From Arenimonas donghaensis DSM 18148 = HO3-R19 (GTDB lineage: Bacteria; Pseudomonadota; Gammaproteobacteria; Xanthomonadales; Xanthomonadaceae), in assembly GCF_000743535.1 (NCBI RefSeq), contig NZ_AVCJ01000051.1, positions 1 to 64,000 on the forward strand: 64,000 nucleotides of DNA, read 5' to 3'. The notes under the pieces were generated by a model that did no database searches, was not told the DNA's origin, and saw only the letters and a program-made list of their open reading frames with translations. Shown here one piece after another: positions 1 to 64,000 of the stretch. A program made the translations under genes and the position numbers. How positions within the stretch are numbered: position 1 is the stretch's first letter; every line of letters begins with the position of its first letter.

Positions 1-448
1 GGCGCTGCCGGCCGCACCGCCCGTGCGCAGCACGCCGGCCCCGGCGCTGCCGGCCGTTCCCGACGTCGCGCCGGCCAGTGGCGCCTGGCGCTGGCCGACC
101 CAGGGCCAGGTCATCGGCCGCTTCGTGGCCGGCGACCCCAAGCGCCAGGGCCTGGACATCGCCGGCAGTGCCGGCCAGTCCGTGCAGGCCGCGGCCGACG
201 GCGTCGTCGTGTATTCGGGTTCGGGCCTGGTGGGTTACGGCGAGCTGATCATCGTCAAGCACAGCGACGAATGGCTTTCGGCCTATGCGCACAACCGCAG
301 GCGGCTGGTGGGCGAGGGTGCCGCGGTGAAAGCCGGCCAGCAGATCGCCGAAATGGGCCGCACCGGCACCAGTCGCGACATGCTGCACTTCGAGGTGCGC
401 CGCAACGGCAAGCCGGTCGACCCGATGCAGGTGCTGCCGGCCCGCTAA
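1..448 (+). CDS. nlpD: NlpD-like LytM/M23 domain protein, 5' truncated by window edge
   Basis: This is the C-terminal part of a periplasmic LytM (peptidase M23) protein; the reading frame is already open at base 2, so the true start lies upstream. A Pro/Ala-rich linker precedes the domain, which runs from about GAWRWPTQG to the end (LHFEVRRNGKPVDPMQVLP). The fold is close to E. coli NlpD (GLDIAGS, YGELIIVKH, LSAYAHN, GTSRDMLHFE). The zinc-ligand His of active M23 enzymes before the G-L-D motif is replaced (RQGLD), and the HxH motif is reduced to MLHFE. By analogy with NlpD, the protein is probably a non-catalytic activator of the amidase AmiC at the septum. Typical upstream neighbours (surE, pcm) are outside the window. 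Confidence 0.85.
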   Translation, partial: ALPAAPPVRSTPAPALPAVPDVAPASGAWRWPTQGQVIGRFVAGDPKRQGLDIAGSAGQSVQAAADGVVVYSGSGLVGYGELIIVKHSDEWLSAYAHNRRRLVGEGAAVKAGQQIAEMGRTGTSRDMLHFEVRRNGKPVDPMQVLPAR

Positions 449-452
449 GTTT

Positions 453-508
453 CCTGTGGGAGGGACTTCAGTCCCGAAGTGTTTCGGGACTGAAGTCCCT
501 CCCACAGG
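453..508. repeat. REP-like palindrome, copy 1
   Basis: This is a perfect inverted repeat with 26-bp arms (453-478 and 483-508) and a 4-base loop. It lies between the converging ends of the nlpD-like gene and the Mth938-fold gene. The arm carries the core GTGGGAGGGACTTCAGTCCC, which recurs at 3828-3888. The position suggests a bidirectional transcription barrier or 3' mRNA stabiliser. The repetition suggests a REP/BIME-type element mobilised by a RAYT transposase elsewhere in the genome (inference). Confidence 0.8.
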
Positions 509-883
509 TCAGCCGGGCAGCAGGAAGGCGACTACGACCTTGCGGCCCTCGGTCGCCAGCACGTTGAAGGTGCGGGCCGCGGCGGCATTGTCCATCACTT
601 CAAGGCCGACCCCGCGGGTCAGCATCGCCGCCATCACCGCCGCCGACGGGAAACGCTGGCGCGGGCCGGTGCCCAGGATCGCGACCGAGGGTTTCAGGGC
701 CAGCAGGGCGTCCATGTGCGAGGCTTCGAGCGTATCCACTCCTGAAGGCGGCCAGTCTTCGACCAGCTGGTTGGGGCTCAGCACGAAGCTGCGTTCGAGC
801 GTGAGCTGGTTGACCAGCACGCCCGACTCGGTGGTGCCGCGCAAGACGAAGCTGAAGTCGGGGTTTTCCTGCGACAGCTGCAC
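509..883 (-). CDS. Mth938-like domain protein (DUF498 family)
   Basis: This 124-aa soluble protein belongs to the Mth938/Xcc1710/NDUFAF3-like fold. Recognisable features are the start MQLSQENP, the strand segment SGVLVNQLTLERSFVLSP and the central ALLALKPSVAILGTG loop followed by MAAMLTRGVGLEVMDNAAAARTFNVL. No catalytic residues are known for this family, and its bacterial function is not established. The gene lies 16 bp downstream of yhbY on the same strand, so the two are probably cotranscribed. It converges on the nlpD-like gene across the REP palindrome. Confidence 0.85.
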   Translation of the reverse strand: MQLSQENPDFSFVLRGTTESGVLVNQLTLERSFVLSPNQLVEDWPPSGVDTLEASHMDALLALKPSVAILGTGPRQRFPSAAVMAAMLTRGVGLEVMDNAAAARTFNVLATEGRKVVVAFLLPG

Positions 884-899
884 CGTTCCCTCCGCCTGG

Positions 900-1205
900 T
901 CAGTCCTTGGGCAGCACGATCAGCGGCTTGTCCGCGCGGCGGCGGTAAAGCACGGCGACGTTGCCGATCCGGGCGACAAGGGTCGAGTCGGTGCGCTTGC
1001 ACAGCTCGGCGATCCACTCGTCGCGCAGTTCGCGGTCGCCGGCGTGGATCTTCACTTTCAGCAGTTCGTGGTGTTCGAGCGCCTGGCCGGCTTCGGTCAC
1101 CAGCGCGTCGGTGATGCCCTTGGCGCCGACGATCAGCACGGCCTTGAGGTCATGGGCCAGGCCCCGCAGGTAACGTTTCTGGGTATTGCTCAGGGCGGTG
1201 GCCAT
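900..1205 (-). CDS. yhbY: YhbY, CRM-domain RNA-binding ribosome assembly factor
   Basis: This 101-aa protein consists of one CRM domain. The start [20 protein letters not shown] and the GAKG loop (GxxG RNA-binding motif) around residues 28-31 are typical, as is the ending [16 protein letters not shown]. YhbY binds pre-50S particles and acts in large-subunit maturation. It is divergent from rlmE, which methylates 23S rRNA in the 50S subunit; this yhbY<>rlmE pair is conserved in gammaproteobacteria. A 65-bp gap separates the two starts and must hold both promoters. The length matches the family (about 97-105 aa). Confidence 0.95.
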
Positions 1206-1270
1206 GGTTTCGCGGGCGGCTCGGAAGGGGCGCTAGGGTATCATGGCGGCCCGTCCCCCCGATGTTTGCC

Positions 1271-1899
1271 ATGGCCCGTAGCCGCAGCAGCCAGCGCTGG
1301 CTCAAAGAGCACTTCGATGACCCCTTCGTGAAGAAGGCCCAGTCCGAGGGCATGCGCTCGCGCGCCGCCTACAAGCTGGAGGAGCTGATCGAGCGCGACC
1401 GGCTGCTCAAACCCGGCATGGTCGTGGTCGACCTGGGCGCGGCCCCCGGCGGCTGGTCCCAGGTGGTGCGGCGTGACCTGGGCGACCGGGGCCGGGTCCT
1501 GGCCCTGGACATCCTGGACATGCCCTCGATCGCCGGGGTGGAGTTCATTCACGGCGATTTCAGAGAGGACGGGCCATTGTCCCAGCTGGAGGCGCTGCTC
1601 GGTGGCGCTGCCGTGGACCTTGTGCTTTCCGACATGGCCCCCAATATGACTGGCGTGGATACCGTGGACCAGGCCCGGGCGATGTACCTCTCGGAGCTGG
1701 CCCGCGATTTCGCGGACAAGCACCTCAAGGTCGGTGGCGCGTTCCTGATCAAGCTGTTCCAGGGCGAAGGTTTCGACGCCTACGTCAAGGAGCTCAGGAC
1801 CCGCTACGACAAGCTGGTCATCCGCAAGCCCGCGGCGTCACGGCGTCGCTCCAATGAAGTTTATGCGCTGGCCACCGGCAAGCGACGAGGAACCAAGTG

Positions 1900-1900
<1 letters not shown>
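1271..1900 (+). CDS. rlmE: 23S rRNA (uridine2552-2'-O)-methyltransferase RlmE (FtsJ)
   Basis: RlmE uses S-adenosylmethionine to methylate U2552 of 23S rRNA in the 50S particle. The 209-aa product shows the SAM-binding motif [14 protein letters not shown] (51-64) and the catalytic K-D-K-E set: K35 (AAYKLEE), D121 (LSDMAPN), K161 ([11 protein letters not shown]) and E196 ([10 protein letters not shown]). I choose ATG 1271, nine bases after the first in-frame ATG at 1262, because family members begin at this point with an RS-rich start then QRWLKEHF. The stop overlaps the ftsH start, so the two genes are probably translationally coupled. Confidence 0.96.
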
Positions 1901-3807
<1,907 letters not shown>

Positions 3808-3827
3808 GTCGAAACTTCGATTAGCCT

Positions 3828-3888
3828 GTGGGAGGGACTTCAGTCCCGATGCTTTGCGTGAAGGCATCGGGACTGAAGTCCCTCCCAC
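3828..3888. repeat. REP-like palindrome, copy 2
   Basis: This is a perfect inverted repeat with 25-bp arms (3828-3852 and 3864-3888) and an 11-base loop, in the gap between ftsH and folP. Its outer core is identical to copy 1 at 453-508, but the loop and innermost bases differ. It may attenuate or process the ftsH-folP transcript. It ends 20 bp before the folP start, so folding could also affect folP translation (inference). Confidence 0.8.
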
Positions 3889-3908
3889 CTTCGTTTCCGG
3901 GGTGTCCC

Positions 3909-4805
3909 ATGTTCGACCTCTCTCCCCAGCTCGACTGCGCCGGTCGCCTGCTCAGGCTCGACGTGCCGCGGGTCATGGGCATCGTCAACGTCACCCCCGA
4001 CTCGTTTTCCGACGGTGGCAACCATGACTCCACCGAGGCGGCCGTCGCCCACGGCCTGCGGCTGGCGCAGGAGGGGGCCGACCTGCTCGACGTCGGCGGC
4101 GAATCCACCCGGCCGGGCGCGGACGCGGTCCCGCTGGACGAAGAGCTCCGGCGGGTCATCCCGGTCATCGAACGCCTGGTCGCTGAAACGAAGCTCCCGG
4201 TGTCGGTCGACACCTCGAAGCCGGAAGTGATGCGTGCCGCCGTGGCGGCAGGCGCCGGCATGATCAACGACGTCTTCGCGCTCCGCCGTGATGGTGCGCT
4301 CGACGCCGCGGCCGCGGCGGGCGTGCCCGTCGTGTTGATGCACATGCAGGGCGAGCCCGGTTCGATGCAGGAAGCGCCGGCCTACGATGACCTGCTGGGC
4401 GACGTGCATCGGTTCCTGGCCGAACGCATCTTCGCCTGCGAAATGGCCGGCATACCCAAGAAGCTGATCGTGCTCGACCCCGGCTACGGCTTTGGCAAGA
4501 CCACGGCGCACAACCTGTTGCTGCTGCGCCAGCAGTCGCGCCTGCTCGACCTGGGCCTGCCGCTGCTGGCGGGCTTGTCGCGCAAGCGCAGCCTGGGCGA
4601 GATCACCGGCCACGAGGTCGGCGATCGCGTGCATGCTTCGGTGGCGGCGGCGGTGATGGCCGCGGAATACGGCGCCCGCATCCTGCGCGTGCACGACGTC
4701 GCGGCGACCGTGGATGCGCTCAAGGTATGGGCTGCCATCGCCGCCCAGCCGGCGCCGCAGGCAGCGCCAGCCAAGCCCGCGATCCGCTGGCCCGACGACG
4801 AATAA
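3909..4805 (+). CDS. folP: Dihydropteroate synthase
   Basis: FolP condenses 6-hydroxymethyl-dihydropterin pyrophosphate with p-aminobenzoate in folate synthesis and is the sulfonamide target. The 298-aa product has the signature NVTPDSFSDGG (27-37), GGESTRPGA (63-71), SVDTSKPEV, INDV, DPGYGFGKT and LAGLSRKRSLG, all in the usual order for the TIM-barrel family. I choose ATG 3909, since the longer upstream frame runs through the REP palindrome. A C-terminal Pro/Ala-rich tail follows the last helix. glmM, the usual next gene in relatives, is absent; a convergent alkB follows instead. Confidence 0.96.
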   Translation: MFDLSPQLDCAGRLLRLDVPRVMGIVNVTPDSFSDGGNHDSTEAAVAHGLRLAQEGADLLDVGGESTRPGADAVPLDEELRRVIPVIERLVAETKLPVSVDTSKPEVMRAAVAAGAGMINDVFALRRDGALDAAAAAGVPVVLMHMQGEPGSMQEAPAYDDLLGDVHRFLAERIFACEMAGIPKKLIVLDPGYGFGKTTAHNLLLLRQQSRLLDLGLPLLAGLSRKRSLGEITGHEVGDRVHASVAAAVMAAEYGARILRVHDVAATVDALKVWAAIAAQPAPQAAPAKPAIRWPDDE

Positions 4806-4914
4806 GCTGCACTGGTCACGCGCTGACCAAACCGGCTGCAAGCCACGCCCCGCCTGGCTCCCAGGCTTTCATCCACAGGCGTTCTCCCAGGCTTGTCCAC
4901 AGGGTCTGTGGATT

Positions 4915-6015
4915 TCAGCCGCCGGTCGGTGCCCGGTTGGCGCGGAAAGCGAGGACCCGCGGGTCGACCACGCGTTTCCACAGCGGCGGCACCAGCGCGA
5001 GCACGAACATCGCCGCATAGCCGCCCGGCAGTTGGGGGCTGTCGGGCTGGTGGCGCAGGATGGCGTAGCGCCGCTTGGGGAAGGCATGGTGGTCTGAGTG
5101 GCGCTGGAGCTGGAACAGCAGCAGGTTCGACAGCGCGTAGTCGGAATTCCAGCTGTGCAGGTGGGTGGTGCGCTCGTAGCGGCCGTCGGGTCCACGCTGG
5201 CGTTCGAGGCCGTAGTGTTCGATGTAGTTGATGATTTCCAGCGACCCGGCCGCGAGCAGGCCCTGCACCAGGAAAAACGCCAGGCCCACCGGTCCCAGCC
5301 AGGCCAGGAACAGGCCGGCGAACAGCAGCCAGACCCCCGTCCAGGCCATCATCTCGTTGCGCCAGTGCAGTTTCGGCAGGCCCAGGCCCTGCAGCCGCCT
5401 CGCCTCGAGCCGCCAGGCATTGAGCGTATTGCGCCACATCGCGCGGGGCAGGAAATGCCAGAGCGACTGCCCGAAACGGGCGCTGGACGCGTCCTCGGGC
5501 GTCGAGACATGCACGTGGTGGCCGCGCAGGTGTTCGATCTTGAAGCCGTGGTAGCCGACGCTGGCCAGCAACAGGCCGCCGACGAGGGGCTCGAGCCGGC
5601 CGTCCTTGTGGATCAGTTCGTGGGCGGTGTTGATCGCCAGGATGCCGCCCACCACGCCCTGCGAGAGCAACCAGCCGGCGACGCCCAGCGGTCCGAAGCC
5701 GGCCTGGCTGAACCAGTACGCCGACCAGGCCAGCACCGCCAGCTGCACCGGCAGGCAGGCGAGGGTGAGGCCACGGAACCAGGCGCTGTCCGATACTGCC
5801 CGTTCCTGCCCGGGCGCCACGTTCACCGGATCGTGGCCCAGCGCGTAGTCGGCCGCCGGCAGCAGCACGAAAAGGAAGAACAACGGGAACCAGGCCAGCA
5901 GGTCCGCCCGGCCCGAAGCGAGCCCCAGCCACGCAGCGGCCGGCATCAGCGCGGGCACCACGAAGACCAGCAGGAAGGCGAGGCGTTTGGACTGCGGCAC
6001 GGCGGTCGGACCCAC
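4915..6015 (-). CDS. alkB: AlkB-family alkane 1-monooxygenase (integral-membrane di-iron)
   Basis: This membrane di-iron enzyme probably hydroxylates the terminal carbon of alkanes, taking electrons from rubredoxin. With the GTG start at 6015 it has 366 aa and several hydrophobic segments. All the diagnostic histidine boxes are present: HELIHK (132-137), EHLRGHH (161-167), NYIEHYGL (263-270) and LQRHSDHHA (303-311). The NYxEHYG motif separates AlkB from fatty-acid desaturases and xylene monooxygenase. A TTG at 6057 would add 14 residues, but GTG 6015 has a G-rich ribosome site upstream. No rubredoxin or rubredoxin reductase gene is adjacent. The gene is divergent from the putP-like gene. Confidence 0.9.
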   Translation of the reverse strand: MGPTAVPQSKRLAFLLVFVVPALMPAAAWLGLASGRADLLAWFPLFFLFVLLPAADYALGHDPVNVAPGQERAVSDSAWFRGLTLACLPVQLAVLAWSAYWFSQAGFGPLGVAGWLLSQGVVGGILAINTAHELIHKDGRLEPLVGGLLLASVGYHGFKIEHLRGHHVHVSTPEDASSARFGQSLWHFLPRAMWRNTLNAWRLEARRLQGLGLPKLHWRNEMMAWTGVWLLFAGLFLAWLGPVGLAFFLVQGLLAAGSLEIINYIEHYGLERQRGPDGRYERTTHLHSWNSDYALSNLLLFQLQRHSDHHAFPKRRYAILRHQPDSPQLPGGYAAMFVLALVPPLWKRVVDPRVLAFRANRAPTGG

Positions 6016-6118
6016 GGTAACCGGCCCCCAGCATACGCGCCGAACGCCGCCGTTCAAGGGGGCAGGGCCGTTGCGAAGGCGTTAAGCTGTGCGGCCACCC
6101 GTATCCCCAGGAGCCCCC

Positions 6119-7606
6119 ATGGACTGGACGTCCCCGCTGCACATCACCTTCGCCATCTACATCCTTGGCATGGTCGGGATCGGCTTCGTGGCCTGGTATT
6201 CCACCAAGAATTTCGACGATTACATCCTGGGCGGACGCTCCCTGGGCAGTTTCGTCACCGCGCTGTCGGCCGGCGCCTCGGACATGAGCGGCTGGCTGCT
6301 GCTGGGCCTGCCCGGCGCCTTTTACGTCGGCGGTTTTTCGGAAGCCTGGATCGCCGTCGGCCTGGTCATCGGTGCCTGGGCCAACTGGCGCTACGTGGCG
6401 GCGCCGCTTCGGCTCTACACCGAACGCAGCCAGAACGCGCTGACCCTGCCGGACTATTTCACCCACCGGTTCGAGGACCGCAACAAGGTGCTGCGCTCGG
6501 TGTCGGCGGCGATCATCCTGATCTTCTTCGCGGTGTATTGCGCCGCGGGCATCGTCGCCGGCGCGCGCCTGTTCGAGTCGGTGTTCGAGGTGCCCTACGG
6601 CCAGGCCATCTGGTACGGCGCCGCGGCGACCATCCTCTACACCTTCGTCGGTGGGTTCCTAGCCGTGAGCTGGACCGACACCGTGCAGGCGACGCTGATG
6701 TTCTTCGCGCTGATCCTCACGCCCATCTTCGTGGTGATCGGGCTCGGCGGCCCCGAAACGAGCATCGCGCTGGTCGAGCAGGTGGATCCGGCCAACCTGC
6801 AGTTCTTCAAGGGCGCTACGGTGCTGGGCGTGGTCTCGCTGCTGGCCTGGGGCCTGGGCTACGTCGGCCAGCCGCACATCCTGGCGCGTTTCATGGCCGC
6901 CGAATCGGTGCGCACGATCCCGCCGGCCCGCCGCATCGCGATGACCTGGATGATCCTGTGCCTGGCGGGCGCGATGGGCGTGGGCTTCTTCGGCATCGCC
7001 TGGTTCGAGGCCAACCCGGCGCGCGCCGCCGCCGTGGCCGACAATCCCGAGCGCGTGTTCATCGAACTCTCGACGCTGCTGTTCAACCCCTGGGTGGCGG
7101 GCATCCTGCTCTCGGCGATCCTGGCGGCGGTGATGAGCACCCTGAGCTGCCAGCTGCTGGTGTGTTCGAGTGCGATCACCGAAGACTTCTACAAGGGCTT
7201 CCTGCGCCCCAAGGCCGGCCACAAGGAGCTGGTCTGGGTCGGCCGCTTCTCGGTACTGGCGGTGGCGATGCTGGCGATCTGGCTGGCCGCCGATCCCGAC
7301 AGCCGCGTGCTGGGCCTGGTCAGCTATGCCTGGGCGGGCTTCGGCGCCGCCTTCGGGCCGGTGGTGGTGCTGTCGCTGTTCTGGAAGGGCACCACGCGCA
7401 ACGGCGCCCTGGCCGGCATGATCGTCGGCGCCCTGGTGGTGATCGGCTGGAAGCAGCTGGGCACCGGCCTGTACGAAATGGTCCCGGGCGTGGCGCTGGC
7501 GACGCTGGCGATCGTGCTGGTCAGCCGCTTCGGCCGGCCGCCTTCGCCGGCGATGCACGGCCAGTTCGACGCGGTGCACGCCGAACTGCGGCGCAGCGAG
7601 GGCTGA
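6119..7606 (+). CDS. putP: Sodium:solute symporter, PutP (sodium/proline) type
   Basis: This is a 495-aa inner-membrane transporter of the SSF family with about 12-13 membrane segments. The match to PutP is strong across FDDYILGGRSLG, SAGASDMSGWLLLGLPGA, ALTLPDYFTHRFED and the later AWGLGYVGQPHILARFMA and ILAAVMSTLSCQLLVCSSA. PutP couples sodium entry to proline uptake, for use as nutrient or osmoprotectant. ATG 6119 has an AGGAG ribosome site at 6109-6113. It is followed 3 bp later by miaA. Substrate is inferred from sequence; no putA is nearby. Confidence 0.9.
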   Translation: MDWTSPLHITFAIYILGMVGIGFVAWYSTKNFDDYILGGRSLGSFVTALSAGASDMSGWLLLGLPGAFYVGGFSEAWIAVGLVIGAWANWRYVAAPLRLYTERSQNALTLPDYFTHRFEDRNKVLRSVSAAIILIFFAVYCAAGIVAGARLFESVFEVPYGQAIWYGAAATILYTFVGGFLAVSWTDTVQATLMFFALILTPIFVVIGLGGPETSIALVEQVDPANLQFFKGATVLGVVSLLAWGLGYVGQPHILARFMAAESVRTIPPARRIAMTWMILCLAGAMGVGFFGIAWFEANPARAAAVADNPERVFIELSTLLFNPWVAGILLSAILAAVMSTLSCQLLVCSSAITEDFYKGFLRPKAGHKELVWVGRFSVLAVAMLAIWLAADPDSRVLGLVSYAWAGFGAAFGPVVVLSLFWKGTTRNGALAGMIVGALVVIGWKQLGTGLYEMVPGVALATLAIVLVSRFGRPPSPAMHGQFDAVHAELRRSEG

Positions 7607-7609
7607 ACC

Positions 7610-8557
7610 ATGCGCGACACCCGCCCGCTGGCCGTTGCCCTGATGGGGCCCACGGCCTCGGGCAAGACGGCGCTGGCGGTGCAATGGTGCCAGCGCCTGG
7701 ACACCGAGGTGGTCAGCGTCGATTCGGCGCTGGTCTACCGCGGCCTGGACATCGGCGCCGCCAAACCGGACCCACGAACCCTGGCGCTGGCACCGCACCA
7801 CCTGGTGGACGTGCGCGACCCGCACGAGGTGTACTCGGCGGCCGATTTCGCCCGCGAGGCAATGGCGCCGATGCAGGCACTGGCCGAACGTGGCCGGGTG
7901 CCGCTGCTGGTCGGCGGGACGGGGCTCTACTTCAGCGCCTTGCTCGACGGACTGTCGGAATTGCCAACGGCCGACCCGGCGACCCGTGCCCGGATCGCCG
8001 AAGAGGCCGCCGAGCGCGGCTGGCCGGCCCTGCACGCCGAGATGGCCGCGGCCGACCCCGCCGCCGGGCGGCGCATCAAGCCCGGCGACAGCCAGCGCAT
8101 CACCCGTGCCCTGGAAGTCTGGCGCCTGACCGGCCGGCCGATCAGCGACTGGCAGCAGTCCGGTGTCCGCCGGCGGTTCCCGTTCCGGGTGCTGCGCCTG
8201 GTCCTCGCGCCCAGGGACAGGGCGGTGCTGCATGCGCGAATCCAGGTGCGTTTCGACCAGATGCTCGAGCAGGGTTTCCTGGATGAAGTGCGGCAACTGC
8301 GCCGCGACCCACGCCTGCACCCGGACCTGCCGGCCATGCGCGCGGTCGGTTATCGCCAGGCCTGGCAACACCTTGAAGGGCTCACCGATGCCCCCACCTT
8401 CCGTGCACAAGCCATCGCCGCCACCCGCCAGCTGGCCAAGCGCCAGCTCACCTGGCTGCGGTCCCGGACCGAGGCACTGTGGCTGGATCCGGAGACTGAA
8501 CGGGACCTCGCGGAGCGGCGCCTGGCGGCGTTCCTGGCCCGCCCGGCAAAGCGGTAG
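7610..8557 (+). CDS. miaA: tRNA dimethylallyltransferase MiaA
   Basis: MiaA transfers a dimethylallyl group to the N6 of A37 in tRNAs reading UNN codons. The 315-aa product carries the P-loop GPTASGKT (13-20), the [16 protein letters not shown] substrate segment, [16 protein letters not shown] and the C-terminal [12 protein letters not shown] and [11 protein letters not shown] motifs. It starts 3 bp after the putP-like stop and is followed by hfq, the conserved miaA-hfq-hflX-hflK-hflC-purA order of gammaproteobacteria. The 91-bp gap before hfq can hold an additional hfq promoter. Confidence 0.97.
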
Positions 8558-8648
8558 CTGGTAGACTCCCGGGCATTCGCGGCCCTGGACCCTTTGGCCG
8601 CAAATCGCGCCCCGCTGGCGCGCCACAATAAGAAGATGGAGTCCACCG

Positions 8649-8924
8649 ATGTCCAAAGGCCAATCCCTCCAGGACCCGTTCCTGAACGCCCTGCGCCGCG
8701 AGCGCATCCCTGTTTCGATCTACCTGGTCAACGGCATCAAGCTGCAGGGCACGATCGAAAGTTTCGACCAGTTCGTCGTCCTTCTGCGCAATACGGTCAG
8801 CCAGATGGTCTACAAGCACGCCATCTCCACCGTCGTCCCGGCCCGCAACGTGCGCGTGGGCCCCGGTGGCGGCCAGGTGGCGGGCAGCCAGGGCGACGAG
8901 GACGAGGCGGGTCCGGAAGATTGA
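8649..8924 (+). CDS. hfq: RNA chaperone Hfq
   Basis: Hfq forms a hexameric Sm-like ring that pairs small RNAs with mRNAs. The 91-aa protein shows the canonical [20 protein letters not shown] start, Sm1 [18 protein letters not shown] and Sm2 [10 protein letters not shown], including the YKH motif. The C-terminal tail is short (about 20 aa), glycine-rich then acidic, ending DEDEAGPED. Acidic tails of this kind occur in gammaproteobacterial Hfq and are proposed to modulate RNA release. It sits between miaA and hflX, with hflX starting 15 bp after its stop. Confidence 0.97.
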
Positions 8925-8939
8925 TCACCCGGATGTCCG

Positions 8940-10256
8940 ATGTTTGAGCGTGCCCGCAAGGGCGAACGGGCCCTGCTGGTGCAACCGCACCCGCCGGGCC
9001 AGCAGGACCCGTCCCGCCTCGAGGAGTTCACCGAGCTGGCCCATTCGGCCGGCGCCACCGTGGTCGGCACCGTGCCGGCGCGCGTCGAGCGCCCGAATCC
9101 GGCCTATTACATCGGTACCGGCAAGCTCGAGGAAGTGAAGTCCGCCTGCGAGGCCACCGAGGCCGACCTGGTGCTGGTGAACGAGCTGCTGACGCCGGCC
9201 CAGGAGCGAAACCTCGAGCGCGTGCTCAAGCGCCGCGTGGTCGATCGCACCGGCCTGATCCTGGACATCTTCGCCCAGCGCGCCGCCAGCCACGAAGGCA
9301 AGCTGCAGGTGGAGCTGGCGCAGCTCAAGCACTGGGCCACGCGCCTGGTGCGCGGCTGGACCCACCTCGAGCGCCAGCGCGGTGGCGCCATCGGCCTGCG
9401 CGGCCCCGGCGAAACCCAGCTCGAGCTCGACAAGCGCATGCTGCAAAAGAAGCTTGAATCGGTGCGCGCGCGCCTGGACAAGGTCGAAGTGCAGCGCACG
9501 CAGATGCGTCGTGCACGCCTGCGCAACGACATCCCGCGCGTGGCCCTGGTCGGCTACACCAACGCCGGCAAGTCGACGCTGTTCAACATCCTGACCAATT
9601 CCGGCGTCTACGCCGACGATAGGCTCTTCGCCACGCTCGACCCGACCACGCGTCGCATCGAAGGCGTGGCGCCGCTGGTGCTGTCGGACACCGTCGGCTT
9701 CGTGCGCGACCTGCCGCATGAGCTCGTCGCCGCCTTCCGTTCGACCCTGTCCGAGGCCCGCGACGCCGACCTGCTGCTGCACGTGGTCGATGCCGCCGAC
9801 GAACTGCGCGACGAACGCATCGGCCAGGTGGACGCGGTGCTCGGGGAAATCGGCGCCGGCGACATCCCGCAGGTGCTGGTCTTCAACAAGATCGACCGCA
9901 TCGAAGGCGCCGCGCCAAGGCGCGACCCCGAGGTCGAGGGGCGTGAACGCGTCTGGCTGTCGGCGAAGACCGGCAATGGCCTCGATGGGCTGCGCGAGCT
10001 GCTCACCGACCGCTTCCTGGACCGTCGCGTGGCCGGCGAACTGGCCCTCGGGCCGGGCCAGGGGCGGCTGCGTGCGCGTCTTCACGAGGTCGGCGCCGTG
10101 AAGACGGAGTCAAGCGACGAGGACGGGTGGCACCTGGAAATCGACCTGCCCAGGGCAGTCGCAGAGCGCCTTTCGTCCGAACCGGGGGGCGAATCACTGG
10201 CGGGCCTCTTGCTTGTGGCCCCCGCCGCCCCTACCTACAATCCTGAGACCAACTGA
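8940..10256 (+). CDS. hflX: Ribosome-associated GTPase HflX
   Basis: HflX is a GTPase that splits stalled or stressed 70S ribosomes. The 438-aa protein has the N-terminal HflX domain with the GTGKLEEVK segment, the glycine-rich linker RGGAIGLRGPGETQLE, a helical coiled part, and then the G domain with G1 GYTNAGKST at 205-213, G3 DTVGFVRDLP and G4 NKID. It is the third gene of the hfq cluster. Its TGA overlaps an ATG at 10256 that lies in frame with hflK. Confidence 0.96.
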   Translation: MFERARKGERALLVQPHPPGQQDPSRLEEFTELAHSAGATVVGTVPARVERPNPAYYIGTGKLEEVKSACEATEADLVLVNELLTPAQERNLERVLKRRVVDRTGLILDIFAQRAASHEGKLQVELAQLKHWATRLVRGWTHLERQRGGAIGLRGPGETQLELDKRMLQKKLESVRARLDKVEVQRTQMRRARLRNDIPRVALVGYTNAGKSTLFNILTNSGVYADDRLFATLDPTTRRIEGVAPLVLSDTVGFVRDLPHELVAAFRSTLSEARDADLLLHVVDAADELRDERIGQVDAVLGEIGAGDIPQVLVFNKIDRIEGAAPRRDPEVEGRERVWLSAKTGNGLDGLRELLTDRFLDRRVAGELALGPGQGRLRARLHEVGAVKTESSDEDGWHLEIDLPRAVAERLSSEPGGESLAGLLLVAPAAPTYNPETN

Positions 10257-10270
10257 TGCGTGAGCAAGCA

Positions 10271-11374
10271 ATGGCCTGGAACCAGCCTGGAAAAGGCAAA
10301 CAAGATCCCTGGAAAGGCAAGGACCCCGGCAACGAGGTCGAAGCCTTCGTGAACCGCCTCAAGGGCATGTTCGGCGGCGGGGGCGGCGGTGGTCGTGGCC
10401 GTGGCTCGAACCCGTCCGGCGGCTTCAATCCGGTTCCCTGGGTCGTCGGCCTGTTCGGCATCTGGCTGGTCTTCAACAGCTTCAAGCTGATGGACGAGCG
10501 CGAGCGCGGCGTCGTGCTGCGTTTCGGCGAGTTCAACCGCGTCATGATGCCGGGCCCGAACTTCAAATGGCCCTGGCCCATCGAAACCGTTTACGTGGTG
10601 CCGGCCACCGAGGTGATCGAGATCACCGACCAGGTGCGCGTGCTGACCAAGGACGAGAACCTGATCGACATCAAGTTCAACGCCCAGTACAGCCGCACCG
10701 ACCCGCGCACCTTCCTGTTCGGCTCGGTCAATCCCGAGCAGACCCTGAAGGATTCGGCCGAGAGCGCCGTGCGCGAGGTCGTGGGCCGCAACACCATGGA
10801 CACCGTGCTGTTCGACCGCGCCCAGCTGGTGATCGAGGCGCAGGCCCGCCTGCAGGAGTCGCTGGATTTCTACGAGACCGGCCTGAACGTCATCAACTTC
10901 AACCTTCAGGACGCGCGTCCGCCGGAGGAGGTGAAGGAAGCGTTCGACGACGCCATCGCCGCCCGCGAAGACAAGAACCGCATCGAGAACGAAGCCCGCG
11001 CCTACGCCAGCAAGGTGGTGCCGGAAGCCCGCGGTGTCGCCGCGCGCATGCGCACCGAGGCCGAAGGTTACAAGGCCCAGTCGATCGCGCGCGCCGAGGG
11101 TGACGCCGAGCGTTTCACCCTGCTGGTGTCCGAGTACCGCAAGGCGCCGGAAGTCACCCGCAAGCGCCTTTACCTGGAAACCCTGCAGGAAGTCCTGTCG
11201 GCCAATCCCAAGGTGATCGCCGGCGAAGGCAACATCCTCTACCTGCCGTTGGGTGGCGAAACCAACCGGACCCGCATCCCGACCGAGGCGCCGGTGCTGC
11301 GCCTGCCGGCGACCCAGGCCGCGTCCGAGCCCGAACCGCAGCCGCGCGACACCCGCCGCCAGGGAGGCCGCTGA
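10271..11374 (+). CDS. hflK: FtsH protease regulator HflK
   Basis: HflK is an SPFH/band-7 membrane protein that assembles with HflC into a cage around FtsH and modulates its access to membrane substrates. The 367-aa product opens MAWNQPGKG like E. coli HflK, followed by a Gly/Arg linker, one membrane segment (PVPWVVGLFGIWLVFNSF) and the SPFH domain. A helical C-terminal part includes ARAYASKVVPEARG. An earlier in-frame ATG at 10256 overlaps the hflX stop; I prefer 10271 because the family N-terminus begins there. hflC follows 1 bp after its stop. Confidence 0.95.
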   Translation: MAWNQPGKGKQDPWKGKDPGNEVEAFVNRLKGMFGGGGGGGRGRGSNPSGGFNPVPWVVGLFGIWLVFNSFKLMDERERGVVLRFGEFNRVMMPGPNFKWPWPIETVYVVPATEVIEITDQVRVLTKDENLIDIKFNAQYSRTDPRTFLFGSVNPEQTLKDSAESAVREVVGRNTMDTVLFDRAQLVIEAQARLQESLDFYETGLNVINFNLQDARPPEEVKEAFDDAIAAREDKNRIENEARAYASKVVPEARGVAARMRTEAEGYKAQSIARAEGDAERFTLLVSEYRKAPEVTRKRLYLETLQEVLSANPKVIAGEGNILYLPLGGETNRTRIPTEAPVLRLPATQAASEPEPQPRDTRRQGGR

Positions 11375-11375
11375 C

Positions 11376-12248
11376 ATGAATCGTTTCACTCTCATCCTCT
11401 TCCTGGCCATCGCCGCGCTGCTGGCGGGCATGGGCTCGGTCTACGTGGTCAATGAAAGCCAGACCGCCATCGTGCTCAACCTGGGCCGCGTGGTCCGCGC
11501 CGACATCCAGCCGGGCCTGCACTTCAAGTGGCCGCTGGTCGAGGAGGTGCGCAAGTTCGACCAGCGCATCCTCTCGCTCGACGACCAGCCGGAGCGTTAC
11601 CTCACGTCGGAGAAGAAGGACGTCAGCGTCGACTTCTTCGTGAAATGGCGCATCAAGGACGTGGCCACCTACTACCGCGCCGCCAGCGGCGGCAGCGAGG
11701 AAGCCGCGCGCCAGCGCCTGACGCCGATCGTCAAGAACGCCCTGCGCAACGAGATCAACCAGCGCACCTTGCAGGAGGTCGTTTCCGCCGGCCGCGCCGA
11801 GCTTTCCGGCGCCTTCCTGGTGAAGGTCAACGAAGGCGCGGTGTCGCTGGGCGTGGAAGTGGTGGACGTGCGCATCAAGCGCATCAACCTGCCCGACGAC
11901 AGCAACATCCTGACCACGGTCTACAGCCGCATGCGCACCGAGCGCACCCAGGTCGCCAACCAGCTGCGCGCCGAAGGCGTGGAGCTGAGCGAGACCATCC
12001 GCTCGGAAGCCGACCGCCAGCGCGTGGTGACCCTGGCCGAAGCCGAACGCGACGCGCAGAAGCTGCGCGGTGAAGGCGACGCCCGCGCCGCCGAGATCGC
12101 GGCCGCGGCCTATGGCAGCGACCCCGAGTTCTATGCCTTCTACCGCAGCCTGGAGCTGTACCGGAATTCGATGGCCGACGGCCAGACGGTGCTGGTGCTC
12201 GACCCGGACTCGGAGTTCCTGCGTTACATGGGCAACAGCGGGCGTTGA
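11376..12248 (+). CDS. hflC: FtsH protease regulator HflC
   Basis: HflC is the partner of HflK in the FtsH-HflKC complex. The 290-aa protein has an N-terminal membrane anchor (about 5-23), then the SPFH domain beginning NESQTAIVLNLGRV and PGLHFKWPLVEEV, with SLDDQPERYLTSEKKDVSVD, and a helical C-terminus ending YRNSMADGQTVLVLDPDSEF. All of these match the E. coli protein's architecture. The ATG at 11376 is preceded by an AGGGAGG sequence inside the end of hflK, which sets the start. A DUF2065 gene follows within 4 bp, so hflK-hflC-DUF2065 form one unit. Confidence 0.96.
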   Translation: MNRFTLILFLAIAALLAGMGSVYVVNESQTAIVLNLGRVVRADIQPGLHFKWPLVEEVRKFDQRILSLDDQPERYLTSEKKDVSVDFFVKWRIKDVATYYRAASGGSEEAARQRLTPIVKNALRNEINQRTLQEVVSAGRAELSGAFLVKVNEGAVSLGVEVVDVRIKRINLPDDSNILTTVYSRMRTERTQVANQLRAEGVELSETIRSEADRQRVVTLAEAERDAQKLRGEGDARAAEIAAAAYGSDPEFYAFYRSLELYRNSMADGQTVLVLDPDSEFLRYMGNSGR

Positions 12249-12251
12249 CCG

Positions 12252-12437
12252 GTGCCTGACCTTTGGGCCGCGCTCTGCCTGGTCCTGGTGCTCGAGGGGC
12301 TGCTGCTTTTCGCGGCCCCCGGGGCCTGGAAACGGGCAGTCGCCCAGCTGCTGGCCATGGGCGAGCGTTCACTGCGAGTCGCCGGGGCGGTCATGATTGG
12401 CCTGGGCCTGCTGGCCCTGCAGTGGATCCGCGGCTGA
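12252..12437 (+). CDS. DUF2065 (YjeT-like) small membrane protein
   Basis: This is a 61-aa protein made almost entirely of two hydrophobic segments (DLWAALCLVLVLEGLLLFAAP and RVAGAVMIGLGLLALQWI) joined by a short basic loop. The family (DUF2065, E. coli YjeT) is found between hflC and purA in many gammaproteobacteria, which is exactly its position here. Function unknown; context suggests a link to the HflKC-FtsH membrane complex. The start is GTG 12252, four bases after the hflC stop. Confidence 0.85.
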   Translation: MPDLWAALCLVLVLEGLLLFAAPGAWKRAVAQLLAMGERSLRVAGAVMIGLGLLALQWIRG

Positions 12438-12480
12438 GTCCCGCCTAAGGGCCTGTCCGGCCCGGGCCGGGCCGGGCTAG

Positions 12481-13905
<1,425 letters not shown>

Positions 13906-13930
13906 CCCGGCCGACCGGCGGAGCTGTCCA

Positions 13931-14788
13931 TTGAAGACTCCCGCCGGGCTGCAGGCCCTGGTTGACGACGGCGTGGTGCACGCCGTGCTGCGCCAGCTCA
14001 AGAGCGGCAAGGAAGCGTCCGTTTTTGTTGTCCGCAGGGGCGACGAGATCCTGTGCGCGAAGGTCTACAAGGACCTGGGGCAGCGCAGCTTCCAGGCACG
14101 TTCGCAGTACCAGGAAGGCCGCAAGGTCCGGGGCAGCCGGCAGGCGCGTGCCATGGGCAAGGGCAGCAAGTTCGGCAAGAAGGAACTGGAGTCCGCCTGG
14201 AAAAACACCGAGGTGGATGCGCTCTACCAGCTGTCGGCGGCAAACGTGCGCGTGCCGCGGCCGATGGGCTATTTCAATGGCGTGCTGGTGATGGAGCTGA
14301 TCGCCGACAGCGAGGGCCACAGTGCTCCGCGTCTGGGAGAAGTCCAGCTCGAAGCCGGGCAGGCGCGCGAGTTCTTCCGGTTCCTGGTGCGCCAGGTCGT
14401 GCGCATGCTCTGCGTCGGCGTCATCCACGGCGACCTGTCCGAGTACAACGTGCTGGTGGACCCCCAGGGGCCGGTGATCATCGACCTGCCCCAGGCGGTG
14501 AGCGCCGCCGGCAACAACAACGCGCGGGCCATGCTGCTCCGCGACGTCAGCCGCCTGCGCACCGCCCTGGCCCGGTTCGCCCCGGACCTGGAGAACCTGC
14601 ACTACGGCGAAGAGATGTGGGCCCTGTTCGAGCAGGGCGAGCTGGGGCCGGAGACCGAACTCACCGGGGCCTTCGTCTTCAGTGAGGACGATGCCGACGT
14701 GGACGCGGTGCTGATGTCGATCGAGGACGCCCGCCAGGAAGCCCTGATCCGGCAGCAGGGCAGGGAAGCGGCGGCGCAGGACGACTAG
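13931..14788 (+). CDS. RIO1-family serine protein kinase
   Basis: This is a 285-aa atypical protein kinase of the RIO family. Visible elements are the flexible nucleotide loop SGKEASVFVVRRG (25-37), the ATP-binding lysine in AKVYK (K44), the catalytic loop HGDLSEYN (166-173) and the metal-binding IIDLPQAV (D185). The start is TTG 13931, with a GGAG ribosome site 8 bases upstream; there is no ATG near the conserved N-terminus. Bacterial RIO proteins have been little studied and substrates are unknown; eukaryotic RIO1 acts in small-subunit maturation. Its stop is shared, as CTAG, with the convergent betT-like gene. Confidence 0.85.
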   Translation: MKTPAGLQALVDDGVVHAVLRQLKSGKEASVFVVRRGDEILCAKVYKDLGQRSFQARSQYQEGRKVRGSRQARAMGKGSKFGKKELESAWKNTEVDALYQLSAANVRVPRPMGYFNGVLVMELIADSEGHSAPRLGEVQLEAGQAREFFRFLVRQVVRMLCVGVIHGDLSEYNVLVDPQGPVIIDLPQAVSAAGNNNARAMLLRDVSRLRTALARFAPDLENLHYGEEMWALFEQGELGPETELTGAFVFSEDDADVDAVLMSIEDARQEALIRQQGREAAAQDD

Positions 14789-16770
14789 GCGCGCTGGCTG
14801 CTCAGGAAGTGCAGGTGGCGTTCGTACTGGTCGATGACGTCGTTGATCACGGCGTCGCGTGACCAGCCCATCACGTCGTAGTCCTGGCCGCCTTCGCTCA
14901 GGTGCACTTCGGCGCGGTAGTAGCGAAGCGCCGAGGCCCGCTGGGCGCGCGTATCGCTGAGCGTGAAGCTGGGCGGCTCGTAGGGCCGCGGCCGGATGAC
15001 GTAGCGGAAGGCCTGTTCCTGGCCATGCCGGATGTCGAGCGTGATGCGGCCGTCGTCGCCGTCGATCACCTCGGCCTCGACCCCGCGTTCGCGCAGTTCG
15101 GTGGCGACCTGCCGGATCGCGGGGCGCGCCGCCTCTTCCAGGAACGTGCCGACTTCGGCGCGGCTGGGCTGGTGCACCAGCGTCTGCAGGCGCTGCTGCC
15201 AGGTATAACCGTCGCCCCCGGCCTGGGTGCGGGCGAACTGCAGGCTGCTGCGCTTGGCCGCGTCGGTGCGCAGGGCACGCAGCAGGCCCCAGCAGACCAG
15301 GGCCATCACCATGGTGAAGGGCAGGGCGCTGGCGATGGACGCCGTCTGCAGCGCGGCAAGCCCGCCGGCGAGCAGCAGCACCGCCGCCACCACGCCCATC
15401 AGCACCGACCAGAAGATGCGCTGCCAGGTGGGCGAGTCCTCGGCGCCGCCCGTGGTCAGCATGTCCACCACCAACGCCCCCGAGTCCGAGGAGGTCACGA
15501 AGAAGGTGATCACCAGGATGGTCGCCAGCAGAGAGGTGACCGAGGCGAACGGCAGGTGGCTGAAGAACTCGAACAGCGCAACGGTCGTGTCCGCCGCCAC
15601 CGCCTCGGCCAGGCTGCCGATGCCCTGCATCAGCACCATGTGGATGGCGGTGTCGCCGAAGAAGGTCATCCACATGAAGGTGAAGCCCAGCGGCACCAGC
15701 AGCACGCCGATGACGAACTCCCGGATGGTCCGGCCGCGCGAGACCCGGGCGATGAACATGCCCACGAACGGCGACCAGGCGATCCACCAGCCCCAGTAAA
15801 ACAAGGTCCAGCCGCCGATCCAGCCGGTGGGTTCGTAGGCGTAGAGGTTGAAGGTCATCGAGAACAGGTTGGAGATGTACATGCCGGTGTTCTGGACCAG
15901 CGTCTGCAGCAGGAAGACGGTGGGGCCGGCCACGAGCACGAACACCAGCAGGATCACCGCCAGCGCCATGTTCAGTTCGGAGACGCGACGGATGCCGCCG
16001 TCCAGGCCCAGGCCGACCGAAATGGTGGCCAGGCCGGTGATGCCCGCGATCAGCAGCATTTGCATGCCGATGCCCACCGGGACGCCGAACAGGTGGTTGA
16101 GCCCGGCATTGACCTGCATGACGCCGAAGCCCAGCGAGGTCGCCACGCCGAAGATGGTGCCGAACACGGCGAAGGTGTCGACCGTGTGCCCGGCGATGCC
16201 GTGGATTCGGTCACCGATCAGCGGGTAGAGCGACGAACGGATGGTCAGCGGCAGCCCGTGCCGGAACGAGAAATAGGCCAGGGAAAGTCCCACCACGGCG
16301 TAGATCGCCCAGGCGTGCACGCCCCAGTGGAACAGGGTGATGCGCATGGCCTGGCGCGCGGCTTCGGCCGTGCCCGGCGGACCCACCGGGGGGTCGCTGA
16401 AATGCATGATCGGCTCGGCGACGCCGAAGAACATCAGGCCGATGCCCATGCCGGCGGAGAACAGCATCGCGAACCAGGACCGGTAGCTGTAGTCGGGGCG
16501 GCTGTGGTCGGGGCCCAGGCGGATGCGGCCGTACCCGGACATGGCCACGCCCACCACGAAGACCAGGAAGCCAGCCACCGCCAGCACGTAGAACCAGCCC
16601 GCCTGGGTGATCACCCAGGACTGCACGGCGGCGAATCGCTGTTCGGCCGCCTCCGGCCAGAGCGCCGCCAACGCGACGAACAGCACGACGATCACGCTCG
16701 AGGTGATGAACACCGGTGGGTTCATCACGATGCGACGTCGCGGTGCCGTTTGCTCGGGGGCCTTGTCCAT
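14785..16770 (-). CDS. betT: BCCT-family transporter, BetT-like choline uptake
   Basis: This is a 661-aa inner-membrane betaine/choline/carnitine transporter. Family signatures are clear: MGIGLMFFGVAEPIMHF, the WTLFYWGWWIAWSPFVGMF core and FIARVSRGRTIREF. About 12 membrane segments occupy residues 15-510. A roughly 150-aa cytoplasmic C-terminal domain follows, as in E. coli BetT, where the tail controls osmotic response. Choline is the likeliest substrate by length and tail, but glycine betaine is possible. It lies 30 bp downstream of an outer-membrane porin gene on the same strand, suggesting paired uptake across both membranes. No betA or betB is in the window. Confidence 0.88.
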   Translation of the reverse strand: MDKAPEQTAPRRRIVMNPPVFITSSVIVVLFVALAALWPEAAEQRFAAVQSWVITQAGWFYVLAVAGFLVFVVGVAMSGYGRIRLGPDHSRPDYSYRSWFAMLFSAGMGIGLMFFGVAEPIMHFSDPPVGPPGTAEAARQAMRITLFHWGVHAWAIYAVVGLSLAYFSFRHGLPLTIRSSLYPLIGDRIHGIAGHTVDTFAVFGTIFGVATSLGFGVMQVNAGLNHLFGVPVGIGMQMLLIAGITGLATISVGLGLDGGIRRVSELNMALAVILLVFVLVAGPTVFLLQTLVQNTGMYISNLFSMTFNLYAYEPTGWIGGWTLFYWGWWIAWSPFVGMFIARVSRGRTIREFVIGVLLVPLGFTFMWMTFFGDTAIHMVLMQGIGSLAEAVAADTTVALFEFFSHLPFASVTSLLATILVITFFVTSSDSGALVVDMLTTGGAEDSPTWQRIFWSVLMGVVAAVLLLAGGLAALQTASIASALPFTMVMALVCWGLLRALRTDAAKRSSLQFARTQAGGDGYTWQQRLQTLVHQPSRAEVGTFLEEAARPAIRQVATELRERGVEAEVIDGDDGRITLDIRHGQEQAFRYVIRPRPYEPPSFTLSDTRAQRASALRYYRAEVHLSEGGQDYDVMGWSRDAVINDVIDQYERHLHFLSSQRA

Positions 16771-16800
16771 GGGTATTCCTTTTATTCTTCGCGCATCGGA

Positions 16801-17910
16801 TCAGAAGTAGAAGCCGATGTTGATGTTCAGGCGGGAATTCCAGCCGTCGTCGCCGGGCTGCAGGCCGATGCCCGGGCCGCCGATGAACCACATGTTGCGC
16901 CCGCTGATCAGGTCCACGTAGGTGAAGGACTTGCCCTTGGCGAAGCTGCAGCCGAGCACGTTCTGCCAGGAGTCGCCGTTGCCGGCGCCACGCCCGCGGG
17001 TGGTGCTGAGGTTGTTGTAGCAGGTGATGCCGTCGAACCAGCCGCTGCGTGGCAAGGCCCAGGCCGCGTTGGCGCTGACGACGTGCGCCTGGGCGGCGAT
17101 CTCGAACGGAAACAGGAAGGCCGACAGCGCCACCCGGTCGCCTGGCACGTCGTAGCGGTACCAGGCCCATTGGCCCTGCCAGGTCCAGGCGCCGCGCTGG
17201 TGCTGCAGGTGCAGCGCCGCGCCATGGTGGCCGTGGCGGCGGCCGCTGGCCTGGTCCTGGACGCGGCCGGTGAAGGCCGAGGCACCGAATTCGGTCTGCG
17301 CGTCATCGTTGCCGGCGCTGCGCGCCCAGCGCAGGTTGAGGCGTTCGCGCTCGCGGTAGCGCAGGTTGCCGTCGTCGGCCAGGTCGAAGGAGTAGCGGTC
17401 GAACCGGGCGCCGTCGCCATACTCATCACCCAGGAACAGGCCAACATGGAACTCGTCGCGGTCGCCGGCCTGCCGGTAGACCAGGCCGGTGTCGTAGTCG
17501 TCCTCCAGCCCCAGGTAATAGCCGGAGCCGAACCAGAAGCTGTGCGAGGCATACGGCAGCAGCCCGAAGGGCACCTGCTGGATGCCCAGCTTCAGGTCGC
17601 GGTCGTCGTCCAGTCGCCAGCCCGCCCAGGCGTGGTGAACGGCGTCGAAGCCGTCGTACCAGCGATACTGGAGGGAAAAGAACAGCGGTCCGCGCGCGCC
17701 CTTGGCGTCGACGCGCAGCAGTTCGAGGTCGATGTCGCCGTTGCCAGCCGGATCGCCGTAGTCGCGCCAGCCGACGTTGAAACGCACGGCGCCACCGAGG
17801 TCGAAATGGTTGGCCGGCGACTCGTCGGAAGCGCGCACGGGCCCGCACCCGAGGCCGAGGACAAGGCCCAGGGCCACCAGGCTGCCTTGGAGGAAGGGCC
17901 GGGTTGCCAT
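16801..17910 (-). CDS. Outer-membrane beta-barrel porin, probably OprP/carbohydrate-porin-like
   Basis: This is a 369-aa protein with a signal peptide (MATRPFLQGSLVALGLVLGLGCGPVRA, cleavage near 27). The rest is rich in alternating aromatic strands, and it ends with Phe (LNINIGFYF), the signal read by the BAM complex. Segments such as LGIQQVPFGLLPYASHSFWFGSGYYLG resemble phosphate-selective/short-chain porins. I cannot name the substrate from sequence. Being the first gene of a two-gene unit with betT, it probably gives choline or betaine access to the periplasm. It contains paired cysteines in a late loop (ITCYNN, LGCSFAK). Confidence 0.75.
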   Translation of the reverse strand: MATRPFLQGSLVALGLVLGLGCGPVRASDESPANHFDLGGAVRFNVGWRDYGDPAGNGDIDLELLRVDAKGARGPLFFSLQYRWYDGFDAVHHAWAGWRLDDDRDLKLGIQQVPFGLLPYASHSFWFGSGYYLGLEDDYDTGLVYRQAGDRDEFHVGLFLGDEYGDGARFDRYSFDLADDGNLRYRERERLNLRWARSAGNDDAQTEFGASAFTGRVQDQASGRRHGHHGAALHLQHQRGAWTWQGQWAWYRYDVPGDRVALSAFLFPFEIAAQAHVVSANAAWALPRSGWFDGITCYNNLSTTRGRGAGNGDSWQNVLGCSFAKGKSFTYVDLISGRNMWFIGGPGIGLQPGDDGWNSRLNINIGFYF

Positions 17911-17969
17911 GCAGGGACCTTACGAGCCGCGTGCCGGCAAGTCCACCCGGCGAACCGGCGGCGCAAATG

Positions 17970-17996
17970 AAAAACCCCGCCGAAGCGGGGTTTTTT
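17970..17996 (-). terminator. Terminator of tRNA-Leu (bidirectional)
   Basis: The stem CCCCGC/GCGGGG (17975-17980 with 17985-17990) is flanked by A and T runs on both sides, so it can terminate in either direction. On the minus strand the loop reads TTCG, a very stable tetraloop, followed by five T. It lies 6 bases past the tRNA-Leu 3' end and upstream of the porin gene. Confidence 0.85.
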
Positions 17997-18001
17997 GAAC
18001 C

Positions 18002-18086
<85 letters not shown>

Positions 18087-18119
18087 AGGTGTCTTGGCGC
18101 AGGGCGACAAGAGCCGCGT

Positions 18120-18148
18120 AATTTAAGGGCCGGGGTTCGCTTTGTCAA
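18120..18148 (-). promoter_or_regulatory. Promoter of tRNA-Leu
   Basis: On the minus strand, TTGACA (18143-18148) and TAAATT (18120-18125) are separated by 17 bases, a near-consensus sigma-70 promoter about 34 bases before the tRNA 5' end. A GC-rich stretch follows the -10, as in stable-RNA promoters. The rnr gene starts on the other strand 66 bp away. Confidence 0.75.
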
Positions 18149-18214
18149 TGGTTTCCCAGGCGCCCGGCCGGGCCGTGACGCGGCCAGTCAGGGGCCCCGG
18201 TGTACCATGACCGG

Positions 18215-20728
18215 ATGACCAAAGACCCCAAGAACAAAAACAAGACCAAGGGGGCCTCGCTCCCGCCCTGGATGCCCGACAACATGCGCTCGCAGGGCGC
18301 CGCGAAGGACACCGCCAAGCCTGCCCGGCCCGGCAAGGCCGCCGCGGGCAAGGCGCCCCGCCCGGGCAAGGCCGCGAAGTCCGCCAAACCCGGCAAGCCC
18401 GCCAGCCCCGGTCGCCCGGGCAAGGGCGCTGCGTCGCCTGCGGGTGCCGGCAAGCCGCCGCGCCGTCCCGCCCGGGGTGGCCGCCCCGGCAAGCCCCACG
18501 CGGCCGCCGCGGGAGGCGTGCACGATCCTATGGCGGCCCGTGAAGCCGCCAAGTACGAAAACCCGATCGCCAGCCGCGAGGCCATCGCCGCCCTGCTGGG
18601 CGACAGCGACGGCCCGCTGACCGCCGAGGAGATCGGCGAAGCCCTGGACCTGCTCGCCGAGGACCGTTTCGAGGCCCTGTCGCGCCGGCTGGCGGCGATG
18701 GTCCGGGACGGCCAGCTGCTGCGCAATCGCCGCGGCGGTTATGCGGCGGCCCAGCAGCTGGACCTGGTTGCCGGTACCGTCATCGCCAACCCCGACGGGT
18801 TTGGCTTCCTCAAGTGCGACGACGGCGGCGAAGACCTGTTCCTGCCGCCCGGCGAGCTGCGCAAGGCCCTGCACGGCGACCGCGTGCTGGCCAGCATCAC
18901 CAGCGTCGACCGCCGCGGCCGCCGCGAGGGCGCCATCGTCGAAGTGCTCGAGCACCGCCTCACGCGCCTGACCGGCCGCTACAGCGAACGCGCCCGCATC
19001 GGCATGGTCGTGCCCGACGACCGCCGCGTCCTGACCGAGGTGCTGATTCCGCCGGAAGACAACAACGGCGCCCGCGAAGGCCAGCTCGTGGTGGTGGAAG
19101 TCACCCAGCCGCCTGAAAAAGGCCGGCCTCCGATGGGCCGGATCCTGCTGGTGCTGGGCGACCGGCTGACGCCCTCGCTGGTGGTCCAGGCCGCCATCCA
19201 CGGCCACGACCTGCCCCACGAGTTCCCGCGCGAAGCCCTGGCCGAAGCCGCCGCGGTGCCGCTGGACGTGCCGGCCTCCGAGATCCGCCGCCGCGTCGAC
19301 CTGCGCAAGCTGCCCCTGGTCACCATCGACGGCGAGGACGCCAAGGACTTCGACGACGCGCTGTGGTGCGAGCCCAACGACGAAGGCTTCCGCCTGATCG
19401 TGGCCATCGCCGACGTTTCGCACTACGTGAGGCCGGAAACCGCGCTCGACGAAGAAGCGGTCAAGCGTGCCACCTCGGTCTACTTCCCGGGGTTCGTGGT
19501 GCCGATGCTGCCCGAGACCCTTTCCAACGGCATCTGCTCGCTGATGCCCAAGGTCGAACGCCTGTGTTTCGCCTGCGACATGCAGGTGGACTTCGACGGC
19601 AACGTGGTGCGCTCGAAGTTCTTCGAGGCCGTGATGCGTTCGCACGCGCGGCTGACCTACACCCAGGTCTGGAAGGCGGTGGGCGAGGGCGATACCGACG
19701 CGGGCAAGGAAGCCATCGCCCAGGTCGGCGCGTCGCTGATGCCGCAGGTCCAGCGCCTGCACCAGCTCTACAAGGTGCTGGCGAAGGCGCGCAACCGCCG
19801 CGGCGCCATCGAGTTCGAAACCTCGGAAGTGCGCTTCGTGCTCGACAACAGCGGTGAGGTGGTCCAGGCCGGCATGCTCGAGCGCAACGACGCCCACAAG
19901 CTGGTCGAGGAATGCATGATCGCCGCCAACGTCGAGGCGGCGAAGTTCGTCACCGCGAAGGAAATGCCGGCACCGTTCCGCGTGCATCCGCGGCCGCCGG
20001 AAGCCAAGTACGGCGACCTGCTCGAATACCTGTCCGAGTTTGGCCTGAGCCTGCCGCCCTGGGGCAAGGTGCAACCGCGCGACTTCACCCACCTGCTGCG
20101 CAAGGTGCGGGCACGTCCGGACGCCGCGCTGCTCGAAACGGTGCTGCTGCGCTCGCAGAGCCTGGCTGTCTACCAGACCGACAACCAGGGCCACTTCGGC
20201 CTGGCGCTCGAGGCCTACGCCCATTTCACCTCGCCCATCCGCCGTTATCCGGACCTGCTGCTGCACCGGTCCATCAAGCACGCGCTCGACAAGGGCCATG
20301 CCGACGGCTACCGCTATTCGACCAAGGACATGGCGGCGCTGTCGCTGCACTGTTCGGAGAAGTCGCGCAAGGCCGACGAGGTCGAACGCGAAGTGGACGA
20401 ACGCTACCGCAGCGCGTGGATGGAAAAACACGTCGGCGACGAGTTCGACGGCGTGGTCAGCGGCGTGACCAACTTCGGCTTGTTCGTCGAGCTGGCCGGG
20501 TCCAAGGTCAACGGCCTGGTGCACGTGACCCAGCTGCCGCACGATTTTTACCACTTCGATCCGCTGCGTCGCAGCCTGGCCGGCGAACGCACCGGCCTGC
20601 GCTTCCGGCTCGGTGATCCGGTGCGGGTGCTGGTGCTCAAGGCCAGCGTCGAGGACAAGCGCATCGATTTCAGGCTGGTGGTGCCGGAAGGCGCGCCGAA
20701 GAAGAAAAAGAAGGCCGCGGCCCACTGA
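18215..20728 (+). CDS. rnr: Ribonuclease R with long basic N-terminal tail
   Basis: RNase R is a processive 3'-5' exoribonuclease of the RNB family that degrades structured RNA. The 837-aa product has cold-shock-like OB domains, the RNB catalytic motif DGEDAKDFDDALW (near residue 372), HFTSPIRRYPDLLLHR and a C-terminal S1 domain (GDEFDGVVSGVTNFGLFVEL), then a short lysine tail. Unusually, residues about 15-110 form a low-complexity Lys/Pro/Ala/Gly region with repeated PGK units. I use ATG 18215; GTG 18200 is in frame but no strong ribosome site favours it. rlmB follows 22 bp later, the conserved rnr-rlmB pair. Confidence 0.95.
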   Translation: MTKDPKNKNKTKGASLPPWMPDNMRSQGAAKDTAKPARPGKAAAGKAPRPGKAAKSAKPGKPASPGRPGKGAASPAGAGKPPRRPARGGRPGKPHAAAAGGVHDPMAAREAAKYENPIASREAIAALLGDSDGPLTAEEIGEALDLLAEDRFEALSRRLAAMVRDGQLLRNRRGGYAAAQQLDLVAGTVIANPDGFGFLKCDDGGEDLFLPPGELRKALHGDRVLASITSVDRRGRREGAIVEVLEHRLTRLTGRYSERARIGMVVPDDRRVLTEVLIPPEDNNGAREGQLVVVEVTQPPEKGRPPMGRILLVLGDRLTPSLVVQAAIHGHDLPHEFPREALAEAAAVPLDVPASEIRRRVDLRKLPLVTIDGEDAKDFDDALWCEPNDEGFRLIVAIADVSHYVRPETALDEEAVKRATSVYFPGFVVPMLPETLSNGICSLMPKVERLCFACDMQVDFDGNVVRSKFFEAVMRSHARLTYTQVWKAVGEGDTDAGKEAIAQVGASLMPQVQRLHQLYKVLAKARNRRGAIEFETSEVRFVLDNSGEVVQAGMLERNDAHKLVEECMIAANVEAAKFVTAKEMPAPFRVHPRPPEAKYGDLLEYLSEFGLSLPPWGKVQPRDFTHLLRKVRARPDAALLETVLLRSQSLAVYQTDNQGHFGLALEAYAHFTSPIRRYPDLLLHRSIKHALDKGHADGYRYSTKDMAALSLHCSEKSRKADEVEREVDERYRSAWMEKHVGDEFDGVVSGVTNFGLFVELAGSKVNGLVHVTQLPHDFYHFDPLRRSLAGERTGLRFRLGDPVRVLVLKASVEDKRIDFRLVVPEGAPKKKKKAAAH

Positions 20729-20750
20729 GCCCGGCGAAGGAAACACACGA

Positions 20751-21506
20751 ATGAGCAGCAAGAAGGACAACTGGGTTGCCGGCATCAATGCGGTGGCCTC
20801 CGCCCTGGAACACGACCTCGAACACGTGCGCGAGGTCCTGCTCGAGGCCGGCAGCAAGAACCCGCGCATCACCGAGATCGAGGAGACCGCCCGGCGGCGC
20901 GACGTTTCGGTGCGCCGGGTGCCGGCGCAATCGCTCGAGGGCATCGCCGGCGGCCTGCGCCACCAGGGCGCAGTGGCGCGCTACGAAGCGGCCAAGGCCA
21001 CGGACGAAAAGGAACTGCCCGCCCTGGTCGAGGCCGCCGCCGGCAAGGCCCTGGTGCTGGTGCTCGACGGCGTGCAGGACCCGCACAACCTCGGCGCCTG
21101 CCTGCGCAGCGCCGCGGCCGCCGGCGTCACCGCGGTGGTGATCCCCAAGGACAAAGCCGCGCCGGTGAACGCCACCGTGCGAAAGACCTCGGCCGGTGCC
21201 GCCGACCGCATCCCGGTGGTCAGCGTCACCAACCTGGCGCGCACGATGCGCGCCCTCCAGGAAATGGGCGTCTGGCTCTATGGCCTCGACGGCGAGGCCA
21301 AGGCGACGATCCACGCCACCGACTTCACCGGCAACGTCGCGCTGGTGATGGGCGGGGAAGGCGAGGGCATGCGCCGGTTGACCCGCGACACCTGCGACGG
21401 CCTGGTGCGCATCCCGATGCCCGGTGAGATGGAAAGCCTCAACGTCTCGGTCGCCACCGGCGTCGCCCTGTTCGAAGTTGTTCGCCAACGCGGAGACGTG
21501 AAATGA
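20751..21506 (+). CDS. rlmB: 23S rRNA (guanosine2251-2'-O)-methyltransferase RlmB
   Basis: RlmB is a SPOUT-class (TrmH/SpoU) methyltransferase acting on G2251 in the peptidyl-transferase P loop. The 251-aa product has an N-terminal L30e-like substrate domain (NWVAGINAVASALE) and the knotted SAM domain. Its three motifs are DGVQDPHNLGACLRSA, MGGEGEGMRRL and [22 protein letters not shown] ribosome site lies 11 bases before ATG 20751. The stop overlaps the ATG of the next gene (ATGA), so the pair is coupled. Confidence 0.96.
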   Translation: MSSKKDNWVAGINAVASALEHDLEHVREVLLEAGSKNPRITEIEETARRRDVSVRRVPAQSLEGIAGGLRHQGAVARYEAAKATDEKELPALVEAAAGKALVLVLDGVQDPHNLGACLRSAAAAGVTAVVIPKDKAAPVNATVRKTSAGAADRIPVVSVTNLARTMRALQEMGVWLYGLDGEAKATIHATDFTGNVALVMGGEGEGMRRLTRDTCDGLVRIPMPGEMESLNVSVATGVALFEVVRQRGDVK

Positions 21507-21799
21507 GCCTTCAATGGTATGACTTCGTCGGCCTGGCCGGCGTCGCCTTCGTGCTCGGTGCCTTCTTCCTGCTGCAGGCGGGCAAGCTCAAGGGTGACTC
21601 GTTGGGCTATCAGTTGGCGAACCTGTTCGGCGCGGTTTTCATCCTGCTGTCGATCTTCGCGACCGGCCAGGATTTCCGCGACGTCATCTCGGCCACCATC
21701 ATGCAGCTGGCCTGGATCGTGATCAGCCTTTACGGCCTCTGGCGCAGCCTCAAGGCCCGCGCCGCCCGGTTCCGGCGGCCGCCGGGCGGCGGGCAGTAG
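21503..21799 (+). CDS. Small membrane protein, CBU_0592-like
   Basis: This 98-aa protein has three predicted membrane helices (DFVGLAGVAFVLGAFFLLQ, QLANLFGAVFILLSIF and ATIMQLAWIVISLYGLW). It ends in a basic tail (KARAARFRRPPGG). The pattern YDFVGLAGVAF...LLQAGKLKGDS...YQLANLFGA matches the CBU_0592 family of unknown function. It overlaps rlmB by four bases (ATGA) and converges on the cysteine synthase gene with a 6-bp gap. No catalytic residues are evident. Confidence 0.75.
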   Translation: MSLQWYDFVGLAGVAFVLGAFFLLQAGKLKGDSLGYQLANLFGAVFILLSIFATGQDFRDVISATIMQLAWIVISLYGLWRSLKARAARFRRPPGGGQ

Positions 21800-21805
21800 C
21801 CCCGG

Positions 21806-22762
21806 TCAGCCCAGCGAGGCCAGCCACTCGTCGTCGCTGCCCTCGTTGATGCCTTCGAACAGGAAGGTGCTCAGGTAGCGTTCGCCGGTGTCCGGGATCA
21901 TGGCCAACACGACGCTGCCCGGGTCCAGCGTGCGCGCGACTTCCAGCGCCGCCGCGAAGGTGGCGCCGCCCGAGATGCCGCAGAAGATGCCCTCGCGCGT
22001 GGCCAGGTCGCGTGCGGTGTCGCGCGCCACGACATCGTTGACCGGCACGATCAGGTCGTAGATGTCGCGGTTGAGTACGTCCGGGATGAAGTCCGGGGTC
22101 CAGCCCTGGATCTTGTGCGGCTGCCACTCCTTGCCCGACAGCAGGGCCGCGCCCTCGGGCTCGGTGGCGGCGATCTTCAGGGTGGGGCGGGCGAGCTTGA
22201 GCACCTCGCCGGCACCGGTGAGGGTGCCGCCGGTGCCATAACCGGTGACGAACCAGTCGAGCCGGCGGCCGGCGAAATCGCGCAGGATTTCGGGGCCGGT
22301 GGTGGCGCGGTGCCAGGCCGGGTTGGCCGGGTTCTCGAACTGCCGGGCGAGAAAGGCGCCGTGTTTCTCGGCGAAGGCCTGGGCGTGCCGCACCATGCCG
22401 CTTCCACGCTCGGCGGCCGGGGTCAGGATGACCTTGGCGCCCAGCGCCCGCATCAGCTTCCGGCGTTCGACCGAAAAGGTCTCGGACATGAAGGCGACGA
22501 AGGGATAACCGCGTGCCGCGCAGACCGCCGCCAGGGCGATGCCGGTGTTGCCGGACGTGGCCTCGACCACCATCTGGCCCGGCTTGAGCGTTCCCGAGGC
22601 TTCGGCGTCGAGGATGATCGCGGTGGCCAGGCGGTCCTTCACCGATGACATCGGGTTGAAGAACTCCAGCTTGGCGTACATCTGCACGCCTTCTGGGGCG
22701 AGACGGTTGATGCGCACGATCGGCGTGTCGCCGACGGTGCCCAGGATGCTGTCGTGGATCAT
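21806..22762 (-). CDS. cysK: Cysteine synthase (O-acetylserine sulfhydrylase)
   Basis: This PLP enzyme makes cysteine from O-acetylserine and sulfide. The 318-aa protein shows the PLP lysine K42 in NPMSSVKDRLA, the substrate loop EATSGNTGIALA, the phosphate-binding loop GYGTGGTLTGAG and the C-terminal IFCGISGGATFAA and IPDTGERYLST. Length and motifs fit CysK better than CysM, though the two are hard to split by eye. It lies 31 bp from the rnt gene on the same strand. No cys regulon neighbours are present. Confidence 0.92.
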   Translation of the reverse strand: MIHDSILGTVGDTPIVRINRLAPEGVQMYAKLEFFNPMSSVKDRLATAIILDAEASGTLKPGQMVVEATSGNTGIALAAVCAARGYPFVAFMSETFSVERRKLMRALGAKVILTPAAERGSGMVRHAQAFAEKHGAFLARQFENPANPAWHRATTGPEILRDFAGRRLDWFVTGYGTGGTLTGAGEVLKLARPTLKIAATEPEGAALLSGKEWQPHKIQGWTPDFIPDVLNRDIYDLIVPVNDVVARDTARDLATREGIFCGISGGATFAAALEVARTLDPGSVVLAMIPDTGERYLSTFLFEGINEGSDDEWLASLG

Positions 22763-22793
22763 GACGGGGTACCCCTGCCAGGGAAGTGCCGGA

Positions 22794-23429
22794 TCAGCGG
22801 GTCGCCAGTGCCGCCCCGGCCGAGCGGCGCCAGCGATTGAGCACGTCGCAAAACAGCGCCGCGGTGCGTTCGGTGTCGTACACGGCCGAATGCGCCTGGT
22901 CGCCGTCCCATTCGAGCCCGGCGGCCTGCACGGCCCGGCTCAATACGGTCTGGCCATAGGCCATGCCGGCCAGCGTAACCGTATCGAAGGTGGAAAAGGG
23001 GTGGAAAGGGTTGCGTTTGTGTCCCACCCGCGACACCGCAGCGTTCAGGAAGCCGAGGTCGAAATGGGCGTTGTGCCCGACCAGGATGGCGCGCTGGCAG
23101 CCGTGCCGCTTGGCCGCCGCCCGGACCTTGGCGAAGACCAGGTCCAGGGCCTCGCGCTCGGGCAGGGCGCCGCGCAGCACGCAGTCCAGGCGGATGCCGG
23201 TGACTTCCAGGGACTTGGGGTCGATCTCGCTGCCCTCGTAGGGCTCGACGTGGCTGCTGGCGACTTCGCCGGGCACGTAGTCGCCGGCTTCGTCGAGCTC
23301 GATCGGGATCGCGGCGATCTCGAGCAGGGCATGGCGGTTGCAGTCGAAGCCGCCGGTTTCGACGTCGACGACCACGGGCAGGAAGCCGCGAAAGCGCTCG
23401 GCCATGCGCGGCGTGGGGGTGTTTTCCAT
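22794..23429 (-). CDS. rnt: Ribonuclease T
   Basis: RNase T is a DEDDh exonuclease that trims the 3' ends of tRNAs and other stable RNAs. The 211-aa product carries all four acidic residues plus the His: D22 and E24 ([10 protein letters not shown]), D124 ([11 protein letters not shown]) and H180/D185 ([11 protein letters not shown]). The sequence starts [18 protein letters not shown], as in the E. coli enzyme. It lies between cysK and the hvf operon; the 31-bp gap to hvfX contains no clear terminator. Confidence 0.94.
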
Positions 23430-23460
23430 GCCGCGAAGGATAACAGGGCCGGGCCGCGAC

Positions 23461-24114
23461 TCAGGCCGGCCAGAGCCTCCCGGCGGCCAGCAGCAGCAGC
23501 GACATCACCAGCAGTGCCAGGCCGGCCACCGGCAGCAGCATCAGCGTCGGGATTCCCAGCACGGCCAGCGCCAGCGCCCAGGCCAGCGGATCGGCCAGGC
23601 TGCGCCGCGGCGTGGTGGCGCTGCCGGCGGCCAGCAGGGCGTCCAGGCTGAGCCGGCCGGCGCCGTGGAAAACCAGCGGCAGCAGCATGGCCGCGAACAG
23701 CAGCGGCAGCTTGAAGTTGCCGAAGCCCTTGTCACTGATCGCGTAGCCGCGCCAGAGCTCGGAAAGGCTGCCCCAGTCCGCCGGCCAATGCACCGACACG
23801 GTAGCCACGGCGGTCAGCACCAGCAGCGCGAAGGCGAAAAAGCGGGTGCCCAGGCCAAGCAGGAGGGCGACGGCACCGACCAGTTCGGCCCAGGTCGCCA
23901 GGGTCCAGCTCAGGTCGACCGGCACGAGGTCGAGCGGCGTCGGGAACTTGTCCTGGATGCCGGCGAACCAGTTTTCGCCGCGCAGTTTTTGCATGCCCGC
24001 TTCCCAGAACTCCCAGGCCAGCAGCAGGCGCAGGCCCAGCGGCGCCAGCCAGCGACCGGTGCCCTCCAGGCGTTCGGTCAGCGCCAGCCAGCGGGTGCTT
24101 GCATCGTGGCTCAT
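23461..24114 (-). CDS. hvfX: DoxX-family membrane protein HvfX (bufferin/oxazolin operon)
   Basis: This is a 217-aa inner-membrane protein of the DoxX family. Its features are [24 protein letters not shown] near residue 28, several hydrophobic segments ([43 protein letters not shown]) and a long hydrophobic C-terminus. DoxX members encoded last in Hvf/Buf operons are called HvfX/BufX and assist copper-peptide production in an unresolved way. Its ATG overlaps the stop of the hvfC gene (ATGA), so translation is coupled. The DoxX family is broad, so the specific role rests on context. Confidence 0.85.
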
Positions 24115-24893
24115 CAGGAAATCTCCGTATCGGGTTGGACGCCCAGCAGCACGCCATCGGCGCGTAGCTGGTCAAGCATGTGGCTGCCTTGGCGAATGAA
24201 AGCCTCGTGGTCCGGCGCTGCCGCTTCCACGGCCAGGGCCTCGAGCTGCTGCCGGCCGCTGAGCCCGGGCTGTTCCGACAGCCGCTGCAGCAGCCGGAAG
24301 GTCAGCGGGCTCAGGGCGTGGAAGTGGACCCGCAGGTCAGCGCCCCGGCGCACCAGCAGCAAGGTCGGCGTGGGCGGCGGCTCGGTCGGCAGCTTGCCCG
24401 GCGACAGGCGGTGCACCGGCCAGGTGTAGGCCAGCGGCCAGGCCAGGGGTGAAACGACCGGCTTGCCGGCGAGCAGATCGCCGTCGGCATCGTGTGGCGT
24501 CGCCTGGTCGCTGGCCTCGCTCAGGTCCAACGCCAGTTCGACCCATTCGTAGTGCGCCAGCTCGACCAGCCAGGGCGGGTCGGCCTGGCCAGGGTCGTCG
24601 CGTTCCTGCAGGTATTGGATGAACTCGCGCGGCAGTTCCGGGAACAGCGGCGTCGTGCAGCGATGGTCGCGATAGAAATCGCGCACCAGGGCATGCCAGG
24701 CCGAGTCCCCCAGCAACGTCCGGATGACCGGGAAGTTGGCGGCCAGCAGGCCCTGCAGGCTGTTGTAGAACAGGTCGCGGTAGATCTTCAGGCGGCGGTC
24801 TTCGATGCCGGGCGGCGGCGCCTCGACGTCGGGGTCGCGCACGTGCGCGGCCAGGCGCGCTTGCTGCGCGCGCAGGGTTTCAGGCGCGGGCAT
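24114..24893 (-). CDS. hvfC: DUF2063 protein HvfC/BufC, partner of the MNIO enzyme
   Basis: This 259-aa protein has the DUF2063 N-terminal domain typical of HvfC/BufC ([36 protein letters not shown], then [13 protein letters not shown]). A C-terminal domain of about 100 aa follows that can serve as a RiPP recognition element. In the studied Haemophilus and Caulobacter systems this partner binds the precursor and is needed with the DUF692 enzyme for cysteine modification. It overlaps hvfB by 14 bases and hvfX by 4, so all three are coupled. The tail is leucine-rich ([16 protein letters not shown]), as in winged-helix recognition modules. Confidence 0.9.
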
Positions 24894-25737
24894 GGCGGCC
24901 GGTTGCGGGGGCGTGGCCTGCCAGCACGTCGCGCACCTGGGCCAGTTCAGCGACCAGTTCGGCGTACGGCGGGATGTTGAAGTCGCGTTCGAGCAGGGTC
25001 GGTCGCGGCCCGAAGCGCCGGCAGGCGTCGTCGAGCAGGGCGAACACGTCGGGCTTCACCGCCGCGCCGTGGGTGTCCACCTTCAGGTCGTCGGCCTCGT
25101 CGTAGTGGCCGGCGATATGGAAATAGGCGATGCGCCCGCCGGGCAGGCCGTCGAGGAAGGCCTGCGGGTCGTAGCGGTGGTTGATGGCGTTGACGTAGAC
25201 GTTGTTGACGTCGAGCAACAGCTCGCAGTCGGCTTCGGCCAGCACCCCGATGATGAAGTCGAGTTCCGGCATCGCCTGGTAGGGCGCGGCGTAATAGGAG
25301 ATGTTTTCGACAGCGATACGCCGCCCCAGCGCGTCCTGCACCTGGCGGATGCGGCCGGCGACATGGTTCACGGCCTCTTCGGTGAAAGGGATGGGCAGCA
25401 GGTCGTAGAGCTGGCCATCGTCGCTGCAGTAGCTCAGGTGCTCACTGAATACCGGCACCCGGTGTTCGTCCAGGAAGCGCCGCAGCTTGCGCAGGTAGGT
25501 GTCGTCGAAGGGATCGGTCGAACCCAGCGACAGCGACAGGCCGTGGCAAACCAGCGGATGTCGTGCGCTGAGCTCGCGCAGGGCGGCGCCGAAACGCCCC
25601 CCCACGCCAATCCAATTGTCCGGCGCACACTCCAGGAAGTCGAAATCCCCCGCCGGCGCGGCCTGCAGCGGACCCAGCAGGGCCCGTCGCAGGCCCAGGC
25701 CTACGGCAGTCGTCGGCAATGTGCGCGTGGACGTCAT
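24880..25737 (-). CDS. hvfB: MNIO (DUF692) multinuclear iron oxidase HvfB, peptide maturase
   Basis: MNIO enzymes use a two- or three-iron centre and O2 to rewrite cysteine residues in a precursor peptide; HvfB-type members make oxazolone/thioamide groups that bind copper. The 285-aa TIM-barrel protein shows the expected metal ligands: H65 (CHGLSLSLG), H100 (SEHLSY), E144 (VENISYY), D176 and N178 ([10 protein letters not shown]), H207 and H211 (HIAGH), D221/H223 (DTHGAAV) and E250 (LLERDFNIP). I choose ATG 25737, 7 bases after the precursor stop. The same frame is open further upstream only as a shadow of the precursor's DNA repeats. Confidence 0.93.
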
Positions 25738-25744
25738 GCCTGGC

Positions 25745-26122
25745 TCAGGCGTTGCCGCCGCACTTGCCTTCCTCGCCCTTTTCGTCGCCGGCGTGGTCGG
25801 AGCCGCACTTGCCTTCACCGCACTTGCCTTCCTCGCCCTTCTCGCCTGCCTTGTCGGCGCCACACTTGCCTTCACCGCACTTGCCTTCTTCGGCCTTGTC
25901 GGAACCGCACTTGCCTTCGCCGCACTTGCCTTCTTCGGCCTTGTCGGAGCCGCACTTGCCTTCGCCACACTTGCCCTCCTCGCCCTTGTGGTCGTCCGCG
26001 GCGGCGAGCAGGTAGCCCTGGGCCAGGGTGTCCATGGCGAAGGCGGAGGTGGACAGGGCCATCGAGCCGAGCAGCGCGGCGCTGGCGGCGAGGACGACGG
26101 GTTTCAGGGTCTTCTTGGACAT
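25745..26122 (-). CDS. hvfA: HvfA-type RiPP precursor (DUF2282) with nine EGKCG motifs
   Basis: This is a 125-aa exported precursor. Residues 1-29 form a Sec signal peptide ([20 protein letters not shown], then MALSTSAFA), followed by a short DUF2282-like leader ([18 protein letters not shown]). The core holds nine EGKCG motifs with cysteines at 52, 57, 67, 72, 82, 87, 101, 106 and 121, and no other cysteine. In Haemophilus HvfA, such EGKCG cysteines become oxazolone/thioamide pairs that bind Cu(I). ATG 26122 is chosen because it opens the signal peptide and has a GAGGGA ribosome site; the longer frame has none. The gene lies between an ECF sigma gene and hvfB. Confidence 0.93.
25748..25978 (-). 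repeat. Tandem repeats encoding EGKCG units
   Basis: Within hvfA the DNA is a set of near-identical direct repeats of about 45 bp, each coding for [10 protein letters not shown] plus a spacer ([14 protein letters not shown] or [10 protein letters not shown]). There are four double-motif units and one terminal single motif. The near-identity at DNA level means copy number can change by slippage or recombination, altering the number of copper-binding sites. These are coding repeats, not CRISPR. Confidence 0.9.
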
Positions 26123-26174
26123 GGTGTGGCTCCCTCGTTGGGTTGCTTGCAGTGGTGCGGGCGGGCCCGCGGGT

Positions 26175-26744
26175 TTAATCCTGAAGGTATTCGCGCGCCA
26201 GTGCACGCGCGCGGTGCAGGCGCGCCTTGCTGGCTTCGCGGGTGAGGCCCAGCGCGTCGGCCAGTTCGCCGATGGTCAGTCCCTGCACATCGCGCAGCAG
26301 GATGATCTCGCGATAGTGGGCGGGTAGTGATTCCAGCGCGGCGGCCAGGTCGCTCGCCAGTCCGGCGGGCGCCTGGGCGCAGGGGCCCGCGATGTCTTCG
26401 GTAAGCGGCTCCTGGCGCAGTTGCCGCCAGCCGCGCTTCATGCGGTTGCACTCGCGCTTGACGATGCGGAAGAGCCAGGAGGTGAAGGACTCGAGCTGGC
26501 GCAGGTCGGCCAGCTTTCGCGACGCGGTGAACAGCGACTCCTGCACGGCGTCCTCGACGTCGTTCACCACGCAATGGTGTTCGGCGTAGCGGCGCAGGTC
26601 CTGGCGCGAGCGGGTAAGCACGCGTTCCAGGGCCAGGCAGTCACCGGCGCGCGCCGCCAGCAGGTCGTCCTGCCAGGGATGGGCAACGGGGACGGGCGTG
26701 CCGGGCATCGCGGCCTTCATGGATGGGTTCACCGTTATGGTCAT
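26175..26744 (-). CDS. ECF-type sigma factor heading the hvf operon
   Basis: This 189-aa sigma-70-family protein has only regions 2 and 4. Region 2 shows DVEDAVQESLFTASRKL and SFTSWLFRIVKRECNRMKR; region 4 shows LPAHYREIILLRDVQGLTIGELA then LTREASKARLHRARALAREYL. It is 52 bp upstream of hvfA on the same strand and is presumably cotranscribed or autoregulated. No anti-sigma gene (such as a DUF1109/NrsF-type membrane protein) is adjacent, so how activity is controlled is unknown. I start at ATG 26744, with a GGAGG run close upstream; ATG 26720 is an alternative. Confidence 0.88.
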   Translation of the reverse strand: MTITVNPSMKAAMPGTPVPVAHPWQDDLLAARAGDCLALERVLTRSRQDLRRYAEHHCVVNDVEDAVQESLFTASRKLADLRQLESFTSWLFRIVKRECNRMKRGWRQLRQEPLTEDIAGPCAQAPAGLASDLAAALESLPAHYREIILLRDVQGLTIGELADALGLTREASKARLHRARALAREYLQD

Positions 26745-26808
26745 ACCCTCCAAGTGGCGAGGCCCGGGTGAAAGGGTGCGCGGCCCGCCGAAGGCATTCA
26801 GGTGGCGT

Positions 26809-28025
26809 TTAGGTTCCCGTGGGTGCCGGCCCAGGTGCGACGTGCCGCGGAAGCCCCAGTGAAACCAGCGCCGCCATCAGGATGAACACCGACGACACCG
26901 CCAGGCAGGCGGCCAGTCCCCAGGCCTGGTAGACCGCGCCCGAGAGCACGGTGCCAAGCAGGCGGCCGCCGGCATTGGCCATGTAATAAAAGCCCACGTC
27001 CAGCGATACGCCGTCTTCGCGGGCGTAGCTGACGATCAGGTAGCTGTGCAGGGCCGAATTGAGCGCGAACAGCACCCCAAAGACCAGCAGCCCGGTCACC
27101 ACGACCGTTTGGGCCGGCCAGCCGGCCCAGAGCGCCGCCGCCATGGCCGCTGCCACGCCGGCCAGGGGCAAGGCCCAGGCAAAGCCGGCCCGGCCGTCGG
27201 GGACGGGCCCGCTGCGCAGTCCGGTGATGGCCGGCGCCAGCGCCTGCACGGCGCCGTAGCCGATGATCCACAGCGCGAGGAATGCGCCGATCTCGGCATG
27301 CGGCCAGCCCAGCCGCTCGGCCAGGAAAACCGGCAGCGCCACCACGAACCAGACGTCGCGGGCACCGAACAGGAACAACCGCGCCGCCGACAGCCGGTTG
27401 ATGGCCGGGCTCTTGGACAGCAGTTCCCGGAACTTCGGCCGGGCGCTGGCGCGACCCAGGTCGGCCTGCAGGAACACCAGGCTGCCAATCCACACCAGCG
27501 CCAGCATTGCCGCCATGGCCAGGACGGCGCCGCCGAATCCCAGCCAGGCCAGCAGCAGCGCACCCAGGAAGAAGCCCACGCCCTTGAGCGCGTTCTTCGA
27601 GCCGGTGAGCAGCGCCACCCAGCGATACAGGCGTGCCTGCTGGTCACCCGGCACCAGCAGCTTGATGCTGCCCTTGGCGCTCATCTTGTTCAGGTCCTTG
27701 GCGATGCCGCTCAGCGCCTGCGCCGCCATGACCCAGGGCACGGCGAGCAGGGCCGCGGGCACGGCCAGCATCGCGAGCGCGCCGACCTGCAACACCAGCC
27801 CCAGGTTCATCGTCCGGTTCAGGCCCAGGCGGGCGCCCAGCCAGCCGCCGACGAGGTTGGTGACCACGCCGAAAAATTCGTAGAACACAAACAGCATCGC
27901 CACCTGCAGCGGTGAATAGCCCAGCTGGTGGAAGTGCAGCACCACCAGCATGCGCAGTGCGCCGTCGGTCAGGGTGAAGGCCCAGTAGTTGGCCGTCACC
28001 AGCAGGTACTGGCGGGTCAGCGGAT

Positions 28026-28029
<4 letters not shown>
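26809..28029 (-). CDS. arsJ: Organoarsenical efflux MFS transporter ArsJ
   Basis: ArsJ exports 1-arseno-3-phosphoglycerate, which then falls apart to arsenate outside the cell. The 406-aa protein has about 12 membrane segments and the family-typical start [20 protein letters not shown] followed by [20 protein letters not shown] and [18 protein letters not shown] 28029 overlaps the stop of the GAPDH gene (ATGA), which supports coupled translation. The GAPDH-ArsJ pairing is the established arsenate resistance pathway, so the function is well supported by context. The stop lies 65 bp from the ECF sigma gene. Confidence 0.93.
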
Positions 28030-29026
<997 letters not shown>

Positions 29027-29030
<4 letters not shown>

Positions 29031-29347
29031 GCGGATTTTTTCCTTGGGGCGCAGCGGGAGGCATCGCCACCGCAGCAGTTTTCGGTGAGGTAGGCGACCA
29101 GGCCCTGCACGGCGTCGAGGTCGGCGCGATAGCGGATGTGGCGGCCACTGGGCTCGGCTTCGACCAGCCCGGCCTGCAGCAGTGCCTTGAGGTGGAAGGA
29201 CAGGGTGGTGGTCGGCAGGTCCAGGTGTTCGGCGATTTCACCGGCGAAGGCGCCGTCCGGCGCGCGTTCCACCAGCCAGCGATGCACGGCCAGCCGGTGC
29301 GGCTGGGCAAGCGCGGAGAGGGCGGCCAGGGCCTGTTTCGTTTTCAT
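29027..29347 (-). CDS. arsR: ArsR-family arsenic-responsive repressor
   Basis: This is a 106-aa winged-helix repressor. The DNA-recognition helix region is [20 protein letters not shown]. The effector site is not the helix-3 CVC motif of plasmid ArsR but three C-terminal cysteines, C91, C92 and C99 ([11 protein letters not shown]), much like the Acidithiobacillus-type ArsR. It is the first gene of arsR-gapdh-arsJ, with ATGA coupling to gapdh. Its promoter carries a palindromic operator between the -35 and -10, consistent with autorepression relieved by arsenite. Confidence 0.93.
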
Positions 29348-29353
29348 TGTTCT

Positions 29354-29381
29354 AGAATAGTCGAACTATGTGACACTTCAA
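29354..29381 (-). promoter_or_regulatory. ars operon promoter with ArsR operator
   Basis: On the minus strand, TTGAAG (29376-29381) and TATTCT (29354-29359) are separated by 16 bases, ending 6 bases before the arsR ATG at 29347. The inverted repeat ATAGT-N3-ACTAT (29357-29369) overlaps the -10 and spacer, where a repressor would block RNA polymerase. The very short distance to the start means the transcript is leaderless or nearly so, unless another promoter exists. Confidence 0.65.
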
Positions 29382-29414
29382 AGTCAGGCTGCGACGCCGG
29401 CTAGAATCGCGGCG

Positions 29415-30574
29415 ATGCGCGCCCAACTCTTCCTGGTCTTCCTGCGGCTGGGCCTGACCTCCTTCGGTGGACCGATCGCCCACCTGGGCTATTTCCGCGA
29501 GGAGTTCGTGGCCCGGCGGCGCTGGCTGTCGGAGGCCGAATTCGCCCAGCTGCTGGCGATCTGCCAGGCACTGCCCGGGCCCGCCAGCAGCCAGCTTGGT
29601 TTCGCCGTGGGCCTGCTGCGTGCAGGCTGGGCCGGCGGGCTGTTGGCTTTCCTGGGTTTTACCCTGCCCTCGGCCCTGCTGCTTTTCGGCTTCGCGATTG
29701 TCGCGCCGAGCGTCGATGCCGGGCTGATGGCGCCCCTGGTGCACGGCCTGAAGCTGGTCGCCGTGGTGGTCGTGGCGCATGGCCTGGTCGGGATGGCGCG
29801 CAGCCTGGTGCCGGACGGGCCGCGGGCGCTGCTGGCGGTGCTGGCGCTGGGCGTGATGCTGGCCGGTGGGCCGGCCTGGCACCAGCTGGCGGTGATCGCC
29901 GCCGGCGGGGTCCTGGGCATATGGCTTTGCCGCGGCGTCGCGAACCTGCCCGCGGGCACGCTACGAACGCGCCACTCGGCGCGCACCGGCGGCTGGCTGC
30001 TGGGCCTGTTCGCGGTCGGGCTGGCGACGGCCCTGTCGGTCGCCGATGAGAGCGCGTCGGCGCTGGCGCTGACGGCAGCGTTCTACGAAGCCGGCGCCCT
30101 GGTTTTCGGCGGTGGCCACGTGGTGTTGCCCTTGCTTGAGCAGTCCACGGTCGCCACCGGCTGGCTGGGCGAAGACGCGTTCCTGGCCGGCTACGGTGCC
30201 GCGCAGGCCGTGCCGGGGCCGATGTTTGCCTTGGCGGCGTACCTCGGTGCCCTGGTGCCGACCGGGATGACGCCGGGAGTCGGCGCCACCCTGGCCCTGA
30301 TGGCGATCTTCCTGCCGGGCCTGATCCTGGTGGCGGCGCTGCTGCCACTGTGGTCCGGGTTGGCGGCGCGACCCGGGGCCGCGGCGGTGGTCGCCGGCGT
30401 CAATGCAGTCGTCGTTGGCCTGTTGGCGGCGGCGTTCGTGGGCACCGTGCTGCCTGCCGGCGTACAGGGCGCCGGCGATGCCGTGATCGCGATCGCCGGT
30501 CTGGCGCTGCTGGCGGTGGCCAGGTGGAACGTGCTCTGGGTGGTGGCCATCGTCGTGGCCACCATCCTGTTGCT

Positions 30575-30602
<28 letters not shown>
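29415..30602 (+). CDS. chrA: Chromate efflux transporter ChrA
   Basis: This 395-aa inner-membrane protein of the CHR family has two homologous halves, each with a signature: [19 protein letters not shown] near the N-terminus and [21 protein letters not shown] in the second half. Both halves also hold a proline-glycine motif, [12 protein letters not shown] and [15 protein letters not shown]. The long form of ChrA exports chromate. ATG 29415 is chosen over GTG 29370, which would start inside the ars promoter. It is divergent from arsR and converges on gcvP, overlapping it by 28 bases at the 3' ends. Confidence 0.9.
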
Positions 30603-33439
<2,837 letters not shown>

Positions 33440-33485
33440 GGCGGATCCGGACATGGGAAGGGGCCGTGCAAGCCGCACGGGGCGC

Positions 33486-33659
33486 CCCTCTGTCCTTTTG
33501 CCTGAGAGTTTTGGCCCGCGCTGCCGCGTGCCATGCCCCTTCGGCGCCGGTTGGTTCCGGTCTCTCCAGAGTCGCTCGCGCGGTACGGTTCCGGGTCCTG
33601 AGCGATTACGGGCGTTACGCCTTCGGCGCTGGCCGCAGCCAGCCTCTCCCATACCGCGC
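33486..33659 (-). promoter_or_regulatory. Tandem glycine riboswitch upstream of gcvP
   Basis: Two glycine aptamers lie in a row on the minus strand. Aptamer 1 (about 33578-33659) is closed by GCGCGGTA/TACCGCGC and contains GGGAGAGG, GCCGAAGG and CTCAGG. Aptamer 2 (about 33486-33573) contains CTGGAGAGACCGG, GCCGAAGGGGC and the highly conserved AACTCTCAGGCAAAAGGACAG. Together they give the cooperative two-aptamer form known to switch gcv genes on with glycine. A following AGGGGC...GCCCCT pairing near the gcvP start may form the expression platform (inference). Confidence 0.93.
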
Positions 33660-33734
33660 ATCGAGCCCGGGCATTCTAACCGAAGGCAGTGAAACCGGGG
33701 TCATGGCCCGGGTCCGGTTTCCAGGTCCCGGGGC

Positions 33735-33779
33735 TTGACACGGGGTGGTGCCGGGGAATATGGTTGGTACACGCAACTA
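33735..33779 (+). promoter_or_regulatory. marR promoter with operator-like inverted repeat
   Basis: A consensus TTGACA (33735-33740) and TATGGT (33759-33764) are separated by 18 bases. The inverted repeat GTTG-N7-CAAC (33763-33777) overlaps the -10 and lies just upstream of the marR ATG at 33781. The extended form TTGGTA-N4-CAACTA (33764-33779) recurs in inverted orientation before the next gene. This arrangement fits MarR autorepression (inference). Confidence 0.65.
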
Positions 33780-33780
33780 A

Positions 33781-34308
33781 ATGACCCGTCCCATGGCAAG
33801 CACCGCCAACACCAAGCTGATGCAGGACGCCCGCAGCCTCCACGCCGCCGTGGCCGAGCTGGTGCGCATCTACCAGGTCCGCGACCGTGACCGCATCTGC
33901 TGCCACGACATCTCGGTCACCCAGTGCCATGCCCTGGAATCGCTGGTGAAGCGTGGCGCGATGCGTGCCCAGGCCATGGCCGAGGTCCTGAGGCTGGACA
34001 AGAGCACCGTCACCCGCGTGGTCGACGCCCTGGTGCGCAAGGCCTACGTCGAGCGCCTGCCCGACCCCGACGATGCCCGGGCCCAGTCGCTGCGCATCAC
34101 GCCGGCAGGCCGCGCCCTGTACAAGCGCATCGAAGACGAGATGGTGCAGCAGCAGGCAGCGCTGCTGGGCGACCTGGCCCCCGAAGTCCGGGCCGGCGCC
34201 ACCGAACTGATCCAGCGCCTGGCCAAGGCCGCCGAACAGCGTTTCGTCGCAGGGGCCTGCGCCCCATCCACCTGCGCCCCGGGCGACACCGGCCCGGGCT
34301 GCGGCTGA
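33781..34308 (+). CDS. MarR-family regulator with cysteine pairs
   Basis: This is a 175-aa winged-helix regulator of the MarR family, with DNA-binding segment MAEVLRLDKSTVTRVVDALV and wing DPDDARAQSLRITPAG. Distinctive cysteines are in ICCHDISVTQC (about residues 40-50) and at the C-terminus (CAPSTCAPGDTGPGC), suggesting sensing of thiol-reactive or metalloid ligands (inference). ATG 33781 follows an operator-like repeat; ATG 33793 is an alternative, and neither has a strong ribosome site. The next genes, a flavoprotein and an MFS exporter, are its likely targets. Confidence 0.85.
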   Translation: MTRPMASTANTKLMQDARSLHAAVAELVRIYQVRDRDRICCHDISVTQCHALESLVKRGAMRAQAMAEVLRLDKSTVTRVVDALVRKAYVERLPDPDDARAQSLRITPAGRALYKRIEDEMVQQQAALLGDLAPEVRAGATELIQRLAKAAEQRFVAGACAPSTCAPGDTGPGCG

Positions 34309-34323
34309 GTTTTTTTGCCCATC

Positions 34324-34339
34324 TAGTTGCTACTACCAA
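34324..34339 (+). promoter_or_regulatory. Second operator-like site before the flavoprotein gene
   Basis: TAGTTG-N4-TACCAA here is the reverse complement of the TTGGTA-N4-CAACTA site at 33764-33779, with only the four central bases differing. It contains GTTG-N7-CAA. It lies 35-50 bases before the flavoprotein ATG, a good position for repression by the MarR protein encoded just upstream. Confidence 0.6.
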
Positions 34340-34374
34340 TTACATCCCGGTCCGGGAGTCCAGAGGAGATCGTC

Positions 34375-35820
34375 ATGAACACCCCGCTTCCCGTTGTCAT
34401 CATCGGCGCCGGCCCGGTTGGCCTGGCCGCCGCGGCCCATCTGCTTTCGCGCGGCCTGGAGCCGCTGCTGCTCGAGGCGGGTGATTCCGTCGGCGCCGGC
34501 ATGCAGCGCTGGGCGCACGTGCGCATGTTTTCGCCCTGGGAGTTCACCATCGACAGCCAGGCCCGCGCCCTGCTGGCCGCAAGCGGCTGGAAGGAACCCG
34601 ATCCCGCCGATTTCCCGACCGGCGGCGAAGTGGTCGACCAGTATCTGCGCCCCCTGGCCGCCACCCCGGAGATCGCGCCGCGGCTGCGCCTGGGGGCGCG
34701 CGCGCTGGGCGTGGCCCGTCACCGGCGTGACCTGATGAAGGACGCCGGACGCGAAAGGCAGCCCTACGTCGTGCAGTACCGGGACGCCAGCGGAGAGCAC
34801 GAGGTGCTGGCCCAGGCCGTGATCGACGCCTCGGGCACCATTGAGCACCCGAACACGCTGGGTGCCTCCGGCTTGCCGGCGCTGGGCGAGCGCGCGCTGG
34901 GCGGCCGCATCAGCTACGGCATTCCCGATGTGGTCGGCAGCGAGCGCGGTCGCTACGCAGGCAAGCGCGTGCTGGTGGTGGGCAGCGGCCACTCGGCCTT
35001 CAACGTGCTCAAGGACCTGGCACGCCTGTCCACGCAGTCGCCCGGCATGCACGTGCACTGGGCGCTGCGTCGCTCCTCGCTGGCACGCGTTCTGGGTGGC
35101 GGCGACAACGACCAACTCAAGGAACGCGGCCGGCTCGGCCAGGACATCGCCCGGCTCGTGGGCCAGGGCATGCTGACCGTGCATACCGGCATCGAGATCG
35201 ACACGCTCGAAAACACCCCCTCGGGCATCGTCGCAAAGGCCGGAGGACGAAACCTGCCCGCCGTGGATGAAATCATTGCGGCCACCGGCTTCCGCCCGGA
35301 CCTGTCGCTGCTGTCGGAGGTGCGTCTGTCGGTGCACGCGGGCACGCAAAGCCCGACCGCGCTGGCCCCGCTGATCGACCCGAACCAGCACAGTTGCGGC
35401 AGCGTTCGCCCGCACGGCGCCGAGGAGCTACGCCACCCCGATGACGGCATCTACATCGTCGGCATGAAGAGCTACGGTCGCGCGCCGACCTTCCTGCTGC
35501 TGACCGGCTACGAACAGGTACGCTCGGTTACCGCCGCCCTGGCCGGTGACTGGGAGGCCGCGCGCCGGGTTGAACTGGTGCTTCCGGAAACCGGCGTCTG
35601 CATCACCCAGTTTGCCGATGAAGTCACCGACACCCGTTCGCCGGCGAACGCGGCAGCGGGCTGCTGCGGCGGCGCGCCTGTCCAGGACAGTACGGCCTGC
35701 TGCGTCGCCGACGAAAACGCGAAGGCGGCGGGAACGGCGGGCTGCGGCTGTGGGTCCACGAAGCCGGCTGCCCGAGCGAGCGTTCGGCCGGCAAAGGCCG
35801 CTGCCAGCTGCTGCGGTTGA
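34375..35820 (+). CDS. FAD/NAD(P)-binding monooxygenase-like protein with cysteine-rich tail
   Basis: This 481-aa flavoprotein has an FAD-binding GAGPVG (11-16), a second nucleotide-binding VVGSGHSAFNVLKDL near 202, and a later ATGFRPDLSLL segment, as in flavin monooxygenase/thioredoxin-reductase-like oxidoreductases. The last 55 residues (about 427-481) carry eight cysteines as CC, CC, C-G-C and CC, with Ala-rich spacers, a possible metal(loid)-binding tail. The reaction is unknown; I suspect a metalloid- or thiol-related detoxification by context, as in ArsO-like proteins. A GAGGAG ribosome site lies 7 bases before ATG 34375. Confidence 0.75.
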   Translation: MNTPLPVVIIGAGPVGLAAAAHLLSRGLEPLLLEAGDSVGAGMQRWAHVRMFSPWEFTIDSQARALLAASGWKEPDPADFPTGGEVVDQYLRPLAATPEIAPRLRLGARALGVARHRRDLMKDAGRERQPYVVQYRDASGEHEVLAQAVIDASGTIEHPNTLGASGLPALGERALGGRISYGIPDVVGSERGRYAGKRVLVVGSGHSAFNVLKDLARLSTQSPGMHVHWALRRSSLARVLGGGDNDQLKERGRLGQDIARLVGQGMLTVHTGIEIDTLENTPSGIVAKAGGRNLPAVDEIIAATGFRPDLSLLSEVRLSVHAGTQSPTALAPLIDPNQHSCGSVRPHGAEELRHPDDGIYIVGMKSYGRAPTFLLLTGYEQVRSVTAALAGDWEAARRVELVLPETGVCITQFADEVTDTRSPANAAAGCCGGAPVQDSTACCVADENAKAAGTAGCGCGSTKPAARASVRPAKAAASCCG

Positions 35821-35830
35821 AATCATCGTG

Positions 35831-37075
35831 ATGTCGCGAAGTGGCGGCATGGCCGTGTGGTGGCTGGGTCTCGCGCAGTGCGTGGCCTGGGGCGTGCTGT
35901 ATTACGGCTTCCCTGTCTGGCAACTGCCCCTGCAGGCGCAGTTCGGCGTATCGATGGCCTGGGTGGCGGCGGCGTACTCCGCCGCCCTGCTTGTCGCTGC
36001 CCTGGTAGCCCCGCGGGTCGGGCGGGGTTTTGACAGCGGCCATGGCGCGGCGCTGTTCCGGGCCGGGCTGTTGGCAGGCGTGTGTGGCTTGTTGGTACTC
36101 GCCGTTTCCCGGCAGCCGGCAGCCCTGCTGCTGGGCTGGGTGGGTGTCGGCACGGGCATGGCGCTCACGCTCTACGAAACGGCGTTCGCGCTCGTGCATC
36201 GGGCCATTGCCGACCCGGGGCTGCGGCTGCGTGGGCTGGCGGCGGTGACCGTGATGGGAGGGCTGGCCAGCACCGTGTTCCTGCCGCTGCTGGGCAGCCT
36301 TGTCGAACACGCCGACCTGCGGACCTCGTTGCTGGCCGGCGCCGTGGCCGTGCTGGCGGCCGGCTGGCTGGTGGAGCGCAAGGTGCTGCCGGGCCTGCCC
36401 GCCGTGCCCGATCGCCTGGCGCCATCGCCGTCGCAGTCGCAGTCGCAGTCGCAGTCGCCGCGCCCGGGCGGTTCGATAGTCGCGCTGGCGACGGTATTCA
36501 CTTCCGGCACCGTGGCCGCCATGGCCCTGATCACCCTGTTCGTGCCGATGCTTGTTTCGCGTGGCATCGAGCTGGCGCAGGCGGCCCTGGTGCTGGCGGC
36601 CTTCGGGGTTGCGCAGTTGCCGGGAAGGATGTGGCTGCTGCGCGGCGGCCGCCTGCCATCGGTCGCCGTGCTCACCGTCTGGCCGATGGTGATGCAGGCC
36701 GCCGGGCTTGCCGCCGCGGCCTTCGCGGATTCAATGGCCCTTGCCGGCCTGGGCGTTGCCTTGTTCGGGCTGGGCGCCGGCCTGCACACCCTGGCCCGGC
36801 CCTGGCTGGTGCAGGCGCGCTTCGGTGCCGACGCCGGATACAGGAACGGCCAGGTGGCCCTGGGCCAGGGCATCGGACGCGCCCTGACGCCGGTGGTGGC
36901 CGCACTGGCGGGTGTCTGGCTGGATCCCCGGTGGATCCTGCTGGGCCTGGCTTTGGTGCTGGTTTCCCTGCTGCCCGTGGCACGTCGGCTGTCGATGCCG
37001 CCGATGGCGCCGGCAAACCGGGGCCAGGGTCGACTTCCCGACCCTAGGCCCCCGGAGCCGTCCACAGGCCATTGA
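35831..37075 (+). CDS. MFS transporter in the MarR-flavoprotein operon
   Basis: This major facilitator has about 12 membrane segments and 414 aa. The first half starts GMAVWWLGLAQCVAWGVLYYGF. The central cytoplasmic loop holds a Ser-Gln repeat (SQSQSQSQS), and the second half begins IVALATVFTSGTVAAMALITLF. The start is ATG 35831, 10 bases after the flavoprotein stop, so the three genes form one operon. It is likely to export whatever the flavoprotein makes or senses. ArsK-type arsenite export is possible but not shown by sequence. Confidence 0.75.
   Translation: MSRSGGMAVWWLGLAQCVAWGVLYYGFPVWQLPLQAQFGVSMAWVAAAYSAALLVAALVAPRVGRGFDSGHGAALFRAGLLAGVCGLLVLAVSRQPAALLLGWVGVGTGMALTLYETAFALVHRAIADPGLRLRGLAAVTVMGGLASTVFLPLLGSLVEHADLRTSLLAGAVAVLAAGWLVERKVLPGLPAVPDRLAPSPSQSQSQSQSPRPGGSIVALATVFTSGTVAAMALITLFVPMLVSRGIELAQAALVLAAFGVAQLPGRMWLLRGGRLPSVAVLTVWPMVMQAAGLAAAAFADSMALAGLGVALFGLGAGLHTLARPWLVQARFGADAGYRNGQVALGQGIGRALTPVVAALAGVWLDPRWILLGLALVLVSLLPVARRLSMPPMAPANRGQGRLPDPRPPEPSTGH
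36431..36454 (+). repeat. In-frame hexanucleotide repeat (TCGCAG)4
   Basis: Four perfect copies of TCGCAG code for Ser-Gln pairs in the central loop of the MFS transporter. Because the unit is six bases, gain or loss keeps the frame and only changes loop length. Confidence 0.9.
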
Positions 37076-37083
37076 CTGGCCGT

Positions 37084-37998
37084 TCAAGGGGCCGGTTGTC
37101 GGGACTGGCGCAGGCGCTCGTCCATGACCGCCGTGACCAGGGCGCCGGTGAAGAACACCAGGGCCGCGTAGTACATCCAGACCAGCAGCAGGACCAGGGT
37201 GCCGAAGGAGCCATAGGCGCTGCCCGGGGCGGCCTCGGCCAGGTACAGGCCGATTGCCCAGCGGCCCAGCACGAAAAGACCGGCGGTGATGGCGCCACCG
37301 ATGAACGCGCGTTTCCAGCGCACGCGGCGGTCGGGCAGGTAGTGGTAGAGCAGGGCGAAAACGACGACGTACATCAGCAGGGTGGCCGCATTGCCCAGGA
37401 CCGGCAGCAGCGAAGGCGCATGCGCAAGCACTACTTGCAGGGCGGTCGTGAGCAGCATCGACACCAGCAACAGGAAGCCCAGGGCGAACACGACGCCGAA
37501 GGAGAAGACGCGCTTGCGCAGCCACACCAGCACGCCGCCGGGCAGGTGCCCGGCGTCGGTCCGGAAGATGTGGTTCAGGCTTGCCTGCAGGCGGGCGAAG
37601 ACCGCCGTCGCACCTATGAACAGGAGCAACGTGCTCCACCAGCCGGCGATCGAACCGATGTCGGGCCGGTCCCGGGCATTGCGTAGCACGGTGCGGGCGA
37701 CTTCGCGGGCGTCCTCGCCGGCGATCGATGCAATCTGCTGCATCAGCGCGTCCTGCGCCGGCGGGTACAGCGACGCGGTCAGCCAAAGCACCAGCACCAG
37801 CAGCGGCGCCAGCGAGAACATCGTATAGAAGGACAGCGAGGCGGCGTGCGTCAGCAGGTCGAGCTCGACGAAGCGACGCGCCGCCTGGCCCGGCAGGCTG
37901 GCACGCACCGGCGCGAGCAATGCCTCGACACGCTCGCGCAAGTCCTGTCCCCGCCGGGGGCCGGTGTTGTCGGCGGCTGGCCTGGGTTCGGTGTTCAT
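37084..37998 (-). CDS. YihY/UPF0761 family membrane protein
   Basis: This is a 304-aa inner-membrane protein with about six membrane segments. Family markers are HAASLSFYTMFSLAPLLVL near the N-terminus, the LLLFIGATAVFARLQASLNHIF segment, and the late RWKRAFIGGAITAGLFVLGRWAIGLYL and YGSFGTLVLLLVWMYYAA motifs. The family was once annotated as RNase BN in error; its function is not known. ATG 37998 is favoured over upstream starts for lack of conservation before MNTEPR. It lies 40 bp downstream of phoU on the same strand. Confidence 0.88.
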   Translation of the reverse strand: MNTEPRPAADNTGPRRGQDLRERVEALLAPVRASLPGQAARRFVELDLLTHAASLSFYTMFSLAPLLVLVLWLTASLYPPAQDALMQQIASIAGEDAREVARTVLRNARDRPDIGSIAGWWSTLLLFIGATAVFARLQASLNHIFRTDAGHLPGGVLVWLRKRVFSFGVVFALGFLLLVSMLLTTALQVVLAHAPSLLPVLGNAATLLMYVVVFALLYHYLPDRRVRWKRAFIGGAITAGLFVLGRWAIGLYLAEAAPGSAYGSFGTLVLLLVWMYYAALVFFTGALVTAVMDERLRQSRQPAP

Positions 37999-38037
37999 GA
38001 CCGCCATTATGACGGCCATGTCGTGCAAGCGGTGCCG

Positions 38038-38751
38038 TTACTGGCCGTCCGTTACCTGGCTGGTCAGGTCGCCCTTTTCGCGGTCGCCCTGGGGTAGCTC
38101 GCCATGGACCAGGAACCAGGTGTTCTCGGCGATGTTGGTCGCGTGGTCGCCGATGCGCTCGATGTTCTTGGCGATGAACAGCAGGTGGGTGCAGGCGGTG
38201 ATCTGCCGCGGGTCCTCGGCCATGTAGGTCAGCAACTCGCGGAACAGGCCGGTGTACTCGGCATCGATCTCGACGTCGCGGCCGCGAACGGCCAGTGCCC
38301 GGTCGGCGTCGCGCTCGCGATAGGCGTCCAGGGCCTCGGTCACCAATGCATTGGCGAGTTTGGCCAGGGCCGGCAGGCCGCGGGCGGCGGAAACCGGCGC
38401 GGTCTGGTTGAGCACCATCGATCGCTTGGCGACGTTGGCGGCGTAGTCGCCGATGCGCTCGATGTCCGACGAAATGCGCAACGCGGCGTAGACCTCGCGC
38501 AGGTCGCGTGCCATCGGCTGGCGCAGGGCGAGCAGGCGCAGCACGTCGTGGCTGACTTCGTGCTCGAGCGTATCAATGGCCTCGTCATTGGCCACAACGC
38601 GCATGGCCGCCTGGGTATCGCGGCGCTGCAGCACGTCGATGGCGGCATCGAGTTGGGCGACGGCGACCTGGCCCATGCGGATGATTTCGCCGTCGAGGCG
38701 CTTGAGCTCGTCGTCGTAGCTCTTGACGATATGGTCGTGGGAATGGGGCAT
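38038..38751 (-). CDS. phoU: Phosphate signalling protein PhoU
   Basis: PhoU links the Pst transporter to the PhoR kinase and shuts off the Pho response when phosphate is plentiful. The 237-aa protein is built of two three-helix repeats, each with the metal-binding motif: SSDIERIGDYAANVAK and AKNIERIGDHATNIAE. It follows pstB by 11 bp in the conserved order pstS-C-A-B-phoU. Length is normal for the family. Confidence 0.96.
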   Translation of the reverse strand: MPHSHDHIVKSYDDELKRLDGEIIRMGQVAVAQLDAAIDVLQRRDTQAAMRVVANDEAIDTLEHEVSHDVLRLLALRQPMARDLREVYAALRISSDIERIGDYAANVAKRSMVLNQTAPVSAARGLPALAKLANALVTEALDAYRERDADRALAVRGRDVEIDAEYTGLFRELLTYMAEDPRQITACTHLLFIAKNIERIGDHATNIAENTWFLVHGELPQGDREKGDLTSQVTDGQ

Positions 38752-38762
38752 GGTCGGGGTCC

Positions 38763-39581
38763 TCAGCCGAAGCGGCCGGTGATGTAGTCTTCAGTCTGCT
38801 GCTTGGTCGGCTTGGTGAAAATGGTCGTGGTCGGGCCGTGCTCGACCAGCTCGCCCAGGTACATGAAGGCGGTGTAGTCCGAGCACCGCGCCGCCTGCTG
38901 CATGTTGTGGGTGACGATCAGGATCGTGAACTGCTGCTTGAGCTCGGCGAAGAGCTGCTCGATCTTGCCGGTGGCGATCGGGTCGAGGGCCGAGGTGGGC
39001 TCGTCGAACAGGATCACCTGCGGCTTCAGGGCGACCGCACGGGCGATGCACAGGCGCTGCTGCTGGCCGCCGGACAGGCCCAGGGCGCTCTGCTTGAGCT
39101 TGTCCTTGACCTCGTCCCACAGCGCCGCCTGGCGCAGGGCCTCTTCGACCCGGTCGGCCATGTCGGACTTTGACAGCTTCTCGTAGTGGCCGATGCCGTA
39201 GGCGATGTTGTCCTGGATGGTCATCGGGAACGGCACCGGCTTCTGGAACACCATGCCGATCTTGCTGCGCAGCTTGTTGAGCGGGTACTTGGGGTCGAGC
39301 ACGTCTTCGCCATCGAGCAGGACCTGGCCGCTGGCGCGCTGGCCCGGGTAGATCGAGTAGATGCGGTTGAAGACCCGCAGCAGGGTCGACTTGCCGCAGC
39401 CGGACGGGCCGATCAGCGCCGACACCTTGTTCTTCGGGATGTCGAGGTTGATGTCCTTGAGCGCGGCGAAGTCACCGTAGTGGAAGGCCAGGTCGCGGGC
39501 GGCCAGCTTCACCTCCTGCGGCGAATCGTCGATGGCCGCGTTCGGGACGGCGGTGGCGAAGGTGATCGGGGCTTCAGTCAT
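38763..39581 (-). CDS. pstB: Phosphate ABC transporter ATP-binding protein PstB
   Basis: PstB powers high-affinity phosphate import. The 272-aa ABC ATPase has Walker [10 protein letters not shown] (58-66), the phosphate-family insert [14 protein letters not shown], the signature LSGGQQQR and Walker [17 protein letters not shown]. The H-loop is in [13 protein letters not shown]. Its start overlaps the end of pstA by eight bases. Confidence 0.97.
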
Positions 39582-40437
39582 GATGGGTCTTCTTGCGCAG
39601 CAGGATGGCGCGTGCGAGCAGGGAAACCGCCAGCACGAACAGGGTGATCAGGAAAGCGCCGGCCCAGGCCAGCTGGTTCCAGTACTGGAAGGGGCTCATC
39701 GCGAACTGGAAGATCGTGACCGGCAGGTTGGGCATCGCGCCCGACATGTCGGTGCTCCAGTACTGGTTGTTGAAGGCGGTGAACAGCAGCGGCGCGGTCT
39801 CGCCGGCGATGCGCGCCAGCGCCAGCAGGACACCGGTGATGATGCCGGGCAGGGCGGCGCGGTAGAGGATCTGCGTGGTCACCTTCCACTGCGGGATGCC
39901 CAGCGAGAGTGCCGCTTCGCGCATCTGGCTGGGCACCAGGCGCAGCATTTCGTCGGTCGTGCGAACCACCACCGGCAGCACGATGAAGGCCATGGCGATC
40001 GAGCCGGCGTAACCCGAGAAGCTGCCGGTCGTGCGCACCACCACGGTGTAGATGAACAGGCCCAGCACGATGGAGGGCGCCGAGAGCAGGATATCGTTGA
40101 CGAAGCGGATGACCTCGCCGATCTTGCGCGCCCGGGCGTACTCGGCCAGGTAGGTGCCGGCGGCGATGCCGACCGGCGCGCCCATGGCCACGGCCAGCGA
40201 GCTGAGCATGAGCGAACCGACGATGGCGTTCTTCAGGCCGCCGGTTTCCTGGCCCGGGGGCGGGGTCATCTCGGTGAACAGCTGCAGGCTCATCGCGTCG
40301 ATGCCCTTGCTGATCGTGACCCACAGGATCCAGACCAGCCAGAACAGGCCGAACAGCGTCGCCGCGGCGGAGAGCACCATGGCCAGTGCGTTGACCAGGC
40401 GCCGGCGGAAATACATGCGTTGCGCGAGTGCGGTCAT
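39574..40437 (-). CDS. pstA: Phosphate ABC transporter permease PstA
   Basis: This is a 287-aa inner-membrane permease of the Pst system with about six membrane helices. It carries the EAA-loop motif [27 protein letters not shown], which contacts PstB. The family-typical [21 protein letters not shown] and [14 protein letters not shown] follow the usual order. The start is ATG 40437, overlapping the pstC stop (ATGA); the frame stays open upstream but only as an antisense-like extension into pstC. Confidence 0.95.
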
Positions 40438-41405
40438 CAGTTGCCCTCCCGCTTGGCCAGGCGCATCAGCATCAGCTTGGCGATCGCCAGCACCACGAAG
40501 GTGACCAGGAACAGCACGAAACCCAGGGCCAGCAGGGCCGACTGGTACATCGGCGTGGTGGCTTCGGCGAACTCGTTGGCGATGGAGGCGGCGATCGAAT
40601 TGCCGGGCATCAGCAGCGAGGCGTTGATGTGGTGGGAGTTGCCCAGCACGAAGGTGACGGCCATGGTCTCGCCCAGGGCGCGGCCCATGCCCAGGAAGAT
40701 GCCGCCGATCACGGCCGAGCGGGTGTAGGGCAGCACGATGTCCCAGACCACCTCGAAGGTGGTGGAGCCCAGCGCGTAGGCAGACTCCTTCAGGCGCACG
40801 GGTACGGTGTTGAAGACGTCGCGCATCACCGAGGAGATGAAGGGGATGATCATGATCGCCAGCACGATGCCGGCGGTCAGCATGCCGATGCCCAGGGGCG
40901 GGCCGCGGAACAGCACGCCCAGGAAGGGCAGCGCGCCCATGTTCTCGTCGACCCAGGGATAGACGTTTTCGGCCAGGAAGGGCGCCAGTACGAACAGGCC
41001 CCACATGCCGTAGATGATCGAGGGGATGCCGGCCAGCAATTCGATGGCGGTCCCGAGCGGCTGGCGGATCCAGGCGGGGGCCACCTCGGTGAGGAACAGC
41101 GCGATGCCGAAGCTCACCGGCACGGCGATGATCATCGCGATGATGGTGCTGACGATGGTGCCGTAGATGGCGACCAGGGCCCCGTATTCCTCGGTGACCG
41201 GGTTCCACGCGGTCGAGGTCAGGAAACCTGGTCCGAATTCCATGAAGGCTTCGCGACCACCCCAGAGCATCGACAGGGCGGCCAGGCCCAGCGCGGCCAG
41301 CACGAACCAGCCGGCCAGCGTGACGAGGTTCCGGAACGCCCAGTCGCCGAAGGCATCGGCGCGGTGCGAGCGGTCAACCGGGTTGGGGGCGGAAGCAATT
41401 TGCAT
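40437..41405 (-). CDS. pstC: Phosphate ABC transporter permease PstC
   Basis: This 322-aa permease pairs with PstA. Features include [23 protein letters not shown], the EAA loop [25 protein letters not shown] and [18 protein letters not shown]. It has six membrane helices. An 84-bp gap with a strong hairpin separates it from pstS; pstA is coupled downstream. Confidence 0.96.
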
Positions 41406-41442
41406 GCGCGGCGCTCTGTGGGTGGTGCCTGCGTGGTGAAAC

Positions 41443-41472
41443 CGGCCCGCGCGCCGGGTGGCGCGCGGGCCG
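41443..41472 (-). promoter_or_regulatory. Intercistronic hairpin between pstS and pstC
   Basis: A perfect 13-bp stem (41443-41455 with 41460-41472) with loop GGGT on the plus strand lies right after pstS. There is no T run, so it is more likely an mRNA 3'-end stabiliser or partial attenuator than a full terminator. This fits the need for much more PstS than PstC. Confidence 0.65.
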
Positions 41473-41489
41473 TGTGGGGGTGGCGGCGA

Positions 41490-42506
41490 TTACTTGAAGT
41501 TCGCCGACCAGTAGGTCTTGATCTGCTCGACCAGCGCATCCGGCAGCGGCACGTAGCCCAGCTGGGTGGCCGACTCGTCGCCGTTCTCGTAGACCCAGTC
41601 GAAGAACTCGCGCGCGGCCTTGTTGCCCGCGGCGTTCTTCGGCTTCTTGGACATCAGGATGAAATTGGTCGCGGCGATCGGCCAGGCGTCGTCGCCCGGG
41701 GCATTGGTCACCACCAGGTAGAAGTCCTTGGCCTTGCCCCATTCGGCGCTGGCCGCGGCGGCCTGGATCGAGGCGTTGGACGCCTGGACGTAGTTGCCGT
41801 TGGCGTTTTTCATGGTCGCGTAGGCGACCTTGTTGGTCAGCGCATAGGACAGCTCGATGTAGCCGATCGCGCCCTTGATCTGCTTGACGTAGGCGGTCAC
41901 GCCCTCGTTGCCCTTGCCGCCCACGCCGGTCGGCCAGCGCACCGAGGTGCCTTCACCGACCTTGGACTGCCATTCCGGCGAGACCTTGGACAGGTAGTTG
42001 ACGAAGTTGAAGGTGGTGCCGGAGCCGTCGGAACGGTGCACGACGGTGATGCGCAGGTCCGGCAGCGTCACGCCCGGGTTGAGTGCGACGATGGCCGGGT
42101 CGTTCCACTTGCCGATCTTGCCCAGGTAGATGTTGGCCAGGGTGGCGCCGTCGAGCCGGAGCTGGTTGGCGGCGATGCCCGGCACGTTGAAGGCCGGCAC
42201 GATGCCGCCCATCACGGACGGGAACTGGGCCAGGTGGGAGCCGGCCAGGTCATCGGGCTTGAGCGGCGCATCCGAGGAGCCGAAGTCGACGGTGTTGGCC
42301 TTGATCTGGGCGATGCCGCCGCCCGAACCAATGGACTGGTAGTTGACGCGGTTGCCGGTGGCTTCGTTGTAATCGGCGGACCAGCGCGACATGGTCGGGA
42401 ACACGAACGAGGCGCCGGCGCCGGTGATCTCGGCGGCCTGGGTGGCGGGGGCGAGGCCGGCGGCCAGGGCGATGGCGGCCAGGCTGCACTTGATGGACTT
42501 GAGCAC
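41490..42506 (-). CDS. pstS: Periplasmic phosphate-binding protein PstS
   Basis: PstS captures phosphate in the periplasm for PstCAB. The 338-aa precursor has a Sec signal peptide (MLKSIKCSLAAIALAAGL, cleavage after TQA near 24), then the typical EITGAGASFVFPTMSRW start. Phosphate ligand segments are GSGGGIAQI, DFGSSDAPL and HRSDGSGTTFNFVNYLS. It is the first gene of the pst operon, with a Pho-box promoter on its 5' side, divergent from a phosphate porin. Confidence 0.97.
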   Translation of the reverse strand: MLKSIKCSLAAIALAAGLAPATQAAEITGAGASFVFPTMSRWSADYNEATGNRVNYQSIGSGGGIAQIKANTVDFGSSDAPLKPDDLAGSHLAQFPSVMGGIVPAFNVPGIAANQLRLDGATLANIYLGKIGKWNDPAIVALNPGVTLPDLRITVVHRSDGSGTTFNFVNYLSKVSPEWQSKVGEGTSVRWPTGVGGKGNEGVTAYVKQIKGAIGYIELSYALTNKVAYATMKNANGNYVQASNASIQAAAASAEWGKAKDFYLVVTNAPGDDAWPIAATNFILMSKKPKNAAGNKAAREFFDWVYENGDESATQLGYVPLPDALVEQIKTYWSANFK

Positions 42507-42562
42507 GTTGCGACTCCTAGGAAGGTGGGTGCGGCGACGGGGGCTTGCCCCGATGCCGGGCC

Positions 42563-42618
42563 ATTACAGGCCGGACCGATGACAAGCTTGTTGCCCGTTC
42601 ATGACAATCGCGTGACAG
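42563..42618 (-). promoter_or_regulatory. Pho boxes and promoter of pstS (four direct repeats)
   Basis: On the minus strand four 7-bp units lie at exact 11-bp spacing: CTGTCAC (42612-42618), TTGTCAT (42601-42607), GGGCAAC (42590-42596) and TTGTCAT (42579-42585). This is two PhoB-binding boxes in series, three units close to consensus CTGTCAT. A -10 element TGTAAT (42563-42568) follows the last unit by 10 bases, as in PhoB-activated promoters that lack a -35. Confidence 0.85.
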
Positions 42619-42641
42619 GGCCTGGCCCGGCCCCGCCCCAA

Positions 42642-42681
42642 CCGTCACGGCGCTGTCATGAAACCCACAAGTTGCCGTCAC
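42642..42681 (+). promoter_or_regulatory. Pho boxes of the phosphate porin gene (four direct repeats)
   Basis: On the plus strand, four units again sit at 11-bp spacing: CCGTCAC (42642-42648), CTGTCAT (42653-42659), CCCACAA (42664-42670) and CCGTCAC (42675-42681). Three are close to the PhoB consensus. They lie 71 bases before the porin start. A clear -10 was not found. Confidence 0.8.
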
Positions 42682-42751
42682 AATGTCGCGTCAGGCTGTG
42701 CCCGCTGAAACCGGCCGCCAACGGCATCAAATCATCCAGGGAGTTCATGAC

Positions 42752-44056
42752 ATGCGTTTGACCATCCTCGCCGCTTCGCTCGCGGCCGCACTCACGGGTT
42801 TGAGTCCCGACACCGCCTTCGCGCAGCAGGCCAGCGACCAGGAAGTCGCCGAGCTCAAGGCCCAGGTCCAGGCGCTGATGGCGCGCATCGAGCAGCTCGA
42901 GGAGCGCGACGACGCCCAGTCGGCCGTCAACGTGGATACCGCCGAAGCGCTCAAGGCCGTCCAGGCCACCCAGCCCAAGGTGGAGACCAAGGGCGGCCTG
43001 AAGGTGACCTCGCCCGACGGCACCGCCTCGTTCAGCCTCGGTGGACGCCTGCACTTTGACGGCTACGCCTGGGATCGGGACCTGGCCACCACCACCGGCA
43101 CGTCCGAGTTCCGCCGCGCCCGCCTGACCCTGGGGGGCACGGTCTCGGGCTGGGAATACAAGATCGAGCAGGACTTCGCCGCCGGCACCAACCTCGACGG
43201 CCTGCGCGACCTCTACATCGCCCGCACGCTCGGGCCCGGCAAGTTGACCGTCGGCCACTTCAAGCCCTACCGGTCGATGGAAGAGCTGACCAGCTCCAAT
43301 GAAATCCTGATGATGGAACGCCCGTTCGCCTCGGCCACCGGCCTGTTCAGCGGCCGCCAGTTCCAGCAGGGCGTGGGCTATCTCGTCGCGGGCGACAACT
43401 GGACGGCCGGTGGCACGGTGTTCAACCTGCGCGGGGCTTCGGGTCCGCGCAATGAAGGCATGGGCTTCGCAGGTCGCACGACCTGGGCGCCGGTGATGGG
43501 TGCCGAGCAGGTGCTCCACCTGGGCGCGTGGTACAGCCACGAGAACATCAACCAGGGTTCGGCGAACCTCTCGGCTTCGGCCAACTACGCCGGCCGTCGT
43601 GGCCCCAGCCTCGGCATCGCCACCTCGCCGGGCGCCGGCGGCGAGCAGGTCGATGCGCTCGGCCTCGAGCTGGCCGGCCTGTTCGGACCGGTCTTCTTCC
43701 AGTCCGAGTACGCCAACGCCAGCTTCGGCCAGCCGCTCGGCGCCGACCAGGACGTGCGCACCTTCTACGTGCAGGGCAGCGTGATGCTCAATGGCGGCCG
43801 CAAGTCCTACAAGGCCGGCAACGGCGTGTTCGCGTCGCCGAAGGTGGGCGAGCACGGGCTCTGGGAGCTGACCGCGCGCTTCGACAACATCGAGAACCAG
43901 GACATCCCGGGCCTCGAGGCCAGCACCTGGATCCTGGGCATGAACTACTACATCAACCCGAACCTGCGCCTGATGTTCAACTACACCCAGGGCGACAACG
44001 ACTTCAGCGGGGACGAAACCGCGCAGTACGCGCTGCGCACCCAGTTCAACTTCTGA
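42752..44056 (+). CDS. oprP: Phosphate-selective porin OprP/OprO
   Basis: This is a 434-aa outer-membrane protein. It has a signal peptide (MRLTILAASLAAALTGLSPD, ending near FAQQ) and then an N-terminal coiled coil (EVAELKAQVQALMARIEQLEE), which joins trimers in this family. The remaining beta-barrel has strands such as SFSLGGRLHFDGYAWDRD, YKIEQDFAAGTNLDGLRDLYI and VGHFKPYRSMEEL, and ends in Phe (LRTQFNF). GGGAG precedes ATG 42752 by about 8 bases. It is divergent from pstS, and both carry Pho boxes, giving coordinated phosphate uptake across both membranes. Confidence 0.92.
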   Translation: MRLTILAASLAAALTGLSPDTAFAQQASDQEVAELKAQVQALMARIEQLEERDDAQSAVNVDTAEALKAVQATQPKVETKGGLKVTSPDGTASFSLGGRLHFDGYAWDRDLATTTGTSEFRRARLTLGGTVSGWEYKIEQDFAAGTNLDGLRDLYIARTLGPGKLTVGHFKPYRSMEELTSSNEILMMERPFASATGLFSGRQFQQGVGYLVAGDNWTAGGTVFNLRGASGPRNEGMGFAGRTTWAPVMGAEQVLHLGAWYSHENINQGSANLSASANYAGRRGPSLGIATSPGAGGEQVDALGLELAGLFGPVFFQSEYANASFGQPLGADQDVRTFYVQGSVMLNGGRKSYKAGNGVFASPKVGEHGLWELTARFDNIENQDIPGLEASTWILGMNYYINPNLRLMFNYTQGDNDFSGDETAQYALRTQFNF

Positions 44057-44072
44057 CGTCCGCAGGGTACGC

Positions 44073-44111
44073 AAGGCCGCGGTCCGGGCGCCCCGGGCCG
44101 CGGCCTTTTTT
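44073..44111 (+). terminator. Rho-independent terminator after the phosphate porin
   Basis: A 10-bp GC-rich stem AAGGCCGCGG/CCGCGGCCTT (44073-44082 with 44098-44107) is followed by a T run through 44111, 17 bases after the porin stop. Confidence 0.88.
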
Positions 44112-44191
44112 CATTGCGGCGGGCCAGGCGACCCGTGCCGCCGGGGCGGGTAATATCGTCCGGGCTACGAACCGACGCCCCCGGAGATCCG

Positions 44192-45043
44192 ATGACCACA
44201 CTCGAATTGCCCGATTCATCGCGCCAGTGGATCGTGGACCAGGTCCGGTCCGGGCGTGAGCCCTTCGACGTCATGGACGCGATGGTGGTCGAAGGCTGGC
44301 AGCGCGACCAGGCGCAGTTGGCCGTGCAGGAAGTCATCCACGGATTGATGGTCGAACATGCCCGGGCCAATGGCTTGCCGGAACCGACGCCCGTGCCCGA
44401 GCCGATGGATCGCGGCGGCCCGCACCAGCTCGACGGCGGCGATCGCCGGGTGGCGGTGCTGGCGAACCTCAGGCACCCGCGCGTGGTGGTAATGGGCGGG
44501 CTGCTGTCGGACGCCGAATGCGACGGGCTGATCGAGCTGGCCCGCCAGCGGCTGCAGCGCTCGGAGACCTTCCTGCTCGATGAGGGGGTCAGCCAGGTGC
44601 ATGAAGCGCGTACCAGCGAGGGCATGTTCTTCACGCGCGGGGAAAACGCGCTGTGCCAACGCATCGAAACCCGCCTGGCCAAACTGTGCGCCTGGCCGGT
44701 GGAGTTCGGCGAAGGCCTGCAGATCCTGCGCTACGGGCCGGGAGCCGAGTACAAACCGCATTTCGACTACTTCGATCCCGACAAATCCGGCACCGCCGGC
44801 ATCCTGTCCAATGGCGGGCAGCGCGTCGCGTCGATCGTGATGTATCTCAACAATCCGGAGGCGGGCGGCGAGACGACGTTCCCCGACGCGGGATTCAACG
44901 TCGCCCCGATCAAGGGCAATGCCGTCTTCTTCAGCTACGACCGGCCGCATCCGATGACCGGCACCCGCCACGGCGGCGCGCCGGTGCTGGCGGGCGAGAA
45001 GTGGGTCGCCACCAAGTGGCTGCGGCTGGGCGAGTTTCGCTAG
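44192..45043 (+). CDS. 2-oxoglutarate/Fe(II) oxygenase, prolyl 4-hydroxylase-like
   Basis: This 283-aa protein has a double-stranded beta-helix of the P4H type. Iron ligands are His and Asp in YKPHFDYFD and a distal His in RHGGAPV, with the 2-oxoglutarate lysine in EKWVATKW. An N-terminal region of about 80 aa (with WIVDQVRSGREPFDVMDAMV) is extra to the catalytic fold and helical. Bacterial P4H-like proteins hydroxylate proline in proteins such as EF-Tu; the substrate here is unknown. ATG 44192 has a GGAG ribosome site 7 bases upstream. Confidence 0.88.
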   Translation: MTTLELPDSSRQWIVDQVRSGREPFDVMDAMVVEGWQRDQAQLAVQEVIHGLMVEHARANGLPEPTPVPEPMDRGGPHQLDGGDRRVAVLANLRHPRVVVMGGLLSDAECDGLIELARQRLQRSETFLLDEGVSQVHEARTSEGMFFTRGENALCQRIETRLAKLCAWPVEFGEGLQILRYGPGAEYKPHFDYFDPDKSGTAGILSNGGQRVASIVMYLNNPEAGGETTFPDAGFNVAPIKGNAVFFSYDRPHPMTGTRHGGAPVLAGEKWVATKWLRLGEFR

Positions 45044-45682
45044 TCAGGCCGCCGGGGTCTTGTCCCGGTAGCGGCACAGGTCCCGGATGACGCACTGGGG
45101 ACAGTCGGGCTTGCGTGCCTTGCACACGTAGCGTCCGTGGAGGATCAGCCAATGGTGTGCGTCGAGCCGGTATTGCGCCGGCACGGCCTTCATCAATTTG
45201 TCTTCAACCGCGCGCACGGTTTTTCCCGGGGCCAGCCCGGTGCGGTTGGCGACCCGGAAAATGTGCGTATCAACGGCGATCGTCGGTTCGCCGAAGGCGG
45301 TGTTGAGCACGACGTTGGCGGTCTTGCGGCCGACGCCGGGCAGGGCTTCTAGCGATTCGCGGTCGCGCGGCACCTCGCCGCCGTGTTGTTCGACCAGGAT
45401 GCGGCAGGCCGCCACGACGTTGGCGGCCTTGGCGTTGTACAGGCCGATCGTCGAGATGTACTTCTTCAGCCCTTCTTCGCCCAAGGCGAGGATGGCGGCC
45501 GGCGTATTGGCCACCGGGAACAGCCGCCGCGTGGCCTTGTTGACGCCGACATCGGTGGCCTGGGCCGACAGCGTCACCGCCACCAGCAGCTCGAAGGGCG
45601 AGCTGTATTCGAGCTCGGTGGTGGGCTTGGGATTGAGTTCGGACAGCCTTGCGAACAGTTCCTGCCGGTCGGCCGCCTTCAT
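45044..45682 (-). CDS. nth: Endonuclease III
   Basis: Nth removes oxidised pyrimidines and cleaves the abasic site. The 212-aa enzyme has a helix-hairpin-helix LPGVGRKTANVV with the catalytic lysine K120, the aspartate D138 (AVDTHIFRV), and the [4Fe-4S] cluster cysteines C187-X6-C194-X2-C197-X5-C203. ATG 45682 overlaps the stop of rnfE (ATGA). The rnf-nth link is conserved in gammaproteobacteria. Confidence 0.97.
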   Translation of the reverse strand: MKAADRQELFARLSELNPKPTTELEYSSPFELLVAVTLSAQATDVGVNKATRRLFPVANTPAAILALGEEGLKKYISTIGLYNAKAANVVAACRILVEQHGGEVPRDRESLEALPGVGRKTANVVLNTAFGEPTIAVDTHIFRVANRTGLAPGKTVRAVEDKLMKAVPAQYRLDAHHWLILHGRYVCKARKPDCPQCVIRDLCRYRDKTPAA

Positions 45683-46323
45683 GCCGCGGTGCCCGTGCGT
45701 CGAAGTCGCCAGGCCTGTCGCGTCGCGACCAGCGCCGCCAGCACCACGAAGGCGCCCACCGGCAGGATGGCCAGCACGAACCCCGGGTAGCCCGCCGCGG
45801 CCAGTTCCAGTCCCGGCAGGCCAAGCAGGTGGCCGGCGCCGGCGAACAGGCTGCCTTCGCCGATCAGCTCGCGCAGGGCGCCGATCAGCAGCAGCACCCA
45901 GAGGAAGCCCAGGCCGGTCGCCAGGCCGTCGAGCGCCGCACGGCCCGGGTCGTTGCGCGAGGCGAAGGCCTCGGCGCGGCCCATCAGCGCGCAGTTGGTG
46001 ACGATCAGCGGAATGAACAGGCCGAGCACCGCGTGCAGCTGTGGCAGGAAGGCGCGCATGGCCAGTTCGATCGAGGTCACTACCGCGGCGATGACCATGA
46101 TGAACGCGGGGATGCGCACGTCGCGGCGGGTGAGCTTGCGAATCGTCGCCACCGCGGTATTGGTGACCAGCAGCGCCAGCACCGTCGCCAGGCCCAGGCC
46201 CAGCGCATTGACGGCGTTGTTGCTCACCGCCAGCAGCGGGCACAGCCCCAGCAGCTGCACCAGGCCGACGTTGCCGCTGGACAGGCCGTATTCGAGGATG
46301 GCGCGGGGCGTGCTGGCGGTCAT
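45679..46323 (-). CDS. rnfE: Electron transport complex subunit RnfE/RsxE
   Basis: This 214-aa membrane subunit of the Rnf/Rsx complex has about six helices. Family segments are NVGLVQLLGLCPLLAVSNNA, LVTNTAVATIRK and LGLFIPLIVTNCALMGRAEAFA. The conserved cysteines in GLCPLL and VTNCALMG are candidates for the membrane iron-sulfur site. It is coupled to nth downstream and rnfG upstream by ATGA overlaps. Confidence 0.95.
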   Translation of the reverse strand: MTASTPRAILEYGLSSGNVGLVQLLGLCPLLAVSNNAVNALGLGLATVLALLVTNTAVATIRKLTRRDVRIPAFIMVIAAVVTSIELAMRAFLPQLHAVLGLFIPLIVTNCALMGRAEAFASRNDPGRAALDGLATGLGFLWVLLLIGALRELIGEGSLFAGAGHLLGLPGLELAAAGYPGFVLAILPVGAFVVLAALVATRQAWRLRRTGTAA

Positions 46324-46994
46324 CGGGCTGGCGGTGGATCGGTCGGTGCGTCGGTGAACACAAGTGTAGCGCCGGCTTCGGCGGCGCGGACCGCGTTACC
46401 GTGCGCGGCAACGAAATCCAGGCTGCGGCGCACCGCCGCGACCACCGCGCGCGGCGTCAGCGTGGCGCCGGCGAACTGGGGGAAGTGGCCGCCATCGCGC
46501 CGGACGCGCCAGTGCTCGCGGGCCGGGTCGCCCAGGGCGCGTGAGCGGAATCCGTGGATCCAGTCGCTGCGGCCGGCTTCGATGTCGTCGCCCAGCCCCG
46601 GCGTTTCCTGGTGCGCCGTGATGCGCACGCCCAGCACGCGTCCCTCGCGGTCCACGGCCACCAGCAGCCGGATGGGCCCGGCGTAACCGTCCGGCGCGGT
46701 CGCCTCCAGGACCAGCGCCGCCGACTCGCCGCCGAGACAGGCGCGATGGACCTTCGAGGACGCCTGGCCGAGCCACCCCGGCGCCTGCACGGTCACGCCC
46801 GCGGCGATGGGGTCGTTGTCGTAGCGGTCCGCGGGCAAAACGATCTGCAGTGCCTGCAGGTTCGCCTGGCGCTCGCTGTCGGCGATGCGGTCGCGGGTCA
46901 GGGCCCAGGTGCCGGCCAGCAGCGCGGCCGCGGCCAGGCCGGCCAGGGCCAGCTGCCCGCTGGCGCGCAGCGATTCGCGCAGGCTGGGTTTCAT
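46320..46994 (-). CDS. rnfG: Electron transport complex subunit RnfG/RsxG
   Basis: This 224-aa subunit has one N-terminal membrane helix (QLALAGLAAAALLAGTWALT) and a periplasmic FMN-binding domain. The covalent FMN threonine motif is present as FAGATLTP. Typical segments are ETPGLGDDIEAG and WIHGFRSR. The start is ATG 46994, overlapping the rnfD stop. The frame is open far upstream, but that is only the shadow of rnfD. Confidence 0.93.
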   Translation of the reverse strand: MKPSLRESLRASGQLALAGLAAAALLAGTWALTRDRIADSERQANLQALQIVLPADRYDNDPIAAGVTVQAPGWLGQASSKVHRACLGGESAALVLEATAPDGYAGPIRLLVAVDREGRVLGVRITAHQETPGLGDDIEAGRSDWIHGFRSRALGDPAREHWRVRRDGGHFPQFAGATLTPRAVVAAVRRSLDFVAAHGNAVRAAEAGATLVFTDAPTDPPPAR

Positions 46995-48055
46995 GACGGC
47001 GCGTCCTGGCGTGGCGGCCGGCCTTCGCCGAGGATGCGCGGTCGCGTGTGGGCATCGATCCAGGGCGCGGCGCAGTTCATCAGCAGCACCGCGAAGGCCA
47101 CGCCGTCCGGGAAGCCGCCCCAGCGGCGGATCGCCAGCGTCAGCAGCGCGACGCCGGCACCAAAGACAAGTCGCCCGCGCGGCGTCGTGCAGCCGCTGAC
47201 CGGATCGGTGGCGATGAAAAACGCCGCCAGCACCAGCCCGCCCGAAAACACGTGCTGCAGGGGGAACGGATGCAGGTCCGGGTCGGCCAGCCAGAACGGC
47301 AGCGTCAGCACCAGCACCGTCGCCAGCGTCGCCACCGGCACCTGCCAGGGGATGATGCGCTTGAACAGCAGGAACAGGCCGCCCAGCACGTAGAAGTTCG
47401 CCACCCACTCCCAGCCCCGGCCGCCGAAGTCCCCGAACACCGGCGCGTCGCGGATTTCGGCCAGGGTCGCGCCCTGGCTGCCCAGGGTGCGCACGGTGTC
47501 GAGCGGCGTCGCCTGCGCCAGGGTGTCCCAACCCCAGGGTGGCGGCAGGTGCCCGGTGAAAATCGCGACCAGGCTGTCGGCCAGGCCGGGCAGGCCCATC
47601 GTGGCCTCCAGCCCGGCAGGCGCGAGCCAGTGGGTGAAGGCACGCGGGAAAGCGAGCACCACCACCGCCACGGCCACCATCGCCGGGTTGAACAGGTTGT
47701 TGCCCAGGCCGCCGAACAGGTGCTTGGCGAAGACGATCGCCGCCAGCATGCCGATCGCCGCCAGCCACCAGGGCGCCAGCGGCGGAATGCATAGTGCGAA
47801 CAGCACGGCGGTGAGCGGCGCGCTGAGGTCGGTCAGGAACGGCCGCAGCGGTTTGCCGCGGGCCTTGAGCATCGCCGCTTCGAAGCCCAGCGCGAATGCC
47901 GTGGCCAGTGCGATCTGGACCAGCACGCCGGGACCGAAGAACCAGGCATGCGCAAGCACGCCCGGCACCAGTGCGGCGATCACCAGGCCCATGGTTGCGC
48001 GCACGGTCCGGCGTGCAGGCAGGTGCGGCGCCGGCGCGGTTTCGAAGGTCCTCAT
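46991..48055 (-). CDS. rnfD: Electron transport complex subunit RnfD/RsxD
   Basis: RnfD is a membrane subunit of 354 aa with about 10 helices and covalently bound FMN. Family segments are FAKHLFGGLGNNLFNPAMV, FGDFGGRGWEWVANFYVLGGLF and FFIATDPVSGCTTPRGRL. The SGAT-like FMN threonine is likely in GSQGATLAE. It is coupled to rnfC and rnfG by ATGA overlaps. Confidence 0.94.
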   Translation of the reverse strand: MRTFETAPAPHLPARRTVRATMGLVIAALVPGVLAHAWFFGPGVLVQIALATAFALGFEAAMLKARGKPLRPFLTDLSAPLTAVLFALCIPPLAPWWLAAIGMLAAIVFAKHLFGGLGNNLFNPAMVAVAVVVLAFPRAFTHWLAPAGLEATMGLPGLADSLVAIFTGHLPPPWGWDTLAQATPLDTVRTLGSQGATLAEIRDAPVFGDFGGRGWEWVANFYVLGGLFLLFKRIIPWQVPVATLATVLVLTLPFWLADPDLHPFPLQHVFSGGLVLAAFFIATDPVSGCTTPRGRLVFGAGVALLTLAIRRWGGFPDGVAFAVLLMNCAAPWIDAHTRPRILGEGRPPRQDAPS

Positions 48056-49551
48056 GCGCCGGCATCCGGATCGGTGCCGGCGACGCGACGGGCGCGGGCG
48101 CGTTCGAGCGCCGCCGCCACGCCGGCCGGGCTGGCGGCGGACTTTCGTGCCGCCAGCCGCGCCTCGCGTTCGGCGGCCTCGCGTTCGAGCCGTTCGCGCC
48201 GGGCCTCGAAGCGTTGCCGCGCGGCTTCGGCGAGCACGGCATCGGCCTCGCGGGCGAGCAGCTCACCCTTGGCGCGGCGGAATTGCTCGGTCAGCGGGAT
48301 ATGGCTGGGGCAGGCCAGGTCGCAGCAGCCACATTCGATGCAGTCGAACAGCCCCTGGTCGCGGGCCTCGTCGAGTCGTCCGGCGCGTGCCTGCCAGAGC
48401 AGCTGCTGCGGCAGCAGCCGGGAGGGACAGACCGTGGCGCAATCGCCGCAGCGGATGCAGGGCATTTCGTCGTCGCTGGCGCGCAGCTCGGCGTCGCCCA
48501 GCACGAGCACGCAGTTGTGGGTCTTGCCGATGGCGAAGTCGTCATGGGGCAGGGCGATGCCCATCATCGGGCCGCCCAGCATCAGCCGCTGCGCCAGCGG
48601 CGTGTAGCCGCCGGCCTGTTCGACCAGGTACCCAACCGGGGTGCCCAGCGGCACGAAAAAATTACCGGGCCGGGCGACGCCCGGGCCGGTGACGGTGACC
48701 ACGCGCTCGAACAGGGCTTCGCCCAGCGCCACGGCGCGCCAGGCGGCGCGGGCGGTGGCCACGTTCTGCACCACCACGCCGATGTCGCGCGGCAGGCCAC
48801 CGCGCGGGACCTCCTGTCCGGTCAGCACCTGGATCAGCTGGCGTTCGCCACCCTCCGGATAGCGGGTAGGCACCGCGACCAGCGTCACCTCTTCGTTGCC
48901 ATGCGCCGCCACGGCCTCGCTGCAGGCGGCCAGGGCCTCGCGCATGCTGTCCTCGATGGCCAGCAGGATCCGTCCGGCACCGGCGACGCGCGCCATCAGC
49001 CGGGCGCCGCGCACCACCTCGTCCGCGTGTTCGCGCAGCAGCGCGTCGTCGCAGGCGATCCACGGCTCGCATTCGGCGCCGTTGATGACCAGGGTCGCGC
49101 GGGTGACCGCCAGCTTGCCGGCGGTGGGAAAGCCCGCGCCGCCCAGGCCGACGATGCCGGCATCGCGGATGCGGGCGCGGATCGCGTTGACCGGCGCCGG
49201 GTCGCCCAGCGGCGGCATGGCCTGCGTCGGTCCGTCCGCCTGGGTGTCGAGCACGATATGCGGCACGGCCAGCCCGGACGGGCCCGGCAGCGCGCGGGTT
49301 TGAATGGCCACCACCCGGCCTGCGAGCGGCGCATGCAGGTCGGCGCCCGCGCCCGCTTCGACACGGGCGATGCATTGGCCACGCGCCACGGCCTCGCCAA
49401 CGCCGACGCAGGCTTCGGCGGGCAGGCCGGCATGCTGGAGCAGCGAGAGATACAGCCGCGGCGGCGGCGCCACGCGACGCAGCCCGCCGGCGGTGGACTC
49501 GGCCTTGTGGCCGGGCAGGTCCAGGCCGCCGTGGAAACGATGCAGGTGCAC
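48052..49551 (-). CDS. rnfC: Electron transport complex subunit RnfC/RsxC
   Basis: RnfC is the peripheral, cytoplasmic NADH/FMN-binding subunit. The 499-aa protein has the start FHGGLDLPGHKAEST, the glycine-rich GLGGAGFPTAGKL, the ECEPWI loop, and two [4Fe-4S] ferredoxin motifs, CIRCGDCATVCP and CIECGCCDLACP. A charged, coiled C-terminal tail of about 80 aa (RRERLEREAAEREARLAAR) is shorter than in E. coli RsxC (about 740 aa). rnfA and rnfB, usually just upstream, are missing; an enoyl-CoA hydratase gene precedes it by 17 bp. Confidence 0.94.
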   Translation of the reverse strand: MHLHRFHGGLDLPGHKAESTAGGLRRVAPPPRLYLSLLQHAGLPAEACVGVGEAVARGQCIARVEAGAGADLHAPLAGRVVAIQTRALPGPSGLAVPHIVLDTQADGPTQAMPPLGDPAPVNAIRARIRDAGIVGLGGAGFPTAGKLAVTRATLVINGAECEPWIACDDALLREHADEVVRGARLMARVAGAGRILLAIEDSMREALAACSEAVAAHGNEEVTLVAVPTRYPEGGERQLIQVLTGQEVPRGGLPRDIGVVVQNVATARAAWRAVALGEALFERVVTVTGPGVARPGNFFVPLGTPVGYLVEQAGGYTPLAQRLMLGGPMMGIALPHDDFAIGKTHNCVLVLGDAELRASDDEMPCIRCGDCATVCPSRLLPQQLLWQARAGRLDEARDQGLFDCIECGCCDLACPSHIPLTEQFRRAKGELLAREADAVLAEAARQRFEARRERLEREAAEREARLAARKSAASPAGVAAALERARARRVAGTDPDAGA

Positions 49552-49568
49552 GGCCGCCGCGGCGCCGG

Positions 49569-50351
49569 TCAGCAGCCGCTGAAGCTGGGCTTGCGGCGCG
49601 CCAGGAAGGCGTCGGTGCCTTCCTTCATGTCCTGCGTCGAGAAGGTGACCGCGAACACCTGGGTTTCGTGGTCCAGGCCGGTGTCGAGCGGCGCCTCGCC
49701 GCCCAGGGTGATGGCGTCGAGGATGCCGCGCAGCGCCAGCGGGGCCGAGTTGGCCAGCTGGGTCGCGATCGCATCCACTTCGGCATCGAGCTCATCGGCC
49801 GGCACCACCTTGGTGACCACGCCCAATTCAGCCGCGCGCGCGGCGGTGATCGGTGCGCCCAGCAGGCACAGCTCGAGCGCGACGCCGCGACCGGCCAGGC
49901 GCAGCAGGCGCTGGGTGCCGCCAAAGCCTGGCACCAAGCCGAGGTTGACCTCGGGCTGGCCAAGCTTGGCGTTGTCGGCGGCGATGCGCAGGTGGCAGGC
50001 CATGGCCAGTTCCAAACCGCCGCCCAGGGCAAACCCGTTGACGCGTGCGATCACGGGCTTGCCCAGGCGCTCGATGCGGGTCATCAGGGCCTGTCCGTGG
50101 GCGGAAAAATCCCGCGCCTGGGCCGGGCTGAGGCCGTTCATCTCGGCGATGTCGGCGCCGGCCACGAAGGCTTTGCCGCCGGCGCCGGTAAGCACGACCA
50201 CGCGCACCGAGGCCTCGCTGGCGGCGTCGGCGAAGGCGGCGTGCAACTCGGTCAGGGTTTCGCGGTTGAGTGCATTGAGCTTGTCGGGGCGGTTGAGGGT
50301 GATGCGCCGGATGGCGCCCTGGTCTTCGACCAGCAGGGTGTTGAAGGCCAT
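49569..50351 (-). CDS. Enoyl-CoA hydratase
   Basis: This 260-aa crotonase-fold enzyme adds water to trans-2-enoyl-CoA. The oxyanion-hole segments are KAFVAGADIAEM and NGFALGGGLELAMACHLRIA. Both catalytic glutamates are present (GGGLELAM and LGQPEVNLGL), which favours a true hydratase over isomerases. I start at ATG 50351 (MAFNTLLVED); the longer frame has no support. It precedes rnfC on the same strand by 17 bp, so may be part of the same transcript although functionally unrelated. Confidence 0.88.
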   Translation of the reverse strand: MAFNTLLVEDQGAIRRITLNRPDKLNALNRETLTELHAAFADAASEASVRVVVLTGAGGKAFVAGADIAEMNGLSPAQARDFSAHGQALMTRIERLGKPVIARVNGFALGGGLELAMACHLRIAADNAKLGQPEVNLGLVPGFGGTQRLLRLAGRGVALELCLLGAPITAARAAELGVVTKVVPADELDAEVDAIATQLANSAPLALRGILDAITLGGEAPLDTGLDHETQVFAVTFSTQDMKEGTDAFLARRKPSFSGC

Positions 50352-50508
50352 TTCGTAAAACTCCGTTAAGCGGGGAACTCGCGGCATGGGATGGGGTCCG
50401 AAACGGGCCCATGCCTTAGATGTCAGTGGCGGTTCAGCCGTGCGGGGGCTATCCTAGCGCGGCATTCGGGGCACCACATCGCCCCAACCAACCAATGGAG
50501 ATTTCCTG

Positions 50509-51225
50509 ATGAAGTTGCGTCTGTTGGCTGCCTGCCTGGCAGCCTTTGGTCTGAGCGCCGGCGTTGCCCTGGCCCAGTCCGCCCCGGCCAATGCGCCGGC
50601 TCCGCCCCCGGCCAACAAGCCGGTCCTGAGCTACGCGATTGGCTACGACCTGGGCAAGGACCTTGCCGACCAGAACGTCGACGTCGACATCAACCAGGTC
50701 ATCAAGGCGCTGCAGGACGGTTTCGCCAAGCGCGCCCCGGCCCACCCGCAGGAGCAGATGGACGGCCAGCTGGCCGGCCTGCAGCAGCGCATGGTGGCCC
50801 AGGCCCGCAGCGAGTTCGAACGCGTGGCCAATGAAAACAAGGCCAAGTCCGACGCGTTCCTGGCGGCCAACCGTGGCAAGCCGGGCATCACCGTGCTGCC
50901 CAGCGGCATCCAGTATCGCGTGATCGAGGCCGGCACCGGCGCCAAGCCGACGACCAGCAGCACGGTGAAGATGCACTACCGTGGTTCGGTCTCGACCGGC
51001 CAGGAGTTCGCCAACACCTACGCGCAGCAGAACCCGACCCCGGCCTCGTTCAAGGTCAGCGAGTTCCCGATCCGCGGCGTCCAGGAAGTCCTGGTGATGA
51101 TGCCGGCCGGCTCGCGCTGGGAAGTGTTCCTGCCGTCCGACAAGGCGTTTGGCAACGACCCGCGTTCGCCGGTCGGCCCGGGCCAGGCGCTGGTCTTCGA
51201 CATCAAGCTCGAAGGCGTCGAGTAA
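50509..51225 (+). CDS. fkpA: FKBP-type peptidyl-prolyl isomerase, Mip/FkpA-like
   Basis: This is a 238-aa exported folding factor. A signal peptide (about 1-22, ending GVALAQS) leads to an Ala/Pro linker, then the helical dimerisation domain YAIGYDLGKDLADQ...DINQVIKALQDGF and the FKBP domain (VLPSGIQYRVIEAGTG, VKMHYRGSVSTGQEF). FKBP residues such as Y and D are partly altered in the last part (FPIRGVQEVLVMMPAGSRWEVFLPS), so activity may be modest. A terminator closes the gene at 51232. Confidence 0.92.
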   Translation: MKLRLLAACLAAFGLSAGVALAQSAPANAPAPPPANKPVLSYAIGYDLGKDLADQNVDVDINQVIKALQDGFAKRAPAHPQEQMDGQLAGLQQRMVAQARSEFERVANENKAKSDAFLAANRGKPGITVLPSGIQYRVIEAGTGAKPTTSSTVKMHYRGSVSTGQEFANTYAQQNPTPASFKVSEFPIRGVQEVLVMMPAGSRWEVFLPSDKAFGNDPRSPVGPGQALVFDIKLEGVE

Positions 51226-51231
51226 ACCTCC

Positions 51232-51267
51232 AGGGGCCGCGCCGGCGACGGCGCGGCCCCTGTTTTT
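51232..51267 (+). terminator. Rho-independent terminator after fkpA
   Basis: A perfect 12-bp stem AGGGGCCGCGCC/GGCGCGGCCCCT (51232-51243 with 51250-51261), loop GGCGAC, is followed by TGTTTTT. It lies 6 bases after the fkpA stop. Confidence 0.92.
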
Positions 51268-51280
51268 GCGCCACTCGATC

Positions 51281-51472
51281 ATGTCCACGTCCTCCGGCTA
51301 CCGCGCCGTGCTCAGCCCCTGCATCGGTATTTGTTCGCTTGATGCCAGCGGCCATTGCGAAGGCTGCCATCGCAGCGTCGCCGAGATCGCCCGCTGGTCG
51401 CAGATGGGCGACGACGAGCGCTTGAACCTGATGGAAACGGTGCTGCCCGCCCGCGAGGCGCTGCGGGTGTGA
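51281..51472 (+). CDS. DUF1289 small cysteine protein
   Basis: This 63-aa protein matches DUF1289: SPCIGICSLDASGHCEGCHRS followed by EIARWSQMGDDER. Four cysteines (in SPCIGICSLD and GHCEGCHR) are likely to hold a metal or iron-sulfur site. Function is unknown. The ATG 51281 lacks a clear ribosome site. Its TGA overlaps the GTG start of the next gene, so the pair is coupled. Confidence 0.85.
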   Translation: MSTSSGYRAVLSPCIGICSLDASGHCEGCHRSVAEIARWSQMGDDERLNLMETVLPAREALRV

Positions 51473-52089
51473 CCCGCCCGTTCGACCCGCTCGAACGGCT
51501 CCCCCATGCCCTGCTACCGCTGGACCGGCCTCCGCCCGGCCCGGGCTGGAACCATGCCGAACTGGCCGACCTGCTGCCCGCCGGCCTGCCGCTGCGCCAG
51601 GCAGCCGTGCTGGTGGCCCTGGTGGAACGCCCGGGTGGCCCGCAGGTCCTGCTGACCCGTCGCACCGAGGCGCTGCGCCACCACGCCGGCCAGATCGCCT
51701 TTCCCGGCGGACGCATCGAGAACAGCGACGCCGATCCGGTGGAAGCCGCCCTGCGCGAAGCGCACGAGGAAGTGGGCCTGCCGGGTGCGCTGTCCACGCC
51801 CCAGGGTTACCTCGACCCTTTCGTCACGATCACCGGCTTCCACGTTTTCCCCGTGGTGGCGCGGGTGCAGGACGCGTTCCGGGCGGCGCCGGATCCCTCC
51901 GAGGTCGCGGAGGCCTTCGAGGTCCCGCTGCGTTTCCTGCTCGACCCGGACAACGTGCGCACGCTCGACGTCGACTTCCAGGGCCGCCAGCGGCGGGTGC
52001 TGGAACTGAGCTACGGTGGCCATCGCATCTGGGGTGCCACGGCCTCGATGCTGGTCAATTTCCGCCAGAGACTGGAGCAGCACGGATGA
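51469..52089 (+). CDS. nudL: NUDIX hydrolase, CoA pyrophosphatase-type (NudL)
   Basis: This is a 206-aa NUDIX protein. The CoA-pyrophosphatase signature LLTRRTEALRHHAGQIAFPG leads into the Nudix box GGRIENSDADPVEAALREAHEEVGL (split here for reading; residues about 72-96). E. coli NudL/YeaB-like enzymes cleave CoA or acyl-CoA into phosphopantetheine and 3',5'-ADP. The start is GTG 51469, overlapping the DUF1289 stop; the longer open frame runs inside DUF1289. The stop overlaps the ATG of the sulfurtransferase. Confidence 0.9.
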   Translation: MTRPFDPLERLPHALLPLDRPPPGPGWNHAELADLLPAGLPLRQAAVLVALVERPGGPQVLLTRRTEALRHHAGQIAFPGGRIENSDADPVEAALREAHEEVGLPGALSTPQGYLDPFVTITGFHVFPVVARVQDAFRAAPDPSEVAEAFEVPLRFLLDPDNVRTLDVDFQGRQRRVLELSYGGHRIWGATASMLVNFRQRLEQHG

Positions 52090-52943
52090 AGTGGACCACG
52101 CTGGTATCGGCAGAAGACCTGGCCGCGAAACTGGGCGAACCGGGCCTGGTGCTGGTTGATTGCCGGCACGCGCTGGGCGACCCCGATGCCGGCGAGGCGG
52201 CCTGGGCGCAGTCCCACTTGCCCGGCGCAGGCCATGCCCACCTCGAGCGCGACCTGTCGCGGCCGGGTGCGCCCGCGAGCGAGGGCCGGCATCCGCTGCC
52301 GACGGCGGCCCGGTTCGCCGCCTTGCTGGGACGGCTGGGCATCCGGGCTTCGGACCAGGTGGTCGCCTACGACGAACAAAGCGGCGCCATGGCCGCCGCC
52401 CGCTTCTGGTGGCTGCTGCGGCAGTTCGGCCATGAACGCGTCGCGGTGCTCGATGGCGGCCTGGCGCGCTGGCGGGCATTGGGCCTGCCCCTGGACACCC
52501 GTGGGCCGGTGCCCGGCCCGGACTATCCCGGTGACTTCGACGCCTCGGGCCAGGTCGATACCCAGGACGTGCTGGCCCGCCTGGACGACGCGCCGGGCTG
52601 GCTGCTCGATGCCCGTGCGCCCGAGCGTTTCCGCGGTGACGTCGAGCCCCTGGATCCGGTGGCCGGCCACATCCCGGGTGCCGGCAACCGGCCCTTCACG
52701 GCAAACCTCGCCGAAGGCCGGTTCCTGGCGCCGGATGTGCTTCGGCGCCAGTTCGTCGCCCTGATGCACGGGCGGCAGCCCGCTCAGGTCGTGCTTTCCT
52801 GCGGCTCGGGCGTCACGGCCTGCCACAACCTGCTGGCCATGGAGCATGCCGGCCTGCACGGGGCGCGGATCTATCCGGCGTCCTGGAGTGGTTGGGTGGC
52901 CGACCGCTCGCGGCCGGTGGCGACGGGCGACGCGCCGGGCTAG
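52086..52943 (+). CDS. sseA: 3-mercaptopyruvate/thiosulfate sulfurtransferase
   Basis: This 285-aa enzyme has two rhodanese domains. The active-site loop is CGSGVTA with the persulfide cysteine near 239; this loop sequence is typical of SseA-type mercaptopyruvate sulfurtransferase. The first domain has the usual inactive DCRHALGDPDAGEAAW and HLPGAGHAHLERDLS, and the second LLDARAPERFRG and GHIPGAGNRPF. It overlaps nudL by four bases. Its TAG is shared as CTAG with the opposing lipoprotein gene. Confidence 0.92.
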   Translation: MKWTTLVSAEDLAAKLGEPGLVLVDCRHALGDPDAGEAAWAQSHLPGAGHAHLERDLSRPGAPASEGRHPLPTAARFAALLGRLGIRASDQVVAYDEQSGAMAAARFWWLLRQFGHERVAVLDGGLARWRALGLPLDTRGPVPGPDYPGDFDASGQVDTQDVLARLDDAPGWLLDARAPERFRGDVEPLDPVAGHIPGAGNRPFTANLAEGRFLAPDVLRRQFVALMHGRQPAQVVLSCGSGVTACHNLLAMEHAGLHGARIYPASWSGWVADRSRPVATGDAPG

Positions 52944-53323
52944 AGCGAATAGCTGTCGCGCGGGGGGCGTGTCGGCAGGATTTCCACCCGCACCAGCTCC
53001 TGCTCGTCCACGGTCATGCGCCAGCGACCCCGGGAAAGATGCGGCGGCTCGTCAACGCGAAAGCGTGCGCTCAATACGCCGACGCCGATGCTGAAGCCTT
53101 CCGCATCGAAACTGTGCACCGGCCCCTCGACGCGCGTGCGCGCGCCGCCGCTGACCCGCTCGTAGTTGCCGTGCCCGTCGGGCATCAGCACCAGCAAGAC
53201 GCCGTCGCCGCGCCAGTGGCCGGCGTACTGCGCGTAGTCGGCGGGGATTGGTTCGCGGCAGCCCGCCAGCACCAGGGCTGCCGCGGCCACCACCGCCAGC
53301 AGGGCCGGGCGCGCCAGCTTCAT
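52940..53323 (-). CDS. Small hypothetical lipoprotein
   Basis: This is a 127-aa protein with a lipobox: MKLARPALLAVVAAAALVL then AGC, so cysteine 22 would be acylated. The mature part holds a short beta-rich domain (YAQYAGHWRGDGVLLVLMPDG, GGARTRVEGPVHSF, FRVDEPPHLSRGRWRMTVDE) that I do not recognise. ATG 53323 overlaps the stop of the crotonase gene (ATGA). A longer frame upstream is out of step with a plausible signal peptide. Confidence 0.7.
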   Translation of the reverse strand: MKLARPALLAVVAAAALVLAGCREPIPADYAQYAGHWRGDGVLLVLMPDGHGNYERVSGGARTRVEGPVHSFDAEGFSIGVGVLSARFRVDEPPHLSRGRWRMTVDEQELVRVEILPTRPPRDSYSL

Positions 53324-54069
53324 TTGCCCAGCCGGGCGACCAGGGCCTGCAGGGCCGCCTGCGTGTGGGGCGAGTTCCACTCGGTCAGGAAACCATCGAG
53401 GTCGTCTTCGTGGAACGAGGCCAGGGCCCCGACCAGGTCCGCACGCGCCAGCGAGCGCGTGGCCAGCATCGCCGGGTTGGGCAGTTCGAGCAGCTGCTGC
53501 AGCCACACCAGCGCGCGCTGCACCACGTGTTCGGCATCGGTCAGTTCATCGACCAGGCCGAAAGCCAGTGCCTGCTCGGACTCGACCAGTTCGCCGGCCA
53601 CCAGCAGGCGCTCGGCCCGGTAGACGCCGACCACGCGGCGCATCAGGTGCTGGATGGCGTCGGGGGCGACCAGGCCGACCTGCACTTCATTGAGGCCGAT
53701 GCGGAACGGGCCGCGCGCCATGACGCGGTAGTCGCAGCACAGGGCCAGTACGCAGCCACCGGCCGGGCTGTGGCCGCCGATGGCGGCGACTACCGGCACC
53801 GGCGACGCGGCGATGGCATGCGCCGCGGAAAACAGCGAGGCCCAGCCGGCCTTCAGGGCGGCGGTGTCCAGCCCCATCAGGTGCGGCACGTCCATGCCGG
53901 CGGAAAAAACCTTGGCGCCGCCGGACAGGATGATGCCGCGGGCACCTTCGGCAGGCGCCGCTTCGACGGCGGTGCGAAGGGCCGCCAGCAGCTCCGGCGT
54001 CAACGCGTTGACCGGCGGGCGCGCCAGCTGGAGTTCAAGGATGTCGCCGTGGCGATGGGTGGTGATCAT
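53320..54069 (-). CDS. Crotonase-fold protein, probable delta3,delta2-enoyl-CoA isomerase
   Basis: This is a 249-aa member of the enoyl-CoA hydratase/isomerase family. In the first active-site segment the hydratase glutamate is replaced (SPAGGCVLALCCDYRVMA), while the glutamate in IGLNEVQVGL is kept. That pattern, and the overall similarity to mitochondrial ECI1, point to isomerisation of cis/trans-3-enoyl-CoA in unsaturated fatty acid beta-oxidation. ATG 54069 is the start, with an oxyanion segment AKVFSAGMDV. A hydratase is encoded at 49.6-50.4 kb. Confidence 0.78.
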   Translation of the reverse strand: MITTHRHGDILELQLARPPVNALTPELLAALRTAVEAAPAEGARGIILSGGAKVFSAGMDVPHLMGLDTAALKAGWASLFSAAHAIAASPVPVVAAIGGHSPAGGCVLALCCDYRVMARGPFRIGLNEVQVGLVAPDAIQHLMRRVVGVYRAERLLVAGELVESEQALAFGLVDELTDAEHVVQRALVWLQQLLELPNPAMLATRSLARADLVGALASFHEDDLDGFLTEWNSPHTQAALQALVARLGK

Positions 54070-54078
54070 GTCGGGTCC

Positions 54079-55542
54079 TCAGGGCAGGCGGACGTCGGGG
54101 GCCCAACGATAGCGCACGGTGTAGCGCAGCTGGGTCTCGCCGCCGGCGGGCACCTTCACTTCGAAACCGGCGGCCTGGGCGTCGAGCTTTTTCGCCGGCA
54201 CCGAACTCGTCGTGATGTCCCAGTCGGTCCAGCGCGGCAGCACCTCGCGCACGTGCACGGTGGCGGCTTCGTCCTTGGCGTTGCGAAGCGTCAGCTGCAC
54301 GGTCTCGGTCATCGTGCGGCCGGCGCGGTCGAGCGCGAAGTCCGTGCGTTCGCGTTCAACCGTCAGGTCGAAGGCGGTGCCCAGCGTCAGCGAGACCTCG
54401 GCCTGGGCCGGGGTGTGCCCCATCGCGGCTTCGCCCAGGAAATCGTCCCCGTCGAAGACGCGCACGCGTCCGGCGGGCAACGGCACGCCGAGTCCGGCGG
54501 CCTTGGTGTTGTCGAACCGGAGCTGGGCCTGCACCGGCTGCTCGCCGGACTGGCCGTTGTAATTGGCGTCGATCATCGGATGTGGCGGCTGCCACTCACC
54601 CATGGGTGAGTGGGTTTCATAGCGGCGTTCGCAGGCCGCGCCGGTGACGGGGTCGACCAGCGGCAGGCGCTGCACGCTGCCGGTGGCCAGGTCGCCGGTG
54701 CCGGGCAGGCGGTAGGCGTGGTATTCGCCCGACGCCTGCGGGGCCGGGGCGGCGTCGGCCATCATCATGCGCTCGGCCTTGGCCGCCATCGGGGCGGCGT
54801 AGCTGGCATCGGCGACCCGGTTGGGTTCGCCGGCCACCAGGGTGAGCGCCGTGTCGCGGAAGTCCATGCCGGAGTTGTTGGCGACCATCGCGGCGCCGTC
54901 GAAGTCCATGCGGCAGGCCTTGCCCTGGCCCTGCACGGTGGCACGGTACTCGGCGCGCCAGGCCAGGCCGCCCGTGGCGTAGTCCAGGTCGAACACCTGG
55001 CGACCGGCACGCGCGGCGCGCAGGGTCCAGGCCAGGCCGGGTTCGGCGGCCAGTCCCTCGGGCAATTCGGGCAGTTCGAAGCTCGCGTAGTTCGACAGCA
55101 CCCGCACCTGGCCACTGTCCAGGCGCAGGGTCAGGCCGTTCCCGGCGGAGAGCAGGGTGCCGGCATGGCGTTCGACGCCGTTGCCGACGGCCTGGGTCAC
55201 CACCACCTGCTGTCCGATCGCGCGCTGCAGCAGCGCGTCCTGATCGGCCAGGGCGAAATCGTAGCGCTGGCCGGTGACGCGGGCCTCGCCGTCGGGTTCC
55301 AGTCGCACCGAGCTGGCGTCGAGCGCCTGCGGAAGCCGCGCGTAGCGAACGGTGTTGTCGCCGGCTTCCAGGTTCCAGCCGAGCCGCGTCTGGACCCGGG
55401 CATGGCCAGCGCCGCCGCCGTAACCACCGCCGCGGGAAACGGCGTCGAAATCGCCGCTGTAGACCGTCAGCCGGGTTTCCTGCGCCAGCGCAGGCGAAAC
55501 AAGGGCGGCCGCGATGGCCAGGGCGAGCAAGGGGTGTTTCAT
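54079..55542 (-). CDS. DUF4139 exported protein
   Basis: This 487-aa protein has a signal peptide (MKHPLLALAIAAALVSPALA) and the DUF4139 domain in its C-terminal half. Segments include LPAGRVRVFDGDDFLGE, AFDLTVERERTDFALD, TETVQLTLRNAKDEAATVHV and a final GGETQLRYTVRYRW. An internal region with a glycine run (RGGGYGGGAG) and a Met-rich stretch (AERMMMADAAP) is present. The function is unknown. It lies 9 bp upstream of the isomerase gene and is divergent from the copper chaperone gene. Confidence 0.85.
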   Translation of the reverse strand: MKHPLLALAIAAALVSPALAQETRLTVYSGDFDAVSRGGGYGGGAGHARVQTRLGWNLEAGDNTVRYARLPQALDASSVRLEPDGEARVTGQRYDFALADQDALLQRAIGQQVVVTQAVGNGVERHAGTLLSAGNGLTLRLDSGQVRVLSNYASFELPELPEGLAAEPGLAWTLRAARAGRQVFDLDYATGGLAWRAEYRATVQGQGKACRMDFDGAAMVANNSGMDFRDTALTLVAGEPNRVADASYAAPMAAKAERMMMADAAPAPQASGEYHAYRLPGTGDLATGSVQRLPLVDPVTGAACERRYETHSPMGEWQPPHPMIDANYNGQSGEQPVQAQLRFDNTKAAGLGVPLPAGRVRVFDGDDFLGEAAMGHTPAQAEVSLTLGTAFDLTVERERTDFALDRAGRTMTETVQLTLRNAKDEAATVHVREVLPRWTDWDITTSSVPAKKLDAQAAGFEVKVPAGGETQLRYTVRYRWAPDVRLP

Positions 55543-55583
55543 GGTTCAGGGCTCCTCTACGGGCGTCGGATTACTATAGGCCG

Positions 55584-56042
55584 ATGAACGCACGACGCTT
55601 CCTGATGGGGTTGCCCCTGTTGATGCTGGCTTCAGCCTCCTTCGCCGCCCCGGCGGCGGTCGGGGCCGAAGACTGCCGGCCCACGATAGAAAATCCCTGG
55701 CTGCGGGCCGCGCCGCCGGGCGCGACTTCGCTTGCCGCTTACCTGGTGCTCAGGAACGACTGCGCCGGGCCGGTGGAGGTGGTGGCCGTGGAAAGCCTGG
55801 ATTTCGGCATGCCGATGATCCATCGCACCGTCGAGGAAGGCGGCGTGAGCCGGATGCGCCCGGCGGGCAGGCTGCTGCTGGCCCCGGGCGAGTCACTGAG
55901 CTTCGAGCCCGGCGGCCTGCACCTGATGCTGATGCGGCCGAATCGGCCCTTGCCCGAGGGCGACCGGGCGCGCGTCCGGCTGGTGCTGGCGGATGGCCGC
56001 AAGTTGTTCGCCCAGTTCCCCGTGCGTCGCTCAGCGCCCTGA
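55584..56042 (+). CDS. PCu(A)C-family periplasmic copper chaperone
   Basis: PCu(A)C proteins carry Cu(I) in the periplasm for insertion into cytochrome oxidase CuA sites. The 152-aa product has a signal peptide (about 1-22), then the domain ENPWLRAAPPGATSLAAYLVL. Copper ligands are present as MPMIHRTVEEGGVSRM and HLMLM, i.e. H...M and HxM. Two cysteines (C31, C60) may form a disulfide. It lacks senC/sco neighbours here. Copper handling may connect it to the hvf system, but the distance is 30 kb. Confidence 0.88.
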   Translation: MNARRFLMGLPLLMLASASFAAPAAVGAEDCRPTIENPWLRAAPPGATSLAAYLVLRNDCAGPVEVVAVESLDFGMPMIHRTVEEGGVSRMRPAGRLLLAPGESLSFEPGGLHLMLMRPNRPLPEGDRARVRLVLADGRKLFAQFPVRRSAP

Positions 56043-56065
56043 GCCACCGCGGGCGCGGTCTGGAT

Positions 56066-56460
56066 TCAGCCGGCGCAGGCGGCTTTCACCGCGTCGGGCA
56101 GCGGGACCGACTGGCCGCCGCGGTCGACCCAGACCAGGACCGTGTGGCCGTCGCAATAAAGCACGTCGCCGTCGCAAGCCGACAGGATGCGGTGCCCCAG
56201 GGTCAGCGACTTGTTGCCGACCCGTTCGGCGAATAGCTCGACGCGCACGGTTTCCGGCCAGTTCACCGGCCGGCGGTAGTTCACCTGCACCGCGGCCATG
56301 ATCGGGGCGGCGGTTTCTCCGGCCCAGTCGGCGCTGAGCGACTTGAACCAGCGCACCCGCGCTTCCTCGATGTAACCCAGGTAGCTGGCGTTGTTGGCGT
56401 GGTTGAAGGCGTCCAGGTCGCGCCAGCGCACCTCCAGGTCCACGGTGTACACGACCGGGT

Positions 56461-56464
<4 letters not shown>
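56066..56464 (-). CDS. Acyl-CoA thioesterase (4HBT hotdog fold)
   Basis: This 132-aa hotdog-fold protein has the 4-hydroxybenzoyl-CoA thioesterase signature [24 protein letters not shown] with the catalytic aspartate. It is close in length to YbgC/FcbC-like thioesterases, which hydrolyse short acyl-CoAs. The substrate is not known. Its ATG 56464 overlaps the uvrA stop by four bases, so it may be cotranscribed with uvrA. Confidence 0.85.
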
Positions 56465-59322
<2,858 letters not shown>

Positions 59323-59431
59323 GCGCCGGGGAGGGCTCCTTGCGGCTGGCGGGAACGGGAACCCGGCAGTCTAGCAGTCCGCCCCCTCCCGACCGGCTAC
59401 GGCGGGTGAATTGCCTTGTGGGACAGGGGCT

Positions 59432-59461
59432 TGCGCCGGGCCGGGCGTGTCCCCTATAATT
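59432..59461 (+). promoter_or_regulatory. Promoter of rplU-rpmA
   Basis: TTGCGC (59432-59437) and a consensus TATAAT (59456-59461) are separated by 18 bases, giving a leader of roughly 57 bases before rplU. The region is divergent from uvrA, whose start is 109 bp away; no SOS (LexA) box was seen near uvrA. Confidence 0.75.
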
Positions 59462-59524
59462 CCGCTTCTGTGCCCGTTGACCCCGGGTCAGAGTGTCCAA
59501 AATAACTACAGAGGAATTCCGGTC

Positions 59525-59836
59525 ATGTACGCAGTCATCGTTACCGGCGGTAAGCAATACCGCGTCATGCAGGGCGAGACCCTGAAGGTCGAGAAAATCG
59601 ACCTGGAAGAAGGCAAGAGCTTCGACATCGAAAAGGTGCTGATGCTCGGCGACGGCGACAAGGTCACCGTCGGTGCGCCGCTCGTCGATGGCGCCAAGGT
59701 CACGGCCACCGTCAAGTCGCATGGTCGTCTTGAGAAGGTCCGCATCGTCAAGTTCCGCCGTCGTAAGCACCATCGCAAGCAGATGGGCCACCGGCAGTAC
59801 TTCACCGAAATCGAAATCACCGGCATCGCCGGCTAA
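59525..59836 (+). CDS. rplU: 50S ribosomal protein L21
   Basis: L21 binds 23S rRNA in the large subunit. The 103-aa protein has the canonical start [20 protein letters not shown] and the basic [21 protein letters not shown] end. The start ATG 59525 has a GAGGAA ribosome site 8 bases upstream. rpmA follows 18 bp later, then obgE, the conserved order. Confidence 0.97.
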
Positions 59837-59854
59837 GCCAGAGGAGACAACGTC

Positions 59855-60115
59855 ATGGCACAGAAAAAAGGCGTAGGCTCGTCCCGCAACGGCCGCGACT
59901 CCAACCCGAAGTACCTGGGCGTCAAGATGTACGGCGGCCAGGCCATCGAAGCCGGCAACATCATCGTGCGCCAGCGCGGCACCGAGTTCCATCCGGGTCC
60001 GGGCGTCGGCCTCGGCCGCGACCACACCCTGTTCGCCCTGGTGAACGGCGTGGTCGATTTCTCGGTCAAGGGCCCCAAGAAGCGCCGCACCGTGAGCGTG
60101 GTCCCGGCGGCCTGA
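59855..60115 (+). CDS. rpmA: 50S ribosomal protein L27
   Basis: L27 reaches the peptidyl-transferase centre. The 86-aa protein has the typical start [17 protein letters not shown] and [12 protein letters not shown], then [17 protein letters not shown] and [16 protein letters not shown] ribosome site precedes the ATG by 8 bases. A terminator follows at 60140. Confidence 0.97.
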
Positions 60116-60136
60116 AACCCGCCCGGTTCCGCCTGA

Positions 60137-61357
<1,221 letters not shown>

Positions 61358-61420
61358 GGCGGCGTCGCGCCGCTGCCACGTGCGGGCCGGCGGCCGGCGG
61401 GTGGTCAAATCCCAGGCAGC

Positions 61421-61445
61421 AAAAAGGCCGGCTTTCGCCGGCCTT
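61421..61445 (-). terminator. Terminator of rpsT
   Basis: The stem AAGGCCGGC/GCCGGCCTT (61424-61432 with 61437-61445), loop TTTC, is followed on the minus strand by a run of five T. It lies 48 bases past the rpsT stop and 63 bases past the obgE stop, and may serve both. Confidence 0.85.
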
Positions 61446-61493
61446 CGTGCGCTGGCCAGGGCGCCTGCCTGGGTGACCAGGGGCGCCGCGGGC

Positions 61494-61763
61494 TCAGGCC
61501 TGCTTGAGCGCCTTGATGTGGGCGCTGATGCGGCTCTTGTGGCGGGCAGCCTTGTTCTTGTGGATCAGGCCGCGGGCCGAATAACGGTCCAGGATCGGCT
61601 GGGCGGTCGCGAACGCGGCCTCGGCGGCCGGGGCGTCCTTGGCTTCGAGGGCCTTGAGGACCTTCTTCACGGCGGTGCGCAGCATGGAACGCTGGCTGGC
61701 ATTGCGGGCGTTGCGGACGACGGTCTGCTTGGCGCGCTTCTTGGCGGACTTGATGTTGGCCAC
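61494..61763 (-). CDS. rpsT: 30S ribosomal protein S20
   Basis: S20 binds 16S rRNA. The 89-aa helical protein begins (M)[17 protein letters not shown] and ends [11 protein letters not shown]. The start is GTG 61763 with an AGGAG ribosome site; upstream frame extension is not conserved. A non-ATG start is common in S20 and is linked with autogenous control. It is divergent from murJ, the usual neighbour. Confidence 0.96.
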
Positions 61764-61888
61764 GGAGGGCTCCTGAAAACGTTGGACGATGGCCAGGATT
61801 TGCGGTCCCGGCCGGGAATAAGGGGTCGAAAGACCCGAAATTATGGGGGATTCAGTAGCTTGAGTCAAATACCCCCGGGGGGCAGGGC

Positions 61889-63469
61889 ATGACGGCCCCC
61901 ACCGAGCCCCGGGCGCGGGGCGGGCTGCTGCGCTCGACCGCGGTTTTCAGCGCGATGACCCTGCTCTCGCGCGTCGCCGGCTTCGCCCGGGACGTGGTGC
62001 AGGCCCAGATCTTCGGCGCCGGCGGCCTGGTCGACGCCTTCGCGGTGGCCTACCGCATCCCCAACTACCTGCGCCGGATCTTCGCCGAGGGTTCCTTCGC
62101 CTCGGCCTTCGTGCCGGTGCTGTCGGAGCTGCGCCAGCGTGGCGACCAGGCGGCGCTCAAGGACTTCCTGGACCACGTCGCCGGGGCCCTGTGCGCGGTG
62201 GTGCTGGTGGTCAGCGGCCTGGGCGTGCTGGCGGCGCCGCTGGTGGTGGCGATGATCGCGCCCGGCCAGCTCGACGACGCCGCCAAGTTCGGCCTTACCA
62301 GCGACCTGCTGCGCATCGTCTTCCCCTACCTGGCCCTGGTGTCGATGACGGCCCTGGCCGGCGCCGTGCTCAACAGTTTCCAGCGCTTCGCCCTGCCGGC
62401 AGTGACGCCGGTGCTGCACAACCTGTCGGTCATCGCGGCCATGCTGTTCCTGGCCCCGTTGCTGGCGGTGCCCATCCACGCCCTGGCCTGGGGCGTGCTG
62501 GCCGCCGGCCTGCTGCAGCTGGTGCTGCTGTGGCCGGCGATGGGGCGGCTGGGCCTGCGGCCGCGGCTGCGGCTCAATTTCAGGCACCCGGGTGTGCGCC
62601 GGGTCGGCACGCTGATGCTGCCGACGCTGTTTTCCTCGTCCGTGGCCCAGCTGAACCTGATCGTCGGCACGATGTTCGCGTCGCTGCTGATGGACGGCAG
62701 CAACAGCTGGCTCTATTACTCGGACCGGCTGGTGGAATTCCCGCTGGGCCTGTTCGGCGTGGCGCTGGGCACGGTGATCCTGCCGCACCTGGCGCGCCGG
62801 CACGCCGACACCGACGCCAGCGGCTACGCCAGCGCCCTGGACTGGGGCCTGCGCACGGTACTGATGCTGGCGGTGCCCGCGGCCCTGGGCCTGGTCCTGC
62901 TGGCGGAACCGCTGGTGCTGACGATCTTCGAGCGCGGTGCCTTCAATGAATTCGACGCCCGCATGACCTCGCTCAGCCTGATGGCCATGTGCATCGGCAT
63001 CCCGGGCTTCATGGCGACCAAGGTGCTGCTGTCGGCCTTTTACGCCCGCCAGGACACCCGCACGCCGATGCGTGCCGCGGTCCGCACGGTGTTCATCAAC
63101 GTCGCGCTGACCGCCCTGATCACCACGCCGCTGTGGCTCTGGGACGTGCCCGGCGCCCACGCCGGCATCGCCCTGGCCACGGGCCTGGCCGGCCTGGCCA
63201 ATGCCGGCCTGCTCTGGCTGGCGCTGCGCCGCGAGGGCCACTTCAGCCTGTCGGCAGGCTGGGGGCGGCACCTGCTGCGCGTGGGTGTCGGCAGCCTGGC
63301 CCTGGCGCTCGCGGTGCTTGGCTGTCTGTACGCGATCGGCGACTGGCGCGCTTGGGCCGGCGTGGCGCGCTGGGGCCTGCTGCTGGCGGTGGTGGCAGCC
63401 GGCGCCGGCGCCTATGGCCTGGGCCTGCTGGCGGCGGGCTGGCGACCGCGGGAACTGCGCGGCCCGTGA
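61889..63469 (+). CDS. murJ: Lipid II flippase MurJ
   Basis: MurJ moves lipid II across the inner membrane for peptidoglycan synthesis. The 526-aa protein has about 14 membrane segments. Diagnostic segments are [58 protein letters not shown] and the later [22 protein letters not shown]. The charged residues in the central cavity (R in LSRVAG, D/R near [11 protein letters not shown]) are kept. It is followed by ribF 23 bp later, the conserved order. Confidence 0.96.
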
Positions 63470-63492
63470 ACCGGGCCAGCTATAATCGGCCG

Positions 63493-64000
63493 ATGGACAA
63501 GCTGTTCCGGGACGTCGAGGGCGATTGCATCGCCCCGCAGGGCAGCGTGGTTTGCATCGGCGCCTTCGACGGCCTCCACCGGGGGCACCAGGCCCTGGTC
63601 GGCCACGTGCGTGCGCGTGCGCGCTCCGAAGCACTGGCCGCGGTGGCCCTGAGCTTCGAGCCGCTGCCGCGCGAATACTTTTCCACCGACGAACCCCCGG
63701 CGCGGCTGATGCTGCCGCGGATGAAGTTCGAGGGCCTGTGCCGGCTGGGCATGGACGCGGTGGGCCTGTTGCGGTTCAACGCGGCGATGGCGGCGATGTC
63801 GCCCGAGGCGTTCGTCGCGAAGGTGCTGGCCGGGCGACTGGCGGCCCGGGAAGTGTGGGTGGGACCGGGCTTTCGCTTCGGGCACCGGCGCGCCGGCGAC
63901 CTGGCGACGCTCCAGGCGCTGGGCGCCGTGCATGGCTTCCAGGCCGGGGAAGTAGCGGTCGTGGCCGACGAGGGCGAGCGGGTGTCGGCCAGCGCCGTGC
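63493..64000 (+). CDS. ribF: Riboflavin kinase/FAD synthetase, 3' truncated by window edge
   Basis: RibF makes FMN and FAD from riboflavin. The visible 169 residues are the N-terminal nucleotidyltransferase domain, with the motif IGAFDGLHRGHQAL (HxGH) near residues 22-35 and the later VWVGPGFRFGHRRAGDLATL. The kinase domain would lie past the window end. A TATAAT sequence at 63481-63486 lies only six bases before the ATG at 63493, so a transcript from it would be leaderless. Expression may also come from murJ read-through. Confidence 0.93.
   Translation, partial: MDKLFRDVEGDCIAPQGSVVCIGAFDGLHRGHQALVGHVRARARSEALAAVALSFEPLPREYFSTDEPPARLMLPRMKFEGLCRLGMDAVGLLRFNAAMAAMSPEAFVAKVLAGRLAAREVWVGPGFRFGHRRAGDLATLQALGAVHGFQAGEVAVVADEGERVSASAV

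Follow-up and report, generated by a model that had tools for sequence, protein, structure and literature searches.

Which class of peptide pathway is represented by the short operon headed by an ECF sigma factor gene in an Arenimonas species (Lysobacteraceae), and what does that sigma factor command? In the window, the whole stretch of 64,000 nucleotides that was analysed, positions 23461-26744 harbor five genes, all on the minus strand, which encode an ECF sigma factor, a precursor peptide, an MNIO, a DUF2063 partner and a DoxX-family protein (Table 1). An earlier reading of the sequence alone had described five same-direction genes of these families without naming the strand, the last four of them overlapping or lying no more than 7 bases apart, and both descriptions were borne out by the family models and the coordinates: a gap of 7 bases separates the precursor and MNIO genes, the MNIO and HvfC genes overlap by 14 bases, and the HvfC and DoxX genes have 1 base in common. 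The start of the sigma gene is ambiguous, with in-frame ATGs at 26744, 26720 and 26708. The operon is not a chance arrangement, since the identical gene order was found again in relatives. The interval between arsJ and the RNase T gene holds only these five genes, with no receptor or exporter gene among them.

Table 1. Features of the operon and its upstream region (positions in the window)
Feature	Position	Strand	Basis
ECF sigma factor gene	26175..26720	-	Sigma70_r2/r4 above Pfam cut-offs
Captophorin (HvfA-type) precursor, 125 aa, signal-peptide-like start, LAQGY motif	25745..26122	-	NF050137
Precursor core, nine EGKCG motifs	25757..25978	-	Translation, domain matches, motif count
MNIO (HvfB)	24880..25737	-	NF003818, 3BWW alignment, conserved residues
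DUF2063 partner (HvfC)	24114..24893	-	NF050145; PF09836 + PF22106
DoxX-family protein (HvfX)	23461..24114	-	NF050144
Predicted ECF-type promoter of sigma gene and operon, GCGCACCC-N17-CACTT	26752..26781	-	Conserved block; strict pattern match and position
Half-site pair CTAAACG + CTGAATG, candidate activator site	26795..26812	-	Alignments, by eye

Four of the five proteins are named by curated NCBIfam models, as an HvfA-type precursor domain, HvfB, HvfC and HvfX, respectively. The MNIO reached 414.5 bits against the HvfB model NF003818 (cut-off 360), the partner 307.6 bits against the HvfC model NF050145 (cut-off 142), and the DoxX protein 140.4 bits against the HvfX model NF050144 (cut-off 80). 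The MNIO motifs RR, DVNN, VDTHG and ERDFN were aligned to 3BWW, the mapping being by motif, and the metal-site and Lys-Cys substrate residues, which are named for the Lys-Cys MNIO group in excerpts of PMC13097082 and PMC13419390, are conserved in 19-21 of 21 MNIOs, in agreement with the expected metal ligands of the earlier reading. The nine EGKCG motifs previously reported in the precursor were recovered by count from its translation, and they contain all nine of its cysteines. The precursor scored 77.4 bits against the HvfA-type precursor domain NF050137 (cut-off 19.5) and 71.9 bits against the full-length HvfA model NF050188, under the cut-off of 95, so that it is HvfA-like rather than an HvfA equivalog; a full-length match is not demanded by the captophorin group definition in the part of PMC13097082 consulted. 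It shows only a signal-peptide-like start, and the earlier description as secreted is better read as exported. Across the relatives, the cysteines per precursor range from 4 to 13, the upper end being inflated by an upstream start picked by script in locus L089.

On these sequence comparisons, the locus is very probably a captophorin (oxazolin/HvfA-type) operon. It is a further member of the oxazolin/fontiphorin group, for which a 2026 paper, as excerpted, uses the name captophorins and revises the modification to 5-thiooxazole (PMC13097082), and not a Buf1/Buf2 bufferin. The bufferin (Buf1) label was rejected because the precursor has no Pfam match at all and therefore no DUF2282, and a BufB-type MNIO was likewise rejected at 268.9 bits against a cut-off of 310; a methanobactin (MbnB-type) assignment was discarded with 50.8 bits against the TIGR04159 cut-off of 325. 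Thus, of the original oxazolin/bufferin-type designation only the oxazolin half stands. Of the multi-site Cu(I)-binding peptide proposed with it, the Hvf-type RiPP operon is well supported by the family models and the MNIO residues, while copper binding and export are predictions. The remark that the family is described and this operon probably not is a reasonable one, but operons of this kind are frequent, a profile search of 150 genomes from the order having placed HvfB above its cut-off in 109, and the present one is accordingly one more member.

In the proposed pathway, HvfC probably hands the precursor to HvfB, which would convert up to nine Lys-Cys-Gly cysteines into 5-thiooxazoles with the loss of four hydrogens each. 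The product would be exported via its signal peptide, bind Cu(I) in the envelope and lower free copper, with DoxX/HvfX presumably acting as a membrane helper. We infer the 5-thiooxazole chemistry, copper binding, export, the transcription units and the reading of the promoter block by the sigma factor.

The sigma factor, identified by Sigma70_r2 and Sigma70_r4 matches (Pfam), stands in front of the same operon genes in many Lysobacteraceae, and an MNIO and HvfC accompany it in 46 of the 54 named sigma loci (at least 57% identity). At some loci the sigma gene persists although the peptide genes are missing, and the converse holds in two Arenimonas genomes, which have the peptide genes but no sigma gene. 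Two of its cysteines, C50 and C91, are invariant in 36/36 homologues, the conservation of C50 being partly favoured because one of the two patterns used to fetch these homologues includes it (C91 is in neither). In the AlphaFold2 model, the sigma-2 region is too poor (ten-residue means of pLDDT between 51 and 78 for residues 21-110) to judge the C50-C91 distance, on which a putative disulfide or metal site would turn. No anti-sigma gene lies beside the sigma gene, its neighbours being arsJ and the precursor gene according to the family models. ZAS proteins belong to the zf-HC2 family, which gave 0 matches in the organism's own genome in a search that covered this family only.

Upstream of the sigma gene, a promoter-like block, CGMAYCC-N17-CTCT, is conserved in Arenimonas and other Lysobacteraceae. 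It was found in 35 of 54 named upstream stretches, some of which come from the same genomes as the G-numbered set and are thus not all independent, and the spacer is 17 bases in 35/35 when 16-18 were permitted. From a CGMAYCC-N17-CTCTT-like promoter of this kind, the ECF sigma factor probably drives its own operon. The half sites CTAAACG and CTGAATG, 11 bases apart and overlapping the end of arsJ, also appear conserved by eye. A sigma-70-like element, RTGACA-N17-CATGCT, was noticed by eye in the upstream alignment as well.

A similar block precedes msrP in 13/13 Arenimonas genomes possessing both the sigma gene and msrP, and in one of the eight msrP genomes in which the sigma gene was not detected. 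With a scoring matrix trained on sigma-gene promoters only, all 13 of the former scored at least 3.3 at 47-57 bases 5' of msrP, and seven of the latter eight at most -0.6. Outside Arenimonas, in a different sequence context, 6 of 9 sigma-bearing loci outscored all 19 sigma-less loci (p 0.0007 with loci treated as independent; the genomes compared share ancestry and are not independent); the match is absent in the other 3/9, and msrP itself is absent from 5 of the 18 sigma-bearing Arenimonas genomes. Non-coding matches were also located 5' of an exported AhpC/TSA-family (peroxiredoxin-family) gene in two genomes (G000 and G023) and 5' of an exported msrB in another (G008). Given the block in front of these genes, the peptide may be part of a regulon for envelope oxidation and copper stress, of the sort seen in Caulobacter and Neisseria; within it, msrPQ and the exported peroxiredoxin-family gene would, less certainly, also be sigma-driven.

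That the sigma regulon comprises the operon and msrP is the rather more probable reading of these comparisons. It competes with a weaker but serious explanation, in which the sigma factor reads other promoters and does not co-regulate msrP, the msrP block reflecting the start of a divergent gene together with shared ancestry. The -35 before msrP in Arenimonas shares bases with the start codon of that divergent gene (of 14 sites considered, L149, L151 and L153, on the other strand, were left out), which confounds its conservation, and the raw motif counts lie close to those of the reversed control (70 vs 47 in 13 genomes; 14 vs 8 places in 8 genomes). Since such counts are weak by themselves, reliance was placed on block position. 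By a crude codon model, 36 of 65 block sites were flagged as possibly non-coding, several of which are coding by eye (seven loci read RILGAAEEL, four a RIQDLFFGL-like and two a RIPGAGQGL-like stretch), and other sites among the 36 have no convincing downstream gene by eye; single sites at ThrS-like and malate-dehydrogenase-like genes of genome G010, named by eye, were set aside as probable chance. What argues against this rival explanation is the exactly spaced -10, kept in 13/13 genomes and the only element lost in the sigma-less genome G012, where the -35 is kept; the scores of the six loci beyond Arenimonas; and the peroxiredoxin-family and msrB sites, which lie away from msrP.

The peptide might serve mainly as a sink for oxidants, hypochlorite or reactive sulfur with copper binding secondary, an unlikely though reasoned alternative, in that the genes predicted to be co-regulated (msrP, msrB, peroxiredoxin family) handle oxidation and not copper. 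Copper stress can itself lead to methionine oxidation, however, which weighs against such a sink. The excerpted literature divides similarly: Microbulbifer homologues are not induced by copper and their authors hesitate over a copper role (PMC12538549), and Neisseria sigma-E controls msrAB (PMC2893595), whereas EGKCG peptides with 5-thiooxazoles bound Cu(I) (PMC13097082) and the C. metallidurans gig operon is induced by copper (PMC10304878). A methanobactin-like chalkophore for copper acquisition is highly improbable: the MNIO belongs to the same superfamily as MbnB and relatives bind Cu(I) according to the excerpts, but its score is far from the MbnB cut-off, no receptor or exporter gene was seen between arsJ and RNase T, and nine cysteines on a single exported precursor fit buffering better. 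A speculative extension, to which we give little credence, goes further: in Lysobacteraceae, the sigma factor switching the captophorin operon would need no anti-sigma and would sense copper or thiol oxidation directly through C50 and C91 of its sigma-2 region. It would command captophorin, MsrPQ, a peroxiredoxin-family protein that is exported and, in certain species, an exported MsrB, and the peptide would be the part of an envelope programme of methionine repair that traps metal.

Captophorins are widespread and their role is debated, the copper role being unconfirmed in Microbulbifer in the part of PMC12538549 consulted. A predicted promoter common to a captophorin operon and methionine sulfoxide reductases would allow a direct test, in bacteria that are environmental and partly culturable, of whether captophorins serve against copper, against oxidants or against both, and a sigma factor with an invariant cysteine pair and no neighbouring anti-sigma poses a testable question of sensing.

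The known systems are compared here from partial texts. In Neisseria, NMB2140-NMB2145 (NGO1948-NGO1943) form a single autoregulated operon with DoxX, DUF2063 (NGO1945), further genes and an ECF sigma gene (PMC2893595), and the gonococcal genes yield the captophorin gonophorin (PMC13097082). DoxX, DUF2063 and ECF sigma genes occur together in both organisms, but the numbering puts DoxX at the front and the sigma gene towards the end in Neisseria, where a zinc-type anti-sigma (MseR) follows the sigma, while sigma comes first in Arenimonas with no anti-sigma beside it. An ECF sigma factor is also tied to an MNIO operon in Caulobacter (sigF-nrsF) and in C. metallidurans (rpoQ-rsqA beside gigPABT), both with a membrane anti-sigma, unlike the neighbourhood of the Arenimonas sigma gene. 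The Caulobacter SigF regulon includes YedY (MsrP type) and bufferin-type operons, and together with the Neisseria sigma-E operon and msrAB it provides precedents for the proposed regulon; its precursors, however, are DUF2282 proteins, in contrast to the Arenimonas precursor, and its promoter is GTAACC-N16-CGAA rather than CGMAYCC-N17-CTCT (PMC3511200). In C. metallidurans, RpoQ is unproven as the driver of gig, and its deletion raises rather than lowers gig expression, which counts against a sigma-driven operon (PMC10304878). Fontiphorin (Fontimonas) and oxazolin (HvfABCX, Haemophilus) share with the Arenimonas operon the EGKCG precursor, HvfB-type MNIO and DUF2063 partner (PMC13097082, PMC13419390). 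The DoxX gene is common to the Haemophilus hvf and Arenimonas operons; the latter is headed by an ECF sigma gene, whereas the fon cluster is described, in the portions consulted, as MNIO, PME1 and precursor only, and the Arenimonas precursor carries nine EGKCG motifs, compared with seven in fontiphorin and six in oxazolin.

The name captophorins has been given to a group of peptides that includes oxazolin, whose structure was revised, fontiphorin and gonophorin; 5-thiooxazoles have been shown in all three, and copper binding for the latter two (PMC13097082). About 2,000 EGKCG precursors are described in PMC12452194, where the clusters hold the core genes, small numbers also carrying molybdenum-oxidoreductase or ferric-reductase genes, and where sigma and NrsF genes are reported in Buf1 clusters, not in Buf2. 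The operon in the window is a member of this named, partly characterised class and, judged from its sequence, displays the features of the captophorin group.

The operon is real, and the core of the sequence-only reading was right. The five genes that it had placed in one direction are all present (see the table), and the close packing claimed for the last four was reproduced, the precursor and MNIO genes being 7 bases apart, followed by overlaps of 14 and 1 bases. Besides a signal-peptide-like start and an LAQGY motif, the precursor has, as previously counted, nine EGKCG motifs, inside which all nine cysteines are located. Against the NCBIfam models, it reached 77.4 bits for the EGKCG domain NF050137 (cut-off 19.5) and fell under the cut-off of full-length HvfA (71.9 vs 95 bits), while the MNIO reached 414.5 bits for HvfB (cut-off 360), the DUF2063 partner 307.6 bits for HvfC (cut-off 142) and the DoxX protein 140.4 bits for HvfX (cut-off 80). 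Identities of the MNIO as BufB (268.9 bits, cut-off 310) and MbnB (50.8 bits, cut-off 325) were rejected, so that of the earlier oxazolin/bufferin-type label the oxazolin half is retained and the bufferin half dropped. The genome holds one MNIO match and two EGKCG-domain matches only, both inside this precursor.

Coordinates of the captophorin operon and its surroundings in the window
Feature	Position	Strand	Remark
ECF sigma, precursor, MNIO, DUF2063 partner, DoxX (in this order)	26744 (or 26720) down to 23461	-	
Predicted promoter block, window copy	26781-26752	-	strict pattern match
Arsenic operon: ArsR-type regulator, ArsJ-associated GAPDH, ArsJ	29027-29347, 28026-29030, 26809-28083	-	directly upstream of captophorin operon, same strand
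Chromate transporter	29370-30602	+	divergent from arsenic operon

The metal ligands expected of the MNIO were likewise borne out, since the enzyme aligned with PDB 3BWW across the RR, DVNN, VDTHG and ERDFN stretches and 17 checked residues were kept in 19 to 21 of 21 MNIOs (that of the window and those of 20 loci from the genus and order). Arg15, Arg16, Asp249 and Phe250 of FonB are substrate or catalytic residues according to PMC13097082, and N175, D242 and H244 of HvfB are putative third-iron residues according to PMC13419390; these were placed on the window MNIO through shared motifs instead of a numbered alignment. One in-frame TGA lies within the MNIO match of two relatives (G003 and G036; loci L014 and L025), through either decay or a sequencing error.

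Precursors also vary among relatives. EF-hand-like calcium loops lie between the EGKCG blocks of many Lysobacteraceae precursors (L044, L045; 20 of the 46 named), with the EF-hand of L044 confirmed by Pfam, whereas the published EF-hand type carries them at the C-terminus. The precursor of the sigma-less genome G012 (locus L046, 6221-6667) has a single EGKCG beside EGRCG and EGGCG motifs, carries a long tail rich in His and Asp, and is perhaps a variant for another metal.

Of 150 genomes sampled across the order, 109 have an HvfB above its cut-off. The sigma factor is rarer, being detected in 7 of 150 genomes of the order, in 18 of 27 genomes of the genus and, with a broader model, in 17 of 60 of the family. 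Among the best 80 of 117 sigma relatives, 54 loci show at least 57% identity; MNIO and HvfC accompany sigma in 46 of them, 24 of which have a DoxX match, and the fetched stretches contain RNase T in 49 and ArsJ in 11 of the 54. The remaining eight comprise L084, which stops at a contig end, three loci situated elsewhere (L103, L107, L108), and L070, L072, L074 and L077, where sigma stands immediately before RNase T and the peptide genes are absent. Because these four keep sigma without captophorin genes, other targets of sigma are suggested. In genomes G021 and G012 the biosynthetic genes are present but their locus lacks sigma and DoxX, and neither genome gave a sigma match at E 1e-25. The arsJ-captophorin linkage is repeated in many Arenimonas loci; in G021 the precursor begins about 110 bases past arsJ. 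A search limited to titles and abstract openings found none that describes this Lysobacteraceae sigma with captophorin genes, which is weak evidence of absence.

No anti-sigma gene adjoins sigma, which is flanked by ArsJ upstream and the precursor downstream, and zf-HC2 had zero matches in the genome. Alignment of 36 homologues (37-82% identity) shows 23 invariant columns, C50 and C91 included; both cysteines occur in 74 of 86 rows of a wider set, and the 12 rows lacking C50 belong to other sigma factors (30-38% identity). A CMD-family (AhpD-like) gene follows sigma in 11 loci (L111, L113, L115, L118, L121, L122, L123, L125, L134 and L056/L103, the last two being the same place), which include Ralstonia, Klebsiella, Gilliamella, Rhodospirillales and one Lysobacterales; PF02627 was confirmed for L122 only. 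This gene may be an ancestral partner of the sigma family, the homologues there being remote. ECF41 sigmas together with CMD genes are reportedly the subject of PMC3426412.

What is new is a computed prediction about regulation, made with moderate confidence, that captophorin genes and msrP would form one regulon. The block GCG[AC]A[CT]CC-N17-C[TA]CTT upstream of the sigma gene is conserved in Arenimonas and many other Lysobacteraceae; in coded form it matched 35 of the 54 named upstream stretches, with a 17-base spacer in every one (16-18 allowed). A strict search of eight Arenimonas genomes reached msrP independently in G000 and G013, the protein (P0006) scoring 456 bits as MsrP (NCBIfam cut-off 207). 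After msrP lies the gene of an MsrQ-like membrane protein. In 21 of 27 Arenimonas genomes msrP is present, 13 of which also have sigma, and it is absent from 5 of the 18 sigma-bearing ones. With a matrix trained on sigma-gene promoters only, all 13 genomes with both genes gave a match 47-57 bases before msrP, scoring 3.3 to 20.5, the lowest (G018) reaching only p 0.05 against shuffles. One of the eight msrP genomes without detected sigma, G011, scores as high as sigma-bearing ones; it is 77% complete and its contig ends next to the MNIO gene. None of the remaining seven scores above -0.6, and two of them, G007 and G015, are less than 90% complete. Fisher's p for the association is 6.9e-5 if G011 is counted and 1.3e-5 if it is left out, both values overstated because the genomes share ancestry. 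In Arenimonas the msrP -35 overlaps the start of a divergent gene; G012 keeps this -35 and has lost the -10, and in G021 the upstream region is altogether different. Across the family, with loci kept from 30 of 40 genomes with msrP, nine sigma-bearing msrP loci outscore 19 sigma-less ones (p 0.0007, the loci not being independent), three of the nine falling within the sigma-less range.

The looser pattern CGMAYCC-N17-CTCT matches 70 places, spread over 13 genomes: the 11 sigma-bearing genomes account for 58 (reversed control 38) and the two sigma-less ones for 12 (reversed control 9). Sixty-five were inspected in sequence, and the coordinates of the other five identify them as promoters of sigma (three) and msrP (two). 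Non-coding-looking places before a likely gene start precede the sigma gene (five) and msrP (nine), an exported-looking AhpC/TSA-family gene in G000 (34 bases) and G023 (37 bases), whose proteins are 79% identical, an exported-looking MsrB with a SelR domain in G008 (one place, 95 bases), and a ThrS-like and an Mdh-like gene (one place each). In the sigma-less genomes, no place among the 12 is followed by a sigma gene, msrP, AhpC/TSA-family or MsrB start.

Precedents for such regulation are found in three reports. In Caulobacter, bufferin-type operons and YedY are under SigF control (PMC3511200). Neisseria sigma-E, which controls msrAB, is encoded in one autoregulated operon together with DoxX and DUF2063 genes (PMC2893595). 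The rpoQ gene of C. metallidurans is oriented divergently from gig, whose expression rose when rpoQ was deleted (PMC10304878). The Neisseria sigma-E operon differs from that of the window in gene order, and its sigma has an adjoining anti-sigma, unlike the window sigma. Given the Caulobacter and Neisseria precedents, the predicted regulon, with a sigma lacking a neighbouring anti-sigma, would thus repeat a known regulatory logic.
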